The position numbers and the translations under genes were made by a program. DNA of 64,000 nt, taken from an uncultured Clostridia bacterium. Lineage in GTDB: Bacteria > Bacillota > Clostridia > Lachnospirales > CAG-274. Below, in pieces: positions 1 to 64,000 of this stretch (positions within the stretch are counted from its first letter, which is position 1; each line of letters opens with the position of its first letter). The stretch spans positions 1-64,000 of the forward strand of contig CANQIA010000002.1 in the NCBI GenBank assembly GCA_947624015.1. The letters are read 5' to 3'. The notes beneath the pieces were generated by a model that saw nothing but the letters and a program-made list of their open reading frames with translations, was not told the DNA's origin and searched no databases.

Positions 1-3
1 AAT

Positions 4-42
4 AAAAAAAGCTTGCAAACGCTTATGCTTGCAAGCTTTTTC
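4..42 (-). terminator. Intrinsic terminator after the tRNA genes
   Basis: Read on the minus strand, a GC-containing stem (AGCTTGCAA paired with TTGCAAGCT) closes a loop of about ten bases and is followed by a run of T. It lies directly downstream of tRNA-Met, so it most likely ends the tRNA-Val/tRNA-Met transcript. Confidence 0.85.
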
Positions 43-44
43 AG

Positions 45-118
45 TAGCGAAGAGCGGATTCGAACCGCTGACCTTTCGGGTATGAACCGAACGCTCTAGC
101 CAACTAAGCTACTTCGCC
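45..118 (-). tRNA. tRNA-Met (CAT anticodon)
   Basis: Seen on the minus strand as a 74-nt cloverleaf. The acceptor stem is GGCGAAG paired with CTTCGCT, the anticodon loop contains CAT, and the T-loop is GGTTCGAATCC. The body resembles elongator tRNA-Met rather than initiator. The 3' CCA is not encoded, since the bases after the discriminator A read CTG. An Ile-CAT tRNA is possible but less likely from the overall sequence. Confidence 0.88.
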
Positions 119-122
119 TCAA

Positions 123-195
123 TGGGAACAACAGGGCTCGAACCTGTGACCCTCTGCTTGTAAGGCAGATGCTCTCCCAGCTGAGCTATGCTCCC
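123..195 (-). tRNA. tRNA-Val (TAC anticodon)
   Basis: Minus-strand 73-nt cloverleaf with acceptor stem GGGAGCA paired with TGTTCCC, D-loop AGCTCAGCTGGGAGAGC, anticodon TAC and T-loop GGTTCGAGCCC. CCA is not encoded. It is separated from tRNA-Met by four bases and both are probably cut from one transcript. Confidence 0.93.
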
Positions 196-229
196 ATTTG
201 TCTTCGGGATTTACCTGAACACAAAAAAT

Positions 230-258
230 ATTATATCAAAACATAGGTGGCTTGTCAA
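230..258 (-). promoter_or_regulatory. Sigma-A promoter for the tRNA pair
   Basis: Minus strand TTGACA (253-258), exactly 17 bp of spacer, then TATAAT (230-235). Both hexamers are perfect consensus, about 35 bp upstream of tRNA-Val, so the tRNAs do not depend on the hem operon ending just before. Confidence 0.9.
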
Positions 259-266
259 CAAAAAAA

Positions 267-1532
267 TTACTCCCATTCAAAGTTTTTTATTACATCGCAT
301 GTTCTTTCTATATCCTCATCGCTGTGAGCATATGATACGAACATTGCTTCATATTGGGAAGGCGCAATGTAGATGCCCTTTTCAATAAGATACTTGAAAA
401 ATGCCGAATATCTTACGGTATCGGATGATGTTGCGCTGTCATGATCATTGACCTCTCTGTCCGTAAAAAAGCCGCTTAATATGGAACCTATCTGATTTAC
501 ATATGCGCCTATATCCCTTAACGCATTTGCAAGCCTTTTTGCCCTTGCATTTATTTCGTCATATATATAAGGATCATTCATAAGGGTCTTAAGGGTGGCG
601 ATACCTGCCGCCGTGGCTATGGGATTGCCAGAAAGGGTGCCTGCCTGATATACTTTTCCCACAGGGGAGATACATTCCATTATATCACGTCTGCCGCCGT
701 ATACCGCCATAGGCATACCGCCGCCTACTATCTTGCCAAGGGTGGTCATATCGGGCGTTATACCGTAGTATTCCTGGGCGCCTCCAAGACCCAAACGAAA
801 ACCTGTTATTACCTCGTCAAATATAAGTATGGAACCATATTCCTCTGTTATCTCTCTCAGATATCTCAAAAAACCTTTTTTAGGAAGAACAACGCCCATA
901 TTGGCAGCCACAGGCTCCACTATAACACAGGCAATATTGTCCTTGTAGGTTTCAAAGAGCTTCCTTACGGAGTCCTCGTCATTGTAAAGAGCTATCAGTG
1001 TTTTGTCCGCATAGGCTCTCGGCACTCCTTCGCTGTCGGGAACTGCCGAAGTCAGAGCAGCCGAACCTGCCTTTACCAACAGTCCGTCCGAATGTCCGTG
1101 GTAGCAGCCCTTGAACTTTATTATCATATCTCTTCCCGTATATCCTCTTGCCGCTCTGACGGCGCTCATAACAGCCTCTGTGCCTGAATTTACAAGCCTT
1201 ATCATTTCCATAGAGGGCATAAGCTCTCTTATCATTTCAGCCAGTATTACTTCCTTTTCCGTTGGCGCACCATATGTAAGTCCTCTGTCACAGGCATCCT
1301 TTACCGCCGCTATCACATTGGGATGCCCATGTCCAAGTATACATGGACCCCATGAACACACATAGTCTATATATTCATTTCCGTCAACATCATATATCCT
1401 GCTTCCCTTTGCCCTGTCTATAAACAAGGGCTTCATACCTACGGAGCCGAAGGCTCTTACGGGACTGTTTACTCCGCCGGGCATTAATTTTACCGCCTTA
1501 TCATACAGTAGGCGTGATCTTTCGTGATTCAT
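267..1532 (-). CDS. hemL: Glutamate-1-semialdehyde 2,1-aminomutase
   Basis: PLP enzyme that converts glutamate-1-semialdehyde to 5-aminolevulinate, the second step of the C5 route to tetrapyrroles. The product is about 421 aa, full length for HemL. Visible motifs are the N-terminal PGGVNSPVRAF, the cofactor region GCYHGHSDGLL, the FDEVITGFR block and the PLP lysine in TLGKIVGGG. The start at 1532 was chosen because GGAGG lies 7 nt upstream and the ATG overlaps the hemB stop as ATGA. An in-frame ATG 18 nt upstream lacks a ribosome site. It is the last gene of the B12-riboswitch superoperon. Confidence 0.96.
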   Translation of the reverse strand: MNHERSRLLYDKAVKLMPGGVNSPVRAFGSVGMKPLFIDRAKGSRIYDVDGNEYIDYVCSWGPCILGHGHPNVIAAVKDACDRGLTYGAPTEKEVILAEMIRELMPSMEMIRLVNSGTEAVMSAVRAARGYTGRDMIIKFKGCYHGHSDGLLVKAGSAALTSAVPDSEGVPRAYADKTLIALYNDEDSVRKLFETYKDNIACVIVEPVAANMGVVLPKKGFLRYLREITEEYGSILIFDEVITGFRLGLGGAQEYYGITPDMTTLGKIVGGGMPMAVYGGRRDIMECISPVGKVYQAGTLSGNPIATAAGIATLKTLMNDPYIYDEINARAKRLANALRDIGAYVNQIGSILSGFFTDREVNDHDSATSSDTVRYSAFFKYLIEKGIYIAPSQYEAMFVSYAHSDEDIERTCDVIKNFEWE

Positions 1533-2497
1533 TGCTGTTCCTCCAGCCATTTTGCAACATCTATCGCATGGTATGTTATTATAATATCGGCTCCCGCTCT
1601 TTTCATGGCAGTTATGTTTTCAAGCACTATCTTTTTTTCGTCTATCCAGCCCTTCATGGCGGCAGCCTTTACCATGGCGTATTCGCCGCTGACATTATAT
1701 ACCGCAAAGGGCATATTGTATGTAAGACTTGCTTGTTTAAGTATATCCAAAAAGGCGAGACCCGGCTTTACCATAACTATATCCGCCCCTTCTTCTATAT
1801 CCGCTTCTATTTCTCTCAAAGCTTCTTTTCCGTTTGCCACATCCATTTGGTAAGAGCTTCTGTTGCCGAAGCGTGGAGCCGAGTCCGCAGCCTCTCTGAA
1901 GGGTCCGTAATAGGCTGAGGCAAACTTTGCGCTGTATGCCATTATAACAGTGTTTATATACCCTTCCTTGTCGAGAGCCTTTCTTATGGCAGCAACTCTT
2001 CCGTCCATCATATCGGAAGGCGCTATGATATCTGCGCCTGCCCTTGCCATACTTACCGCCATTTTGCAAAGAAGCTCCAAGGTCTCATCATTGTTCACAT
2101 AGCCGTCGTGAACAACTCCGCAGTGACCGTGGGATGTATATTCGCAAAGGCATACGTCGGCAGCCACTGTAAGCTCCGGATACCTTTCCTTAATATGCCT
2201 TATGGCATTTTGAGTAACGCCCTTGTCGTTATAGGCTTCGCTGCCCTTTTCATCCTTATGGGCGGGAATTCCGAAAATAAGTACGCTCTTAATACCTTTA
2301 CTTACCGCTCTGTAAAGCTCTTCGTCAAGCCTGTCAAGGGAATACTGATATATCCCCGGCATAGAAGAGACCTCATTTTTTATATTACTGCCTTCTATTA
2401 CGAACATGGGATACATGAGATCATTTTTGCTTATGCTGGTTTCCCTTACAAGATCTCTCAGATTTTCATTTGCTCTCAGTCTTCTGAATCTTTTCAT
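1529..2497 (-). CDS. hemB: Delta-aminolevulinate dehydratase (porphobilinogen synthase)
   Basis: Condenses two 5-aminolevulinate molecules into porphobilinogen. The product is 322 aa, the normal HemB length. The cysteine-rich DVCLCEYTSHGHCG segment indicates the zinc-using active-site type. The two substrate lysines lie in YSAKFASAYYGPFR and MVKPGLAFLD. The start lies inside the end of the upstream cobA/hemD gene (32-nt overlap) and the stop overlaps the hemL start, so translation is probably coupled through hemD-hemB-hemL. Confidence 0.97.
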   Translation of the reverse strand: MKRFRRLRANENLRDLVRETSISKNDLMYPMFVIEGSNIKNEVSSMPGIYQYSLDRLDEELYRAVSKGIKSVLIFGIPAHKDEKGSEAYNDKGVTQNAIRHIKERYPELTVAADVCLCEYTSHGHCGVVHDGYVNNDETLELLCKMAVSMARAGADIIAPSDMMDGRVAAIRKALDKEGYINTVIMAYSAKFASAYYGPFREAADSAPRFGNRSSYQMDVANGKEALREIEADIEEGADIVMVKPGLAFLDILKQASLTYNMPFAVYNVSGEYAMVKAAAMKGWIDEKKIVLENITAMKRAGADIIITYHAIDVAKWLEEQQ

Positions 2498-3881
2498 TTT
2501 CCTCTATCCTCTCTACAATACTGTCCACAGTGGGCTTTTTACAGCAATATATATTGCCGTAGCCTCTGCTCTCAAGAGCCCTGCGTGTGACCTCTCCTAT
2601 GGCGATAATACTTGTACTGTCTGCAATTTCATACTTGTCCAGATATGTATTTACACCAAGACTGCTGCCGAATACTATATAATTTTCTCTGCACTTGGTA
2701 ATGTATTCCGCCTCAACGCTGTACAGCTTTACTTCATTATAGTTTTTAATATGCTCATATATTTCATCAGAGCCTTTTTCAGCCCTTAGTATAAGCTTAC
2801 TTTCATTTTCGGCAATTTCATTCAGTCCCTTGCCCAAAGCCCGTGATGTATATATATTCGGCATATAATCGGCATATATGCCCTTCTCGGAAAGAGCCTT
2901 GTATGTACCCTCGCCTATAACAGCTATTTTATTTTTTAAACTCCTTATATCTTTCTTTTTCTCCTTAAGATGATCAAAAAAAACATTTACGCCGTTTCTG
3001 CTTGTAAAAACGAGCCAGTCATACTTATCCGTACTGATATCAACATTATTGGCTTTGACTTTAAGACGGCAAACTTCTTTTACATTATAGCCTCTGTCGG
3101 TCAACTGCCTTCCAAGGCGCTTTCTGAAATCCTCGGTGCCTGTTATGGCTACGGTCGTCCTTTTACTTTTCGATACCAGATCGTATTTTGCCGTTTCTCC
3201 CACAACTATAACGGCGGGAGGTCTGACCATTTTTATTGCCGTTCCTATGTCTTTAAGCTCAGTTTTCAGTATTCTTTCATTTTCGGTCGTACCGTTTTCG
3301 ATAACAGCCACAGGCATATATTCATCCATGCCGTATTTAATCAGCTTTTCGGCTATTGTCGAGATCGTACTCACAGCCATAAGAAAAACTATTGTGCCTT
3401 TTGTCCTTGCCAGCGCCTTATAATCCGTGATCTCATTTTTTGCAGTATGACCTGTCACAATATGTATATCCTGGCTCACTTCTCTGAATGTAACAGGTAT
3501 CCCCGCAATTTCCGGAACAGCGATAGCCGAGGTAATGCCCGGTACAGTTTCAAATTCAATATTATTTTCAATAAGGGCTTGGGCTTCCTCTCCTCCTCTG
3601 CCAAACACAAAGGGATCTCCGCCTTTGAGCCGTACCACCGTATTGTTTGTTTTTGCTTTTTCCACAAGTATATGGTTTATTTCCTCTTGGCTGATGCTGT
3701 GATATCCCGTACTCTTTCCCACATATATTTTTTCACAGTCTGCCTTTGCATAAGCAAGCAGCTCCTCTGAAGCCAATCTGTCATATATAAGCACATCGCA
3801 GCCTTGCAAAAGCCTTTTTCCTCTCACACTTATAAGATCGCAGGCTCCCGGACCTGCTCCCACCAAATAAACCTTACCCAT
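2466..3881 (-). CDS. cobA/hemD: Fused uroporphyrinogen-III C-methyltransferase / uroporphyrinogen-III synthase
   Basis: Two enzymes in one 471-aa chain. Residues 1 to about 240 are a SAM-dependent SUMT (CobA): VGAGPGACDLISVRGKRLL, GGDPFVFGRGGEEAQAL and PGITSAIAVPEIAGIPVTFRE are its landmarks. Residues about 245 to 471 match uroporphyrinogen-III synthase (HemD), a poorly conserved family, with TSRNGVNVFF and IAVIGEGTYKAL visible. The fusion makes uro'gen III and methylates it to precorrin-2, feeding siroheme and cobalamin. This fusion is common in Clostridia. Its start abuts the hemC stop. Confidence 0.95.
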   Translation of the reverse strand: MGKVYLVGAGPGACDLISVRGKRLLQGCDVLIYDRLASEELLAYAKADCEKIYVGKSTGYHSISQEEINHILVEKAKTNNTVVRLKGGDPFVFGRGGEEAQALIENNIEFETVPGITSAIAVPEIAGIPVTFREVSQDIHIVTGHTAKNEITDYKALARTKGTIVFLMAVSTISTIAEKLIKYGMDEYMPVAVIENGTTENERILKTELKDIGTAIKMVRPPAVIVVGETAKYDLVSKSKRTTVAITGTEDFRKRLGRQLTDRGYNVKEVCRLKVKANNVDISTDKYDWLVFTSRNGVNVFFDHLKEKKKDIRSLKNKIAVIGEGTYKALSEKGIYADYMPNIYTSRALGKGLNEIAENESKLILRAEKGSDEIYEHIKNYNEVKLYSVEAEYITKCRENYIVFGSSLGVNTYLDKYEIADSTSIIAIGEVTRRALESRGYGNIYCCKKPTVDSIVERIEENEKIQKTESK

Positions 3882-4744
3882 TACAACTGCTCCTTGATCT
3901 TAACTGCCGCCGCTTTTCCCACATTGCTGTTTTTATCCGATTTAAGATTTAAAATATATTTTTTATCCTTACAGTAAAGGCATCTGAATTCTATAATATC
4001 GCCCTTTACTTGCGCATAGGCTCCCATGGGGAAGCGGCAGCCTGTGTCCATTTCCTCCATAAATGCCCTTTCGTTTAAAAAGCTCAAATATGTATCATTA
4101 TGGCATATCCTTTTAAGTATATCGTTTAAAGGGCTGTCTTTACGGCTTTCAACGGCAATTATGCCCTGACAGGGAGCAGGTATGAACTCCTTTGGATCGA
4201 AATATATAAGCTCCAGCTCATTATCCCTATTGAAGCCCATTCTTTCGATACCTGCCGCAGCCAATACTATGCCGTCATATTCTCCGTTTTTAAGCTTCCT
4301 TATTCTTGTATCTATATTTCCTCTTATATCCTTTACTCGGTATTTTTCCGAAAGCTGTATCTTACGCCTTTCACTGCCTGTGCCTACGACCATGCCTTCT
4401 CTCGGTATGTCTCCCTTTCTCAGCACAAGCACATCGGCAGGATCGCCTCTTTTTGCTACGGCAGCAATACAAAGCTCCTTTGGAAGTGCTGTGGGAAGGT
4501 CCTTGGCGCTGTGTACGGCTATGTCTATAACGCCGCTTAAAAGAGCCTTTTCTATTTCATCGGTAAAGGCTCCCTTTCCGCCAAACTGACCTATGCTCAG
4601 GTCAAGTCTTTTATCCCCTTGTGTTGTGATCTCTATAATATTGCACTTAATATTCTTATACAGCCTTTCCAGATCTTTGACTATGATATCGGTCTGCTTA
4701 AGCGCCAGCTTGCTTTTTCTGGTTCCTATTTTTATCTCTGTCAT
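3881..4744 (-). CDS. hemC: Porphobilinogen deaminase (hydroxymethylbilane synthase)
   Basis: Polymerises four porphobilinogens into hydroxymethylbilane. The product is 287 aa, slightly short for the family. The N-terminus IGTRKSKLALKQTD, the substrate loop DIRGNIDTRIRKL and the cofactor-attachment cysteine in DTGCRFPMGAYA are visible. The usual SSLRR block appears as GTGSERRKIQL. It overlaps the upstream precorrin-2 dehydrogenase gene by 47 nt. Confidence 0.96.
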   Translation of the reverse strand: MTEIKIGTRKSKLALKQTDIIVKDLERLYKNIKCNIIEITTQGDKRLDLSIGQFGGKGAFTDEIEKALLSGVIDIAVHSAKDLPTALPKELCIAAVAKRGDPADVLVLRKGDIPREGMVVGTGSERRKIQLSEKYRVKDIRGNIDTRIRKLKNGEYDGIVLAAAGIERMGFNRDNELELIYFDPKEFIPAPCQGIIAVESRKDSPLNDILKRICHNDTYLSFLNERAFMEEMDTGCRFPMGAYAQVKGDIIEFRCLYCKDKKYILNLKSDKNSNVGKAAAVKIKEQL

Positions 4745-5162
4745 ATGCTCTCCCTATGTTATCTCTTATTTCCTTTGCAAGAGAAGGATCCTTTCCACTT
4801 GTGCTTACTCCTATTACATTATCATCATCTATCATAACGGCGCCAAATATAAAAGTGCTTTCATCCTTGCTGTCAGCCACGTTTACATATATGCCCTTAT
4901 TTTTACAGTACTCGGAAATGTTCTTGTTTACCTCTCTGTCGTCGGTTGCCGCAACTACCATAAACGCATCTTTGATATGATCATGTCTGTATTCGTCTAT
5001 GATCACATTACAGTCAAATTTAAACCTTGTTTCCTTTGCCACTATGGTAACGTCTGCTCCAAAGTCCTTAAGTACTTTGACCTTCCTCTTTGCGACTTTG
5101 CCGCCGCCTATTACATATACCTTTTTGTTCTCAATATTTACAAACATAGGAAAATAAGCCAT
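4698..5162 (-). CDS. Precorrin-2 dehydrogenase (siroheme synthase N-domain type)
   Basis: NAD-dependent oxidation of precorrin-2 to sirohydrochlorin. The product is 154 aa and contains mainly the Rossmann domain with VIGGGKVAKRKVK near residue 18. It is shorter than CysG N-domains or Met8, as is usual for clostridial stand-alone versions. Because a cobaltochelatase (cbiK) is encoded in the same operon, sirohydrochlorin is likely shared between siroheme and the anaerobic B12 route. Confidence 0.9.
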   Translation of the reverse strand: MAYFPMFVNIENKKVYVIGGGKVAKRKVKVLKDFGADVTIVAKETRFKFDCNVIIDEYRHDHIKDAFMVVAATDDREVNKNISEYCKNKGIYVNVADSKDESTFIFGAVMIDDDNVIGVSTSGKDPSLAKEIRDNIGRAYDRDKNRNQKKQAGA

Positions 5163-5163
5163 A

Positions 5164-6264
5164 CTATTTCTCCTTGGAAAAAATATCCATAAATTTTTTG
5201 AATTCCTTAAAGCTCATATTATCTCTTGCCTTATATATTATCCTCTCATAACCTAAGGCTTCCATATTGGATCTTATATTTCCCATATCCTTTAAAATAC
5301 TGTGGAAATAAAGCTCTTTTATAACATTGTCTGTCATTTCTTCTATTATAAGCTCGGCTCTGTCCGCTTCTCTCAGCTTTATTTTGTTATTGTTCTCTGC
5401 AAGTTCTTTAAAGTGATCTATATTGTAAAGCTCAGAGCCGTCTATATTGACTATATCCTCGTCTATATCCCTCGGTACCGCCAGATCTATATATATTTTA
5501 GGCTTGTCCGTATGCTTTATTATTCTGCTGTATGTAAGGGTATAGTGGGGACTCGATGTGGCGCTTACCACCCCATCGACCTTATCTATATAAGCATATC
5601 TTTCACTGTAAGGAACGGTATCAAAGCTGCTGTGTCCCATAGCCTTATCGGCGCTGTGCATCCTGCTCGTACCTATGACTTTTATGCCGTGAGAGGCAAT
5701 GTTTTTTGCCGATATCTCTCCTATTTTACCTCTTATGCCTATTACAAGCACATTTTTTACGCCTCTTTCGGCTAACATATTGCCTACAAGAGTGCCTACG
5801 GAGACAGATGTCTTTGAAATACGGGTATCTGTCTTTATTTTCTTGGCGCAGGTAATTGCGCCTCTGAATATGGTATGAAGCTCATATCCCACATCTCTTA
5901 TGCCGTTGGCAAAATAATAAGCGTCTTTTACCTGTCCAAGTATCTCATCCTCTCCCAGCAGCATTGAATCTATGCCGCAGGCAACTCTGTACAAATGCTT
6001 TATCCCTTTGTCGCCTTCGTATATATTTACATAATTTTTAAGCTCTGCCAAGGATATATCCTTAAAATCGCAGAGCTTATCCAAAATATATTTCGTATCT
6101 CCTCTGTCGGAATACAGCTCTGTTCTGTTGCAGGTAGAGAGTATTATAATATTGGTATATGTACTTACGGATATTGTAAAGTTTGTTTTCTCAATATCTG
6201 TAAAGGCAAGCCTTTCTCTTATGCTTATATCCGCAAGCCTGTGGCTTATACTTACGCAAAACAT
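5164..6264 (-). CDS. hemA: Glutamyl-tRNA reductase
   Basis: Reduces glutamyl-tRNA(Glu) to glutamate-1-semialdehyde, the committed step of the C5 pathway. The product is about 366 aa. The catalytic cysteine lies in STCNRTELY, the NADPH domain carries LVIGIRGKIGE, and GVVSATSSPHYTL matches the conserved family block. The ATG at 6264 is preferred because MFCVSISHRLADISIRERL aligns with HemA N-termini and AAGGA lies about 10 nt upstream. An in-frame ATG at 6309 would add 15 residues overlapping the cbiL end. Confidence 0.95.
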   Translation of the reverse strand: MFCVSISHRLADISIRERLAFTDIEKTNFTISVSTYTNIIILSTCNRTELYSDRGDTKYILDKLCDFKDISLAELKNYVNIYEGDKGIKHLYRVACGIDSMLLGEDEILGQVKDAYYFANGIRDVGYELHTIFRGAITCAKKIKTDTRISKTSVSVGTLVGNMLAERGVKNVLVIGIRGKIGEISAKNIASHGIKVIGTSRMHSADKAMGHSSFDTVPYSERYAYIDKVDGVVSATSSPHYTLTYSRIIKHTDKPKIYIDLAVPRDIDEDIVNIDGSELYNIDHFKELAENNNKIKLREADRAELIIEEMTDNVIKELYFHSILKDMGNIRSNMEALGYERIIYKARDNMSFKEFKKFMDIFSKEK

Positions 6265-6271
6265 AGTGTTA

Positions 6272-6949
6272 TCATTCCTTAACAAGTATGGTTGTAAAAT
6301 AGCTGTCATTAAGCTTTGTTTTGCCCTTATGGGATATTATCTCATTTTCAAGTCCGCAATTTTGCACTGCAATATAGTCACAATTTCTACTGTCAAGCTT
6401 TTTTATAATATCGCCAAGTCCTTTTTTGCTTTTCATAATTATCTTTGTTCCTTCTGCGGAAAGTATATCGTCTATGTTTTCACAGCTTCCCGGAAGTATC
6501 GTAAGGGGCTTTTTCATATCGGTAAGGCTTACTCCTGCGGCTGCTGCGCATGCGGAAAAGCTGTTTACTCCCGGTATGATAACGCATTTATATTTATTCT
6601 TGAGCTTTTCGTATACATATGAAAATGTAGAGTAAAGTGAGATATCGCCTATACTGAGCATGGCAACGGATCTGCCTGCGTCAAGGTGTTTTTTGATAAG
6701 CTCCAAGGCTGCATCGTGCTTTTTGCTGTTTTCAGCCATATCCTCAGACATTGCAAAATCCGTGTATATTATTTCCTTATGGCTCACATCGACTATTTTT
6801 TTAACGATATCCAGCGCCATGGTATTGCCCTTTGGCGTTCTCGGAGCGGCAATGACATTGCATTTTTTTATTGTTTTTACAGCCTTTACGCTCATAAGCT
6901 CAGGATCTCCCGGACCTGTACTCACTCCGTAAAAAATGGATCCTTCCAT
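6272..6949 (-). CDS. cbiL: Precorrin-2 / cobalt-factor II C20-methyltransferase
   Basis: SAM-dependent methylation at C20 in corrin ring synthesis. The product is 225 aa, normal for CbiL/CobI. The tetrapyrrole methylase signature YGVSTGPGDPELMSVKAV is near the N-terminus and IPGVNSFSACAAAAGVSL in the middle. With cbiK it is the only corrin-ring gene in this operon, so the later cbi genes must lie elsewhere. Its start lies within the end of cbiK. Confidence 0.93.
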   Translation of the reverse strand: MEGSIFYGVSTGPGDPELMSVKAVKTIKKCNVIAAPRTPKGNTMALDIVKKIVDVSHKEIIYTDFAMSEDMAENSKKHDAALELIKKHLDAGRSVAMLSIGDISLYSTFSYVYEKLKNKYKCVIIPGVNSFSACAAAAGVSLTDMKKPLTILPGSCENIDDILSAEGTKIIMKSKKGLGDIIKKLDSRNCDYIAVQNCGLENEIISHKGKTKLNDSYFTTILVKE

Positions 6950-7692
6950 ATTGCCCTCCTTATGCGGTCTGAAAACATTTTTCTTATAACATCATATTCC
7001 CCCAGACCTTTTAACAATATTTTAACACCAATGCCCTTTGATGTAAATATATTTTTCCAACTGTCGGGCTTATCTCCCGCCATATCGTTTAGAGCGTGAT
7101 CCCCTGCCACTATCATAAGCGGAGCCAGTCTCAGGGTTTTATAATTTTTCAGCTTTTCTGCCAGTTCTGTTACATCGGGCTTTGCTTCAACGGTGCCTAT
7201 AAAAATGTTGTCCCGCATTATATATCCCTCCAGCTTTTTATAGGCGGAATTTGCCCTGTGTTTGGTACCGTGTCCCATAAGCACAAGGGCTTCCTCATCA
7301 AACGGGATACTTTCTATAAATCTTGCCACAGCTATAAAATCACTTTCATCCGAAAGCAAAGGTTCGCCTATTATCATACTGTCAAATTGCTGTCTGTATT
7401 TTTCGGCTATTTTACAAAGCTTTTCGTATTCTATCCCCTTTATGATATGAGTAGGCTGTACCACAATTTTTTTAATACCGTCGGATACGATCCTTTCAAA
7501 CGCCTCCTCTACGGTATCCACATACACGCCTTCCTTTCTCAGCTTTTTAGTGATAATGTAACTGGTAAAGGCAGAGTACACCCTATATTCGGTATACTCT
7601 GCCTTTATATCGTTTACTGTTTTGTCTATGTTTTTTTCTCTTGCTTCTTTATGGCTTGTGCCAAAGCTTACAATAAGTATAGCCTTATCCAT
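6922..7692 (-). CDS. cbiK: Sirohydrochlorin cobaltochelatase
   Basis: Inserts cobalt into sirohydrochlorin, the first dedicated step of anaerobic cobalamin synthesis. The product is 256 aa. The N-terminal ILIVSFGTSHKEAR, the metal-site histidines in QPTHIIKGIEYE and VAGDHALNDMAGD, and GHGTKHRANSAY match CbiK. It is flanked by cobalt uptake genes and cbiL, which supports cobalt rather than iron or nickel. It overlaps both neighbours by a few bases. Confidence 0.94.
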   Translation of the reverse strand: MDKAILIVSFGTSHKEAREKNIDKTVNDIKAEYTEYRVYSAFTSYIITKKLRKEGVYVDTVEEAFERIVSDGIKKIVVQPTHIIKGIEYEKLCKIAEKYRQQFDSMIIGEPLLSDESDFIAVARFIESIPFDEEALVLMGHGTKHRANSAYKKLEGYIMRDNIFIGTVEAKPDVTELAEKLKNYKTLRLAPLMIVAGDHALNDMAGDKPDSWKNIFTSKGIGVKILLKGLGEYDVIRKMFSDRIRRAIWKDPFFTE

Positions 7693-8449
7693 TGTACATT
7701 TCTCCGTATTCCTTTATGCTTCTGGGGTATCTGCGAAGATCCTTTACTCCCTGCATCTTCATAAGCTGCCAGAGCATAGGCTTTTCAACGTGATCGGTGT
7801 CGAATACCTCGATCCCCCCATCAGCAACTATGCTGCCTTTTTCCATTATTATAAATCTGTCTGCCCACCTGTAAGCAAAGTCCATATCATGAGTAGAAAC
7901 TATTATAGTCCTATCCTCCGACATTTTATTTAATATCCCTTCAAGCAAAAGAGCGTTTTTGGTATCCAAAAATGCGCAAGGCTCGTCAAAAAGCACGATC
8001 TCGCTGTCCATGGCAATTATGTCGGCTATGCATACTCTTTTCTTTTCGCCGCCGCTTAAATAATGGACTGCCCTTTTTCTAAAGCTCTCCAGATCCATTT
8101 CCTTGATAGCCCTGTCCGTTCTTTCCTTTACCTGTGCTTTGCTTATTTTCATATTCATGGGACCGAAGGATATTTCTCTTTCAACAGTAGTGGCTATTAT
8201 CTGTACGTCTGGCTCCTGAAAAACAAGACCTACCCTTTTTCTCAGTTCCTTAGTATCCGCTCTCTTACCATTATACATTATTTCGCCATTATATTTCAAT
8301 ACCCCGTTAAGACAGAGAAAAAGCGTTGTCTTTCCTGCGCCGTTATCTCCAAGCAGGGCTATCTTTTCTCCCCTGTTCACAGACAGGTTAATGTTTTTAA
8401 GAATTTTTATATCATCGTAACTAAAATCCAAATCGATCAACTTAAGCAT
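7685..8449 (-). CDS. cbiO: Energy-coupling cobalt transporter ATPase
   Basis: ATPase of the CbiMNQO ECF-type cobalt importer, cytoplasmic face. The product is 254 aa with Walker A GDNGAGKTT, Q-loop VFQEPDVQI, signature YLSGGEKKR, Walker B IVLFDEP and the switch histidine in VSTHDMDF. It lies between cbiQ and cbiK with short overlaps. Confidence 0.95.
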   Translation of the reverse strand: MLKLIDLDFSYDDIKILKNINLSVNRGEKIALLGDNGAGKTTLFLCLNGVLKYNGEIMYNGKRADTKELRKRVGLVFQEPDVQIIATTVEREISFGPMNMKISKAQVKERTDRAIKEMDLESFRKRAVHYLSGGEKKRVCIADIIAMDSEIVLFDEPCAFLDTKNALLLEGILNKMSEDRTIIVSTHDMDFAYRWADRFIIMEKGSIVADGGIEVFDTDHVEKPMLWQLMKMQGVKDLRRYPRSIKEYGEMYNG

Positions 8450-9207
8450 ATCATCACCGTAAAATATAATATAAAAAATATTATCTCCCTTGCTTTAACT
8501 CTGCTATCCTCACTGTAAAAGGCTATTCTGCCTTCATACCCTCTGGATTCCATGGCGTCATAGGCATTATTTGCTTTTTTGAAAGAGTATAGCAGAAGGT
8601 TCTTGGCTATATTTCCGAATGAGTAAAAGGACGCCCTTATGCCGCTGTATCCGTTTCGGGATACCGTTGCCCTTGTCATATTTTCAACAGTGTCCAAAAG
8701 AACAAATATAAATCTGTATATAAGAAACATAAGCTCTATTATTATCTCGGGCAATCTTAATTTTCTCATTACATCTATAATATCCGCCATAGGTGTTGAA
8801 AGCGCCAGACCATACATACAGCTTAATGCGCCGAAGGCTCTTATCACAATGCGGATGCTGTCGTTTATGCTCCTTGGACTGACAAATATGTTCACTCTGC
8901 CAAGAGAGATATTAAAGTATCCCGTCTTTACAGCAGAAAAATTTACTGCGACCGCAATCACGCTGAGCAATATAAAAATAACGGGTATACGCATTACTCT
9001 CATATAAAAGCTTAGCTTTATTTTCCCCATACATACGGTAATATATGCCATAGACACTACCGTAAATAAAGATACTAAGGCGCTGTCTGCGACAAGAGAG
9101 TATATAAGGGCGGCTGTAAAGAAAATTACTTTATATAAGCTGCTTATATTATTTAAAGCTGAACTGTAAGCATAGTGATCTATTGCCATAAAGCCCTTGT
9201 GTTCCAT
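8437..9207 (-). CDS. cbiQ: Energy-coupling cobalt transporter transmembrane protein
   Basis: Transmembrane coupling subunit of the cobalt ECF transporter. About 256 aa with several hydrophobic segments and the family N-terminus IDHYAYSSALNN. The ATG at 9207 is preferred because AGGAA sits upstream and homologous CbiQ proteins start close to this point. An upstream in-frame start at 9252 would run into cbiN. Confidence 0.92.
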   Translation of the reverse strand: MEHKGFMAIDHYAYSSALNNISSLYKVIFFTAALIYSLVADSALVSLFTVVSMAYITVCMGKIKLSFYMRVMRIPVIFILLSVIAVAVNFSAVKTGYFNISLGRVNIFVSPRSINDSIRIVIRAFGALSCMYGLALSTPMADIIDVMRKLRLPEIIIELMFLIYRFIFVLLDTVENMTRATVSRNGYSGIRASFYSFGNIAKNLLLYSFKKANNAYDAMESRGYEGRIAFYSEDSRVKAREIIFFILYFTVMICLS

Positions 9208-9208
9208 A

Positions 9209-9499
9209 CTAATTTTCCTTCTTGTATTTAGCTCTGGCAGCAAGCCAGCCAAAGCCGAAGCCTACGATACCTGCGCCTACGCCTGCCTGCAGGCAGAACA
9301 AGAGGCTTTCTGTTTCTCCTCCCGGCGGTTCCAGTATGCTTTCTGCCCAAGGCTCGTATCCCGGCGCTATCTCGGATATTATGCTCTCCGCTTCGCCGTC
9401 GGAGCCTCCGAATTCTGAGTTATGTATAGTGGCAAGAGGCACAATGGCAATAATGATACATATAATAAACAAAACAATAACTAAAGTGCTTTTTTTCAT
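9209..9499 (-). CDS. cbiN: Cobalt transport protein CbiN
   Basis: Small auxiliary subunit of the CbiMNQO importer. 96 aa with one N-terminal and one C-terminal membrane segment and an acidic, proline-rich external loop (FGGSDGEAESIISEIAPGYE). Identity rests on size, topology, the loop pattern and the position between cbiM and cbiQ. Confidence 0.93.
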   Translation of the reverse strand: MKKSTLVIVLFIICIIIAIVPLATIHNSEFGGSDGEAESIISEIAPGYEPWAESILEPPGGETESLLFCLQAGVGAGIVGFGFGWLAARAKYKKEN

Positions 9500-9509
9500 G
9501 CTGCGCCTC

Positions 9510-10244
9510 CTAATAATTCAATTCCTCAAGTTCTGAGCCTGCATAGCTCTCAAGACCTATCATTACAATTACCGAAAGTATGCCTTCTATAACGGCAAGG
9601 GGTATCTGTGTAACAGCAAATACCGCCATAAACTTAGCCACAGACGCCCATACTCCTCCCACCTCGCTTGGGTATGCCAGGGCAAGCTGAACGCTTGTGA
9701 TACAGTATGTAAACAGATCTCCCAAGGCTGCCGCAGCAAAAATACATACAAGCCTGTTTATATTGAATTTTCTCATTATCTTATATACGCCGTAGCTTAA
9801 AAATGGACCTGCTATCGCCATACTGAAGGTATTGGCGCCTAATGTTGTAAGTCCTCCGTGGGCAAGCAATATCGCTTGGAACAAAAGGACTATTATTCCC
9901 AGTACAGCCATAACGCTTGGACCGAACAAAACTGCGCCTAAGCCTGTGCCTGTAGGATGAGATGAGGAGCCTGTAACGCTTGGCAGCTTAAGAGCCGAAA
10001 GCACAAAGGCGTATGCCCCTACCATGGCAAGGAGCAAAAGCGTTTTACGATGCCTGTCCACGATTTTGTTTATCCTTATAAAGCCTGCTGCCAAAAAGGG
10101 CAGACACAGTACTCCCCAGGCGATACAATGGGTCTTTGGAAGATACCCTTCCATTATGTGCATTGCATAAGTACTTTGTGTTACACCAAAGACAAAAGCA
10201 AATACACATGAAAACGAAATCAATTTCTTTTCATTTTTTGTCAT
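9510..10244 (-). CDS. cbiM: Energy-coupling cobalt transporter substrate-binding protein
   Basis: Membrane S-component of the cobalt importer. About 244 aa and strongly hydrophobic. The metal-binding N-terminal motif MHIMEGYLP follows a cleavable leader-like segment, and [16 protein letters not shown] is the classic CbiM block. The start at 10244 has AAGGAGG 6 nt upstream. It is the first gene after the B12 riboswitch. Confidence 0.95.
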
Positions 10245-10259
10245 AATAAGCCTCCTTAA

Positions 10260-10283
10260 TAAAAAAAATGCCCTTACAGGCAT
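10260..10283 (-). terminator. Terminator hairpin of the B12 leader
   Basis: On the minus strand ATGCC and GGCAT form a 5-bp stem with a 6-nt loop followed by eight U, directly before the cbiM ribosome site. A second stem (AACGCAG/CTGCGTT, about 10288-10314) lies just upstream. These are the likely expression platform of the riboswitch, ending transcription when cobalamin is bound. Confidence 0.65.
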
Positions 10284-10359
10284 AACTTTAAAACGCAGTA
10301 TATCTGCGTTTTAAAATACACCTGCTGTTAGTCCGACAGCAATGTATACGCTCTCAATA

Positions 10360-10520
10360 CCGAGCATTGCATAAGGCAGGTCTTCTGACTTGGAGTATAA
10401 GTCCGCTTGCCTTCCCATGTGTAACCACAGTGGCATATAAGCGGACAACCTCTTCACAGCGGCGGTCCCGTTTGGAATTTGCATCCAATTCCCTATTGAG
10501 TTTGATCAAAAACACCTTAT
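10360..10520 (-). ncRNA. Cobalamin (B12) riboswitch
   Basis: The minus-strand leader contains the B12 box AGTCAGAAGACCTGCC (about 10375-10390), the 5' element ATAAGGTGTTTTTGATC, and the core segments GGGAATTGGATGC, GGGACCGCCGCTGT and GAAGGCAAGCGG in the correct order. It precedes cbiM and should repress the entire cobalt-uptake/tetrapyrrole superoperon when B12 is plentiful. Confidence 0.96.
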
Positions 10521-10555
10521 ACATATTTTAAGAGAGAAAAACCTCTCCTTTTCCG

Positions 10556-10584
10556 ATTATACAGCATATTGTAAAATATGTCAA
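10556..10584 (-). promoter_or_regulatory. Sigma-A promoter of the B12/haem superoperon
   Basis: Minus strand TTGACA (10579-10584), a 17-bp spacer and TATAAT (10556-10561), about 35 bp upstream of the riboswitch core. It lies immediately downstream of the DUF3006 gene stop. Confidence 0.9.
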
Positions 10585-10592
10585 TAAATCCT

Positions 10593-10805
10593 TTATCCGA
10601 ACAGGTCATTTAAAAGACTGTCCATTTCCTCTTTTCTCTTTTGAGTTTTTTCGACATCCACTGTATAGTCTTTACCGTCGAAGACTATACAGTCGCCTTC
10701 CCTTGCGCCGGGCAGTATATCCTTATCGATTTGTGTGATAACACCGTCCTCGCCCTGGCACACTATAATATTTTCCTCAATTCTGTCAACATAATATATC
10801 TTCAT
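10593..10805 (-). CDS. DUF3006 domain protein
   Basis: 70-aa cytoplasmic protein with the DUF3006 pattern: MKIYYVDRIEENIIVCQGED near the start and a GDCIVFDGKDYTVD segment. The function of the family is unknown, but members commonly follow ComEC-like metallo-beta-lactamase genes as here (10-bp gap). A GAGG ribosome site precedes the ATG. Confidence 0.75.
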   Translation of the reverse strand: MKIYYVDRIEENIIVCQGEDGVITQIDKDILPGAREGDCIVFDGKDYTVDVEKTQKRKEEMDSLLNDLFG

Positions 10806-10815
10806 TTTTATTGCC

Positions 10816-11850
10816 TCATGGATCGCATACCTTACAGGGAGTATAGCCGAAAGACTTTACCGTATCAGAATATCCCGTGTAAATAAGCTTATTTTCCGGG
10901 CTTGTCTTTTTTCCGTAAATACATGTGTCCTTATGGAATTTCATACTGTGCTTGTTCAAAATAAATGTCTGAACAGTCTTAGTACCGCTTCCCACAGCTT
11001 CGCTGCTTTGCCTGGCTCCACCTCCGTCGCTGCTTTGTGTAAAAGTGATGCCGTTTCCCGTGCTTACTGCCGTTATGGTATTATGAATATCCGTTCTGTA
11101 TATTTTTATTTTCTTGTTGTTGAGCTTTTCAACAGTAGTGTCCGCAGGATGATCGTAGGCATTATCCTTGCCTACGGAAATTACCGCATACTTAGGCGCT
11201 ACCTTATTAAGAAAAGCATCGCTTGTGGAGCTTTTACTGCCGTGATGACCTACCCTGAGTACATCGGCTGATATATCTATACCTGAATTTATAATATCAT
11301 TTTCCTCTTGGGCTTCGGCATCGCCTGTGAATATAAAGCTGTCATTTTTATTGACAAGCTTTATTGCAACGGAATTGTTATTCATTTCCTCGGTATCGTA
11401 TTCTTTGGGTCCAAGTACTGTAAATGTAAAATCTCCCAGAGAATAGGATGCGCCAACGACAGGCTCTATGACCTTTGCCTTGCTCTTTATAATGGCATTT
11501 GCCATATTCTCAAAGCAATATGTGGCGGCTGAAACTTTTGGCATTATAACATTGTCTGTTTGGAAGGAGTCTATAACATCGTCCATACCGCCTATGTGGT
11601 CTTCATGGGGATGAGTGGCTATAACATATGTGAGCCTGTCAACGCCTCTGTCCCTAAGATATTTCTTGACCGTCTCGCCGTCTTCCTCCTCGCCGCTGTC
11701 AATAAGCATATAAAGTCCGTTGCTTTCTATAAGCGTACAGTCGGCTTGCCCCACATCTATGAAATATACCTTTTCCTCCGTTTTCTGCCCTGCATATGCA
11801 TACATAGGCATAAGCGCAAGCAAAAGCAGTGTAAGTATTATTCTTTTCAT
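10816..11850 (-). CDS. Exported ComEC-like MBL-fold metallohydrolase
   Basis: 344 aa with a signal peptide (hydrophobic to about residue 18, ending MYAYAG). The metal-binding motif ATHPHEDHIGGM, the FTGDAEAQEE aspartate and VGHHGSKSSTSDAF match the ComEC C-terminal hydrolase family, without the ComEC membrane channel. The C-terminus adds a small module with FHKDTCIYGKKTSPENK and GYTPCKVCDP. This Cys/His module is seen in other exported nucleases and may bind metal. Likely an extracellular phosphodiesterase or nuclease; the substrate is unknown. Confidence 0.85.
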   Translation of the reverse strand: MKRIILTLLLLALMPMYAYAGQKTEEKVYFIDVGQADCTLIESNGLYMLIDSGEEEDGETVKKYLRDRGVDRLTYVIATHPHEDHIGGMDDVIDSFQTDNVIMPKVSAATYCFENMANAIIKSKAKVIEPVVGASYSLGDFTFTVLGPKEYDTEEMNNNSVAIKLVNKNDSFIFTGDAEAQEENDIINSGIDISADVLRVGHHGSKSSTSDAFLNKVAPKYAVISVGKDNAYDHPADTTVEKLNNKKIKIYRTDIHNTITAVSTGNGITFTQSSDGGGARQSSEAVGSGTKTVQTFILNKHSMKFHKDTCIYGKKTSPENKLIYTGYSDTVKSFGYTPCKVCDP

Positions 11851-11868
11851 AATATTTCCTTTCTCCTC

Positions 11869-12330
11869 TTACCTTCCTATAAGATCCGATGCATTTATAA
11901 CATCGATAAGATTTCCGTTTTGATTGTCTGTAAAATAGATCCTTACATATACCTGCTCCTGAGGTATACCGCCAAGCACCTGATATGAAGCGCTTACCAT
12001 ATAAAGCTCCAGCGCCGCAACATTTTTTTCATTGCCTATGTCCTTAAAGCACATGACCTCAAATGTACTGAGATCGCCGCTATATTTTATCTGAGTGATT
12101 GCAGGATATTTTTCATCGTCGGAAACTATCTCATCTGCTTTTTTTATAACATTTTTTCTTAAGGACAAAACAAAGTCATCGTAATCGTTAAGGGACATAA
12201 ATGCGGAAACATAGCCTGTGTCCTCATCTATGCTTACATTTTTTGCTCCCCATTTCCTTACCTGTTCCTTAATTGAGTTTTCTTTTTCGTTTATTCCAAA
12301 ATATTCCGGGGATATTATCATCTTGATCAT
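11869..12330 (-). CDS. Hypothetical protein, first gene of the MBL operon
   Basis: 153 aa, no signal peptide, mixed alpha/beta with acidic character. I do not recognise the family. Visible features are an N-terminal MIKMIISPEYFGINEKENSI and a C-terminal VRIYFTDNQNGNLIDVINAS. GGGAGG lies upstream of the ATG, and its own promoter is at 12366-12394. It may be cotranscribed with the MBL hydrolase 18 bp downstream. Confidence 0.6.
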   Translation of the reverse strand: MIKMIISPEYFGINEKENSIKEQVRKWGAKNVSIDEDTGYVSAFMSLNDYDDFVLSLRKNVIKKADEIVSDDEKYPAITQIKYSGDLSTFEVMCFKDIGNEKNVAALELYMVSASYQVLGGIPQEQVYVRIYFTDNQNGNLIDVINASDLIGR

Positions 12331-12332
12331 AA

Positions 12333-12391
12333 AAAAACCTCCCTTTGTATATGGATCATACCTTAATTATACATTAGTGCGGGAGGTTTTT
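12333..12391. repeat. Inverted repeat spanning promoter and ribosome site
   Basis: AAAAACCTCCC (12333-12343) and GGGAGGTTTTT (12381-12391) are perfect 11-bp complements. On the minus strand the downstream arm contains the ribosome site of the 11869-12330 gene and a U tract. The upstream arm begins 10 nt after the TolC-like gene stop, and the promoter lies between the arms. Only a read-through transcript would contain both arms. Confidence 0.75.
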
Positions 12392-12394
12392 CAA
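12366..12394 (-). promoter_or_regulatory. Promoter of the MBL operon
   Basis: Minus strand TTGAAA (12389-12394), a 17-bp spacer and TATAAT (12366-12371), between the TolC-like gene and the hypothetical gene ending at 11869. Confidence 0.85.
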
Positions 12395-12400
12395 TATGTT

Positions 12401-13564
12401 TTACATAATAAGATTTGAATTGTTGAACTGCATCACAAGAAGCTCATATGAGCGTACAGCCGACTCCTGCTGAGCCTTTAACTGCTCGATAGAATACTTG
12501 TACTGATCCAGCTCTATCTGAGTTATCTTGCCAAGCTTAAGCTGAGTTTCCTTAAGCTTAAGCTCGTTTTCCATATCGTTGAGCTTAAGTACATTCTGCT
12601 GATATGTGTTTTCGGCATTTTTAATATTGTCATATATGGCTGTAACTCCTGATGTAAGCGCCGTTTTGGTGTCGGCAAGACCTCTTGAAGCCTGCTCATA
12701 CTGTGATACAAGGCTCTCCTTGTTGCTGTTCGTTTCTCCTGTGGTCGCTCTGTATCCGTATGTATCCACAGACATTTTAGCCACATCCACACTGTCGGAC
12801 AGACCCTTGAGCGTGGAATTTGATGAAAGGGCCTTTGTAATGGCTGCATCCAGATCAAGCTCAGAGCTTACGGGCTTATACTCCATATCCTCTACAACTA
12901 TGTTATATTTCTTGTTTATGTTTTCGCCCATAAGCTGATTAAGACTTCTGTATGCGGAAGCAATAGAATTTTCAAGGCTTAATTTATTTGCCTCCAGCGT
13001 CTGACAGGCAGTGACAGCCTCGTTATACTGTATCTGACTCATTTTGCCTACTTTAAGCATAACGTCATATATTTTAAGCTGTCTTTTGCTCAGCTCTATG
13101 CTTTCATCGTAAAGCTCTATGCTCCTCTCGGCGTCCTTAAGTCCATAGAAAAGCTGCTTTATATTGTACTCGATCTTTTCCTTTTCGGCTTCCTTATTTG
13201 AATCGTAATTTTTAAGGTTGTTTGTAAGATTTCTCAGGGCTATGGCGTATGTGATATTTGCCGTAGCATCGCTGGCTGACTGCCATGCATATCTTGTCAT
13301 TTTCTGTTCTATCTCGGCAATTTCAAAGCTTTCATCCATATTTTTAATATTTCTGCTGTAGCTTATCGCTTTAGCGACTGCATCCTCTATGGTAAGATCC
13401 GTTACGGCATTTTCGTCTTGGTCATTGCCGTAAGGAGAGCCTATAACTCTTACCTCTCCGTCCTTTGAACTGCCAATGGAGCTGAGCCTGTCTGCATATA
13501 CGACATTTGATGACACAAGCACTGAACCTGCAAGCACAGCACATAAAATCTTTTTCTTATCCAT
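12401..13564 (-). CDS. TolC-family protein with signal peptide
   Basis: 387 aa with a Sec signal (VLAGSVLVSSNVVYA) and long heptad-rich helices typical of outer-membrane efflux proteins, including the duplicated pattern QLKLGKITQIELDQYKYSI / KVGKMSQIQYNEAV. It overlaps the RND pump gene by 8 nt, so it is a component of that system. In a single-membrane cell its location is unclear: it may be a cell-wall-spanning or membrane-associated helical protein. Confidence 0.85.
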   Translation of the reverse strand: MDKKKILCAVLAGSVLVSSNVVYADRLSSIGSSKDGEVRVIGSPYGNDQDENAVTDLTIEDAVAKAISYSRNIKNMDESFEIAEIEQKMTRYAWQSASDATANITYAIALRNLTNNLKNYDSNKEAEKEKIEYNIKQLFYGLKDAERSIELYDESIELSKRQLKIYDVMLKVGKMSQIQYNEAVTACQTLEANKLSLENSIASAYRSLNQLMGENINKKYNIVVEDMEYKPVSSELDLDAAITKALSSNSTLKGLSDSVDVAKMSVDTYGYRATTGETNSNKESLVSQYEQASRGLADTKTALTSGVTAIYDNIKNAENTYQQNVLKLNDMENELKLKETQLKLGKITQIELDQYKYSIEQLKAQQESAVRSYELLVMQFNNSNLIM

Positions 13565-16500
13565 TTGTCACTGCTCCTTTCTTTAAGGCTTTTTTAGCCT
13601 CTCTCCTCGCTCTTTTATCCTCGTCCTTCTGGGATACTCTTCTCCTGTTCTTCTTAAATCTGTTCTTGACCGAATTTATACCTGAATAAAGCAACGGTAT
13701 AAACAAAAGAGTGATAAGAGTACCTATGGTAAGACCGAATACTATAACTATACCTAAGCTCTGATTTGTTTCCATACCTGAGCCTATGGCAAGGGCTACG
13801 GGAAGCATACCTATGACCGTTGTAAGAGTAGTCATAAGTATGGGTCTTAATCTGTCTCGTCCCGCTTCTGCAAGGGCTTCGTTTACTCCAAGCTCTTCAT
13901 CGTTTTCAAGAAGCTGATTTGTATGATCCACAAGTACGATACCGTTATTAACGACCATACCTACAAGCATTATAAGTCCCATATACGCCGAAGCCGTAAG
14001 GCTGTTGCCCGTAACGAGCAGACCCAAAATACCGCCTGTTATTGACATAGGCATTGAAAACATTATAATGAAGGGATATACAAAGGATTCAAACTGTGAA
14101 GCCATAACCATGTAAACAAGCAGTATAGCCACAACTATACATGTAAACAGGTCTGAAAATGTATCCTGCATCATTTCCATTATTCCGCCGAATTCATATG
14201 TATAGCCTTCGGGGAATACATAATTGTCAAGTACCTGCTGTACCTTTTCCCTCTGGGCTGAGCCGTCAAGACCCTTTATCTCGCCTGTCAGCTCAATATA
14301 TTTCTGCTGATTTTCTCTTGTAATGGTAAGGGCGCTTTCTCCCATTTCTATGGAAGCCACCTCGGTAAGAGGAATATTTGTGCCGGTAGGCGTAGTAACT
14401 GTAATATTGTTAAGGTCCTTTATGTACTCTATATCGTCATCGGGATACATTATCCTTACATCTATCTCTGTGCCGCCTGTCTTGTATTCAGTTGCCACAG
14501 AGCCTGAATTTGCGGCGCTTACTGCGGCGGCTATGGTTCTTGTGTTAAGACCGTACTGAGCCGCCTTGGCTCTGTTTATGACAATGCTTGCCTCTGCGGA
14601 AGCGTCGTCAAGAGATGACTCTACATTTTCCGCATCGGGTATATTTGAAAGCTCTGCCATAAGCTCGTTGCTTATTTCTCTCAGAGTATCGTTGTCATCG
14701 CCTTTTATCTGCACATTAAAGCCGTTGCCGCCAAGAGAACCCATTGACATACCGCTGTCGCTTACCTCTATTTCGCAGCCTGCTATATTCCGGAGCTTGC
14801 TTTCTATTTCGTCTGCTATTTCCTCGCTGGAACGTGTTCTGTCCTCCTTGTCGCCTACATCGTAATTGAGCATAACTGTGGCTCCTGTGCTAAAGCCCAT
14901 CATACCGCCTACGGAAGCGTACATCATTTCCGTTTCGGGAACATCGCCTATCCTGTCAAGGAGCGTATTGAGCATAGCCTCGCAGGTCTCGTAATCCGTA
15001 CCGTTGGGAAGCGTAGCCGTAACGCTTATAGAACCTTCGTCTGTGCTTGCCATAAGGTCTGAACCTACCAAGGGAACGCAGAATAGGGAGCCTATAAATA
15101 CTGCTACTATTACAATAACGCTTCTTATTCTGTGATTAAGGCACATTGTTATAAGCCTTGCGTAGCCTCTGTCCATTTTGTCCAGAAATCCGCCTACGCC
15201 CTTATCCAGCTTTTCTATTATTCCGCCTTCCTTGTGACCCTTCTTTTCCTCATGGCGCATAAGCACTGCCGAAGCCATAGGCACAAATGTAAGTGCTGTA
15301 ACAAGAGAGGCTACAAGCGCAAAACATACGGTATATGAAATTTCCTTCATAATATCGCCCATCGTACCGGGCATAAACGTAAGGGGAAGGAAAACGGCAA
15401 CAGTCGTAAGAGTAGATGCCGTAATAGCCATTGAGACTTCCGAAGAGCCATAGTATGCCGCTTCAAAGGCGTTCATACCTTCGGACTTTTTCTTAAATAT
15501 ATTCTCAAGTACAACTACGGAGTTATCTACAAGCATACCGATAGCTATTACCACGCCTCCCAGGGACATCATATTAAGGGACATACCGCTTAAATACATA
15601 AGGGCAAATGTGGCAAATATGGAGGTCGGTATAGAAACGCCTATTATAAGGGACATTCTTACGCTCCTCAGTATTATAAGGAGTACGAATATGGCTATAA
15701 AGGCAGCCTGGAATGCCGTGCTTACCATATTGCTTATACCAAGCTCTATGTAATCAGCCGTATTTGTAAGCATAGTCAGTTCAAAATCCGGGTACTGCTT
15801 CTTTATCTGCTCCATAGTCTGCTCTATATTCTTACTGACAGTAACGATATTGGCATCGCTCTGCTTTGAAAGAGAGTACATACAACCCTCTTCGCCGTTT
15901 ATAAGAGTCTTGGAGTTTTTATCCTTCTCCATTTCCTTTACCTCGGCAACATCCTTTATCATAACATTGTTGCCTGTCTTTGTGGTAACGAAGGTATTCT
16001 TTATATCCTCTATTGAATTGAACTCGCCCTCCGTTCTCAGGGCAATTTCCGTTGTACCCTGCTTAAGAGAGCCTGAAGGCATATTTGTATTTTCCGCTGA
16101 AAGGGCTGCGGAAATGGAATTCATTGTAATGCCGTAGTTCTGCAGCTTATTCTGGTCAACTATTATTCTGACCTCTTTATCGGTACCGCCCATAAGCGAT
16201 ACGGATGAAACGCCGTCTATTTTTTCAAACTTAGAGGATACGTTTTCATCAAGAAGGTTATAAAGCGTATCTACATCATACTTACTGCTTGTAACACCTA
16301 CCATAATGCTCTGAGCGTTCATATCCATTTTCATTACGGTAGGATCGTTGGCGTCATCGGGAAGCATGGCTCTTACTCTGTCAAGCCTGTCTCTCATATC
16401 GTTTGTGGCAATATCTATATCCGTTCCGTCAACAAACTGTATCGCTACTATTGAAGAGCCTGCGGATGACTGAGATGTGATGGTATCGACGCCTGTTATC

Positions 16501-16712
16501 GTAGCAAGCTGTTCTTCTATGGGCTTTGTTACAAGCTCCTCTATTTCTTCGGGAGCTGCGCCTGTATAATTGCACATTACAAGAGCAACAGGCAGGTCTA
16601 CATTGGGAGTCATGGCAAGCTCCAGATTATTATAGGCGATAAAGCCGCCTAAGAATACGACCAGAGTAGCCATTATCACGGTAACTTTTCTTTTAATACA
16701 GGTCTTTATCAT
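13557..16712 (-). CDS. RND-family efflux pump (AcrB/SwrC-like)
   Basis: 1051 aa, full length for hydrophobe/amphiphile efflux RND pumps. Residues 1-30 form TM1, followed by a large extracytoplasmic porter domain. The TM4 proton-relay block reads GMLVDNSVVVLENIFKKKSEG, and the second repeat contains GLIMLVGMVVNNGIVLVDHTNQL. Probably exports lipophilic compounds using the proton gradient. It overlaps the adaptor stop as ATGA, and the operon is preceded by a MarR regulator. Confidence 0.96.
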   Translation of the reverse strand: MIKTCIKRKVTVIMATLVVFLGGFIAYNNLELAMTPNVDLPVALVMCNYTGAAPEEIEELVTKPIEEQLATITGVDTITSQSSAGSSIVAIQFVDGTDIDIATNDMRDRLDRVRAMLPDDANDPTVMKMDMNAQSIMVGVTSSKYDVDTLYNLLDENVSSKFEKIDGVSSVSLMGGTDKEVRIIVDQNKLQNYGITMNSISAALSAENTNMPSGSLKQGTTEIALRTEGEFNSIEDIKNTFVTTKTGNNVMIKDVAEVKEMEKDKNSKTLINGEEGCMYSLSKQSDANIVTVSKNIEQTMEQIKKQYPDFELTMLTNTADYIELGISNMVSTAFQAAFIAIFVLLIILRSVRMSLIIGVSIPTSIFATFALMYLSGMSLNMMSLGGVVIAIGMLVDNSVVVLENIFKKKSEGMNAFEAAYYGSSEVSMAITASTLTTVAVFLPLTFMPGTMGDIMKEISYTVCFALVASLVTALTFVPMASAVLMRHEEKKGHKEGGIIEKLDKGVGGFLDKMDRGYARLITMCLNHRIRSVIVIVAVFIGSLFCVPLVGSDLMASTDEGSISVTATLPNGTDYETCEAMLNTLLDRIGDVPETEMMYASVGGMMGFSTGATVMLNYDVGDKEDRTRSSEEIADEIESKLRNIAGCEIEVSDSGMSMGSLGGNGFNVQIKGDDNDTLREISNELMAELSNIPDAENVESSLDDASAEASIVINRAKAAQYGLNTRTIAAAVSAANSGSVATEYKTGGTEIDVRIMYPDDDIEYIKDLNNITVTTPTGTNIPLTEVASIEMGESALTITRENQQKYIELTGEIKGLDGSAQREKVQQVLDNYVFPEGYTYEFGGIMEMMQDTFSDLFTCIVVAILLVYMVMASQFESFVYPFIIMFSMPMSITGGILGLLVTGNSLTASAYMGLIMLVGMVVNNGIVLVDHTNQLLENDEELGVNEALAEAGRDRLRPILMTTLTTVIGMLPVALAIGSGMETNQSLGIVIVFGLTIGTLITLLFIPLLYSGINSVKNRFKKNRRRVSQKDEDKRARREAKKALKKGAVTNG

Positions 16713-18208
16713 TTCTTAGCCCCCTTGCCTTTGGAAGGAGCTTTATCATCTTCATTTGCAGAGGCAGCCTCTGTAACAGGTTCTGTTTCAACGCCGTTAT
16801 CGGAAACTATGTTTATGCTGTCTCCGTCGGCAAGATATGTCTGTCCTTTTACGACTACCTTATCGGTAGCCTCTACTCCGGAGGTCACTTCTATGGTGTC
16901 TCCTGTGTCGATACCTACCGTTACTATCTTTTTGATAGCTGTATTTCCGTTTTCTGCAACAAATACATAGTATTCCTCGCCATTATTATCCATAACGGCA
17001 TCTCTCGGAAGTATAACGGCATTGTTGCTTGTGGATTTTGCAAAATGAACCTCTGCAAACATACCTGCCTTCAAGGTGCCTGTGGTATTTGGTATATTAA
17101 TTTTTACCGTATATGTACCGTCGGCATTTGCTCCCGGCGGTATCTCGGTAATAGAACCCTTAAACTCTCCTCCTTCCTTCATAGAGGGGATATTTATGGT
17201 GACCTCGTCTCCCACATGTACGCTTGTGGCTATTTGCTCGGATACGTTTACCTCTACCTTCAGAGATGAAAGGTCAACTATCTGATAGCCTACGCCTGCT
17301 GCCATAGCGCCTGTGGTCACATTCTTTTTGAGTACGGTACCGCTTATAGGACTTGTGACTGTACAGTAGGCTATCTGCTGCCGGGCATTTTCCACTGCCA
17401 CATTTGCGGATTTCTGAGCGGCAAGAGCAGTATTGAGAGCGTCATTTGCCTTCTTTGTATTTTCTGCCGTAGTCTCATTTGCAAGAATATTATATGAAGT
17501 ATTTGCCTGATTTAAGGCGTCTTCTGCGCTCTTAACTCCAAGCTCTGCTTTATCCCTTGCATTATTTGCCGTAGTAAGGGCATTTGCCGCCGTATCCAGA
17601 GCAATTTTATATGTATTGAGAGTATCTTCGGGAAGTCCTCCCACGTCGAAAAGCTGCTTATTTATATCATAATCGTTCTGCGCCTTGTCAAAATTGGTTT
17701 GAGCGTTTGTGACAGCTATTTTAGAGTCCTCCACTGACTTTTTGGCATTTTCAAGAGCCGTCTGGGCATTTGTAATGGCGCTCTTTGCGCTCTCCAACTG
17801 TGATCTCATAACGGCGCCGTTGGCAGTGGCAACGCCTGTCTTTGCAGACTGAACCCCTGCGTTTGCGGAATTAAGAGAAGCCTGAGCGCTCTTAAGAGCC
17901 GTTTGATAGTCCTTATCATCTATTTTATAGAGTACGGCGCCCTTTGTAACAGTATCGCCTACGTTAAAATATGTAGCCGCAACAGTGCCTTGTACCTTTG
18001 CCGATACATCTACGGTCTCCGCAGCTTGTATGGTGCCTGAATACATATACTCGTCTTTGACAGTATTGATAGTAGGGTTGGCGACCTCCACGCTTGTAGC
18101 CTTTACACCCTGATCCTCCCCGGGCATTTTGTCCTTTGGTTTTCCGCCGCAGCCTGAAAGCAGCGCAATGCACAGCGCCGCAGCCGTAAATCTTAAATAC
18201 TTTTTCAT
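16709..18208 (-). CDS. RND efflux adaptor lipoprotein (HlyD/AcrA type)
   Basis: 499 aa. The lipoprotein signal ALLSGCGGK predicts lipid anchoring at Cys20. The biotinyl-lipoyl-like half motif VSAKVQGTVAATYFNVGDTV, a very long alpha-helical hairpin rich in Ala, Asn and Gln (about residues 100-270), then the second lipoyl half and the barrel domain are in the expected order. The hairpin is longer than in AcrA, which may suit contact with the TolC-like partner. First gene of the pump operon. Confidence 0.92.
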   Translation of the reverse strand: MKKYLRFTAAALCIALLSGCGGKPKDKMPGEDQGVKATSVEVANPTINTVKDEYMYSGTIQAAETVDVSAKVQGTVAATYFNVGDTVTKGAVLYKIDDKDYQTALKSAQASLNSANAGVQSAKTGVATANGAVMRSQLESAKSAITNAQTALENAKKSVEDSKIAVTNAQTNFDKAQNDYDINKQLFDVGGLPEDTLNTYKIALDTAANALTTANNARDKAELGVKSAEDALNQANTSYNILANETTAENTKKANDALNTALAAQKSANVAVENARQQIAYCTVTSPISGTVLKKNVTTGAMAAGVGYQIVDLSSLKVEVNVSEQIATSVHVGDEVTINIPSMKEGGEFKGSITEIPPGANADGTYTVKINIPNTTGTLKAGMFAEVHFAKSTSNNAVILPRDAVMDNNGEEYYVFVAENGNTAIKKIVTVGIDTGDTIEVTSGVEATDKVVVKGQTYLADGDSINIVSDNGVETEPVTEAASANEDDKAPSKGKGAKK

Positions 18209-18247
18209 ACATAACCTCCCGAAATATTATAATATAATTATATATTG

Positions 18248-18269
18248 CTTAGCTTTAATAAAGCTGAGT
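18248..18269. repeat. Inverted repeat before the efflux operon
   Basis: CTTAGCTTTAATAAAGCTGAG is a 21-bp imperfect palindrome (one mismatch) between the MarR stop and the adaptor gene. It has no following T-run, so a regulator site or mRNA hairpin is more likely than a terminator. Confidence 0.55.
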
Positions 18270-18291
18270 TTAAAATTTAATTTTGATCAGA

Positions 18292-18714
18292 TCATATGAG
18301 CTTTTTGAGTATATTAACAAGAGAACTTTTTTCCTCTTCCGTAAGGTGACCGTAAAGCATGTTCTCAATGTCCTTGGCTGAGCCTTCTATAAACTCCGTT
18401 ATTGCTCTGCCTCTTTCTCCAAGGCGTAATATTTTGTTTCTGGCGTCTGTCTTACTCTGCTCTCTTACAATAAGACCGTTTTTTATCATTGTATTTATCA
18501 TACTGGATACGGACGATTCCTTTACGCCCATTTCCTTACTGAGTGTTTTCTGATTGACTGCGCCGTCCTCAACAAAACGTATTATACCAAGTATAGCCGC
18601 CTGCATTACCGATATATTGAATTTTTTAAGTATTTCGTTTTGCATCATCATGCATTTATGTGATGCCTGATAGAGCAAGGGAGTTATTCCCATATTTATG
18701 TTCAGATCCTTCAT
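18292..18714 (-). CDS. MarR-family transcriptional regulator of the efflux operon
   Basis: 140 aa with a winged helix: KTLSKEMGVKESSVSSMINTMIKNGLIVREQSKTDARNKIL contains the recognition helix and the wing arginine. It lies directly upstream of the adaptor-pump-TolC genes on the same strand, so it probably represses them in response to a pump substrate. A perfect 12-bp palindrome lies 22 bp upstream of its start and suggests autoregulation. Confidence 0.9.
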   Translation of the reverse strand: MKDLNINMGITPLLYQASHKCMMMQNEILKKFNISVMQAAILGIIRFVEDGAVNQKTLSKEMGVKESSVSSMINTMIKNGLIVREQSKTDARNKILRLGERGRAITEFIEGSAKDIENMLYGHLTEEEKSSLVNILKKLI

Positions 18715-18735
18715 TTATTCCACCTCACAATAAAC

Positions 18736-18747
18736 TTAGAATTCTAA
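18736..18747. promoter_or_regulatory. Candidate MarR operator
   Basis: TTAGAATTCTAA is a perfect 12-bp palindrome just upstream of the MarR gene. MarR proteins bind short palindromes overlapping their own promoters. The assignment is by position only. Confidence 0.55.
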
Positions 18748-18819
18748 CCTTTTTGATTGTACTCCTTATCAATACTTATGTCAATAGTTTTTTTGTAAAA
18801 TTTTTATCTGTATATAAAA

Positions 18820-18854
18820 ATTAAGATTTGTGTAAGAATTATACACAAATCTTA
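18820..18854 (-). terminator. Terminator after the fatty-acid operon
   Basis: Minus-strand stem TAAGATTTGTGTA / TACACAAATCTTA (13 bp, perfect) with a 7-nt loop followed by ATTTTTA, about 60 bp past the accA stop. Confidence 0.75.
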
Positions 18855-18915
18855 ATCTTAAAATGCTTTATATTTGTTATTTTTTTCATTATTTTTAAGG
18901 AGATATGTCGACGCA

Positions 18916-19710
18916 TTATTCCTTAAATATGCCAAAGCTTCTGAATCTGTCATATCTTTCTTTCAAAAGAGTATCCGTATCCTTTGCCATAAGTATTTCA
19001 AGCTCCGCTTCGAGCTTGGCTTTCAAAAGATTGGCAGTAAAGCCAAAGTCATTTTGACAGCCGCCGTCCACCTCTTTAATTATCTTTTCTATAATGCCCA
19101 TATCCAACAGATCGCTTGCCGTTATCTTCATAAGATCGGCTGCTTCCTCCGCTCTCTTGGCATCCTTCCAAAGAATGCTGGCAAAGCCTTCGGGAGATAG
19201 AACTGCGTATACGGAATTTTCCAGCATCCATACTCTGTCCGTTACGGCAAGGGCAAGGGCGCCGCCGCTGCCCCCTTCTCCTATTATAATGGAGATGGTA
19301 GGCACCTTAAGAGATGCCATGACCATAAGATTTCTGGCTATGGCTTCTCCCTGACCTCTTTCCTCTGCGCCAAGTCCCGGATAAGCTCCGCTTGTATTTA
19401 TAAAGTTGATGATAGGTCTGTGAAATTTCTCAGCCTGATACATAAGACGCAGAGCCTTTCTGTAGCCTTCGGGATGAGGCTGACCAAAGTTGCGCTCTAT
19501 ATTTTCCTCCATTGTTTTGCCCTTTTGTATACCCAATACGGTAACGGGGACGCCGTTTAAGGAGGCAATGCCGCCTACGACCGCCTTGTCATCTCTAAAG
19601 CCTCTGTCTCCGTGAAGCTCCACAAAATCTTCAAAAATATGGTTTATATAGTCAAGAGCCGTAGGTCTTGTTATTTTTCTTGCTATTCTTACATTATCAT
19701 AAGCAGGCAT
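18916..19710 (-). CDS. accA: Acetyl-CoA carboxylase carboxyltransferase, alpha subunit
   Basis: Transfers the carboxyl group from carboxybiotin to acetyl-CoA together with AccD, giving malonyl-CoA. About 264 aa, slightly short because clostridial AccA lacks the long N-terminal helix region. Blocks [39 protein letters not shown] and [15 protein letters not shown] are typical. The ATG at 19710 shares its A with the accD TGA. An in-frame TTG just before it is less likely. Confidence 0.95.
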
Positions 19711-20645
19711 CAATCCTCGACCTCCTTTTTGCAGTTATGAAGCTTTAAAATAGTGGCAAGCACATCCGGGAGCTTTTCTCTCTCTACGATAGCGTCAACA
19801 AAGCCATGCTCCAGTAAAAATTCTGAGGTCTGGAATTCATCGGGAAGCTTCTGCTTGATAGTCTGTTCTATAACTCGTCTGCCCGCAAAGCCCACAAGGG
19901 TCTTTGGTTCAGCCAGTATAATGTCTCCCAGCATAGCAAAAGAAGCCGTCACTCCGCCTGTGGTGGGATCTGTAAGCACGGTAACATAAAGCTGACCTGC
20001 CTCGGAATGCTTTGCGGCTGCGGCGCTTACCTTAGCCATTTGCATAAGCGAAACAATGCCCTCCTGCATCCTTGCGCCGCCTGAACAGGTAAATATAACA
20101 ACCGGGATCTTGTGTTCCGTACCGTATTCAAATATCCTGGTAAGCTTTTCTCCCACAACGGAACCCATGGAACCCATCATAAAGCCGCTGTCCATAACGC
20201 CTATTGCGCATTCATATCCGCCTATTGTACAAATACCTGTTTTGACCGCATCCTTAAGTCCAGTCTTTTCCTGCAAGCCTTTTATCTTGGCAGAATAGTC
20301 GGGAAAATCAAGGGGGTTGTCCGCTTCCATGTTTATATCCATTTCTTTAAAGCTGTCCTTGTCGGCAATAGCCTTTATCCTGTCCTTGGCGTTCATTCTA
20401 AAGAGCCTTCCGCACTCGGGACATATTTTAAGCTTTCCAAGCGCCTTTTTTTCTATGATCTTATTACAAGAAGGACATTTTACGGAATCGGCAGGTATAT
20501 CCTCTTTCTTATCTTTCTTATTTTCATTTTTATTCTTTGCGGGAGAGGGCTTTGGAATGGCGTTTTTAATAGCCTCTGCTCTTTCCTTTAAGGTGTCTAC
20601 GCTTATTTTATCCAGATTATCCTTTATATTGTCAAATAATTTCAT
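19710..20645 (-). CDS. accD: Acetyl-CoA carboxylase carboxyltransferase, beta subunit
   Basis: 311 aa. A four-cysteine zinc ribbon (CPSCNKII ... CPECGRLF, about residues 58-81) follows a lysine-rich N-terminal extension. The crotonase-like domain carries [19 protein letters not shown] and [18 protein letters not shown]. It partners AccA. The biotin carrier and biotin carboxylase genes (accB, accC) are not in this operon. Confidence 0.95.
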
Positions 20646-20657
20646 ATCAACACCTCT

Positions 20658-21080
20658 TTAGCCGATCATAAATGTAAGCTCGCCCTCGGCAACCTTCTTT
20701 TCCCCTACATAAGCAATGCCCTTGCCAATGCCTGCATTTCTCTTAAGCTTTATCATTTCCACTTCAAGGCGGAGAGTGTCTCCGGGAGTTACCATTCCCC
20801 TAAATTTAGCCTTGTCTATGCCGCCGAAAAATGCTATTTTGCCTCTGAACTGCTCCATTGAAAGCATAGCTACCGCTCCTGTCTGAGCAAGCGCCTCTAT
20901 AATAAGCACGCCCGGCATAACAGGCTCTTGGGGAAAATGTCCCTGAAAGAAGGGTTCGTTCATAGTTACGTTCTTTACGGCAACACATCTCTTGCCCTCT
21001 TCTATTTCAATTACCCTGTCTATTAACAAAAAGGGATATCTGTGAGGGAGTATCTCCTGTATTTCCTTTATATTAAGCAT
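20658..21080 (-). CDS. fabZ: 3-hydroxyacyl-ACP dehydratase
   Basis: 140 aa hotdog-fold dehydratase. It contains the [13 protein letters not shown] start and the helix [21 protein letters not shown], with the catalytic His in GHFP and Glu in IIEALAQ. It removes water from 3-hydroxyacyl-ACP during elongation. It lies 3 bp after fabF. Confidence 0.96.
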
Positions 21081-21083
21081 ATA

Positions 21084-22322
21084 TTATTCCTCCCATTTCT
21101 TAATACAGAGTACGCCGTTGTGACCGCCAAAGCCCAAAGTATTGCTCAAAGCATACTTAATATCTCTTGCAACTCCCGTATTCGGCGTAATATTAAGATC
21201 GCATTCCTCATCGGGTACCTTATAGTTGGCAGTAGGCGGAACAAAGCCATTCTTAAGAGCAAGTATAGTGGCGACAGCCTCTACGCCGCCCGTAGCACCG
21301 AGAAGATGACCTGTCATGGACTTTGTTGAGCTTATGTTTATATCCTTGGCATATTCGCCGAAGGCTTTCTTGATAGCAAGTGTCTCGGAGGCGTCATTTA
21401 TATGGGTAGACGTACCGTGAGCATTTATATATCCTATTTCGCTCTTGTCTATCCCTGCCTCAGCCATAGCCGCCTCCATAGCCTTACAAGCTCCGTCGCC
21501 GTCGGGCAGAGGACTTGTTATGTGATATGCGTCGCAGGTAGAGCCATAGCCTACGATCTCTGCAAGTATCTCGGCGCCTCTTGCCTTTGCGCTTTCAAGA
21601 GTTTCCATAAATACTATACCTGCGCCTTCGCCCATTACAAAACCGTTTCTTTCCTTGTCAAAAGGAATGGACGCTCTTGTGGGATCCTCGCTTGTGGACA
21701 GAGCGGTAAGCGCAGCAAAGCCGCCTATACCCAGTTCGCAAACGGCAGCCTCGGAACCGCCTGCTATAATATAATCGCTGTATCCGTGCTTTATGTTTCT
21801 GTATGCCTCGCCTATTGAGTGTGTACTTGAGGCGCAGGCGGTAACAACGTCAAGACAAGTACCTCTTGCTCCAAATCTTATTGCAATATTGCCTGCAGCC
21901 ATATTGCTTATAGCCATTGGTATAAAAAGCGGAGCTATCCTTGACATACCCTTCAGAGCCATTTTGGTAGACTGAGCTTGAATGGTCGTAATTCCGCCTA
22001 TACCTGAGCTGACGATAACGCCTAAGCGATGCTTGTCAATGGCGTTTAAGTCTATACCGCTCATATTTACAGCCTCATCTGCGGCTGCCATAGCATATAT
22101 ACTGAAAAGGTCGTTTCTTTTTACCTCTTTTTTCTCTACTACCGTTGAAGGATCGAAGTCCTTGACCTCTGCTGCGCACTTTACCTTGCAGTCTGTTACA
22201 TCAAATTTTGAAATAATATCCACACCGCTTCTGCCGTTTTTAAGACTGTCCCAGAAATCAACGGTGTTGTTGCCTATGGGTGTTATGGCGCCTATGCCTG
22301 TTACTACAACTCTGTGTTCCAT
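21084..22322 (-). CDS. fabF: Beta-ketoacyl-ACP synthase II
   Basis: 412 aa condensing enzyme. The catalytic Cys is in VTACASSTHSIGEAYR, the two histidines are in NAHGTSTHINDASE and STKSMTGHLLGATGG, and the C-terminus NTLGFGGHNGVLCI is typical. It extends acyl-ACP by two carbons. Its position between fabG and fabZ fits a single elongation module. Confidence 0.97.
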   Translation of the reverse strand: MEHRVVVTGIGAITPIGNNTVDFWDSLKNGRSGVDIISKFDVTDCKVKCAAEVKDFDPSTVVEKKEVKRNDLFSIYAMAAADEAVNMSGIDLNAIDKHRLGVIVSSGIGGITTIQAQSTKMALKGMSRIAPLFIPMAISNMAAGNIAIRFGARGTCLDVVTACASSTHSIGEAYRNIKHGYSDYIIAGGSEAAVCELGIGGFAALTALSTSEDPTRASIPFDKERNGFVMGEGAGIVFMETLESAKARGAEILAEIVGYGSTCDAYHITSPLPDGDGACKAMEAAMAEAGIDKSEIGYINAHGTSTHINDASETLAIKKAFGEYAKDINISSTKSMTGHLLGATGGVEAVATILALKNGFVPPTANYKVPDEECDLNITPNTGVARDIKYALSNTLGFGGHNGVLCIKKWEE

Positions 22323-22334
22323 ACTTATTCCTCC

Positions 22335-23063
22335 TTAACCTATGACCATACCGCCGTCAACTCTAAGCACCTGTCCCGTAATGTATTGGGATCTTGCCAG
22401 AAAAACAACTGCTTCCGCTATTTCCTCAGGCTGACCCAATCTCTTTAACGGAATAGCCGACATGATCTGCTCTTTCATCTTATCGCTCAATACATCTGTC
22501 ATATCGGTAGCTATCATGCCGGGAGCAATGGCATTACATGTAATATTCCTTGAGGCAAGCTCCTTTGCCACAGAATAGGTCATACCGAGTATACCGGCTT
22601 TACTTGCGGCATAATTTACCTGACCTATGTTGCCTGCTATACCTATAACGCTGCTCATATTTATAATAGCGCCCTTCCTCTGCTTCATCATAGGCTTTGT
22701 ACAATGTCTTATCATATTAAAGCAGCCTTTGAGATTGGTCTCTATTACCTTGTCAAAGTCCTCCTCGCTCATACGCATTATAAGTGTATCCTTTGTAATG
22801 CCTGCATTGTTCACAAGCACGTCCACAGTGCCAAATTCAGCCATTGCAGCGTCTACAAGAGCCGCAGCCTCGCTGAATTTGCTTATATCAGCCTTATATG
22901 TAAGGCACTTAACGCCAAAAGCCTCTATTTCCGACTTAACTTTATCCGGCGAAGTGCTTCTGTAATTAAGCACTATGTTTGCCCCTTCTTTTGCAAAGGC
23001 AAGAGCCACCGCTCTGCCAATTCCCTTTGCGCCGCCTGTTACTATTACTGTCTTATCCTTCAT
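22335..23063 (-). CDS. fabG: 3-oxoacyl-ACP reductase
   Basis: About 242 aa short-chain dehydrogenase with the NADPH motif VTGGAKGIGRAVA, NNAGITKD, and the catalytic Ser plus YAASKAG Tyr/Lys. The ATG at 23063 overlaps the fabD stop as ATGA. A longer TTG-initiated form at 23084 is not supported by family alignment. Confidence 0.96.
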   Translation of the reverse strand: MKDKTVIVTGGAKGIGRAVALAFAKEGANIVLNYRSTSPDKVKSEIEAFGVKCLTYKADISKFSEAAALVDAAMAEFGTVDVLVNNAGITKDTLIMRMSEEDFDKVIETNLKGCFNMIRHCTKPMMKQRKGAIINMSSVIGIAGNIGQVNYAASKAGILGMTYSVAKELASRNITCNAIAPGMIATDMTDVLSDKMKEQIMSAIPLKRLGQPEEIAEAVVFLARSQYITGQVLRVDGGMVIG

Positions 23064-24004
23064 TGTAATCCCAAACCTCCGCAAGCCTTCTCAAGTGTCT
23101 TCATATCCTCTACATTGTAAATATTTACCTCTGCGCCGACTTCCCTTGCTATCTTCTTTACAAAGGAGGACAGTGTCCTTCCAGGACCCATTTCAATAAA
23201 TGTGTCAACGCCGTCTGATATCATATTTCTTACTGACTGATCCCATTTTACGGAATTCATTACCTGCTTTGTAAGTATATCCGCCACAAGGGACTTATCG
23301 GCAACTACCTCTGCCGTCAGATTTGTGACAACGGGTATTTTCATATCATGTATCTCTATGGCTTTAAGCTCCTCTTTGAGCTTATCTGAGGCAGGCTTCA
23401 AAAGGGATGTATGGAAGGGTCCGCTTACATTTAGCATAACAGCTCTCTTTGCCCCTTTTTCCATAACTATCTCCGCAGCCCTTTCAACTGCCGCCTTATT
23501 TCCCGCTATGGCTATCTGTCCCGGGCAGTTATAGTTGGCTATCATACATCTTCCTATCTCTTTGACCTCATTGCATGCCTCCTGTATCTTGTCCTCACTG
23601 AGATTGAGAACGGCGCACATTGCGCCCTCTCCTACGGGAACCGCCTCTGTCATAAATTTGCCTCTTTTTCTCACAAGCCTTACGGCATCCTCAAAGTCGA
23701 ATGTGCCGCTTGCAACATGAGCAGAATATTCGCCAAGGCTCAACCCTGCCACATAATCGGCTTTTGCACCCTTTTCTTCCATAAGCCTGCATATGGCAGT
23801 ACTCATTGTAAGAAGAGCAGGCTGAGTATATTCCGTTTCGTTAAGCCTTTCGTCTTCGTTAAAGCAAATATCTGTTATTTTAAAGCCCAGTGCCTTGTCG
23901 GCTGTATCGAATACATTTTTAACGCACTCAAAATTATCATACAGCTCCTTGCCCATACCGGCATACTGAGCGCCTTGTCCGCTGAATATAAACGCTGTTT
24001 TCAT
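23060..24004 (-). CDS. fabD: Malonyl-CoA:ACP transacylase
   Basis: About 314 aa. FIFSGQGAQYAGMGKEL is the N-terminal signature, the nucleophile serine is in AGLSLGEYSAHVASG, and the catalytic His in VSGPFHTSLL. It loads malonyl groups on ACP. The ATG at 24004 is chosen because GGAGGG lies directly upstream. The ATG at 24016 has no ribosome site. Confidence 0.96.
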   Translation of the reverse strand: MKTAFIFSGQGAQYAGMGKELYDNFECVKNVFDTADKALGFKITDICFNEDERLNETEYTQPALLTMSTAICRLMEEKGAKADYVAGLSLGEYSAHVASGTFDFEDAVRLVRKRGKFMTEAVPVGEGAMCAVLNLSEDKIQEACNEVKEIGRCMIANYNCPGQIAIAGNKAAVERAAEIVMEKGAKRAVMLNVSGPFHTSLLKPASDKLKEELKAIEIHDMKIPVVTNLTAEVVADKSLVADILTKQVMNSVKWDQSVRNMISDGVDTFIEMGPGRTLSSFVKKIAREVGAEVNIYNVEDMKTLEKACGGLGLQ

Positions 24005-24015
24005 ATTGCCCTCCA

Positions 24016-24951
24016 TTATTTTACAAGAGCTTTGAACTCGCCCATTATTTCCTCTATTATATCCTTACAGCTCTGTTCCTTTGTGACCATGCCCGCTATC
24101 TGACCGCTCATTATGGAGCCGTTGTCCATATCTCCCTGTATAACAGCCTTCTGGAGCGCTCCTGTGCCGAGAGCGTCAAGTCTGGCAAGATCAGGCTCCT
24201 CCTTGCCGGTCTCCTCTTTTTCTATCTTGAGGAAAGCGGCTGTAAGCTTGTTTTTAAGTACTCTTACAGGATGACCTGTTATATTGCCTGTGATGACCGT
24301 TGCAATATCATTTGCCTTAAGTATCTTATTTTTATAGTTCTGATGAACGGTACATTCGTGAGCCACCAAAAAGCGTGTGCCTATCTGTACGCCCTCTGCG
24401 CCAAGCATAAAGCCCGCCGCCATGCCTCTTCCGTCTGCAATACCGCCTGCGGCAAGAACGGGAATGGAAACTGCGTCAACTACCTGAGGCACCAAAGCCA
24501 TAGTGGTAAGTTTGCCTATGTGGCCGCCTGACTCCATGCCTTCCGCTATAACGGCGCCGGCGCCTATCTTTTCCATTTTCTTTGCCTGAGCCACGCTTGG
24601 AACAACAGGTATAAGACTTATGCCGTGTTCCTTGAACTTCTCCATGTATTTGGAAGGATTGCCTGCGCCTGTTGTAACGACCTTGACCCCTTCCTCGCAT
24701 ACAAGATCTACTATATCCTCAACAAAAGGAGAAAGAAGCATAATATTAACGCCAAAGGGCTTGTCTGTAAGCTCCTTGCATTTTCTTATCTGTTCTCTTA
24801 CTATATCGGCAGGAGCATTGCCTGCGGCTATAATGCCCAAGCCGCCTGCATTGGATACGGCTGAGGCAAGGCTTGCATCTGCTATCCAAGCCATTGCGCC
24901 CTGAAAAATGGGATATTTGATATTGAGCATTTCACAAATTCTTGATTTCAT
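24016..24951 (-). CDS. fabK: Enoyl-ACP reductase II (FMN-dependent)
   Basis: 311 aa TIM-barrel flavoprotein of the nitronate monooxygenase/FabK family. Landmarks are YPIFQGAMAWIADASLASAVSNAGGLGII, EGMESGGHIG and the phosphate-binding PVLAAGGIADGRGMAA. Located within a fab operon with no fabI or fabL nearby, it should be the enoyl reductase of the pathway, which predicts low triclosan sensitivity. Confidence 0.95.
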   Translation of the reverse strand: MKSRICEMLNIKYPIFQGAMAWIADASLASAVSNAGGLGIIAAGNAPADIVREQIRKCKELTDKPFGVNIMLLSPFVEDIVDLVCEEGVKVVTTGAGNPSKYMEKFKEHGISLIPVVPSVAQAKKMEKIGAGAVIAEGMESGGHIGKLTTMALVPQVVDAVSIPVLAAGGIADGRGMAAGFMLGAEGVQIGTRFLVAHECTVHQNYKNKILKANDIATVITGNITGHPVRVLKNKLTAAFLKIEKEETGKEEPDLARLDALGTGALQKAVIQGDMDNGSIMSGQIAGMVTKEQSCKDIIEEIMGEFKALVK

Positions 24952-24977
24952 TTTGTTTCACCTATAACCTTTCATTA

Positions 24978-25946
24978 TTACCACTCTATAAGCATACTGC
25001 CCCAGGTAAGACCTGCGCCAAAGCCCGTTATTATGATCCTGTCGCCTTTTTTAAGCAGACCCTTTTCGCTCATCTCGCTCAGAGCAATGGGTATGCTTGC
25101 CGCTGAAGTATTGCCGTATTCCTCCACATTGATATAGAACTTGTCGATATCCGTTTTCAGTTTTCTTGCGACTATATCTATGATCCTTGAATTAGCCTGA
25201 TGAGGTACTATGTACTTGATATCATCAAGTGTAAACCCTGTCTTTTCAAGAATTTTATTTACGCTTTTGGGTACGACCTTTGTTGCAAAATTGAATATTG
25301 CCCTTCCGTCCATTATAAGATAGGGATATCCCTTCTCAATGTGGGTACACACCATATTTTCAACTACATGATGTCTGCCTGTCAGCGCTTCGTCATCGCC
25401 TCTTGCATGAAGATCCTCGGCAACTATTCCGCCCTTTTCCACCGGCTCCAGAAGTGCGCCTCCGCCTCCGTCGCCAAAGAGTACGCAAGTATTCCTGTCT
25501 GTCCAGTTGACTATTTTTGAAAGAGTCTCGGCGCCAAATACAAGTACCTTTTGGTATAGTCCCGATCTGATATATTTATCGGCTATGCTCAGAGAATATA
25601 CAAAGCCGCTGCATGCGGCGCTTATATCAAAGGCAAAGGCATTTGTGCAGCCCAAAGCCTTCTGTACCTGACACGAAACACTGGGCGTCGCATAGTCGGG
25701 AGTAATGGTAGCTACTATTATAAGGTCTATATCCTCTGCATTTGTGCCTGTTTTATCAAGCAATTTTTTTCCTGTATTGATGCAGAACTGTGAAGTATTC
25801 TCGCCTGTTGAAAGATGGCGTCTTTTGATACCCGTGCGGGAACTGATCCATTCGTCGTTGGTATCTACAATATGGCTCAGATCCTCATTTGTTACAATCT
25901 GCTCGGGTACATAGCTTTCCAAAGCTGTAATACCTGTATTTATCAT
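24978..25946 (-). CDS. fabH: Beta-ketoacyl-ACP synthase III
   Basis: 322 aa initiation condensing enzyme. The catalytic Cys is in ISAACSGFVYSLSIA, the His/Asn pair in VPHQANSRII and EYGNTSAASIPIALSEM. It joins acetyl-CoA (or a branched primer) to malonyl-ACP. It follows the FabT-like regulator by 17 bp, as in streptococcal and clostridial fab operons. Confidence 0.96.
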   Translation of the reverse strand: MINTGITALESYVPEQIVTNEDLSHIVDTNDEWISSRTGIKRRHLSTGENTSQFCINTGKKLLDKTGTNAEDIDLIIVATITPDYATPSVSCQVQKALGCTNAFAFDISAACSGFVYSLSIADKYIRSGLYQKVLVFGAETLSKIVNWTDRNTCVLFGDGGGGALLEPVEKGGIVAEDLHARGDDEALTGRHHVVENMVCTHIEKGYPYLIMDGRAIFNFATKVVPKSVNKILEKTGFTLDDIKYIVPHQANSRIIDIVARKLKTDIDKFYINVEEYGNTSAASIPIALSEMSEKGLLKKGDRIIITGFGAGLTWGSMLIEW

Positions 25947-25963
25947 AACAACGCTTTCTCCTT

Positions 25964-26416
25964 TTAATTAACAAATTTCAGCTTATCGTTCAGATATTGA
26001 TTAAGGCTTGAAAGAGCCTCAATAAACATATCCGCCTCATAGTCGGAAAGATCCACAATAAGAGATCTGACCAGCTCGAAATGAAATTTCTGATGAGCTC
26101 TGTAAAGCGCCTTGCCCCTTTCCGTAAGGCTTAGCATATAGGCTCTTTTATCCGTATCGCTTCGCTTTTTAATGACATAGCCTTTTTTCATAAGGTGGTT
26201 TATGGAAACTGTGAGAGTACCCATTGTTATATCCAGCTTCTGAGCGACCGCAGACATAGTTTTAGGCACATACAGACCGATAGAATCAACTGTATGTGCC
26301 TCATTTACCGAAACATCGTCAAAGCCGCTTTCTCTTATGGCGCTTTGCTCAACTCTTGAAATATCATTAAAGGCACCGCTTATAAGCCTATTCAACGTAT
26401 TTACAGTATTTTCCAT
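25964..26416 (-). CDS. FabT-like MarR regulator of fatty-acid synthesis
   Basis: 150 aa MarR-family winged-helix protein: AQKLDITMGTLTVSINHLMKKGYVIKKRSDTDKRAYML holds the recognition helix and wing. As first gene of the fab operon, with a TTTGA-N3-TCAAA site at its promoter, it is very likely a functional FabT counterpart, repressing the operon when acyl-ACP is plentiful. The ligand is inferred from family knowledge. Confidence 0.87.
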   Translation of the reverse strand: MENTVNTLNRLISGAFNDISRVEQSAIRESGFDDVSVNEAHTVDSIGLYVPKTMSAVAQKLDITMGTLTVSINHLMKKGYVIKKRSDTDKRAYMLSLTERGKALYRAHQKFHFELVRSLIVDLSDYEADMFIEALSSLNQYLNDKLKFVN

Positions 26417-26445
26417 GGCTGCGATACCTCCTTTAAAAAAATTAT

Positions 26446-26486
26446 TTTGATAATCAAAGTATATAACAAATTATGGATAAAGTCAA
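26446..26486 (-). promoter_or_regulatory. fab operon promoter with FabT-type operator
   Basis: Minus strand TTGACT (26481-26486), a 17-bp spacer and TATACT (26458-26463). The site TTTGATTATCAAA (26446-26458) begins at the last base of the -10 box and covers the expected start site. It matches the known FabT box pattern TTTGA-N3-TCAAA. Confidence 0.85.
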
Positions 26487-26524
26487 GTGCAATAGAAAAA
26501 GGGGGCTTTTGTATATACAAAAAC

Positions 26525-26561
26525 AAGAGGACACTGCATTTTATCAACGCAGAGTCCTCTT
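26525..26561 (-). terminator. Terminator after the hybrid kinase gene
   Basis: Minus-strand stem AAGAGGACTCTGC / GCAGTGTCCTCTT with one T-T mismatch, an 11-nt loop and a GTTTTTG tail, 10 bp after the kinase stop. Confidence 0.75.
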
Positions 26562-26570
26562 AAACTCCCT

Positions 26571-29500
26571 TTATCTCAATGTCTTTTTAAGCAGCTCCGT
26601 GAGCTTTGCCATATCTATGGGCTTGGCAAGGTGGTCGTTCATACCGGATTCTATCGCTTTAAGCCTATCCTCCTCAAAGGCATTTGCGGTCATGGCGATT
26701 ATAGGTATATTGCTGAGTTCATCATTATCCAGACCACGTATCTTTTCCGTAGCCTCATAGCCGTCCATTACAGGCATCTGTATATCCATAAGCACAAGAT
26801 CGTAATACCCAGGCTGAGAATCTCGTACAGCCTCGTAAGCCTCTTTGCCGTTTTCGGCGCTGTCGACCGAAAATCCCATGTTGCCGAGTATCTCCACAGC
26901 TATCTCACGATTAAGCTCATTATCCTCTGCAAGAAGAATGCGCTTGCCTTTAAAATCGGTTTCCTTTATTTCATTTACTTCCTCTTTGTCCGTATTGTTT
27001 ACAGTGCGTTCAAGCACATAGTGAAGATCCGATGCAAACAAGGGTTTACTTATAAAATCAGTAACTCCCGCTTTATAGGCTTCATCCTCAACATCTGACC
27101 AATCATATGCGGAAAGCAGTATTATGGGAGCTTCGTTGCCTATTACACGCCTTATCCTGCGAACAGTTTCTATGCCGTTCATATCCGGCATAGACCAATC
27201 GATTATGTATACTTCATAGGGATCCCCCATATCAAGGGCTTCCTCGGTACGAACAACGGCTTCCTTGCCATACATTGTCCACTCTGAACGAAGTCCCATT
27301 TCTCGAAGCATTTTAGATACGCTTTGGCAGCTTATCACATCATCGTCCACAACAAGGCTCCTCTTTCCCCTTAATTCGGTCAATTCGGATAATTCAAGCG
27401 TTTCTCCGTGCAGGCTGAATTCAAGCTCTACCACAAATTCCGTGCCTTTGCCAGGCTGACTGTTTACACTTATGGTACCCTTCATCATATCTACGATATT
27501 TTTGGTTATTGACATTCCAAGACCCGTACCCTGTATACCGCTGACGGTAGACGTTCTTTCACGGGTAAAGGGTTCGAAAATGGTCTTGGCAAATTTAGGA
27601 CTCATTCCTATGCCCGTATCCTTTACCAAAAACTCATACACGCCGCAGTGTTCTTTCTTTGAAGGCTTTTGAGTAACTCTTAAAGTGATGGTTCCTCCCG
27701 GCTCCGTAAATTTTATGGCGTTTGAAAGTAAATTAAGCAATATCTGATTTAATCTCAGCTTATCGCAGCATATATTTTCATTTGACACATCCACGGTATC
27801 GATAAAAAGTTCAAGATGCTTTGCATGTATATCCGCCTGTATTATATTCCTCAGACCGTGAAGTATCTCCGCAAGATTTTCAGGCTTTTCCTCTATGTGG
27901 ACATTCCCCGATTCTATACGGCTCATATCGAGAACATCGTTAATAAGAGAAAGAAGATGATCCGAGGATTGGGCTATCTTTGAAAGGTAGTCCTTAGCGC
28001 GCTCTGTATTGTCAAGATGCGCCGAAGCCAGCGCCGTAAACCCTATTATGGCATTCATGGGAGTCCGTATATCGTGGGACATATTGTTCAAAAATGTTGT
28101 TTTGGCACGGTTTGCCTGATCTGCCATAACAAGGGCTTCCGAAAGCTCCTGCTCCTTTATCTCATATTTTCTGCTGACCTCTTCTATTTTCTTTTTCAAT
28201 GTTTTCTGAGCATTGAGCCTTGTTATAAGCACTATACATACGATGGCAAACAGACTTATAAAAAGCAGCGCTGCCATTCCGTAAACAGGATTGACGTACA
28301 GAAAATCCACAAGACTGTGATCGCCGTCGGAGCTGCGCAGATCAGCCTCCTTCATAATGATAGCCGAGCGGCTTTCGGCGCCTAATCCTACTATTTCTTT
28401 ATTAAGTACAGATATCAGAAGATGACTTTCTCTGTTGCTCACTCCCATGCAATACGACATTGCAAGATCGCCCATAAGGGCGTAACTATACCTGTTTTTA
28501 ACATCATTGCGCGTGATCCTTGCCGCCGTGTAGGCACACATGACCGCCGCATCTATGCTGCCGTCGTTGACAGCCTCAATACACTCGTCCATACTGTTGT
28601 AATTGATAATATCCTCAGGGGCATATATACCCTCAATATAGCTGCGCAGCAGATCGGAATGTATTATTACTCCTATCTTTTTTATATCCCCATCGTGTTT
28701 TTTCCGTATCAGTCGGGCGATATCCGTTTCCAGATATGTATCGGTAAGCTTATAGCCCTCCTCTTCCGCATTATAAAATGTATCGTTAAAGTCAAGTACA
28801 ATATCGGCAGTACCGCTTTTTCTCACACGATGATATTCTTCATGGCTCTGTGTTTTTATAAATTCGTAGTCAATATGGTTCTTGTCAGCAAACTTTCTGA
28901 ATATAGCGGGAAAGATACCCTTGGCTTCCCCATTTTCGAAATAGGAATAAGGCGCCATTTCCGGGTTCACAAGTACCTTAAGCTTTCTCCCGGATGATAT
29001 AAACTCTCTGAGATAGTCTCTTTCTTCGGAATCAAGCATAACAGAACCCTTAGTATCAAGGGAATAATACTTTCTGTTGAGTACATTACGCCAATCGGGT
29101 TCCTTTAGATCAAGCTCATGTATAGCATTATTTATACGCTTCATAAGCTGCTCGTTATTTTTGTTAACCACCACATAAAAATCGGATTCGTTCATTGACT
29201 CAATAAGCCATTCGTTGTGAAGCGAACGCAGGCTGCCGGAAACGATACCGTCAACGTTTCCCGACTGAAGCTCGCGAGAAAGCTCGTCTTCCGTGTCAAA
29301 GTATACGGGATCATATTTAAAACCGTGGCTGAGAGAAAAGTTATAAAAATTATCGTTTTTGGAGTTGCCCTTAAGCATACCTATCTTAAGTCCGTTATAG
29401 GTGGAATACTCTTTGGCGATAACATTTGTGTTTCCTGCCTTTACCGTGAATATAGTAGCATTTGTTCCGATAGGTTCATCGGAAAAGAGGAACATTTTTT

Positions 29501-29831
29501 CCCTTTCGGGGGTCTTTGATGCCGACGTAACAACATCAAGTTCTCCTCTTTCCAGCATATCAAGATTATCGGAATATGAAAGATCGTAGCCCGAATAATC
29601 AAATGTCCAGTCGTCAAGAGCGCCTATTTTCTGAAAAAAGTCGTAGCCGTAGCCGCTTCTTGTACCATCGGCGGATATTTCATGATAGCCGGAAAATTTG
29701 AAAAAGCCTACTCGTATCTTATTTTCGGCTCCGCTTACAGGCACAAGTGATATATTTATGATAAATGACACTGTCAATATACACGCAAGAGCAAAGCGGC
29801 AGAATAAACCGCAAATACGTTTTTCGGTCAT
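26571..29831 (-). CDS. Hybrid sensor histidine kinase with two solute-binding domains and two receivers
   Basis: About 1086 aa, membrane-bound. After a signal/TM segment (about 10-30), two tandem SBP-bac-3-like sensor domains follow (about 36-265 and 275-500). The first contains KIRVGFFKFSGYHEI. Then come a TM helix (near VYGMAALLFISLFAIVCIVL), HisKA with the phospho-His in SHDIRTPMNAIIGF, an HATPase domain (DTGIGMSPKFA, GTGLGMSIT), a first receiver (Asp in YIIDWSMPDMNG) and a second (Asp in LVLMDIQMPVMDG). No Hpt domain is visible, so a separate phosphotransfer protein may be needed. The start at 29831 has AAGGAGAT upstream. Confidence 0.93.
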   Translation of the reverse strand: MTEKRICGLFCRFALACILTVSFIINISLVPVSGAENKIRVGFFKFSGYHEISADGTRSGYGYDFFQKIGALDDWTFDYSGYDLSYSDNLDMLERGELDVVTSASKTPEREKMFLFSDEPIGTNATIFTVKAGNTNVIAKEYSTYNGLKIGMLKGNSKNDNFYNFSLSHGFKYDPVYFDTEDELSRELQSGNVDGIVSGSLRSLHNEWLIESMNESDFYVVVNKNNEQLMKRINNAIHELDLKEPDWRNVLNRKYYSLDTKGSVMLDSEERDYLREFISSGRKLKVLVNPEMAPYSYFENGEAKGIFPAIFRKFADKNHIDYEFIKTQSHEEYHRVRKSGTADIVLDFNDTFYNAEEEGYKLTDTYLETDIARLIRKKHDGDIKKIGVIIHSDLLRSYIEGIYAPEDIINYNSMDECIEAVNDGSIDAAVMCAYTAARITRNDVKNRYSYALMGDLAMSYCMGVSNRESHLLISVLNKEIVGLGAESRSAIIMKEADLRSSDGDHSLVDFLYVNPVYGMAALLFISLFAIVCIVLITRLNAQKTLKKKIEEVSRKYEIKEQELSEALVMADQANRAKTTFLNNMSHDIRTPMNAIIGFTALASAHLDNTERAKDYLSKIAQSSDHLLSLINDVLDMSRIESGNVHIEEKPENLAEILHGLRNIIQADIHAKHLELFIDTVDVSNENICCDKLRLNQILLNLLSNAIKFTEPGGTITLRVTQKPSKKEHCGVYEFLVKDTGIGMSPKFAKTIFEPFTRERTSTVSGIQGTGLGMSITKNIVDMMKGTISVNSQPGKGTEFVVELEFSLHGETLELSELTELRGKRSLVVDDDVISCQSVSKMLREMGLRSEWTMYGKEAVVRTEEALDMGDPYEVYIIDWSMPDMNGIETVRRIRRVIGNEAPIILLSAYDWSDVEDEAYKAGVTDFISKPLFASDLHYVLERTVNNTDKEEVNEIKETDFKGKRILLAEDNELNREIAVEILGNMGFSVDSAENGKEAYEAVRDSQPGYYDLVLMDIQMPVMDGYEATEKIRGLDNDELSNIPIIAMTANAFEEDRLKAIESGMNDHLAKPIDMAKLTELLKKTLR

Positions 29832-30084
29832 AATACTTTTATCTCCTTTCGGCAAATTATCACGATCATTACAAGCAACAGATATGGCAGTACATACAGC
29901 CAAAAAAACACTCTTATGTTTACTTTAACATATTTTGGACGTCTAGTAAAGAGTTTTTACACACTATGTTATAGGCGTATTTACTTATCTTATTTGTATA
30001 TGATAAAATATTTTCAAAGGCTTTATATTTTTGAAAAAATAATTTTATTTTGATAGAAAAACATATTATTGTCCGTAATATATA

Positions 30085-30098
30085 GTGAAGCGCTTCAC
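30085..30098. promoter_or_regulatory. Perfect 14-bp palindrome before the sigma gene
   Basis: GTGAAGCGCTTCAC has a central CG like LacI/GalR-type operators and lies 28 bp before the sigma-factor start. The 295-bp divergent region (29832-30126) otherwise holds only AT-rich sequence with weak promoter-like hexamers. Confidence 0.5.
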
Positions 30099-30126
30099 AG
30101 CACAAATAACAAAGGCAGGAGATCAT

Positions 30127-30663
30127 ATGGAAATAAGCGATGAAAAACTTGCAAAGCTCACGGCAAACAGAAATGAAAAGGCTTTTGAGGAGCTTGTAAG
30201 ACGGTACGGCGGTCTTATAAAATCCATAGTATATTATCACTTAAAGGATATTTCAATGTGGCAAGATGACTGTGTAAATGATGTCCTTCTCAAAATATGG
30301 CAAAACATAGGCAAATTCGATCCAAATAAAAGCACTCTTAAAAACTGGATCGGAGCAGTTGCAAAATACCGTGCCATAGACTACAAGAGAAAATATTGCA
30401 GAGAGCTTACTGTGGGAGAGCCAAATGAAAACATTGCATACGAAAAACGCAATGAGCTTCAAAGCGAAATAAAAGAGGAAGTGCGCTCTCTCCTTGAAAA
30501 CCTCTCTGCCAAGGACAAAGAAATATTTATACAGCGCTATATTATGGATAAGCACATTGACGATATAGCAAAGGACACAGGGAAAACCTCGGGATATATA
30601 TACAATCGGCTGTCAAGAGGTCGTAAAAAGCTTCGTAAGTTATTTGTCAAAGAAAGGTTGTGA
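30127..30663 (+). CDS. ECF-type RNA polymerase sigma factor
   Basis: 178 aa. Region 2 (FEELVRRYGGLIKSIVYYHL ... DVLLKIWQNIGKF) and region 4 (DIAKDTGKTSGYIYNRLSRGRKKLRKLF) are clear, with no region 3. The start at 30127 has AGGAG 5 nt upstream. The stop overlaps or abuts the next gene, which encodes a membrane protein with an anti-sigma layout. Its targets are not visible in this window. Confidence 0.92.
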   Translation: MEISDEKLAKLTANRNEKAFEELVRRYGGLIKSIVYYHLKDISMWQDDCVNDVLLKIWQNIGKFDPNKSTLKNWIGAVAKYRAIDYKRKYCRELTVGEPNENIAYEKRNELQSEIKEEVRSLLENLSAKDKEIFIQRYIMDKHIDDIAKDTGKTSGYIYNRLSRGRKKLRKLFVKERL

Positions 30664-30671
30664 GAATAATT

Positions 30672-31526
30672 ATGAAAAATGAATATGATTATCTCAATGA
30701 TGTTAAAATGGACTTCAGCATATACGATGACGTTGTCCTGACCGAGGAGGAAGTATATAAAATGTCAGAAACAAAAAAGAATAATAAGAGTATAAAAAAG
30801 AGGATCATTGTCACAGGCGTGGCTGCCGTATTGGCAGTGGCAACTGGAGTTGCCGCTTCAGAGGGCTATATCGACGGGATAATAAAGACCATTACCACAG
30901 GACACAGTACATTTATTGAGATCGATCCAAGGGCGCCCCACTCTCTGCCCGAAGAGCTTACAGGCAAGCTTTACGACAAATACGGAAATGTTATCACAGC
31001 TATTACCGACGAGGACATAAAAGGCAACATATATGACAAGAACGGAAAGCTATTGTCTGAAGAGCAGCTTATGAAGCTGTTCAACGATGCTCTCGGAGAT
31101 AAGGTAAACGTGTCCGAGGAAAACTCCGAAGACAAAGCCATATGGAACACAGTCCAAGAGGCTCAGGGCTTTGTGGATTTTAATATCAAATATCCCGAAT
31201 ATCTGCCTGGGGGCTTTACATTTGACAATGCATACGCATATAAAGATGATAAAGGCAATATAAGTCGTTATTATATGACTCTTGATTACAAAAATAACGA
31301 AGGTAAGATATTCAGTATACACGAAAGACTGCTAAACGACGAAACGGCATTTGAAATGTCTACGGAGAGCAAGCTTGAGGAAATGATACTAAATGGCAGA
31401 AAAACAGTTATTGCAGGAGATAAGACAGCCGAATTCGAAACAGATGACAGTGTGTCCGTTACAATAACCACAAAGGGCAATGTATCAAAAGACGAGCTTA
31501 TAAAAATAGCCGAGAGCATAAAGTAA
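30672..31526 (+). CDS. Probable membrane anti-sigma factor (DUF4367-like)
   Basis: 284 aa from the ATG at 30672. A GTG at 30660 overlapping the sigma stop is an alternative start. A short cytoplasmic N-terminus with EEEVYKMSE is followed by one TM helix (IIVTGVAAVLAVATGVAAS, about residues 42-60) and an extracellular part ending in a DUF4367-like domain (IKYPEYLPGGFTFDNAYAY). Position, single TM and domain fit a cognate anti-sigma factor. Confidence 0.82.
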   Translation: MKNEYDYLNDVKMDFSIYDDVVLTEEEVYKMSETKKNNKSIKKRIIVTGVAAVLAVATGVAASEGYIDGIIKTITTGHSTFIEIDPRAPHSLPEELTGKLYDKYGNVITAITDEDIKGNIYDKNGKLLSEEQLMKLFNDALGDKVNVSEENSEDKAIWNTVQEAQGFVDFNIKYPEYLPGGFTFDNAYAYKDDKGNISRYYMTLDYKNNEGKIFSIHERLLNDETAFEMSTESKLEEMILNGRKTVIAGDKTAEFETDDSVSVTITTKGNVSKDELIKIAESIK

Positions 31527-31569
31527 CAGAGGTCTTTGGCGATATGTTCTGCATAAGAGCAATATATGA

Positions 31570-31912
31570 GCTGTCGTGTTGAATTTTTTGGGGGTAGGAT
31601 CGACCCTTCAGTCAGGCACGTTCAAAAATATCTTAATCCGAAATTTTTGACGTGCCTGCCAGCTCCCCTTATCTGAAGGGGAGCCTTAGGTTTGCATTTT
31701 TCAAGGTTGCTTATTTACTTTGAAAGATGATACTTGAGCTATCGACAATACCCCAGCCTCCCCTAGCCTTGCGATAAAACGCAACGTGTTTTATTGCAGG
31801 TGTCGGAGGTTTGCATCGGAAAGCTATCCGACAAACCGTAGGTTTGCTTTTGCGAAGCAAAAGTGTTGGGGAGGGGAACCGCCGTTAGGCGGTGGAAAGG
31901 GCGAAAACTCCA
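31570..31912. repeat. Hairpin-rich intergenic region, probable dispersed repeat
   Basis: No gene is visible in 31527-32069. The region contains successive stems: CAGGCACGT ... CGTGCCTG with CAAAAAT/ATTTTTG inside (31613-31658), GCTCCCCTT/AAGGGGAGC (31662-31684), ATAAAAC/GTTTTAT (about 31773-31796) and CTTTTGC/GCAAAAG (31846-31862). It also has GGGGAGGGGAACCGCC followed by TTAGGCGG. Its G/C-rich style differs from neighbouring spacers and resembles short interspersed repeats known from gut Clostridia; this comparison is from memory. Confidence 0.55.
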
Positions 31913-31924
31913 CTCAAATCAAAT

Positions 31925-31978
31925 AAGGCTGTCGCATTATGACCTTTTCCCATAGGTCATAACGCAACAGCCTTTTTT
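31925..31978. terminator. Bidirectional terminator between anti-sigma gene and carB
   Basis: AAGGCTGTCGCATTATGACCT pairs with the following TAGGTCATAACGCAACAGCCTT with few mismatches and ends in TTTTTT on the plus strand. The same hairpin followed by a shorter T-run serves the minus strand. Confidence 0.8.
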
Positions 31979-32069
31979 GTGATAAAACAGATAGGATACG
32001 GCGCAGAAAAATACCTGTCTTGACTATCGGATATCCATCCGACCTGCCGTAAAAATACATATCCGCATT

Positions 32070-35000
32070 TTATTTTTTCCTCATATCTCTGTTTATATCA
32101 AATATATCCAGCTTGCTTTCGTCAATATGCTTTTCCATAACATTGACCATGGCATTAAAGGTATCCATGGCGGTAATGAGAGTTACAGAGCTTTCCACAG
32201 CCGTTCTTCTTATCTTGAAGCCATCGCTCTTTTTATTGTTTGCCTTCTTCGGTATATCCACAATAAGGTCTACGACTCCGCTCCTTATGGTGTCTATAAT
32301 GTTAGGCACACCTTCGCTTATTTTCTTTACAAGCTTACAGTCAATACCGGCTTCTTTAAGGGCTCTTGCGGTACCCTTGGTAGCTATAAAATTACAGCCT
32401 AAGTCCTTGCATCTCTTTGCTATCTCAACGAAAGCTTCGTGATCCTTGCTGCCAACAGTGGCAATAATTGTACTGCCTGCCTTGGGTACTGTCATACCTG
32501 CCGCTATAAAGCCCTTGTAAAGAGCATTTTCAAGATTATAGCCAACTCCAAGCACTTCGCCTGTGGATCTCATTTCGGGACCTAAGCTTACCTCCACCTG
32601 AGGAAGCTTTTCGGTAGAAAATACAGGAACCTTAACAGCCACTACATTAGGTTCATCGCATATACCTGTGCCGTAGCCCATGTCAGCCAGTTTTTCTCCA
32701 AGCATAACTCTTGTTGCTATATCTATAACGGGAACTCCCGTTACCTTTGTTATATAGGGTACAGTCCTGGAGGAACGGGGATTGACTTCTATTATATTCA
32801 GCTCTCCCTTAAAATCGATAAACTGTATATTTATCATACCTATTACCTTAAGGGCAACCGATATTTTCTTAGTTACCTCCATTATCTGGCGCTTCATATC
32901 CTCTGAAATGTTCTGAGGCGGATATATAGATATACTGTCGCCTGAATGAACGCCTGCTCTTTCCAAATGCTCCATGATACCGGGGATATAAACGTCGGTG
33001 CCGTCGCATATGGCGTCTACCTCTATTTCCCTGCCGCTAAGATATCTGTCTATAAGCACGGGATTTTTGCTGTCCTTTTCAAAGGCATCGGAAAGATACA
33101 TTTTAAGCTGATCATCATTATAGGTGATCTCCATACCCTGACCGCCCAATACATAGCTTGGTCTTACAAGCACAGGAAAGCCAAGGCGTTCCGCCGTTTC
33201 TATGCCCTCTGCCACCGACCATACGCCTTTTCCCTTGGGTCTTGAAATACCAAGGGTCTCAAGTACGGCGTCAAACTTTTCTCTGTCCTCAGCCTCGTCT
33301 ATCTGCTCCGGGAGAGTTCCCAATATGGGTATATGCATTTCGTCAAAGAAATTTGCAAGCTTTATAGCCGTCTGACCGCCGAACTGGAGTATTACGCCGT
33401 CAGGCTTTTCAAGCTCTACCACATTGAGTACGTCCTCTTCCGTAAGCGGTTCAAAATACAGCTTGTCGGCTGTATCAAAATCCGTAGATACGGTCTCGGG
33501 ATTGTTGTTTACGATTATGGTCTCGATGCCTGCCTTCTTAAGAGCCATTATACAGTGGACGGAACAATAGTCAAACTCTATACCCTGACCGATCCTTATA
33601 GGTCCTGAGCCTATTACCATTACCTTCTTATTGTTGCTTACAACTACCTCGTTCTCACTGTCGTAGCTGGAATAGTAATAGGGCGTTACGGCTTCAAACT
33701 CGCCTGCGCAGGTGTCTACCATTTTAAACACAGGCATTATATCCCATTTCTTTCTCAAATCATAGATATCTGGAGGAGTACAGCCTACAAAACGGCTTAT
33801 GGCTTTGTCCGAGAAGCCCTTTTCCTTAAAGTAGGTAAGGTTTTCCTTTGTAAAGTCCTTAAGCTTCATAGTCTTTAATTCCTCTTCCATTTCCACAAGA
33901 TTGGCGATCTTGTGTACAAAGAAAAGATCCATACCCGTTATCTGACAAATTTTTTCTACCTTATAGCCTCGTCTTATCATTTCAGCCATATCGAACAGTC
34001 TTTCATCATCGGGAGTTACGACCCGCTTTTTGAGAGTTTCAAGATCTCTGGCGGAGGATGACTTTCTCTCAAGACCGTACTGACCTATTTCAAGAGAACG
34101 CACGCCCTTTAAAAGAGCGGCTTCAAAGCTCTTTCCTATTGACATTATCTCTCCCGTTGCCATCATCTTTGTGCCAAGTGTCCTCTTGGCGCCGAAGAAT
34201 TTATCAAAGGGCCATCTGGGGAATTTAAGTACAACATAGTCTATCGTAGGCTCGAAGCAGGCGAATGTCTTGCCTGTTACAGCGTTCTTTATCTCATCTA
34301 GGTTGTAGCCCAATGCTATCTTTGCTCCTACCTTGGCAATGGGATATCCCGTCGCCTTTGACGCAAGGGCAGAAGAACGGCTCACTCTTGGGTTTATCTC
34401 TATAACGGCGTAATTATAGCTGTTAGGGTCAAGGGCAAACTGAACATTGCAGCCGCCTTTTATCTCTATTGAATTTATAATGTTGATAGCTGCGCTTCTC
34501 AGCATCTGATATTCTCTGTCGGAAAGGGTCTGGGCAGGCGCAACTACTATACTGTCGCCTGTATGTACGCCTACGGGATCGACATTTTCCATACTACATA
34601 CTGTAATACAGTTGCCTGCGCCATCTCTCATGACCTCAAACTCTATTTCCTTCCAGCCGGCAATACTTTTTTCAATAAGCACCTGACCTACTCTTGACAG
34701 ATGAAGGCCCTGTGTGCATATTTCTCTCAGCTCCGCCTCGTCGTGGGCGATACCGCCGCCTGTACCGCCCAGCGTATAAGCGGGACGCACTATAACGGGA
34801 TAGCCTATGCTCTGGGCAAATTCTATGGCTGAATCCACATCTGTAACGATATCGCTTTCCACTATGGGCTGATTTGTTCTCTCCATAAGGCGTTTGAAGC
34901 TGTCTCTGTCCTCGCCCTCCTTAATGGATTCTATGGAGGTGCCTATTACCTTTACATGATATTTATCCAATATTCCTCTGTCGTAAAGCTCGCAGCTCAG

Positions 35001-35291
35001 ATTAAGACCTGTCTGACCGCCCATTCCCGCAATTATGCTGTCGGGGCGTTCCTTTGCTATTACCTTTTCAAGAAAATCTATTGTAAGCGGCTCTATATAA
35101 GTATAATGAGCCATGCCCAAGTCCGTCATTATAGTTGCGGGATTTGAATTGACAAGAACGACATCTATGCCTTCTTCCTTTATTGACTGACATGCCTGTG
35201 TGCCTGAATAATCAAACTCTGCCGCCTGACCTATAACTATGGGACCCGAACCTATTACAAGTACCTTTTTAATGGAATTATCTCTTGGCAT
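32070..35291 (-). CDS. carB: Carbamoyl-phosphate synthase large subunit
   Basis: 1073 aa, full length. Two homologous ATP-grasp halves start at [21 protein letters not shown] and [20 protein letters not shown]. Each has the typical GGTGGGIA-like or GGQGMEI loop and NPR motifs ([40 protein letters not shown]). A C-terminal MGS-like allosteric domain follows from about residue 935. It makes carbamoyl phosphate for pyrimidines and arginine. Last gene of the pyr operon. Confidence 0.97.
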
Positions 35292-36372
35292 GGGACTTTA
35301 CCTCCTCGATCATCTTTATAAATCTGTCGAAAAGCACCTGAGTATCAAGAGGGCCCGGGCTTGCTTCCGGGTGGAACTGTACTGAATATACAGGCTTGGT
35401 CTTATGCCTTATGCCCTCTATACTTCCGTCGTTTACATTTATAAAGGTAGCCTCAACATCATCTGAAAGATCGCTTACCACAAACTCGTGGTTCTGGCTT
35501 GTAATATATACTCTGCCTGTTTTCAGATCCTTTACGGGATGATTTCCGCCGTGATGTCCGAACTTGAGCCTTGTGGTGTTGCAGCCTAACGCAAGGCTTA
35601 TAAGCTGATGACCCAGACATATGCCAAGCACAGGCATTCCCGTATCTATAAGCTTTCTTACCGTTTCCACAACATCCGGAATGTCCTTGGGATCTCCGGG
35701 ACCGTTGCCTAAGAATATGGCGTCGGGATTAACGGATAATATCTCTTCGGCAGATGTAAAGGCAGGGAAAACGCTGAGCTTACAGCCTCTCTTTGCCAGA
35801 TCTCTCAATATACCATGTTTTATACCGCAGTCAAGCACAGCAAGATGAGTACCTCTTCCGCTTATGACATAAGGCTCATCTATGGTGGTTTCCTTAACGG
35901 CATAGGCGTTTGTATACGTATCGAATTTCTGCTTTATCTGACTTGGCGTAAGGTCGTCTACTCTTGTTGTGATTATCCCTCTCATTGTACCGTTATCTCT
36001 CAATACCCTTGTCAAGGCTCTGGTATCGATATTTTCAAGTCCCATTATCTTATTCTGATAAAGAAAATTGTCAATATCCATTTCACAGCGCCAGTTATTG
36101 GGAACCTCGCACTTTTCTCTGACCACAAAACCCTTTAAAAACGGTTTTCTGCTTTCCATATCCTCCAAATTGATACCATAGTTGCCTATAAGGGGATATG
36201 TCATTGTAACTATCTGACCTGCAAAGGAAGGGTCGGTCAAGGTTTCCTGATAACCTGTCATACCTGTTGTGAACACTACTTCGCCTACCGTTTCTTTAAT
36301 GTAGCCGAAAGCATTGCCCTTGAAGCGCACGCCGTTTTCAAGTATCAGTTCTGCTTTCACAGTCTTTTTCAT
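35278..36372 (-). CDS. carA: Carbamoyl-phosphate synthase small subunit (glutaminase)
   Basis: About 364 aa. The N-terminal CarA domain ([19 protein letters not shown]) is followed by a class-I glutamine amidotransferase with the nucleophile Cys in [14 protein letters not shown] and the His/Glu pair in [10 protein letters not shown]. It delivers ammonia to CarB. The ATG at 36372 overlaps the pyrF stop (ATGA). The 3' end overlaps carB by 14 nt. Confidence 0.97.
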
Positions 36373-37304
36373 GGCTGTATACATCTCCTTAAATCATTTT
36401 TCATATCTATGCATGCCTGCCTTGCAGCCTGGGCAAAGTTTCTTTCATCGTTAAAGCAATGCTTGTATTCATCCTTCATATGAGCGGCTATGATACCTCT
36501 TGAAGAGTTTACTATGGCGCCTAAGCCCTCTGCATCAAAGCACACGGAAAGGTCTTCCGCCTTGCCGCCCTGAGCGCCGTAGCCCGGTACAAGGAAGAAG
36601 GTATGAGGCATTACTTCTCTCAATCTCTTTGCCTGCTCCGGATGAGTTGCGCCTACAACGGCTCCTACGCTGCTGTATCCGTATCTGCCCATAAGCTCGC
36701 TGCCCCACTTTTCAATAAGAGCGCCAACCTTTTCATATATGGGAACGCCCTCTGTTATAAGATCCTGTATTTCTCCGCTGTTGGGATTAGATGTTTTTGC
36801 AAGCACGAATATGCCCTTTTCGTAAGCGGCGCAGTCCTTAAGGAAGGGAGTTATGGAATCTGAGCCCAAGTAAGGATTAAGAGTTATAAAATCCTGTGGA
36901 AAGCCTTCATACTCCGTGTCCACTATCGTTACTCTGCCTATATGTCCGTCGGAATACGCCTCGGCGGTAGAAGCTATATCGCTTCTCTTTACATCGCCTA
37001 TTACTGTAAGTCCCCTCAGCTTTGCATACTCACAGGTCTTGACATATGCCTTAAGTCCTTCTATGCCGTATCTTTCATACATTGCTATCTGAGGCTTTAC
37101 GGCAGGAACAATGTCATATACTGCGTCTATTATATACTTGTTGAACTTATACATTGACTTTGCCGCCGCTTTTGGCGTGTGTCCGTACTTTGAATAATAT
37201 TTGTCTGTTATAAATGAAGGTATATAATTTAATCTCGGATCAAGTCCCACAACTGTGGGATTGCCTGTTTCCTTTATTCTGTCTATAAGTCTGTCTATGA
37301 TCAT
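36369..37304 (-). CDS. pyrF: Orotidine 5'-phosphate decarboxylase, type 2
   Basis: 311 aa, the longer PyrF subfamily. The catalytic Lys/Asp signature appears as VIGDVKRSDIASTAEAY, with VGLDPRLNYIP at the N-terminus and VPGYGAQGGKAEDL near the phosphate site. It makes UMP from OMP. It lies between pyrC and carA. pyrD, pyrK and pyrE are absent from this operon. Confidence 0.96.
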   Translation of the reverse strand: MIIDRLIDRIKETGNPTVVGLDPRLNYIPSFITDKYYSKYGHTPKAAAKSMYKFNKYIIDAVYDIVPAVKPQIAMYERYGIEGLKAYVKTCEYAKLRGLTVIGDVKRSDIASTAEAYSDGHIGRVTIVDTEYEGFPQDFITLNPYLGSDSITPFLKDCAAYEKGIFVLAKTSNPNSGEIQDLITEGVPIYEKVGALIEKWGSELMGRYGYSSVGAVVGATHPEQAKRLREVMPHTFFLVPGYGAQGGKAEDLSVCFDAEGLGAIVNSSRGIIAAHMKDEYKHCFNDERNFAQAARQACIDMKNDLRRCIQP

Positions 37305-37316
37305 ATATTTATCTCC

Positions 37317-38612
37317 TTATCTGTACTGTTCTGTAAGACTGCCCTTTTCGACTATCACATTGCCTGAGCATATTGTGTAAAGCACCCTGCCCTTTACCTT
37401 CCTGCCGTTATAGGGCATATTCTTTGCCTTAGACACCATGCTGTTCACATCTATGGTATACTCTGTATTTACATCTGCTATGGTTATATCGGCAACGGCG
37501 CCGACGCTTAGCCTTCCCTTTTCTATACCCAATATTTTTGCAGGATTAAAGCTCATTTTTTCCACAAGTTTGCTTGGCGTGAGCCAGCCCTTTTCCACAA
37601 GCTCGGTATAGCTTAATGCAAAGGAGGTCTCAAGACCCGTTATGCCGTTTGCCGCCTTTTCAAACTCACAGTTCTTATCGTCTATATGGTGGGGCGCATG
37701 ATCCGTTGCGATAACTTCTATAATGTTGTCCTTAAGCGCCTGCCTTATGGCATCTCTGTCCTCCCTGCTCCTAAGAGGAGGGTTCATTTTGAAGTTAGCG
37801 TCATAGTCCGTAATATCCTCATCGCAAAGCGTAAAGTAGTGAGGAGCCGTTTCGGCGGTAACATTGACACCCTTCTCCTTTCCTTCCTTTATGAGCCTGA
37901 CGCTTCCCTTGGTACTCATATGGCACAAATGGAGCTGACAGCCTGTAGCCCCTGCAAGTATTATATCCCTTGCCACCATGACCTCCTCGGAGTCATTGCC
38001 TATGCCTTTAAGTCCAAGCAGCGAAGCTCTGTCTCCTGCATTCATGGAGCCTTTTGCAAGTCTTATTTCCTCGCAGTGGTCGAATACGGGAAGATCGAAC
38101 ATTCTGGAATATCTCATGGCATTTTTCATAAGGGAGGGATCGTCTACGGATCTTCCGTCTTCCGATACGGCGCAGGCGCCTGCCGCAGCCATTGTGCCTA
38201 TATCGGCAAGCTCCTCTCCCTTTTGTCCCTTTGTTATTGCGCCTATGGGAAGTACGTTTATGACTGCGTTTCTCTTGGGACTCAGGGCATACTCTATAAG
38301 CACGGCGTTGTCTGTGACAGGATCGGTGTTTGGCATTGTACATACTGTGGTAAAGCCGCCTACTGCCGCTGCCCTTGAGCCTGAGGCTATCGTTTCCTTA
38401 TTTTCATAACCCGGCTCTCTGAAATGCACATGAAGGTCTATAAGTCCCGGCATTACCCACATACCTTCGGCGTCTATCACCTTGTCGGCGCTGTCGGTAA
38501 TATCTTTCTCTACCTTGACTATAATACCGTCTTTCACAAGTATATCCATGGCACTGTCAACATTGTTACAGGGGTCTATTACTCTGCCCTTTTTAATAAG
38601 TATACTGCTCAT
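37317..38612 (-). CDS. pyrC: Dihydroorotase
   Basis: 431 aa class-I dihydroorotase. The metal motif DLHVHFREPGYENKETI, the carboxylated-lysine region and ATDHAPHHIDDK are present. It cyclises N-carbamoyl-aspartate. Active-site residues are intact, so it is not a PyrC-like non-catalytic partner. It sits 9 bp downstream of pyrB. Confidence 0.96.
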   Translation of the reverse strand: MSSILIKKGRVIDPCNNVDSAMDILVKDGIIVKVEKDITDSADKVIDAEGMWVMPGLIDLHVHFREPGYENKETIASGSRAAAVGGFTTVCTMPNTDPVTDNAVLIEYALSPKRNAVINVLPIGAITKGQKGEELADIGTMAAAGACAVSEDGRSVDDPSLMKNAMRYSRMFDLPVFDHCEEIRLAKGSMNAGDRASLLGLKGIGNDSEEVMVARDIILAGATGCQLHLCHMSTKGSVRLIKEGKEKGVNVTAETAPHYFTLCDEDITDYDANFKMNPPLRSREDRDAIRQALKDNIIEVIATDHAPHHIDDKNCEFEKAANGITGLETSFALSYTELVEKGWLTPSKLVEKMSFNPAKILGIEKGRLSVGAVADITIADVNTEYTIDVNSMVSKAKNMPYNGRKVKGRVLYTICSGNVIVEKGSLTEQYR

Positions 38613-38621
38613 AACAACCTC

Positions 38622-39548
38622 CTATATCTTTGAATTGTTCTCTGTAAGGAGCTTAAGTATAGCCATCCTTACAGCTACGCCGTTCTTTACCTGAACTGTT
38701 ATTACCGAATTGCTTCCGTCTATTACCTCCGTACTCAGCTCAACGCCTCGGTTTACAGGTCCCGGATGCATTACAAGCACATCCTTCTTGGCATACTTTA
38801 GCATACTGCTGTTTACACCGAAAAGACTTGAATATTCTCTCAGATTCGGGAATGGCATATTTCTCTGTCTTTCAAACTGTATCCTAAGTCCCATTACAAC
38901 ATCTGCGTCCCTTATGGCAGAGGGTATGTCCGTGCTTATCTGCACGCCCAGACTTTTCATAGAGCTGCTTACAAGAGTTGAGGGACCTGCAAGAGTTACC
39001 TTTGCCCCAAGCTTTGTAAGTCCGAAGGCATTGCTCCTTGCAACTCTTGAATGGGATATATCTCCAAGTATTACTACCTTAAGCCCTTGGAAGCCTCCCT
39101 TTCTTTCAAGTATGGTATAGAGATCCAAAAGCGCTTGGGTAGGGTGTTCGTTTGAGCCGTCTCCCGCATTTATAACGCTTGCCTTTACATTCTTTGCAAG
39201 TATATGCGCAGCTCCCGTCAGTTGATGACGTATTATCATTACATTTGTACCCATTTGGTCAAGAGTAACGCCTGTATCTATAAGGCTTTCGCCCTTGGAT
39301 ACGCTGCTTGTTGCAACACCTAAGTCCTTTACTATGGCTCCCTGGTATTCTCCCGCAAGCATAAAGGACATTTTTGTTCTGGTGCTGTTTTCATAGAACA
39401 GAGTTACGATACTGCTCTTTTCAAGACTCTTGTCTCTAAGGGACGGATCGTCTATTTTGGCTTTCATTTCCTTTGCCGTATCAAGTATGGTCATTATTTC
39501 GTCCGCACTTAATTCTCTTAGCCCAAGCAGGTCTTTTCTTTTGTACAT
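38622..39548 (-). CDS. pyrB: Aspartate carbamoyltransferase catalytic subunit
   Basis: 308 aa. The carbamoyl-phosphate loop FYENSTRTKMSFMLAGE and GSNEHPTQALLDLYTI are intact. No pyrI regulatory-subunit gene follows, so allosteric control by nucleotides is probably lacking here. Control appears to act at the leader attenuator upstream. GGAGG lies 6 nt before the ATG, just downstream of the attenuator U tract. Confidence 0.96.
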   Translation of the reverse strand: MYKRKDLLGLRELSADEIMTILDTAKEMKAKIDDPSLRDKSLEKSSIVTLFYENSTRTKMSFMLAGEYQGAIVKDLGVATSSVSKGESLIDTGVTLDQMGTNVMIIRHQLTGAAHILAKNVKASVINAGDGSNEHPTQALLDLYTILERKGGFQGLKVVILGDISHSRVARSNAFGLTKLGAKVTLAGPSTLVSSSMKSLGVQISTDIPSAIRDADVVMGLRIQFERQRNMPFPNLREYSSLFGVNSSMLKYAKKDVLVMHPGPVNRGVELSTEVIDGSNSVITVQVKNGVAVRMAILKLLTENNSKI

Positions 39549-39578
39549 AGCTTACCTCCATTCCCATAAAATTTACTC

Positions 39579-39627
39579 AAAAAAAAAGACAATAAAAGGA
39601 ATTAAAACAAAACCTTTAACTGTCTTT
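39579..39627 (-). terminator. Attenuator terminator before pyrB
   Basis: On the minus strand AAAGACAGTTAAAGG (39613-39627) pairs with CCTTTTATTGTCTTT (39585-39599), giving 14 pairs of 15 including one G-U, with a 13-nt loop and a U tract (39579-39584). The 5' arm is part of the leader peptide coding region and the loop contains its stop codon, so a translating ribosome would block the hairpin. Confidence 0.88.
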
Positions 39628-39703
39628 CAAAACCATTTTCACAAACAAGCAAGGGAACAAAATACTTATGCCATATACTTTTAAATATGCCTATGTATAA
39701 CAT
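39602..39703 (-). CDS. Pyr operon leader peptide
   Basis: 33-codon reading frame starting MLYIGIFKSIWHKYF and ending RQLKVLF, with a strong GGAGGG ribosome site (39709-39714) and no similarity that I recognise. Its stop codon (39602-39604) lies inside the loop of the pyrB attenuator. The arrangement matches the enterobacterial pyrBI leader, where coupling of ribosome and polymerase senses UTP. The peptide itself probably has no function beyond its translation. Confidence 0.8.
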   Translation of the reverse strand: MLYIGIFKSIWHKYFVPLLVCENGFERQLKVLF

Positions 39704-39734
39704 ACTATCCCTCCTTATTTTTTATATCCTAAAA

Positions 39735-39763
39735 ATTTTATCATCAATATCATATTTTGTCAA
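39735..39763 (-). promoter_or_regulatory. Promoter of the pyrimidine operon
   Basis: Minus strand TTGACA (39758-39763), 17-bp spacer, TAAAAT (39735-39740). It drives the leader peptide, attenuator and pyrBCF-carAB. Confidence 0.9.
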
Positions 39764-39860
39764 CAGCTTTGAATAAAAATTCATATATTTTTTTACAGGG
39801 AGCTGCCGTGTATTTTTTCGTTTACAGAGCCGCTCCCCTTTTAACGATATTTTCAAAGCA

Positions 39861-39894
39861 GCCGAAGGAAATGCTTTATTGCATTTCCTTCGGC
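39861..39894. terminator. Perfect hairpin after the aldolase-like gene
   Basis: GCCGAAGGAAATGC and GCATTTCCTTCGGC are 14-bp perfect arms with a 6-nt loop. A T-run does not follow directly. A second stem (GGGAGC/GCTCCC, about 39798-39837) lies further downstream. Together they probably separate the aldolase gene from the pyr promoter. Confidence 0.6.
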
Positions 39895-39918
39895 AGACAG
39901 CCCTATTTGCCGCCTCGG

Positions 39919-40893
39919 TTATTCCTTATCCAGCAGCTCGCTGTAGAACACGGCATAGTCCGTTCTCTTATCCTTTGTAAAGTTAATTGCCGAAGAAGGA
40001 TGCTGATTGAAGCGTCCCGTAAGGAGATACTGTATATCATAGCCCCACATGAGTCCTTCTTCTCTGAGCTTGAGTACATTTTTCTCAATAAATCTGAGAA
40101 CGGGTACAATGTTATACTTGGGATTTTGAAGAAAGCCCAGAAGAAGCTCCATAGGGCAATTTCCTGCGCCTCTGCCAAGGCTTGACATTGTGGCGTCAAG
40201 ATAGCTTGCGCCCTGTCCGAGAGCCTCTATGGTATTGGCAAAGGCAAGCTGCTGATTGTTATGAGCATGTATGCCAATGCTCTTGCCGTATTTTTCTCCG
40301 TATTCCAAATAAAGATCGGCAAGCTCTCTTATCTGTTCGGGATAAAGGGCTCCGTAGCTGTCCACAAGATATATTGCGTCTACGCTGCTCTGACCCAAAA
40401 GCTCCAGCATCTGCTTCATATCGCTTTCCTTGGCGTTGGATATTGCCATTATATTTACCGTTGTTTCATAGCCAAGCCTATGACAATGCTCGGCGATCTC
40501 TACTGCGGCAGGGATAGTATTTATATATGTGGCAACCCTTACCATATCTATAACGCTTTCGGATCTTGGCAGAAAATCCCTTTTGTAATTTGTCCTGCCT
40601 ACGTCTGCCATAACGGATATCTTAAGCTCCGTATCATTATCTCCCACTATTTCTCTTATGGAATTTTCGTCGCAGAATTTCCACTTGCCGAACTTATTCT
40701 CGTCAAAGAGATCCTTTGAAGCCTTATAGCCGAACTCCATATAGTCTACGCCCGCATCTATATTTGTTTTATATAGGTTTCTTATAAATTCGTCATCAAA
40801 ATAAAAATTATTTACAAGTCCGCCGTCTCTTATCGTTGCGTCTATTACCCTTATATCATGTCTTACCGACATAAGGTTACCTTTTTTTCCCAA
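39919..40893 (-). CDS. HMGL-like / DRE-TIM aldolase-domain protein
   Basis: 324 aa from a TTG start with GGAGG 8 nt upstream. An ATG at 40872 with a weaker site is the alternative. The DRE-type motif appears as VIDATIRDGGLVNNF, with AHNNQQLAFANTIEALGQGA and SLGRGAGNCPMELLLGFL, as in 4-hydroxy-2-oxovalerate aldolase and isopropylmalate synthase relatives. The metal histidines in HAHNN are intact. Substrate unknown. It is divergent from metK and followed by the pyr operon. Confidence 0.8.
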   Translation of the reverse strand: MGKKGNLMSVRHDIRVIDATIRDGGLVNNFYFDDEFIRNLYKTNIDAGVDYMEFGYKASKDLFDENKFGKWKFCDENSIREIVGDNDTELKISVMADVGRTNYKRDFLPRSESVIDMVRVATYINTIPAAVEIAEHCHRLGYETTVNIMAISNAKESDMKQMLELLGQSSVDAIYLVDSYGALYPEQIRELADLYLEYGEKYGKSIGIHAHNNQQLAFANTIEALGQGASYLDATMSSLGRGAGNCPMELLLGFLQNPKYNIVPVLRFIEKNVLKLREEGLMWGYDIQYLLTGRFNQHPSSAINFTKDKRTDYAVFYSELLDKE

Positions 40894-40986
40894 TTTATAT
40901 TCCTCCTTATTGCAATTTTAATAAGTATATCATATTTCGTAACATACTTCAACAAAAAATGCCTGTTTTTATTGGGTACTTTGCTA

Positions 40987-41015
40987 TTGACAAATACATC
41001 CATTAATGCTATTCT
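40987..41015 (+). promoter_or_regulatory. Promoter of metK
   Basis: TTGACA (40987-40992), 17-bp spacer, TATTCT (41010-41015), just upstream of the S-box leader. Confidence 0.85.
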
Positions 41016-41037
41016 ATTATTTGTAAATAAATATTGC

Positions 41038-41165
41038 CTTATCAAGAGAGGTGGAGGGACAGGCCCTATGAAGCCCGGCAACCGGTCGAAATGACAGCGG
41101 TGCCAATTCCTGCGGTTTATTCCGAAAGATGAGCTTTAGAATAAGCCTTTACAAAGGCTTTTTTT
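41038..41165 (+). ncRNA. SAM-I (S-box) riboswitch with terminator
   Basis: The leader starts CTTATCAAGAGAGGTGGAGG and continues GGACAGGCCCTATGAAGCCC and GGCAACC, all hallmark S-box segments. It ends with the terminator stem AAGCCTTT/AAAGGCTT (41143-41160) and a U tract. It should switch metK off when SAM is high. Confidence 0.97.
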
Positions 41166-41225
41166 ATTACATTGGCAAAAACAGCAGCAGTTGCGATAAA
41201 AAATATTTAACTGGGAGGAATTCAG

Positions 41226-42398
41226 ATGAAAAGATTTTTCACTTCGGAATCTGTTACGGAGGGACATCCCGACAAGATATGCGATCAGATATCCGATGCA
41301 GTGCTTGACGCTATAATCGCCAAGGATCCTATGGCAAGAGTAGCTTGCGAAACAATGGCAACAACAGGTCTTATTATGGTGGCAGGAGAGGTCACCACAA
41401 ACTGTTATGTGGATATTGATGAAATTGCAAGGGAGACCGTAAGGGAAATAGGCTACGACCGAGCAAAGTACGGCTTCGACTGCGATAGCTGCGCAGTACT
41501 CACTTCTCTTAAAGGACAAAGTCCCGATATTGCCCAAGGCGTTAATTCTTCCCTTGAGGCAAGAGAGGGAAATGCGGATACAAACGATACGGGAGCAGGC
41601 GATCAGGGTATGATGTTCGGCTTTGCCTGTGACGAAACAGAGGACTATATGCCTATGCCTATATACTATGCCCACAAGCTTGCAAAAAAGCTGAGCGAGG
41701 TCAGAAAGAACGGCTTACTGCCATATCTCAGACCCGACGGAAAAAGCCAAGTAACGGTGGAATATGACGACGACAGGGCAGTAAGGATAGACAATGTTGT
41801 AATATCCACACAGCACAGCCCCGATGTGGAACACGATCAGATAGAAAAGGATATAATAGAGCAGGTAATAAAGACCGTTATCCCCGAAGATCTTTTGGAC
41901 GAAAACACAAAATATTATGTTAATCCCACAGGACGCTTTGTAATAGGCGGACCTCAAGGCGACTGCGGACTCACGGGCAGAAAAATAATCGTAGATACCT
42001 ACGGCGGATACGCAAGCCACGGAGGCGGCGCATTCAGCGGCAAGGATCCTACAAAGGTAGACCGTTCCGCCGCTTATGCAGCCAGATATGTTGCAAAAAA
42101 CATTGTAGCCGCAGGTATTGCCAAAAAATGTGAGATCCAGCTCGCTTATGCCATAGGAGTGGCAAAGCCCCTTTCTATACTGGTAAATACCTATGGTACA
42201 GGTAAGATCTCTGATGACAGGATAGTTGAGCTTGTAAAGGAAAACTTCGATCTGAGACCTGCTGCAATCATAAAGAATTTTGACCTGAGAAGACCTATAT
42301 ATAAGCAGACCGCAGCCTACGGACATTTTGGCAGGAGCGATATAGATGTGCCTTGGGAAAAGACAGATAAAATAAGCATATTTAAAAATGCATATTGA
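41226..42398 (+). CDS. metK: S-adenosylmethionine synthetase
   Basis: 390 aa. [21 protein letters not shown], the [15 protein letters not shown] motif and [19 protein letters not shown] are present. It makes SAM from methionine and ATP in the cytoplasm. It is controlled by the S-box leader and is monocistronic, ending at a strong terminator. Confidence 0.98.
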
Positions 42399-42407
42399 TA
42401 TTTAAAA

Positions 42408-42443
42408 GAGCTGCCTCATCGACCTTGATGAGGCAGCTCCTTT
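42408..42443. terminator. Bidirectional terminator between metK and small peptide gene
   Basis: GAGCTGCCTCATC and GATGAGGCAGCTC form a perfect 13-bp stem with a 6-nt loop. CTTT follows on the plus strand and TTTT on the minus strand, so it serves both converging genes. Confidence 0.85.
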
Positions 42444-42447
42444 AATA

Positions 42448-42576
42448 TTAAAATGCAGTTATTTCATTACGCTTTTTATTGTCAAATGTAAGCTTTCTGA
42501 AACCGCTTACCACCATAATATCTTCGGACTTAATTTCAGTGATCGCGATATATGGTGTACTGTATATCTTTTTCAT
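42448..42576 (-). CDS. Small peptide of the Y-x-x-P ... SG type (A)
   Basis: 42 codons, missed by typical length cut-offs. MKKIYSTPYIAITEIKSEDI is followed by MVVSG and a basic C-terminus (FRKLTFDNKKRNEITAF). GGAGGAGA is placed ideally upstream. It lies 19 bp after the stop of a large exported protein on the same strand, so it is likely cotranscribed. Its first 25 residues align with the peptide at 46730-46885: Y, P, (K/R)(S/T)E(D/N)I and SG coincide. No secretion signal is visible. Similar tiny proteins occur in gut Firmicutes as far as I recall; function unknown. Confidence 0.75.
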   Translation of the reverse strand: MKKIYSTPYIAITEIKSEDIMVVSGFRKLTFDNKKRNEITAF

Positions 42577-42595
42577 AAAATCTCCTCCTATTATA

Positions 42596-44122
42596 TTATG
42601 GTATAAATTTCACGGCATTTGATGATATGACCGTATTGGGTATATTGGTAACATCCGGATTTGTAACTTCGTCCGGAAGTCCATATATGGCATGAGCCTG
42701 AAGCTTTACGCTTTTATCGGGGATAATGGCATTATTTCCGTCTGTGAAGACTGCCTCAAATGATGCCGTACCGTCTTGGTCATCTATAAGATATATTATA
42801 CTGTTGGGACCGTCCTCCGTGCCTTTCCAGGTTGCCTCTTCCTCCGTATCTGCCTCGGAGGTGGCGCTTATCCATATTTTGGATACGTCAAAGGCTTCGC
42901 CGCTGAAATTGTTAAAATGACCTGTAACGATAAGCTCTCCGCCCCTTATTTCGGGATTGTCAAGAGTTATTGTTGGAGTTGTATAATAATCGCCGTCGCC
43001 TACAAGCTGTATGCTCATTATATCGGTATTTTCCGCAGGCGCTTCTATCACACCGTCTTCATCCTTATCATAGGGCTTTACATATATGGCATATGTCTTT
43101 GTTTCCGAATCAGCGCAGGGAATATCAAATACAATATCCGTTCCGCTGTTGCCCACTGCAAAGCCTGAGTCTATATCCTCAAATACCCCCTCATCGGAAT
43201 ATGTACCGATAAATACCTCTCTTGATGTGGTAGCGCCGCTTGAAGCCGCTCTCACATCCACTGCAAAACGACCATATCCGTCAACATCGGCATAATCGAA
43301 TGTTATAAATCCGCAGCTTGCTATCGTAACGGGACTTGTGGAGTCGTAAGCATCAAGACCAAGTCTTATTCTGGCATTGTTGGATGTATCTCCGTTATGG
43401 TTCACGCCATTGACAACGCTGTTGCCAAGTGTTATCTGAGTTACGGCTCCAATGGGATCGGGATAAGCCGTTGTCACAGAAGATGTTATGGCATCGGAAG
43501 GCGCCCAGAATTTGGCTGCGCCGTCGCCGTCCTTGACCTGAAGATCGTAAATACTGAATGAACCCTTGGGAGAATAGATATAATATGTACCTGCAGCAGC
43601 CAACGGTATGGTTTCCTTACGCACCACCGCTACGCTTGAACCGTTATATGATTCTGTGGTAGAACCCAAGCAAACGCCTGTCTTTTTAAAAGACGCAGGA
43701 CCTTCAACGGTCATGCTTCTGCCTGCATTTGACGCAGCGCCGGAACCGTTCACGGCATATACCGTAAGCTCCGCATTATCCGTTGCGGTAGTGAAGGAGA
43801 TAGCTCTTCTTGTTTTATCTCCGTCGCCGTTTGTCTTCAGTCGCATATGAAAAGCGTCGGCAGCGTTTTCTATATGAGTTGTTGTTCCCGCAGCCTGGTC
43901 ATATATATAATATTTCTCGTTAGGTACTATACTTATGGTGTTATGTCCGGTCACAACAGTGAAATAATCGCTTGTGCCAAGGCTTATATCGCTGGTCACT
44001 ACCTGACCTTCCATAGCGTCCGTAAGCTTATATACGGCAGCCGAAGCCACAACGGCGCTTATGCCAACAGCCATTGCCATAACCGAAGCAAAAACAGTAA
44101 TTTTTGCCAAAAGTTTTTTCAT
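42596..44122 (-). CDS. Exported beta-rich surface protein
   Basis: About 508 aa with a clear signal peptide (ITVFASVMAMAVGISAVVASA). An N-terminal beta-sandwich-like domain (about 30-200) contains AAAGTYYIYSPKGSFSIYDL. This resembles the module near the end of the pectate lyase at 46899-49514 (KKGTAYYIYTAGSKVRIAYL), so a carbohydrate-binding role is plausible. A second domain follows (about 215-370) and an Ig-like C-terminus. No catalytic motif was recognised. The start at 44122 has AAGGAGG upstream. Confidence 0.75.
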   Translation of the reverse strand: MKKLLAKITVFASVMAMAVGISAVVASAAVYKLTDAMEGQVVTSDISLGTSDYFTVVTGHNTISIVPNEKYYIYDQAAGTTTHIENAADAFHMRLKTNGDGDKTRRAISFTTATDNAELTVYAVNGSGAASNAGRSMTVEGPASFKKTGVCLGSTTESYNGSSVAVVRKETIPLAAAGTYYIYSPKGSFSIYDLQVKDGDGAAKFWAPSDAITSSVTTAYPDPIGAVTQITLGNSVVNGVNHNGDTSNNARIRLGLDAYDSTSPVTIASCGFITFDYADVDGYGRFAVDVRAASSGATTSREVFIGTYSDEGVFEDIDSGFAVGNSGTDIVFDIPCADSETKTYAIYVKPYDKDEDGVIEAPAENTDIMSIQLVGDGDYYTTPTITLDNPEIRGGELIVTGHFNNFSGEAFDVSKIWISATSEADTEEEATWKGTEDGPNSIIYLIDDQDGTASFEAVFTDGNNAIIPDKSVKLQAHAIYGLPDEVTNPDVTNIPNTVISSNAVKFIP

Positions 44123-44156
44123 GGTTTTATCCTCCTTAATAAAATTCCTATTGTAT

Positions 44157-44185
44157 ATAATAGCACAAACATTGATCATATTCAA
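44157..44185 (-). promoter_or_regulatory. Promoter of the exported surface protein gene
   Basis: Minus strand TTGAAT (44180-44185), 17-bp spacer, TATTAT (44157-44162), 35 bp before the start codon. Confidence 0.75.
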
Positions 44186-44206
44186 GTATGTAAGATTAAA
44201 ATTTGG

Positions 44207-45481
44207 TTAATAATCTTCTTCTTTATCAAGTATTTCTGCGGTCCTGCTCTCATCAAGAGTCGATACCTCTCTGAGCTTGCGCTTTATGGCTCTTGTCCTT
44301 GTACCCACAAGCTTTTCAAGATCATTGTTTGCGCTTTCAAGCCTGCTGTGAGTATCCATAAGTATTTTTTCAAATTTATCAAACTCCGTTTTTACGGCAG
44401 AAAGCACCTCCCATACCTCTGAACTGCGTTTTTGTATGGCAAGTGTTTTGAAGCCCATTTGGATAGAATTGAGCATTGCAGCCATAGTGCTTGGTCCCGC
44501 TATGTTTACCCTGTACTCTCTCTGGAGCCTTTCCACAAGTCCCCTGTTTACTACCTCTGCATAAAGTCCCTCAAAGGGAAGGAACATGATCGCAAACTCC
44601 GTCGTATAAGGAGGCTCTATGTACTTTGTGTTTATATCCTTGGCTTCCGAAAGTATAGTCCTCTCAAGAGTTTTGGCGCAGATCTCTATTTTTGCCTTGT
44701 CGCCTTCGTTATAGGCATCGACAAGAGATGAATATGTATTGCCGGGAAATTTGGAGTCTATGGGCAGCCATACAGTGTTTTCCTTGCCGGGAAGCTTTAC
44801 GGCAAACTCCACGACCTCTCTGGAACCGGGTTTTACGGCTACATTCTCGGCATACTGTTCGGGAGACATTATCTCGTTTAATATGGCGCCCAACTGTATT
44901 TCCCCTGCTATTCCCCTTGTCTTTACATTGGAAAGCACTTTTTTAAGGTCGCCGACTCCCTTTGCAAGCTCCTGCATTTCTCCCAATCCCTTATGTACCT
45001 TCTCAAGCCTTTCGCTTACCAGTGAAAAGGAACGGTTCATTTTTTCCTCAAGAGATCTCTGGAGCTTTTCGTCAACTACGTTTCGCATTTCATCAAGCTT
45101 TTTATTATTGTCGTTTTGTATTGAAGAAAGGCTGTCGGCAACAGTTTTTCTTATGCCGTCGAGTCTCTGTTCATTTTCCACCGAAAATGTTTTGAAACGC
45201 TCCTCCTGCTGCATAAGAGAAGATGATACGGTGCTTCTCAGATTTTCCTGCTGAGCGTTTATATTCTTGTCAAGGGCGCTTATCTTGTCGCTTATAAGCT
45301 GATTTACAAGAGCCTGATTGCTGTTTATGACATCTGCCATATTTTTGACAGCTTCATTTGTATCTCTCTGCACAAGGTCGGCAATATCGTTGGGATCGAC
45401 TTTATTGCCCATTATCACATTGATAACGATAGCTGCCAGTACAAGTATTATTATTACTGCAAGCAATATTTCAATAAGCAT
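44207..45481 (-). CDS. rmuC: DNA recombination protein RmuC homologue
   Basis: 424 aa. An N-terminal membrane helix ([19 protein letters not shown]) is followed by a long coiled coil (about residues 45-170) and the RmuC domain with [34 protein letters not shown] and [12 protein letters not shown]. RmuC limits inversions at short inverted repeats by an unclear mechanism. It overlaps the deoC end by 11 nt. Confidence 0.93.
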
Positions 45482-46139
45482 TTGCGTTCTCCTCTTCCTT
45501 AACTATTTTAACTATGCGGCTGGTTCCAAGTCTGTCGGCGCCTAATTCCATAAACTTTTCGGCATCGGCTATGGAGCTTATGCCTCCTGCAGCCTTTATC
45601 CTTACATTTGGTCCCACATATTTTTTAAATAGGACAATATCGTCGAAGGTGGCTCCTCCCTTGCCAAAGCCTGTGCTTGTCTTTATAAAATCGGCTCCGC
45701 TCTCCGTTACGATACGGCACATATTTATCTTTTCATCGGTATCAAGCGCACAGGTCTCTATTATTACTTTAAGTATTTTGCTTTTGCATATGTTTTTGAG
45801 CTTACGGATCTCAGATTTTATATTGTCATACTCTTTGTTCTTAAGATCGCCTATATTTATGACCATATCTATCTCATCGGCTCCATCGTCCAAGGCTGCC
45901 GATGCTTCATAAGCCTTGACCGATGTGGTGCTGTAACCGTTGGGAAATCCTATAACGGTACATATTTTTATACTGTCTCCCACATATTCCTTTGCTCTTT
46001 TCACATATGAAGGCGGTATACACACGCTTGCCGTATTATATTTTATACCCTCGTCGCACAGCCCCCTTATTTCTTCCCATGTAGCTGTGGGAGAAAGCAT
46101 GGTATGGTCTACCGCAGAAAGTATTTCTTTTATATCCAT
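45471..46139 (-). CDS. deoC: Deoxyribose-phosphate aldolase
   Basis: About 222 aa TIM barrel. The Schiff-base lysine is in [14 protein letters not shown], with [15 protein letters not shown] at the N-terminus and [11 protein letters not shown] in the middle. It cleaves deoxyribose 5-phosphate to acetaldehyde and glyceraldehyde 3-phosphate in nucleoside salvage. The ATG at 46139 has AAAGGAGG upstream. Confidence 0.95.
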
Positions 46140-46180
46140 ATATATCCTCCTTTGCCTCAAATTGTAATTAATATGATAAG

Positions 46181-46243
46181 TTTGCCTTTATGACATTTTC
46201 ATGGTTTTTATGGTCTTCATGATTTTTATGGCATAAAGGCAAA
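46181..46243. repeat. Dyad enclosing an 18-bp tandem repeat
   Basis: TTTGCCTTTATG (46181-46192) and CATAAAGGCAAA (46232-46243) are perfect 12-bp inverted arms. The loop holds two imperfect copies of an 18-bp unit (TTCATGGTTTTTATGGTC and TTCATGATTTTTATGGCA). It lies between the C_GCAxxG gene and deoC. There is no T-run, so it is not a clear terminator. Confidence 0.6.
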
Positions 46244-46273
46244 AGATACGTGGCTATGCCCGGATTTTATCTG

Positions 46274-46648
46274 TTAATTTATTTTAATATTTTTCCCTCT
46301 CTCTGTCAAGACATCCTCCAGTATATCACAGGCGCCCGCAATAATATCGCAGCACTCTCTGTTTTTTATAAGGCAACTGCAATTTACAGAGCCGAATTTT
46401 CTGCTGAAACGCTCTGTCATATCCAGCCGTTTGTAGCTTACATCTCTGCCTACGAGACCTATGACCATGATACAGCCTATAAGTACACTGCACACACTCC
46501 CTATACCAAGTCCGTTATATATACCGTCACAGCTTTCATAGCATTGCTTTGGTACGATGATATTATATTCCTCTTCAGCCGCTCTCAGTATACACTGGGA
46601 GCAGTTACAGCCCTTTTTATAATAGCATAACGCTATGTTTTTTAACAT
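46274..46648 (-). CDS. C_GCAxxG_C_C family protein
   Basis: 124 aa with many conserved cysteines: CNCSQCILRAA near the start, the IYNGLGIGSVCSVLIGC block in the middle, and NCSCLIKNRECCDII near the end, matching the redox-linked C_GCAxxG_C_C family. The middle is hydrophobic. Members are thought to act in redox or metal handling; the exact role is unknown. Its ribosome site is inside a hairpin (see 46651-46688). Confidence 0.85.
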   Translation of the reverse strand: MLKNIALCYYKKGCNCSQCILRAAEEEYNIIVPKQCYESCDGIYNGLGIGSVCSVLIGCIMVIGLVGRDVSYKRLDMTERFSRKFGSVNCSCLIKNRECCDIIAGACDILEDVLTERGKNIKIN

Positions 46649-46650
46649 AA

Positions 46651-46688
46651 AAATACCTCCTCTTAATATTTTATCCCTTAAGAGGAGG
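46651..46688 (-). terminator. Hairpin ending in U tract and covering a ribosome site
   Basis: Minus-strand arms CCTCCTCTTAA (46678-46688) and TTAAGAGGAGG (46656-46666) are perfect 11-bp complements with an 11-nt loop, followed by TATTTTT and then the ATG of the C_GCAxxG gene. It could terminate the pectate lyase/peptide operon and also hide the next gene's ribosome site. Confidence 0.75.
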
Positions 46689-46729
46689 CATTGTTACTCT
46701 TATCGCTTTAAATATATCATATTATATTT

Positions 46730-46885
46730 TTACTTATCGCCGAACATATTGCCGTAGCTGTCGGTCATAGGCTGACCGTCTTTGCCGCCGTCAAAAAGCT
46801 TATTTGTCACGGTACCGCTTGCGGCAACGATATTTTCTGTTCTGAAATATGCGACTGTCATTTTAGGCTTATCATAACTCTTCAT
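46730..46885 (-). CDS. Small peptide of the Y-x-x-P ... SG type (B)
   Basis: 51 aa from the ATG at 46885. The N-terminal MKSYDKPKMTVAYFRTENIV then AASG matches the peptide at 42448-42576. The C-terminus is Gly/Asp-rich (FDGGKDGQPMTD). Its ribosome site AAGGAGG overlaps the pectate lyase stop codon (TAAGGAGG), a strong sign of coupled translation. No signal peptide. A conserved front and variable tail behind exported proteins could mean a precursor, a chaperone-like tag or a regulatory peptide; none is proven. Confidence 0.8.
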   Translation of the reverse strand: MKSYDKPKMTVAYFRTENIVAASGTVTNKLFDGGKDGQPMTDSYGNMFGDK

Positions 46886-46898
46886 AAATACCGCCTCC

Positions 46899-49514
46899 TT
46901 ACTGTATCGTGCCAAGGCTGAATGCCTTTTTATCGGAAAGTACTGTTTTGCCGTCTGTCCTAACAACATAAGGCGTTACTTCTATTGTGGCGTCGGCAGG
47001 GATATCCGTGATCTTAAAGGCATACTCGAACTGCTTGTTAATATCGCCGGGCTTTACGGCAGAGCCGTCAATGGAAGCATATACCTTATTATTGTCTTCT
47101 CCTGCCTTTGCAACAGCCCTCTTTACTTCTTTATCGCCTGATCTGAATATAAAGCCTGCCTCTGCATAATTAAGACTGCTTACGCCTGCCGTAAAGATAA
47201 TGCTGTTTCCGTCCATTTCAGCCTTTACATCGGACTTGTCTTCATTGTCGGAAGGCTGCGCCTCCGAAACGTCTTGGCTCGTAGGCTCTGCTGTGGATTC
47301 TTCGGATACGATACCTGCCGTAAATCCCAGATAAGCTATCCTTACCTTTGAACCTGCCGTATAAATATAGTAGGCAGTACCCTTCTTAACATTAAAGCGC
47401 AATACATCAAATCTGTGAGTGGAGCCGCTGTTCAAAACGGTCTTAAGGTTAGTGACGCCGTCTGTAACATAGCTTGTTTTGGGAGTTGAACCCGATGCCG
47501 TACGTATTGCCGTTGTCATTACTCCGTCGTCAGGCGCAATTACGGCTACGAAGCATCCCACATCGGGTATACTTGATCCCCCTGTAAATTTGGAACCGTC
47601 TGAATATCCCGGATTATTGCTGCTTGTGGAATAGCCGTTTATTTCATAAAAGTATCCGTCCTCGGAAATATATGTATTCTTTCCCTCGTTATATGAAAAA
47701 TCTTCGCCTGACCACAAACCGTTTACGGGAGTTTTTGAAATATTCTTTATATCCCATACATATTCGTCACTGAGCTTTCCGCCTTCCTTTGGAGCTTCCG
47801 TAGTACCCTCCGAAGGCTTTTCGGGTTCTGCGGGAGCAGTACCCTCAACGCTTAAGCCCCCTGCCTTTACAAGCTGTGAAGTATAATTCTGTATTGCAGA
47901 GCTAAGACCTTCTATTATATTGCCTCTATGGTTATCTTCAGGTGTGAATTCCCACTTAAGGTCGCCGCCGTTCAATCTGCCTGCGTCGGCTTTGACTTTT
48001 GTCTTGGCTGCTTCGGCAGTGTCCGGCGCATAGGTGTACATATCGGCAGCCGTATCAAAGTTATTGTATGCCCAGCCGCCCTTTAATGCCTTAACCGTTT
48101 CGGGAACCTTGGTCTTTGGATCGTCTACGCTGTAAGCGTCTATCTGACCTTCCACCTCAAAATTATCCTGATTAAAGAATGTCTCGCGACCTGTCATATA
48201 ATTGCCGCATTCCTTTATCATTCCGCCGTCCTGATTTGAAAGGTTCTTGCTGCCCTCATAACTGCCGGCGCCTCTGTAAGCATCGCTGCCCTGTGAACCG
48301 ATCATCATAGGTGTAGGACAATTTTCGAAATAATTATTTTCCACAAATACAGAAGCATCTACACAGGCTGCGGCGCCTACGCCTGTACCCTCATAATAGT
48401 TGTTGTAAACATGAGTATTGCCCACTACGCATCTGGGATGACGTGAGTCCGAATGGTCGAACCAATTGTGGTGGTAGGTAACATTTACCTTGGCTGTAGG
48501 ATCCTGCCTGTTATCAAGCTCCCACTGACCGCCGGAAAACGTAGTCTTGCCGGTATCATAAAAATGATTATATGATACTGTTATGTAGTCGCTCTGATGC
48601 TTCATATCCACGGTACCGTCGCCCTTTTTCTGATCAGCTTCGGCACCCGGCGCTCCGTAATAGAAGTCCATATTGTGAATAAAGATATTGTAATTTTGCG
48701 TGTCCAGGGAGATGGCATCTCCGTCTGTTCCGTTGCAATGCCACATTATTGCGGCATTTCTTATTTCTATATTATTTGTTCTCTTAAGCGAAAGTCCCCA
48801 GCCATAAAGCGTGGCGTCATGACCTACGCCCTCTATGGTCACATTATTGATATCCTGTACCCTAAGCGTAGAATCAAGGTTTATTTTGGCAGGTCTTCTT
48901 ACCTTGCCCAGCACCCTTACATCAAGAGGAACGCCCAAATTCTTTGCCTTTGACATAATTTCGTTTATTCCCGTACCAATATTCTCATGTCCCGGTATAG
49001 TAAGTGAATCTCTGTTGGCGTCTGTAAGATACACTACCACTGCATCGCTTTTTAGTGTTCCGTCCTTATTATATGCGCCTGTTGTATATTGGTTGGGAGA
49101 AGCTGCCGAAAAGGCAAAACCCTCTCTTAAAAAATTATCTACCGTAAGGCTGCCTGTTTCTGTTGCCGCTGCCGTTACCTCGGCGCCTGATACAACGGGA
49201 ACTATCTTCATCATATAGCTTCCTGCCGAAAGACCTAGGGCATCGGCTCTGAAGTGATCCTTGTATTCTCTTACAAGCATATCGTCAAGCTTGGTATACT
49301 CGCCGCTTATAGACTTTACATATACGTTGTATCCTTCTGCTCCCGTATATGCAGACCACTTTGCGTATGCGCTTTCATGCCAGCCCTTGCTTTCCGTAAC
49401 ATTGACTGTTGTCTGCGCAGAGATAGTTAAGGGGCGTAATGCCATTACCTGTATGCTTGTAAGCATAATAACAGTCGAAAGCGCAAGCCCTATGGCTTTT
49501 CTGAATTTTGTCAT
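46899..49514 (-). CDS. Secreted pectate lyase (PL1-like) with C-terminal accessory domains
   Basis: 871 aa. A signal peptide (about 1-34) is followed by a fibronectin-like domain (about 40-125), then a parallel beta-helix. The beta-helix has IEIRNAAIMWHCNGTDGD, VDMKHQSDYITVSYNHFYD and the catalytic-type YHHNWFDHSDSRHPR (Arg in HPR). This is the PL1 pectate lyase pattern, cutting polygalacturonate by beta-elimination with calcium. A Pro/Glu/Thr linker follows near residue 555, then a putative carbohydrate-binding domain (about 590-730) containing KKGTAYYIYTAG, a second linker and an Ig-like domain. No cell-wall anchor was recognised. It is followed directly by a small peptide gene. Confidence 0.93.
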   Translation of the reverse strand: MTKFRKAIGLALSTVIMLTSIQVMALRPLTISAQTTVNVTESKGWHESAYAKWSAYTGAEGYNVYVKSISGEYTKLDDMLVREYKDHFRADALGLSAGSYMMKIVPVVSGAEVTAAATETGSLTVDNFLREGFAFSAASPNQYTTGAYNKDGTLKSDAVVVYLTDANRDSLTIPGHENIGTGINEIMSKAKNLGVPLDVRVLGKVRRPAKINLDSTLRVQDINNVTIEGVGHDATLYGWGLSLKRTNNIEIRNAAIMWHCNGTDGDAISLDTQNYNIFIHNMDFYYGAPGAEADQKKGDGTVDMKHQSDYITVSYNHFYDTGKTTFSGGQWELDNRQDPTAKVNVTYHHNWFDHSDSRHPRCVVGNTHVYNNYYEGTGVGAAACVDASVFVENNYFENCPTPMMIGSQGSDAYRGAGSYEGSKNLSNQDGGMIKECGNYMTGRETFFNQDNFEVEGQIDAYSVDDPKTKVPETVKALKGGWAYNNFDTAADMYTYAPDTAEAAKTKVKADAGRLNGGDLKWEFTPEDNHRGNIIEGLSSAIQNYTSQLVKAGGLSVEGTAPAEPEKPSEGTTEAPKEGGKLSDEYVWDIKNISKTPVNGLWSGEDFSYNEGKNTYISEDGYFYEINGYSTSSNNPGYSDGSKFTGGSSIPDVGCFVAVIAPDDGVMTTAIRTASGSTPKTSYVTDGVTNLKTVLNSGSTHRFDVLRFNVKKGTAYYIYTAGSKVRIAYLGFTAGIVSEESTAEPTSQDVSEAQPSDNEDKSDVKAEMDGNSIIFTAGVSSLNYAEAGFIFRSGDKEVKRAVAKAGEDNNKVYASIDGSAVKPGDINKQFEYAFKITDIPADATIEVTPYVVRTDGKTVLSDKKAFSLGTIQ

Positions 49515-49557
49515 TTTAATACCTCCTTTTTTTATTTAATTTAATAATAACATAATA

Positions 49558-49586
49558 ATTTTATAAACACAAGCAAATATTGTCTA
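49558..49586 (-). promoter_or_regulatory. Promoter of the pectate lyase operon
   Basis: Minus strand TAGACA (49581-49586), 17-bp spacer, TAAAAT (49558-49563), directly after the spoVT terminator. Confidence 0.7.
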
Positions 49587-49590
49587 TAAT

Positions 49591-49626
49591 AAAAAATGAC
49601 CTCCGTAAATATATAAACGGGGGTCA
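49591..49626 (-). terminator. Terminator of spoVT
   Basis: Minus-strand stem TGACCCCCGT / ACGGAGGTCA (one mismatch) with a 10-nt loop and six T, about 25 bp after the spoVT stop. Confidence 0.85.
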
Positions 49627-49649
49627 TACAATACAATTTGTCATTATGT

Positions 49650-50192
49650 CTACTGTTCCATTTGTTTTCCCAAAAATCCTGCTGCCGTACGGGCAAGCTT
49701 CCCTTCTACCTCGCCCATTATCTTATCATCGCTTAACATTACTATGGCGCCAAGCACATCGCCCTCGCTTATAATAGGCGTTATCAGCTCATGATTATAG
49801 CTTTCATTGTCATCCTCCAGTATCGGCACAAAGTTTCCGTCATTCCTGTTGGCAATATGGGTGCTTCTGTTGTTTATGACCTCTTCAAGCTCTGAACTTA
49901 TATGCTTTTCCATAAACTCTTTCTTTGCGCCGCCGGATACTGCTATTATCTGATCCTTATCCACTATACAGGTAATGTGTCCCGCATTTTTTGCAAGACT
50001 CTCCGCATATTCTCTGGCAAAAGCGCCAAGCTCGCCTATTGGCGAATATTTCTTTAATATTATTTCCCCGTCTCTGTCCGTAAATATTTCCAAAGGGTCG
50101 CCTTCCCTTATTCTCAGCGTCCTTCTTATTTCTTTAGGTATAACCACTCTTCCGAGATCATCTATTCTTCTTACTATACCTGTTGCCTTCAC
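49650..50192 (-). CDS. spoVT: Stage V sporulation protein T
   Basis: 180 aa. An N-terminal AbrB swapped-hairpin DNA-binding domain (GIVRRIDDLGRVVIPKEIRRTLRI) is followed by a GAF-like domain, giving the SpoVT architecture and length. It modulates forespore-specific (sigma-G) genes. Its presence supports a spore-forming host. No convincing sigma-G promoter was identified by eye. Confidence 0.95.
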   Translation of the reverse strand: MKATGIVRRIDDLGRVVIPKEIRRTLRIREGDPLEIFTDRDGEIILKKYSPIGELGAFAREYAESLAKNAGHITCIVDKDQIIAVSGGAKKEFMEKHISSELEEVINNRSTHIANRNDGNFVPILEDDNESYNHELITPIISEGDVLGAIVMLSDDKIMGEVEGKLARTAAGFLGKQMEQ

Positions 50193-50359
50193 AACAACTC
50201 CTCCTCCTTGAATTTTTATTTATCGATGACACTAGTATTTGTTTTAAACGGAATTTTATACTATACGGCAAAAGCTCAAATTTTGGAAGTTTTTAAGGCA
50301 AACGCAACACATAATTTAACTTAATTATCGCTGTTTTGCATACAGGATGGATGCTTATA

Positions 50360-50388
50360 TTGAAAAATAAGCGTTATTTTGATATAAT
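50360..50388 (+). promoter_or_regulatory. Promoter of tag
   Basis: TTGAAA (50360-50365), 17-bp spacer, TATAAT (50383-50388), 36 bp before the start codon. Confidence 0.85.
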
Positions 50389-50424
50389 AAGCCCATAATA
50401 AATTATTTTTTTATGAGGTATATT

Positions 50425-50997
50425 ATGGAGAAAAAGAGATGTGATTTTAATTTAGGCGCAAAAAAATATAAGGTTTTCGAAAAGTTTCTAATCTATCATG
50501 ACACACGATGGTGCAAGCCTGAACACAGGGATCAGGAGCTGTATGCTATGTTGGTTTTGGAGGGTATGCAGGCAGGCGTAAGCTGGGATCTGATACTCAA
50601 CAAAGAGGATAATTTCAGAAAAGCTTTTGATAATTTTGACCCAAGGATCGTAGCCGAATATGACGAAGCAAAGTTTGAAGAGCTTATGCAGGATAGGGGC
50701 ATAATACGAAATCGAAGCAAGATAAGGGCTGCTGTTACAAATGCCCGAGCATTTCTTAAAGTGCAGAAGGAATTTGGCAGCTTTGATAAGTATATTTGGG
50801 GCTTTACAGAGGGCAATATCATCGATCATCACTTGTTAAAAGCAGAAGATATGCCTGCAAAAGATGAGCTTTCGGAACGTATCAGCAAGGATTTGAAAAA
50901 AAGGGGCTTTAAATTTGTAGGTCCTAAGATCATCTATTCATATATTCAGGGGATCGGCATAGTTAACGACCATTTGGAGTACTGTGACTACAGATGA
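50425..50997 (+). CDS. tag: DNA-3-methyladenine glycosylase I
   Basis: About 190 aa. The HhH-type TagI fold is indicated by YHDTRWCKPEHRDQELYAML, LEGMQAGVSWDLIL and NRSKIRAAVTNARAFL. The C-terminal zinc pair His/Cys is seen in NDHLEYC. It removes 3-methyladenine from alkylated DNA. The ATG at 50425 with GAGG upstream is preferred over 50413. It is monocistronic and convergent with the permease gene. Confidence 0.93.
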   Translation: MEKKRCDFNLGAKKYKVFEKFLIYHDTRWCKPEHRDQELYAMLVLEGMQAGVSWDLILNKEDNFRKAFDNFDPRIVAEYDEAKFEELMQDRGIIRNRSKIRAAVTNARAFLKVQKEFGSFDKYIWGFTEGNIIDHHLLKAEDMPAKDELSERISKDLKKRGFKFVGPKIIYSYIQGIGIVNDHLEYCDYR

Positions 50998-51053
50998 TCA
51001 AAAGCCATGTTTTAATGGCAGATAAGTTACCGACACATCTATGGATGAATTTA

Positions 51054-51971
51054 TTAAATTACGAAATAATTTACAATAATGCCGCTAATTAAAGCAAATA
51101 CCATTACAAACAAAATATAGAGCATAAAGTTTTTTATACCCAGCACTATTTTAAGGGCGCCGAGATTAGTTATTTTAGTGGAAGGTCCCGTTATCATAAA
51201 TGCCGTAGCGGAACCCATGGTCATACCGTCTGCAAGCCATTGCTGAAGCAGGGGTATAGTGCCTCCGCCGCAGGCATAGAGAGGAACGCCTATTGTTGCA
51301 GCCATAAGCAAGCCGAAGCCTTCGTTACTGCCGAAAAGCCTTGCAAAAGCTTCTTGGGGAACATATCTCTGGAACAGTGCGGAAAGCAGTATACCTATGA
51401 GGAAATAAGGTCCCGTAGCCCTTATGTTCCTGCCTATGTTCTTTATAAGCCTTATGAGCATATTGGGATGCGTATCTCTGCTTGCGCCCTCGGAAAAGCC
51501 CGTAAAGTCAAAGAAATGCTTATCCCTGTAAAATATCCTTATTACAAGCCCTGCCGTTATGCCGCATATAAAGCAGGATATAAAGCGTATGCAAAGAGCG
51601 TATCTGCCGAGAGCTGCGCTGTATATAAGAAGCTGAGGATTTAAAAGAATACTGCTCATCATAAAAGCAGCGAGATAATCGTCTCTCATACCCTTTTCGG
51701 AAAAGGCAGCCGCAAGAGGTATAGTGCCGTACATACAAAGAGGCGACGCTATACCTATAAGGCTTGCGGGTATTATGCCCATTATTCCTAAATGCTTGTC
51801 CTGTATTACAGACATAAGAGAATGTATTTTTTGCTTGCCGAAAACGGATATTGCTGAACCTATCACAATACCTACAGCCCAGTAAAAGAATATTTGCCTA
51901 AGCTGTATCTCAAAGTAATACCATATATAAATAAATTCACGTCTAACTATTTCTGACAAAACAAAACACAT
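51054..51971 (-). CDS. Predicted permease (DUF318 / ArsP-like)
   Basis: 305 aa with about eight TM helices. The duplicated family motifs are SPLCMYGTIPLAAAFSE and CGGGTIPLLQQWLADG, with GSATAFMITGPSTKITNLGA near the end. Some relatives export organoarsenicals or other small compounds, but the substrate here is unknown. It follows the CAO-N/DUF362 gene by 21 bp on the same strand and probably shares its promoter, suggesting a functional link. Confidence 0.85.
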   Translation of the reverse strand: MCFVLSEIVRREFIYIWYYFEIQLRQIFFYWAVGIVIGSAISVFGKQKIHSLMSVIQDKHLGIMGIIPASLIGIASPLCMYGTIPLAAAFSEKGMRDDYLAAFMMSSILLNPQLLIYSAALGRYALCIRFISCFICGITAGLVIRIFYRDKHFFDFTGFSEGASRDTHPNMLIRLIKNIGRNIRATGPYFLIGILLSALFQRYVPQEAFARLFGSNEGFGLLMAATIGVPLYACGGGTIPLLQQWLADGMTMGSATAFMITGPSTKITNLGALKIVLGIKNFMLYILFVMVFALISGIIVNYFVI

Positions 51972-51992
51972 TCTTTCCTGCTGTTTAATTAT

Positions 51993-53459
51993 TTAATCTA
52001 TACTTACCAACTGATACTCTCTTGAGCCTAAGCCTATTTCCTCTGCGTGTTCAAGAGTGTGAAGTCCGTTTCTGCTTTCTATACGATTTACCAAGGATGC
52101 GCCTTCCCCGTCCTTTTGCGCATAAATAAGGTCAAGACAAGCCTGATCCAATGCAACGGGATCGGTTGAGGCGAGAATGCCAATATCGTGCATATCAGGC
52201 TCGGCAGGGTTGCCGTCACAGTCACAGTCTACGGAAAGACGGTTCATTACATTGATGTATACCACCTTGCCGTCAAGATAGTCTACAACGCCGCTTGTAG
52301 CGTCGCCCATGGCTTCAAGGAATTTGTCCTGTTCTCCGCCCCAAGAGTTGGTGCTGGTGCCGCCGCTGTGTATCCATGCCTTGCCTTTGCTTGACGCAAC
52401 GCCTATTGACATATTTTTGATGGCTCCGCCGTAGCCTGCCATTGCATGACCCTTGAAGTGAGCAAGAGATATAAGGCAGTCATAATTTGCAAGATGAGAG
52501 CCTACATAGTCCTTATTTATGGTAGTACCTCTTGGGGCAGGTATCTCCATATCGCTTTCCTCGTCCATTATGTCTGCGCCTTTTTCCGTAATGGTATCAA
52601 GACCGTGATCCTTTATTACCTGCCAATGTGCTGCAGATGAAGAACGGCTGCCGCCGTAGGCTGTGTTGCACTCTACAATAGTGCCGTCTACCTTTTTAAC
52701 AAGGTCGCCTATAAGCTCGGGTCTTAAATAATTGCTTGCAGGAGGCTCGCCTGTGGACATTTTCACGGCTACATTTCCCTCTGCGTTAAAGCCAAGCTTA
52801 TCATATATTGCAACAAGGGCTTCGGGAGTGATATCCTTTGTCATATAGACAACGGGAGCGTTTTCATTTGTCTGCGCAGCAGGTGTATTTTCACTTGTCT
52901 GTGCAGCAGGTGTGTTTTCGGAAGTCGTATCGTTTTCGGATACAGCCGCCTTTTGGGATATTGTTATCGTTCTTTCTCCTTCGTTCCAGTCCACGTTAAA
53001 ACCAAATCCTTCCGCAATAAATCTTATAGGCAGCATTGTTCTGCCATTTATTATAGTCGGCGCAGTGTCAAGAGTGCTTTCGGTGTCATTGAGATATGCT
53101 GTCTGTGAATCTATGGTCAGCCTTATGACATCTTCGCCGTATGTGAGAATACTTTCCCTTGCTTCGTTGTTCCAGTCCACTCTTCCGCCCATACTTTCAA
53201 TTATTGCTCTTATAGGCACAAGAGTTCTGCCGGAAATTATAACGGGAGCCGTACCGCCCTCAGGATCTATCTCTCTTTCCTCGCCATTTACGCTCATAAC
53301 AGGGCTGTCGATCGTAAGCACAACAGTGTTTTCCTCATCTGCGGCATATGTAACGCCGTTGCCGTGTTCCTTGCCCACAAAAACAAGAAATGCAGCACAG
53401 ATCAGAGCCACTGCAAGTACAAATACCGCCGCCCTTTTTATAACGAAAGTTTTTGTCAT
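51993..53459 (-). CDS. Exported DUF362 protein with N-terminal CAO-N (stalk) domain
   Basis: 488 aa. The signal/anchor segment (VFVLAVALICAAFLVFV) is followed by a duplicated copper-amine-oxidase-N repeat (GRTLVPIRAIIESMGGRVDW and GRTMLPIRFIAEGFGFNVDW). A linker carries a tandem repeat (SENTPAAQT twice), then a DUF362 domain with AHFKGHAMAGYGGAIKNMSIG and ASTDPVALDQACLDLI. No ferredoxin motifs are present. DUF362 function is unclear (iron-sulfur or redox-associated in other proteins). The stalk domain probably holds it at the cell surface. Confidence 0.87.
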   Translation of the reverse strand: MTKTFVIKRAAVFVLAVALICAAFLVFVGKEHGNGVTYAADEENTVVLTIDSPVMSVNGEEREIDPEGGTAPVIISGRTLVPIRAIIESMGGRVDWNNEARESILTYGEDVIRLTIDSQTAYLNDTESTLDTAPTIINGRTMLPIRFIAEGFGFNVDWNEGERTITISQKAAVSENDTTSENTPAAQTSENTPAAQTNENAPVVYMTKDITPEALVAIYDKLGFNAEGNVAVKMSTGEPPASNYLRPELIGDLVKKVDGTIVECNTAYGGSRSSSAAHWQVIKDHGLDTITEKGADIMDEESDMEIPAPRGTTINKDYVGSHLANYDCLISLAHFKGHAMAGYGGAIKNMSIGVASSKGKAWIHSGGTSTNSWGGEQDKFLEAMGDATSGVVDYLDGKVVYINVMNRLSVDCDCDGNPAEPDMHDIGILASTDPVALDQACLDLIYAQKDGEGASLVNRIESRNGLHTLEHAEEIGLGSREYQLVSID

Positions 53460-53504
53460 ATTAAAGCCTCCTTTTATAATATAAAAATGTATTGTAGTAA
53501 TTTA

Positions 53505-53535
53505 ATACTAGAACTTAAATATGACTTTAAGTCAA
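53505..53535 (-). promoter_or_regulatory. MerR-type promoter before the DUF362 gene
   Basis: Minus strand TTGACT (53530-53535), an over-long 19-bp spacer, then TAGTAT (53505-53510). The spacer holds a dyad ACTTAAA-N6-TTTAAGT (53513-53532). A 19-bp spacer carrying a dyad is the hallmark of promoters activated by MerR-family proteins. No merR gene is in this window. Confidence 0.6.
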
Positions 53536-53583
53536 TAGGATTTCATATAAAAATTTATTAAATTTTTATTAAAATGCTCTCCA

Positions 53584-55038
53584 TTATTTTGAAATTTTAT
53601 TTTTTTCAAGCCATTTCTTTATTTCATTTCTGTCATAAGAGGAGTATGTTACACAAAGACCTTCTTTAATTTCACTATTAGGAGCGAGCTTTGCCACAGC
53701 GCTTATTGTCTGACCAAAGCGTCCGCCTCCCATACTGCAAAATGGTATTATTGTTTTGCCGCTCAGATCATAACGCTTTAAAAATGTGCGTATAGGCGCA
53801 GGAATAGATGCCCACCAGTTACAGTAGCCAAGCAGAATAGTATCATATTGGCTAATATCTATTCCCTTATCTTCGGGGTAAGCTTTCAGCTCAGGCTCTG
53901 CCTTTTCTCTGTATTCATCCAAGGCTTCCGCATACAGGCTCAGAGAATTGCTTGTTGCTGAATAAGGCTTTGCACGTTCGATACGGAAAATATCAACTCC
54001 GCTCATTTCCTGTATTATTTTTGCAAGACCGTCCGTATTGCCTGTCTGAGAAAAATAAACTATCAAGGTTTTTCCTGTTTTTTGTTCGGGGACCGATGTA
54101 TAGATGCTTTTCACTTCATCAGCTATGGGAGATGCATTCCTGACAATACGCATACCTATACTGTAAAGAGGCACATCGGCAGGAAAAGCAGAACGATATG
54201 CGGAACGTATATGCTTGGGAAAATCATTCCATCCGCCTCCTCGTGCTATTTTGTAATTGCCTGTTTGAGAGCCTGTGGGATCTTTTGCTGAGGTATTTGC
54301 ATATTCTCCGTACCAATCCCATACCCATTCGGCAGCATTGCCGTGCATATCATAAAGTCCAAAGGAATTTGGCTTATAGCTTTTAACGTCTACGGTGTGT
54401 TCAATATATCCGTTTATCCATTGTCCGCTTGCATCGTTATTATATCCATAAGCATTGTAGCAGTTTGCATTTTCGTCATATACATAATCGCCGAAATTAA
54501 AAGGCGTAGCGGTATTTGCCCTAGCAGCATATTCCCATTCCGCCTCGGTAGGCAGACGATATCCGTCTGCCGCTCTGTTCCAGACAACAGTATTGTCCGA
54601 AATTTCATAACAGGGCGTTAATCCCTTTGCTTTGCTGAGTTCATTACAATACTTTACCGCATCATACCATGTTATGTTTGTAACGGGTAATTTATCGCCC
54701 TTGTTTTCTGACGGATCAGTGCCAATAACAGTCTGATAGTCTTTTTGTGTAAGCTCCGTCTCTGCCATGTAAAAATCGGCAACAGTCACAGAATGCTGTA
54801 CCTCGTCATTATCCCTTTCAGGCTCATCTGTGGGACTTCCCATTTGAAATGTACCGCCGTGTATAAGCACAAGTCCGTCATTTATTTTATTGTCCGAAAT
54901 ATTTACGGCAGCATTATCCGATATTTTTGCTTCTTGGTCTGCAATATTATTTTTTTCATTGTCTTCCGGCGAGCAGCCTGTCATGGCTGTGCTGAAGGAT
55001 AATATGGCAGAGAGCAAAAACGATGAGATCTTGTTCAT
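53584..55038 (-). CDS. Lipoprotein: FGE/SUMF1-like domain fused to flavodoxin
   Basis: About 484 aa. The lipobox STAMTGCSP predicts lipid anchoring outside the membrane. Residues about 55-305 are a formylglycine-generating-enzyme-like fold (GGTFQMGSPTDEPERDNDE, GYRLPTEAEWEYAAR, FGLYDMHGNAAEWVWDWYG, IARGGGWND). The paired catalytic cysteines of true FGE are absent from the C-terminal block (SAYRSAFPADVPLYSIGMRI). Residues about 325-484 are a flavodoxin with the FMN loop YFSQTGNTDGLA and YCNWWASIPAPIRTFL. The start at 55038 has GGAGG upstream. Probably an exported flavoprotein; partner unknown. Confidence 0.87.
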   Translation of the reverse strand: MNKISSFLLSAILSFSTAMTGCSPEDNEKNNIADQEAKISDNAAVNISDNKINDGLVLIHGGTFQMGSPTDEPERDNDEVQHSVTVADFYMAETELTQKDYQTVIGTDPSENKGDKLPVTNITWYDAVKYCNELSKAKGLTPCYEISDNTVVWNRAADGYRLPTEAEWEYAARANTATPFNFGDYVYDENANCYNAYGYNNDASGQWINGYIEHTVDVKSYKPNSFGLYDMHGNAAEWVWDWYGEYANTSAKDPTGSQTGNYKIARGGGWNDFPKHIRSAYRSAFPADVPLYSIGMRIVRNASPIADEVKSIYTSVPEQKTGKTLIVYFSQTGNTDGLAKIIQEMSGVDIFRIERAKPYSATSNSLSLYAEALDEYREKAEPELKAYPEDKGIDISQYDTILLGYCNWWASIPAPIRTFLKRYDLSGKTIIPFCSMGGGRFGQTISAVAKLAPNSEIKEGLCVTYSSYDRNEIKKWLEKNKISK

Positions 55039-55055
55039 TCTACACACCTCCGGTT

Positions 55056-56075
55056 TTATTTAAGCTCAAGAGAATTTACCCAACCGCTTACTTCATCAAC
55101 AGAGGCTCCGCCGCTAAAACGCCTACCTTCAAGCCATTTTGCGCCTTGGGTAAGCCCCTGCATATTTTCTGCGCTTGAGCCTATGGGACTGCTGCCCGAT
55201 GTACAGAAAGGAATTATAGTTTTGCCATTAAAATCATAGCTTTCCATAAATGTATATATTATCTTAGGCGCCTGTCCCCACCATATGGGATAACCTATGA
55301 AAACAGTATCGTAATCTTCCATATTTTCTACCGTTCCGGAAATTTCCGGGCGGGCGCTGTCGTCGTTCTGTTCTTTATTTGCACGGCATTCGGTATTATA
55401 GTCAAGGTCTTCGGCTGTGTATGGTATTTCGGGAGTTATGGCATAAATATCGGCTTCTGCCGCCTCTGCTATTTTCTCCGCTACGCCCTTTGTATTGTTT
55501 GTTGCGGAAAAATAGACTACAAGAATATTGTTATCACTTTCCGACGTTTCTTCGGCTGTGGTACTTTCTGTTGTTGCCTCGGCAGAAGTTACGCTTTCCG
55601 CCTGTATATCCGATTTTTTTACAATGGTTACGGTTTGTTCCTCGCCGTTCCAATTTACTTCAAGTCCAAAGCTTTCGGCTATAAAGCGTATGGGCAGCAT
55701 AGTTCTGCCGCCAATTATGGCAGGCGGAGTATCAAGAGTATATGGTTCGTTATTGAGATAAGCTGTTGTGTTGTCTATTTCAAGCTTTATATTGTTATCT
55801 CCGCTCTGTAAACCTACCGTCTTTGTATCTGCGTCCCATTCCACACTGCCGCCTATTTCTTCAACTACGGCACGAACGGGCAGAAGCGTTCTGCTGTTTA
55901 CAATAACAGGGGATGTGCCGTTTTCGTCAATGCTTTTTTCCTCGTTATTTACAAGCATAAGGGGACTGTCTATTTTAAGCCGGATCGTCAGATCCTCATT
56001 CTCCGCTGCGTTTACAGATGCAGCCGTCATACAAAAAAGTAATAATGTAAAAAGTACCAATAAGATTTTTTTCAT
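55056..56075 (-). CDS. Exported flavodoxin with N-terminal CAO-N (stalk) domain
   Basis: 339 aa. A signal peptide (LVLFTLLLFCMTAASVNA), a two-repeat copper-amine-oxidase-N domain (SRTLLPVRAVVEEIGGSVEW, GRTMLPIRFIAESFGLEVNW) and a Thr/Ser/Glu linker lead to a flavodoxin domain with VVYFSATNNTKGVAEKI and FIGYPIWWGQAPKIIYTFME. It sits between the tetR gene and the FGE-flavodoxin lipoprotein, all in one direction. FMN binding outside the cell is inferred from the intact phosphate loop. Confidence 0.88.
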   Translation of the reverse strand: MKKILLVLFTLLLFCMTAASVNAAENEDLTIRLKIDSPLMLVNNEEKSIDENGTSPVIVNSRTLLPVRAVVEEIGGSVEWDADTKTVGLQSGDNNIKLEIDNTTAYLNNEPYTLDTPPAIIGGRTMLPIRFIAESFGLEVNWNGEEQTVTIVKKSDIQAESVTSAEATTESTTAEETSESDNNILVVYFSATNNTKGVAEKIAEAAEADIYAITPEIPYTAEDLDYNTECRANKEQNDDSARPEISGTVENMEDYDTVFIGYPIWWGQAPKIIYTFMESYDFNGKTIIPFCTSGSSPIGSSAENMQGLTQGAKWLEGRRFSGGASVDEVSGWVNSLELK

Positions 56076-56140
56076 AGTATAACCTCCATTTATTATTTTT
56101 TATTTCATTTCCTTTTCCCGGAAACGTATTGCGTTTATTA

Positions 56141-56767
56141 TTATTCCTTCTTTAATAAGTTCAGTATACAGTCGTATATTATTTCATATATAGACATAAA
56201 AACATAATCCACATTTGCCGATTCCATAGCTTCTCTCTGTTTTTCGGTAACTACCGTATAGGGATATATACCAAACATAAACGGGAAAAACACATATATA
56301 AAATTTTGTCTTTCCTTGTCCGTAATAGCCGGGAAAAATTTGTTCAGACAAACGTCTACCGCTTTTATGGAATTGCCGTATGCAACCTTCATTGAGGTCA
56401 AATATTGCGGACGGCTGTTTTCCTCCATATCGTAATGATTCATTGACAATATTTTCAAAAGCTGATGACGTTTTTCCAAAGAATGAGCCATTTTGTCGGC
56501 AAAATCTTCCTTTGTAAGAGTTTCGTATTTTTCCGTAATGTTTTTCAGATCGGCTATCCAATATTCATATTCTCTTGTTAATATCGCAAGAAATATTTCT
56601 TCCTTTGTCTGAAAATAATTGTATATAGATGTTCGTGTAAAGCTTGTAACATCTCCTATTTCTTTAATGGTTATTTCCTTAAAGCTCATTGTTTTATACA
56701 GCTTTTCACAAGCATTTATAATTTCTTCTTTTCTTGCGCTTGTAAGTTCGGGGGATCCTTTTGGCAT
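56141..56767 (-). CDS. TetR-family transcriptional regulator
   Basis: 208 aa. N-terminal HTH: AREEIINACEKLY-like helix then FKEITIKEIGDVTSFTRTSIYNYFQTKEEIFLAIL. It lies 48 bp after the flavin reductase gene and 65 bp before the exported flavodoxin. Two identical TGACACCGTGTCA sites flank the operon promoter and are its likely operators, giving autoregulation. Confidence 0.92.
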   Translation of the reverse strand: MPKGSPELTSARKEEIINACEKLYKTMSFKEITIKEIGDVTSFTRTSIYNYFQTKEEIFLAILTREYEYWIADLKNITEKYETLTKEDFADKMAHSLEKRHQLLKILSMNHYDMEENSRPQYLTSMKVAYGNSIKAVDVCLNKFFPAITDKERQNFIYVFFPFMFGIYPYTVVTEKQREAMESANVDYVFMSIYEIIYDCILNLLKKE

Positions 56768-56814
56768 AGTATATCTCCTTGATTTATTAGATTGTGTGTT
56801 TGTAAAACATAAAA

Positions 56815-57366
56815 TTATTCATCCTTATTGGCAAAAGACAGGCATTTTCCTATAACATCGCCTGTTTTCAGGTATTGGTATGTAGGAAATTCAAACAAAA
56901 CAGGCTTTAATGTGTTGTAATTTATTTTGCCGTTATCATCCAAGTGTTCCTCGGACACATAGGTGTTGTCGATAGTGCATATAAAGCTTTCAAAATTCGG
57001 CGTATCATAAATATCTGCAACGCTGCATTCCATTGTAAGAGGAGATCCGCTTATAACAGGCGTTCCCTTTTCGCCGAGTTCATAGTCAAATACATTTGAT
57101 TTATCTGTTTTTTTACCGCTGACAGAACCTGTATAATCGGTTTCTTTCAGTATACCTTCATCAACAAGGTTTATGGAAAGTTTATTTGTTTTCTTAATAC
57201 ATTCATTTATAAAATGAGGCTCCGCAAGACTTACAAGCACTCTGTCATGTCCGATTATACCTATATGAGCAACAAGCGTCCATGTAGGTTTATCATTGTT
57301 CATAGCTCCTATTACAGTTACAGGTATTGGATACAAAGCAAGCACCGAACCTATATTTTTTTTCAT
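56815..57366 (-). CDS. Flavin reductase-like protein (flavoredoxin family)
   Basis: About 183 aa FMN-binding split barrel: LYPIPVTVIGAMNNDKPTWTLVAH and LVSLAEPHFINECIKKTNKLSINLV are typical. It transfers electrons through a bound flavin in the cytoplasm. The start at 57366 is chosen for GAGGAGG upstream. A longer form would cross the operator. It is first in the TetR-controlled operon with the exported flavodoxins, which suggests a shared redox task. Confidence 0.88.
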   Translation of the reverse strand: MKKNIGSVLALYPIPVTVIGAMNNDKPTWTLVAHIGIIGHDRVLVSLAEPHFINECIKKTNKLSINLVDEGILKETDYTGSVSGKKTDKSNVFDYELGEKGTPVISGSPLTMECSVADIYDTPNFESFICTIDNTYVSEEHLDDNGKINYNTLKPVLFEFPTYQYLKTGDVIGKCLSFANKDE

Positions 57367-57400
57367 ATTCAATTCCTCCTCATATAAAAACAATTTATTC

Positions 57401-57450
57401 TGACACCGTGTCAGCACAATTATAATAACACTATTTTGACACCGTGTCAA
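57401..57450 (-). promoter_or_regulatory. Promoter flanked by two identical TetR-type operators
   Basis: Minus strand TTGACA (57445-57450), 17-bp spacer, TATTAT (57422-57427). TGACACCGTGTCA occurs at 57437-57449, overlapping the -35 box, and at 57401-57413, just downstream of the start site. The two copies lie 36 bp apart. Confidence 0.88.
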
Positions 57451-57621
57451 TATGTTATTGAAAAATTTTTTCTCTTCTCTGCCATATTATTTTTTTATTT
57501 CAGAACAACAATAAAATAAATATTGCGACACTCCGAATAATAATATTGTACTGCCACAATACATTGAACATAAACCGAAATTTTATGATTATTTTTTAAA
57601 TAAAGAGGAATTGGATCTATA

Positions 57622-57771
57622 TTATCGGTTTTTCTTTTCCTTTGAGCTGTCGTGCTTTGTTTTTCTTTCATCTATCATTTTGGGAAACCATTCTACCATG
57701 CCCGTATCGTAGTGTGAGAAGAAAGAGCTTGTGACCGATTTTCCTGGGACCGGGTCAAGGTAGAAAACAGG
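57622..57771 (-). pseudogene. Orphan C-terminal gene fragment
   Basis: An open frame of 49 codons without start (PVFYLDPVPGKSVTSSFF... then HYDTGMVEWFPKMI, ending EKKNR) reads like the end of a real protein. It is cut at 57771 by in-frame stops exactly where the duplicated promoter segment begins. Family not recognised. The remaining gap 57451-57621 shows no gene. Confidence 0.45.
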
Positions 57772-57782
57772 TTATGTTTATA

Positions 57783-57811
57783 TTGAACAATAAAGGCTGT
57801 TTTGGTATAAT
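57783..57811 (+). promoter_or_regulatory. Promoter copy 1 (duplicated segment)
   Basis: TTGAAC (57783-57788), 17-bp spacer, TATAAT (57806-57811). The segment up to the ATG at 57856 closely matches that before the C26 peptidase gene (58436-58511). After this ATG the frame stops within seven codons. It probably now serves the TIGR04076 gene. Confidence 0.75.
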
Positions 57812-57961
57812 AGAAACGTAAACAGAGATAAATCGGGATTTGTAGGGAATAAGTAATGATAGTAATTTTCTCGTGACCTGGTCAAAGGAAAATCAAAGAA
57901 GAAATCAAATATCCAACATCCGTTGTGTTTGAAGAAAACAAATAATATGAGGGGTAATACT

Positions 57962-58372
57962 ATGAAACATGAATGTAAGATAACTGTGCTTGAAACAAAG
58001 TGCTTTCCTGAATTGCAGGAGAAATATTTAGCCGAACCCAAGTCAGGACCATGTCCCTTTTTTAAGGCAGGCGATACGTTTTTGTTAAAGCGCACACCGC
58101 AGCAAGATGACTTCTATCATCTTATGAACGGAAAATTCTGCGGCGAAGCATGGGACGCTGTAAGCCGATATGTGTACACGGCTCTTCAGGGCGGTTCTAT
58201 AATGAAGGGCTGGACAAATGACGATAGAATGATGATAGCCTGCTGCAATGACGGCACAAGACCTGTAATATTTAAAATCGAAAGAATAGACATACCCGAA
58301 AACGATGATGAAAGGCAATGGCTTGAAAAACAGGACTTCAGCAATTCAGCCGAGGACGCTTATACGGGCTGA
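57962..58372 (+). CDS. TIGR04076-family protein
   Basis: 136 aa from the ATG at 57962 (GAGGGG upstream). Pattern CKITVLETKCFPELQEKYL, GPCPFFKAGDTF, GEAWDAVSRYVYTALQGG and ACCNDGTRPVIFKIER matches the uncharacterised TIGR04076 family. Conserved cysteines suggest metal or redox binding, which is inference. It is inserted between the two copies of a duplicated promoter. Confidence 0.8.
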   Translation: MKHECKITVLETKCFPELQEKYLAEPKSGPCPFFKAGDTFLLKRTPQQDDFYHLMNGKFCGEAWDAVSRYVYTALQGGSIMKGWTNDDRMMIACCNDGTRPVIFKIERIDIPENDDERQWLEKQDFSNSAEDAYTG

Positions 58373-58398
58373 ATTCATATCAAATAAAACGAACTCTA

Positions 58399-58433
58399 TA
58401 TATCCCAATGGCATAAGCTGTTGGGGTATTTTG
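58399..58433 (+). terminator. Terminator after the TIGR04076 gene
   Basis: Stem TATCCCAA / TTGGGGTA with a 12-nt loop and a TTTTGT tail, about 30 bp after the stop codon. Confidence 0.65.
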
Positions 58434-58435
58434 TG

Positions 58436-58464
58436 TTGAATAATAAAGGCTGTTTTGATATAAT
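58436..58464 (+). promoter_or_regulatory. Promoter copy 2, before the C26 peptidase gene
   Basis: TTGAAT (58436-58441), 17-bp spacer, TATAAT (58459-58464). The spacer differs from copy 1 at one position only. Confidence 0.85.
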
Positions 58465-58508
58465 AAAAATGAAATAGAGATAAATCGTGATTGTGAGGTA
58501 AACGAGTA

Positions 58509-59207
58509 ATGAGAAAAGTAATTGGTATTATGCCGCTTTATGACGATGAAAAAGAAAGCTACTGGATGCTGCCGGGATATATGAAAATGATAGAGGCAGA
58601 AAATGCAATACCCTTGATGCTTCCCCTTACATCTAAAGCAGAGGAGTTAGAGTATTTTCTTGAGATATGCGGTGGTTTTCTGCTGACCGGCGGACATGAT
58701 GTGTCTCCGTCCGTATATTATGCAGAAAGTAAACCATGGTGCGGTTCATGCTGCCAATTACGAGATGAAATGGAACGATATATTTTAATGAATGCTGTAG
58801 AGAAAGATAAATCTGTTTTGGGTATATGCCGAGGTATTCAGTTTATGAATTCCTGCTATGGCGGAACTTTGTACCAAGATTTGGAAATAGAGCATAACAG
58901 TTTTATTGACCATCATATGAAGCCGCCGTATGACAGAGTGGCACATCAAGTCACGATACAAAAGGACACACCACTCTATAGTATTTTGGGCAAAGAACAA
59001 ATAGGAGTAAACAGTTATCACCACCAAGCAATCAAAAAGCTGTCACCCTATTTTCAAATGATGGCATTTTCCGAAGATGGCTTGATCGAAAGTATATATA
59101 TGCCGTCCAATAAGTTTATAGTGGGCGTTCAATGGCATCCTGAATTTTCCTATGATGTTGATGAATACAGCAGGAAGCTGATAAATGCTTTCGTATTTTC
59201 GGTTTAA
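58509..59207 (+). CDS. Gamma-glutamyl-gamma-aminobutyrate hydrolase family (peptidase C26)
   Basis: 232 aa class-I glutamine-amidotransferase-like hydrolase. The nucleophile Cys is in VLGICRGIQFMNSCYGG and the His/Glu pair in VQWHPEFSYD. LLTGGHDVSPSVYY matches the PuuD-like subgroup. It likely hydrolyses gamma-glutamyl amides; the exact substrate is not clear as no putrescine genes are nearby. GAGG precedes the ATG. Confidence 0.9.
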   Translation: MRKVIGIMPLYDDEKESYWMLPGYMKMIEAENAIPLMLPLTSKAEELEYFLEICGGFLLTGGHDVSPSVYYAESKPWCGSCCQLRDEMERYILMNAVEKDKSVLGICRGIQFMNSCYGGTLYQDLEIEHNSFIDHHMKPPYDRVAHQVTIQKDTPLYSILGKEQIGVNSYHHQAIKKLSPYFQMMAFSEDGLIESIYMPSNKFIVGVQWHPEFSYDVDEYSRKLINAFVFSV

Positions 59208-59245
59208 AAACTTTCGGCGTATCATTAATTTATCTAAAACAGATT

Positions 59246-59445
59246 TTATACTAAATTTTTAACCCACTCGGATACTATATTTTCGGAATTTGAAGCTTCT
59301 GCGCCGTGAACGGCAAGTCTCTTTCCAAACACTGCGCCCTTGCATATTTTCTTCAGATCCTGTTCGCATGAACCAAGACCGCTGCCCTCGTGGGTCATGA
59401 CTGCAAACACATTTTTGCCTGTGAAATCCAGTCTTTCAAGTCCTC
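59246..59445 (-). pseudogene. Truncated flavodoxin (C-terminal third only)
   Basis: The frame encodes LERLDFTGKNVFAVMTHEGSG and ends SENIVSEWVKNLV, the C-terminal part of a flavodoxin like those at 53584-56075. The FMN phosphate loop and the first two thirds are missing. Upstream (higher coordinates) the sequence switches directly to a LysR fragment on the other strand. Confidence 0.8.
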
Positions 59446-59451
59446 TATGCA

Positions 59452-59840
59452 ATAGCAGATTTTATATAATAGCAAATAAGAACCATCCCTTGGCAAAGCT
59501 TGAAACCATTACCGAAAGAGACCTTGAAGGCAGGACGTTTATGATAGGCGGCGGTTCTCCGCCTGAGATGATAGCAGTACAAAACAGTATAATAAACAAT
59601 GTGTCGGTAAACACAATAAACTCTCTTAACCACGATATGTCTCTTACATATGTAGCGGCAGAAAAAGGTATAGTGTTGGCTCCGGGCTTTGCCGATGACA
59701 ATAACGGCGAATTTGCATGGATCCCCTTTGACTGCCCCGAATATATAAAATGCGTGCTTGGCTCTCATAAAAGCGATAAAAGAAGGTGTACAAAGCACTT
59801 TATAGAGCTTGCGCAAGCGGCATATAAAAATTCATTATGA
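59452..59840 (+). pseudogene. Truncated LysR regulator (C-terminal half)
   Basis: The plus-strand frame from FYIIANKNHPLAKLETI to IELAQAAYKNSL is the effector-binding half of a LysR-type regulator (DLEGRTFMIGGGSPPEM, MSLTYVAAEKGIVLAPGFAD). The HTH domain is missing. It joins back-to-back with the flavodoxin fragment, as expected if one deletion removed the divergent promoter region and both 5' halves. Confidence 0.8.
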
Positions 59841-59902
59841 TTTTTATGCTCCGGACAAGGTTTACAAAAACAGAAAGAATTCGGCAGAAGAAGTCTGAAA
59901 TT

Positions 59903-60338
59903 TCATTCGGAAAGCATTGTCTTTTCATTCATTTCAAAGAGAAGGTCATCGCAATCATCGATATCAAGTCCCTTATTAAGAGCAAATATTATATTGCTGT
60001 CTCTTCTGTTGCGGGAATAAAGCTCTCCTACCCTTCCGATCCTCAGAACTCTGGGCGTCCTTCAACTCAAGACCCATACCGAAAATTAGCTGTATAAGCT
60101 TATCTCTGGACGGATTGGACTTGACGCCCGAAAATATCCGGTAGCCGTATATCTGATCCAGCCCCGAATGTTTTATAGCCTCGTTTTTGGTTATTTTATA
60201 TTTTTCGAGTAGCTGCTTCAGATATTCCGAAAGGTTGGAATCTATCATTTCATCGGAATTTTCATCTATGTAATCTTGGATATTTTCCTCATTTTGCAAT
60301 ATTTTTAAAAGTTCGTCAGTAGTTTTTTTGATATCCAT
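59903..60338 (-). pseudogene. HTH (XRE-like) regulator with frameshift
   Basis: The start MDIKKTTDELLKILQNEENI and the HTH region KITKNEAIKHSGLDQIYGYRIFSG are intact up to ELKDAQ. Then the frame must change near 60045-60055 to continue with LRIGRVGELYSRNRRDSNII and LNKGLDIDDCDDLLFEMNE, stopping at 59903. Without the shift it ends in unrelated residues at 59976. This protein type usually accompanies a Ser/Thr kinase gene, which lies divergently next to it. A sequencing error or programmed frameshift cannot be excluded. Confidence 0.75.
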
Positions 60339-60404
60339 ATTTAACGCCTCCCAAAATTATGATATAATAATTTTTAAAAAAAATCAATATATGGTGGATA
60401 AAAA

Positions 60405-61352
60405 ATGACGGTGTTGGCTGACCAATACGAGCTTGAACAGTATAAGATACTCGAAGATCTGGATAAAAAAGGGAATGTACGCCTTGCAAGAGATATAAGA
60501 GACAACAGTCTTTGGGTAATAAAAACAATATCCGAAAGCGCAGCGGAGACATACAGGCGAATTGTAGGGATCGGCTGTGAAAGTCTGCCCTATATAAAGG
60601 ATGTACTCAGCATTGACGGTATTTATTTTGTTATAGAAAAATATGCCGAGGGTTCAGGGCTTATAAAAGTTATAGAGGATAAGGGAAACCTGCCTGTTTA
60701 TATGGTCACATACATAATGAAGGACATATGCGACGCCATGCACATACTCCATTCAAGGGGCATAATCCACAGGGACATAACCCCCTCCAACATAATAATA
60801 AAAAATGACGGCAGAGCCATGCTCATAGATATGGGCATATCACGAATAAAGAAAAAGGACACCACCCACGACACACGTGTGCTGGGTACGGCAGGTTATG
60901 CGGCTCCCGAACAGTTCGGCTTTGCTCAGACCGATGTTACGGCGGATATATATGCCTGCGGTGTGATAATGAATGTTATGCTGACGGGAAAGCTCCCTGC
61001 AAGCCAAAAATACAAGGGCAAGCTCGATTACATAATAGACCGATGTATAAATATGGATCCCAAGGAGCGCTATCGCTCTGCGGGAGAGCTTAAAGCTGCG
61101 CTCATACGCTCCGAAGGCATTATGGGAAGAGCCATAAACTGCTTTGGCAGGCTCCCCGGCTTCGACGGAGGCGGATTTGAAAAAGCTGCGGCAGTCCTTG
61201 TGTATACTGTTGCCGCAATTTTTTTCGCACTTGCTCTGCTCTGCCTTGCCGGTCTCGGCAGCGTAAGTGAATTTGCCATGTATGTTTTGTTAAGTATATT
61301 TGTTGTGCTTATGCCCTTTCTTATTGCAGGCAATTACCTGGGATTTATATGA
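60405..61352 (+). CDS. Membrane-associated serine/threonine protein kinase
   Basis: 315 aa. The kinase core has VAIK-like WVIKTI (Lys), IIHRDITPSNIIIK (catalytic loop), LIDMGISR in place of DFG, and GTAGYAAPEQFG. The glycine loop is degenerate (ILEDLDKKGNVRLA). Two C-terminal TM helices (about 258-310) follow. The reading frame stops at 61352, while another frame continues with LYDKLSFTQNLSKRFRQI and a further hydrophobic segment, so the 3' end may be frameshifted. Divergent partner is the HTH gene. Confidence 0.85.
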   Translation: MTVLADQYELEQYKILEDLDKKGNVRLARDIRDNSLWVIKTISESAAETYRRIVGIGCESLPYIKDVLSIDGIYFVIEKYAEGSGLIKVIEDKGNLPVYMVTYIMKDICDAMHILHSRGIIHRDITPSNIIIKNDGRAMLIDMGISRIKKKDTTHDTRVLGTAGYAAPEQFGFAQTDVTADIYACGVIMNVMLTGKLPASQKYKGKLDYIIDRCINMDPKERYRSAGELKAALIRSEGIMGRAINCFGRLPGFDGGGFEKAAAVLVYTVAAIFFALALLCLAGLGSVSEFAMYVLLSIFVVLMPFLIAGNYLGFI

Positions 61353-61480
61353 CAAGCTATCTTTTACACAAAACCTCAGCAAACGTTTCAGACAGATAAT
61401 TTGCTATATACTTGCCTTTTGTGAGTTTACTCTGAGCCTGTTCCTGTTGTTATATTTTTTCAAATGTAAAGGAAAATATC

Positions 61481-62014
61481 ATGATCCATATAAAACGACT
61501 ATACACGCTTTTTTCAGCTATGGCTATGGCGCTTTTATGCTTTGCGCCAATATGCGGAAAATTATACGGTATACCATCGCAGCCGTTTTCCATGAGTCGT
61601 ATCTTCGGAGGATATATACTGCTCATACCCCTTATAATAGCTCTTGACACGATATTTGACAGTTTTTTGTTTTTCCGCTTCAAATTAAATTTTGTATTCT
61701 GCGAGCTTTGGTGTATCATACTTTTTTACATATACTGTCGTGTTGCCATATATGGTTACACCCCAAGGGATATGACCCCTGCGTTCTATATGGCATTCAT
61801 ACCTGCAATAATAGCCTCCCTCCTTGCGCTGAGCATAAGGGACTGCGATAACTCAGGAATGGCATATATAAAAAAATACGATCCGGTATGGATAGTGTCC
61901 TTTGCGGTAATCGGTGTGATCACTGTAATAAGATGTATAATACTGAAAAACGATCCGGGAGCAATAACAGCCTTTGACGATGTTATATCAAGAACATTCG
62001 CTTGTCCATATTAA
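61481..62014 (+). CDS. Hypothetical multi-pass membrane protein
   Basis: 177 aa with about five hydrophobic segments (for example IFGGYILLIPLIIALDTIF and WIVSFAVIGVITVIRCIIL). Family not recognised. AAGGA precedes the ATG. It follows the kinase gene in the same direction and could be membrane-linked to it. Confidence 0.65.
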   Translation: MIHIKRLYTLFSAMAMALLCFAPICGKLYGIPSQPFSMSRIFGGYILLIPLIIALDTIFDSFLFFRFKLNFVFCELWCIILFYIYCRVAIYGYTPRDMTPAFYMAFIPAIIASLLALSIRDCDNSGMAYIKKYDPVWIVSFAVIGVITVIRCIILKNDPGAITAFDDVISRTFACPY

Positions 62015-62020
62015 GCTTAA

Positions 62021-62100
62021 AATACCTCCTTATATTATGCTGCGGGCATAGTACATAACTGTTTTTTTCTGTTAAAATATAGAAAAAACAAGGAGGTATT
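62021..62100. repeat. Inverted repeat pairing with the next ribosome site
   Basis: AATACCTCCTT (62021-62031) begins 7 nt after the upstream stop codon and is perfectly complementary to AAGGAGGTATT (62090-62100), the ribosome site of the 62106 gene. A TAAAAT -10-like box (about 62072-62077) lies between the arms. Confidence 0.75.
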
Positions 62101-62105
62101 ATTCT

Positions 62106-62870
62106 ATGAAAAAAATTATGTCATTTATTTTAAGCTCTGTACTGGCTCTGAGCATGTGTCTATCGGTATCGGCGGCAAGCACAGTATATTCCTACAACAG
62201 ATATAATGCCAATATCGACTACGATGCAATAGTAAAGGATGGAAAGCTCTATGTTCCCGTATGTAAGGTAGCATTCTACGGGATGGTAAAATCAAGCGAA
62301 GACACCTTAAAAGGTACCGTTACAATAGAGGCTCTGGGCAGATCCGGATATTTTACGCTTACTGCAGGCAGTAATACTGCAAGAAAGAACGGCGTGAATA
62401 TAGTTATTTCGGGCACGCCTTTCATGGCGAACGGAGTAATGTACGGTCCCGCAGATTTCATAGGCGAACAGCTCGGACTTTCAATAAACTATGACAGCGC
62501 TAACAATATGGTTACCATATCTGACACCGGCGACGGAAAAATAAGCACTGTAACGGAACAGCAGGCATCTGCTAATCCGGGCGAAAAAATGGTAACGAAA
62601 TCAGAGCTTGAGGCTGCGGGTAAGGGTCCCGACTCCGTAAACTGGCGTTATCAGCAGGACTATCTTGCCAACAAGCCTATACCCGAATCTGCGCTCATAT
62701 ATAAGCCCAAGACGCAAAACAAGGCTTCTTCTTCGTCATCTTCAAACTCAAGCTATAAGCCAAGCGATAAGGGAATTATAGGAGATATTTTCAGTCCTAT
62801 AACGGATACATTCGACGCATTGTTCGGAAAGGGTTCTTCAGACTATTATCTGGAGCATGGACACTTATAA
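62106..62870 (+). CDS. Exported CAO-N (stalk) domain protein
   Basis: 254 aa. A signal peptide (FILSSVLALSMCLSVSAA) is followed by a copper-amine-oxidase-N-like domain (about 30-150, with FMANGVMYGPADFIGEQLGLSINY) and a Ser-rich low-complexity tail (SSSSSSNSSYKPSDK). No catalytic domain is attached, unlike the other two CAO-N proteins here. Probably surface-associated; function unknown. Confidence 0.78.
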   Translation: MKKIMSFILSSVLALSMCLSVSAASTVYSYNRYNANIDYDAIVKDGKLYVPVCKVAFYGMVKSSEDTLKGTVTIEALGRSGYFTLTAGSNTARKNGVNIVISGTPFMANGVMYGPADFIGEQLGLSINYDSANNMVTISDTGDGKISTVTEQQASANPGEKMVTKSELEAAGKGPDSVNWRYQQDYLANKPIPESALIYKPKTQNKASSSSSSNSSYKPSDKGIIGDIFSPITDTFDALFGKGSSDYYLEHGHL

Positions 62871-62896
62871 TAAATAATAAAAGCAAAATATTTTAT

Positions 62897-62934
62897 GGGA
62901 TACTGCAAGGATAAAACGCAGTATCCCTTTTTTT
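62897..62934 (+). terminator. Terminator after the exported CAO-N gene
   Basis: GGGATACTGC and GCAGTATCCC form a perfect 10-bp stem with an 11-nt loop followed by seven T. Confidence 0.93.
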
Positions 62935-63073
62935 GTACGCTGTTTTATAATGTCTTATAGACAATGCCAGCGTAATCGGTAAAAATAAAAGCATAAACAA
63001 CAAAAAAAATTTGCGAATATGTGGTAAAATAGTATCATAAAAAGCGCAAAATATAGGTAAAAGGAGAATTCAC

Positions 63074-64000
63074 ATGCCGCTATACAATACATATAAATTT
63101 TCAAATCATCCGCAGGATAACAGACGAATGAGCTTAGATTTTTTGAGAACGCTTCTGGGAGTGGGCTTTGAAGAGGCTTCTGCCGAGGAAATGGATGAGG
63201 CTCTGTCCAATATCTATATAAACGGACAAAGCCTTAAGGGAACGGATATAGAGGAAGCCGCAAACCTACTGAGAGAATGCTTTGACGTAGAAAGCCGCAA
63301 CACCGCCATGTTCAGGGATAACGACGGCAGCTTCAAAGCCTTTGAAAGCGATAATTATATCTCTATGCGCAATAATAACAAAGGCAAAATACATAAGACC
63401 GATGAAAACACAGCAAAAAAGAATAGCAGGGATAACGAATTCATAGCCTATATGAACGGCATAGACAGTATGGACATTGCCGGGGACAGCAGCATAATAA
63501 AGGTACAGGAAACCGACAACGACCTTGAATACATAAAAAGAGTAACGGGAATGGATAATATTGACGAGAGCAATATAAATACCGCTCTGGAAAGTATTTT
63601 TATAGACGGCATAAGTCTTTCGGATCAACTGGGCGAGGAGGCGGATACAGAGCAATATGCCAACGCTCTGAGACAGGCTCTTTCTCCAAAGAGCAGTTCC
63701 TTTGTGACGGTAATGCAGCGAAATTCGGTGTTTTCTCAGCCAAAAGCCGTACTTCCGGAGCTTGACGATTACAGAGAAGAACCCGGGAGGACAAAGGTAA
63801 ACAATACTCTTGCCTATGTAAAAAGCTACAGAAATTCCATGAGCAACGAGGCAAATCTATGCAGCAACGAGCTGTACCATACCAGAGAAGAAATGGACAC
63901 GAGGATATTCTTTGCTTCATTGTTCAGTCCGGAAAATGACTTTATGCCCAATGTGAATACTATTGACAGCCATACGCTCTCAAGTATAGATAAAAAGGAC
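63074..64000 (+). CDS. Unrecognised repeat-containing protein (3' end outside window)
   Basis: Open from the ATG at 63074 (AAAGGAGA upstream) to the window end, at least 309 codons, no stop. No signal peptide. Two segments look like copies of one module: SAEEMDEALSNIYINGQSL (about residues 36-54) and DESNINTALESIFIDGISL (about 164-182), each followed by EA and a helix ending LR. Acidic, Asn/Asp-rich and probably helical. Family not recognised. Confidence 0.7.
   Translation, partial: MPLYNTYKFSNHPQDNRRMSLDFLRTLLGVGFEEASAEEMDEALSNIYINGQSLKGTDIEEAANLLRECFDVESRNTAMFRDNDGSFKAFESDNYISMRNNNKGKIHKTDENTAKKNSRDNEFIAYMNGIDSMDIAGDSSIIKVQETDNDLEYIKRVTGMDNIDESNINTALESIFIDGISLSDQLGEEADTEQYANALRQALSPKSSSFVTVMQRNSVFSQPKAVLPELDDYREEPGRTKVNNTLAYVKSYRNSMSNEANLCSNELYHTREEMDTRIFFASLFSPENDFMPNVNTIDSHTLSSIDKKD

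Follow-up and report, generated by a model that had tools for sequence, protein, structure and literature searches.

A putative pyrBI-type attenuator with a predicted Shine-Dalgarno-closing helix ahead of pyrB in a family of gut Clostridia lacking PyrR

The window analysed here, a 64,000-nucleotide stretch of DNA from an uncultured Clostridia bacterium, carries on its minus strand a pyrimidine operon in the order pyrB-pyrC-pyrF-carA-carB, in which pyrI is absent and pyrC comes next after pyrB. A first-pass annotation had described, directly ahead of pyrB, a promoter, a strong Shine-Dalgarno sequence (SD), a leader of 33 codons, and a terminator of 15 pairs; this layout and its coordinates were confirmed. 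The features of the locus are as follows.

39758..39763, minus strand: -35 hexamer TTGACA, in a promoter layout kept in nearly all 42 leaders of the family
39735..39740, minus strand: -10 hexamer TAAAAT with a TG upstream, separated from the -35 hexamer by a 17-nt spacer
39708..39720, minus strand: left arm of the predicted SD-closing helix, AAATAAGGAGGGA, which includes the leader SD
39709-39716, minus strand: leader SD, AAGGAGGG, inside the left arm of that helix
39602..39703, minus strand: leader open reading frame of 33 codons, MLYIGIFKSIWHKYFVPLLVCENGFERQLKVLF, with its ATG at 39703 and its stop TAA at 39604-39602
39642..39658, minus strand: U/C-rich tract, GTTCCCTTGCTTGTTTG, proposed to slow the polymerase in a UTP-sensitive manner and to form the right arm of the SD-closing helix
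39588..39627, minus strand: intrinsic terminator hairpin of 15 pairs (10+5, one mismatch), whose 5' arm is leader coding sequence
39579..39587, minus strand: U-run of the terminator, nine T
38622..39548, minus strand: pyrB, aspartate carbamoyltransferase catalytic chain, ATG at 39548, first gene of the regulated operon
37317..38612, minus strand: pyrC, dihydroorotase, named by reading
36369..37304, minus strand: pyrF, OMP decarboxylase, named by reading
35278..36384, minus strand: carA, named by reading
32070..35291, minus strand: carB, named by reading

The promoter (39763-39735) matches 11 of 12 consensus positions and is the top-scoring site within 38-46 kb of the window. The leader stop codon TAA falls within the apical loop region of the terminator, the last seven or so codons of the leader forming the 5' arm, and the hairpin has a predicted energy of -15.4 kcal/mol (z -5.3) that none of 200 shuffles equalled. 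Such an arrangement is not readily produced by chance, as none of 330 dinucleotide-shuffled versions of these leaders gave an SD-led reading frame ending in a terminator, while the identical strict scan recovered this arrangement in 34 of the 42 real ones. No Rfam family was matched at the window leader; elsewhere in the window, a SAM riboswitch lies at 41036-41135 (83.5 bits), before metK at 41226, and a cobalamin riboswitch lies on the minus strand at 10358-10534 (99.2 bits). In the same genome, the sequence read upstream of pyrE and upp contains no comparable leader.

For attenuation mediated by the PyrR protein, the textbook example is the pyr operon of Gram-positive bacteria; the pyrBI design has been described in enterobacteria. 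The first-pass annotation had seen neither a PyrR-binding loop nor a pyrR gene here, and this observation is borne out by a genome-wide scan with the PyrR-binding RNA model RF00515 and by a survey of genes with the PRTase fold: in an assembly of 1.95 Mb that is 95.8% complete, RF00515 has no match anywhere, and the seven PRTase-fold genes read as HPRT, Prs, PyrE, Xpt, Upp, ComF, and PurF. Similarly, no PyrR protein scored above the cut-off among 48 genomes of the window's family, two of the best sub-threshold matches both proved to be HPRT on checking, and PyrR RNA was not found in the family. Other families of the same order have PyrR RNA as well as PyrR proteins above the cut-off. A PyrR attenuator at the window was rejected, since the leader lacks RF00515 and the genome lacks a pyrR gene.

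The window's family is labelled f1 here, and its genera g1-g11. Its named neighbour by PyrB sequence is Candidatus Gallispira edinburgensis (92%), the other close neighbours being gut Clostridia; Defluviitalea and Candidatus Neoanaerotignum belong to other families of the order, from which Lachnospirales is inferred as the probable order. The regions upstream of pyrB across f1 gave 42 leaders that represent all 11 genera. The family has about 46 pyrB loci, among which two beyond the 42 keep the tract and the terminator (with an assembly gap in one and an early leader stop in the other), and two of genus g11, L030 and L033, have no leader within 600 nt upstream of pyrB. The 42 leaders are SD-led reading frames of 22-50 codons, most of them preceded by 28-30 nt of RNA ahead of the ATG, and the promoter layout is kept. 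The distance from the ATG to the hairpin is 70-92 nt, with one exception of 117, and the stop codon falls between -16 and +23 relative to the hairpin start, with one read-through; coverage of the 5' arm is marginal in L027, where the stop precedes the hairpin by 16 nt. The leader peptide is not conserved and no regulatory codon is shared, so the position of the ribosome, rather than the peptide, is what appears to matter.

A PyrR-binding consensus in the leader and a lack of conservation of the leader frame in relatives had been named beforehand as outcomes that would refute the attenuator reading, and neither was found: the frame has no internal stops and is under coding selection, with pN/pS of 0.50 within g1 and 0.27 in one g9 group; in these groups the signal is confined to frame 0, and smaller within-genus comparisons were mixed. 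Compensatory changes in the terminator, which the first-pass annotation had proposed looking for, are present at 8 of 14 pairs; the covariation score of 0.409 compares with 0.255 +/- 0.015 in shuffles and was reached by none of 500, and the two basal pairs swap G-C to A-U and A-U to G-C. In L037, the real terminator is followed, 131 nt before pyrB, by a second, terminator-like copy, GATATTGTCTTTTTT, which is possibly a relic of duplication.

Ahead of the hairpin, the sequence from -45 to -6 averages 57% U in the f1 leaders versus 25% in windows of pyrB coding sequence, and 40 of 42 leaders exceed the 99th percentile of the latter (40% U). The tract of the window itself is only borderline at 42% U, below the mean of its relatives. 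TTNTTT, reportedly a NusG pause motif of Gram-positive bacteria, occurs in 41 of 42 leaders, without enrichment beyond composition.

The U-rich tract is predicted to have a second role, newly described here and missed by the first-pass annotation, in that it can also pair with the leader's own SD. The helices comprise 12-20 bp in most leaders and reach past the SD, and in almost all genera the SD lies at the centre of their left arm. In predicted folding of the emerging leader, the SD core is unpaired at 0.64 before the tract is made and paired with the tract at 0.88 afterwards. Since pyrimidine-rich tracts pair with SDs in any case, specificity was tested in several ways, and these bear directly on the view that the locus is a plain pyrBI-type attenuator whose SD-tract helix is a mere by-product of a pyrimidine-rich tract lying downstream of a purine-rich SD. 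In favour of that view, masking of the SD is 0.875 with the leader's own tract and still 0.68 with dinucleotide-shuffled tracts of the same composition (0.39 with codon-shuffled leaders); moreover, the excess is weak in genera g2, g7, and g10, the own tract of g7 masks the SD no better than a shuffled one, and L032 of genus g2 has no SD-tract helix. Against it, SD:tract complementarity exceeds composition with a Stouffer z of -6.7 over genera, whereas control pairings show no such excess (SD:head +0.3, head:tract -1.0, SD:5' arm +0.2, SD:3' arm -0.8, and pyrB's own SD at the same distance -0.3). When the SD core is held constant, the flanks outside the SD, to which no anti-SD argument applies, pair with their own tract better than foreign-genus or shuffled flanks do in 11 of 11 genera (p=0.001), and up to 18 contiguous pairs form in L036. 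A by-product thus remains conceivable but is considered unlikely.

The same helix might instead serve as a pause hairpin for RNA polymerase, comparable to the hairpin pause reported for E. coli pyrL (PMC10135430), and not as a lock on ribosome loading. It ends approximately 15-25 nt before the terminator, which would place a polymerase some 11 nt further on still in U-rich sequence; however, the centring of the left arm on the SD in nearly every genus and the lack of excess complementarity between the leader head and the tract make a pause role on its own rather improbable. The two roles are compatible and not mutually exclusive. A classic two-structure attenuator, in which the tract and the 5' arm of the terminator form an antiterminator, perhaps aided by an unknown protein or ligand, could be imagined because the tract and the 3' arm are both pyrimidine-rich, but tract:5'-arm pairing is no better than in shuffles (mean z +0.3), and neither an Rfam family nor a PyrR RNA is present at the leader, which leaves it very little room. 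Sensing of an amino acid by a leader peptide of the his or trp type can practically be set aside, because no residue is abundant in every genus and the pathway-related Asp, Gln, and Arg are rare, the frequency of Phe, Ile, and Leu codons notwithstanding, as U-rich codons account for the residues that are common.

The preferred reading, held at a probability of roughly 75%, is, in the absence of expression data, that a transcription attenuator acting in cis and coupled to translation controls the pyrBCF-carAB operon, most likely in response to UTP. It rests on evidence from sequence alone, namely the anatomy, selection on the leader frame, terminator covariation, specific and co-varying complementarity between the tract and the SD flanks, the absence of PyrR, and conservation over 11 genera; UTP as the signal, UTP-dependent slowing, masking of the 5' arm by the ribosome, and the timing role of the helix are inferred. 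Transcription would start approximately 30 nt before the leader ATG, such that the strong SD emerges first and mostly open, and the polymerase must then cross the U-rich tract ahead of the terminator. At low UTP, the polymerase would slow on the tract, allowing a ribosome to load on the leader and follow; on reaching the leader end, this ribosome would cover the 5' arm, the terminator would not fold, and the operon would be transcribed. When UTP is plentiful, the tract would be cleared quickly, emerge, and pair with the SD and its flanks, shutting the leader to ribosomes, after which the terminator could fold and transcription would stop. Because the helix requires a tract that has already been transcribed, a slow polymerase would leave the SD open and a fast one would close it. 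The tract may therefore act as a time limit: its closing strand is not free while the polymerase still stands on it, and until then the leader would be loadable.

Attenuation of pyrBI is well studied in E. coli, and reiterative transcription initiation is a known extra layer of its control. The leaders of E. coli (L191) and Klebsiella (L192) were used as pyrL comparators. In E. coli, the polymerase moves more slowly over the U-rich pyrL when UTP is low, which lets the ribosome stay close behind and prevent the terminator from forming (PMC10135430). The anatomy of the window fits such a race between ribosome and polymerase, with UTP dependence and ribosome action inferred. As in pyrL, an SD-led leader reading frame extends into the terminator, so that its translation would overlap the hairpin, and a pyrimidine- or U-rich stretch lies 15-35 nt before the hairpin; the E. 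coli leader, measured identically, has 88 nt from ATG to hairpin and a UUUUUCUUCCCG stretch at about -31 to -15. The Klebsiella pyrBI leader has 34 codons and places its stop in the terminator loop, as the window does, whereas the E. coli leader reads through the terminator. Other differences are that the window operon is pyrB-pyrC-pyrF-carAB without pyrI, that its terminator is A/U-rich, and that its host belongs to the Clostridia. The start region is not AAUUUG but reads TTTTTAGGATAT after the -10 hexamer (the exact start is not mapped), and the layer of reiterative initiation is consequently not evident. Local alignment of leader peptides to pyrL gave no match at E values up to 100. The first-pass attribution to the enterobacterial pyrBI design thus holds for the type of mechanism, on the strength of anatomy, covariation, and reading frame, and does not hold for descent, in view of the peptide, the missing pyrI, and the start region. 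Attenuation of the pyrBI type is supported, with its UTP dependence inferred; the likeness to pyrL is one of design, and common descent is not demonstrated.

A comparable helix is predicted in the enterobacterial leaders. In E. coli K-12, the SD CGGGAGGA is predicted to pair with UCUUCCCG, the masking being complete approximately 75 nt after the ATG and matched by 0 of 200 codon shuffles and by 5% of dinucleotide shuffles; E. coli O18 and Klebsiella yield similar predicted pairings. Covariation of this helix could be followed in E. coli and Klebsiella only, where one Klebsiella change produces a G-U pair and no double compensation occurs. No prior report of a Clostridia leader of pyrBI type or of SD-tract pairing in pyrL was found in the open literature, the older E. 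coli literature lying outside the search.

The PyrR/RF00515 attenuators belong to the same type of operon, and in PyrR-bearing families within the order the pyrB attenuators resemble those of f1 in their terminator, RGCAAT...ATTGCC; they differ from f1, which has neither a PyrR gene nor a PyrR-binding RNA. In Defluviitaleaceae and other PyrR-bearing families, a stem-loop of the PyrR-binding type, CCUUU...UCCNGNGAGG...AAAGG, stands ahead of a leader reading frame that stops within, or extends past, a homologous-looking terminator before pyrB, and the 3' strand of this stem (CCUUU:AAAGG) is the leader SD. Apparent hybrids of PyrR control and a leader peptide are found at L055, L058, L064, L066, L067, and L069 (family f24), L068 and L072 (f8), L070 and L071 (f22), and L075 and L077 (f2). 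One of the PyrR-like sites reaches 51 bits, where the gathering score is 54, and the others score 31-39, so these stems are likely, rather than certain, to be PyrR sites. PyrR could mask the leader SD in the hybrids, whereas in f1 the leader's own tract can do so, which suggests, by inference, that these families share a control point in access to the leader SD, which PyrR would close in some and the leader itself in f1. The SD helix was not seen in PyrR families and is not clear in Anaerotignaceae, where leaders are present and no PyrR was found in the genomes searched. Compared with translational switches that sequester an SD, the likeness is that the SD is hidden by a downstream pyrimidine segment; the difference is that the masked frame here is an attenuator leader, and the consequence of masking would be an end to transcription, not to translation of the target gene.

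Taken at the level of the family, the PyrR-less Clostridia of f1 would pair pyrBI-type attenuation with a conserved helix that closes the SD and may exist in pyrL too. An entire family of gut Clostridia that has the pyrBI design and lacks PyrR exemplifies the exchange of two regulatory designs on one operon, an exchange that the apparent hybrids in sister families accompany, and the predicted helix would add to the classic mechanism a simple physical timer that is directly testable in E. coli. A broader generalization is offered only tentatively and could well prove wrong: the outcome at pyr attenuators across bacteria would be decided by ribosome access to the leader, and not by ribosome speed alone, with the U-rich stretch serving both as slow zone and as timed SD lock in Clostridia and, so far unnoticed, in enterobacterial pyrL, PyrR performing the same locking in relatives, and its loss having left or uncovered a self-locking version.

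Several further arrangements were observed in other Clostridia. Within Anaerotignaceae, the pyrB leaders L054, L061, L106, L107, and L111 share a GISAFFF-like peptide motif, and L061 additionally contains, within the leader reading frame, a strong hairpin (-19.8 kcal/mol) with a U-run behind it. At L121, L131, L132, L140, L151, and L152, of the Acetivibrio/Ruminiclostridium type, a terminator GTAAGG...CCTTAC abuts the pyrR stop codon before pyrB, such that translating pyrR could itself do the work of a leader. Outside the order, the Clostridia loci L125, L127, L128, L136, and L157 have short SD-led reading frames that overlap a terminator before pyrB.
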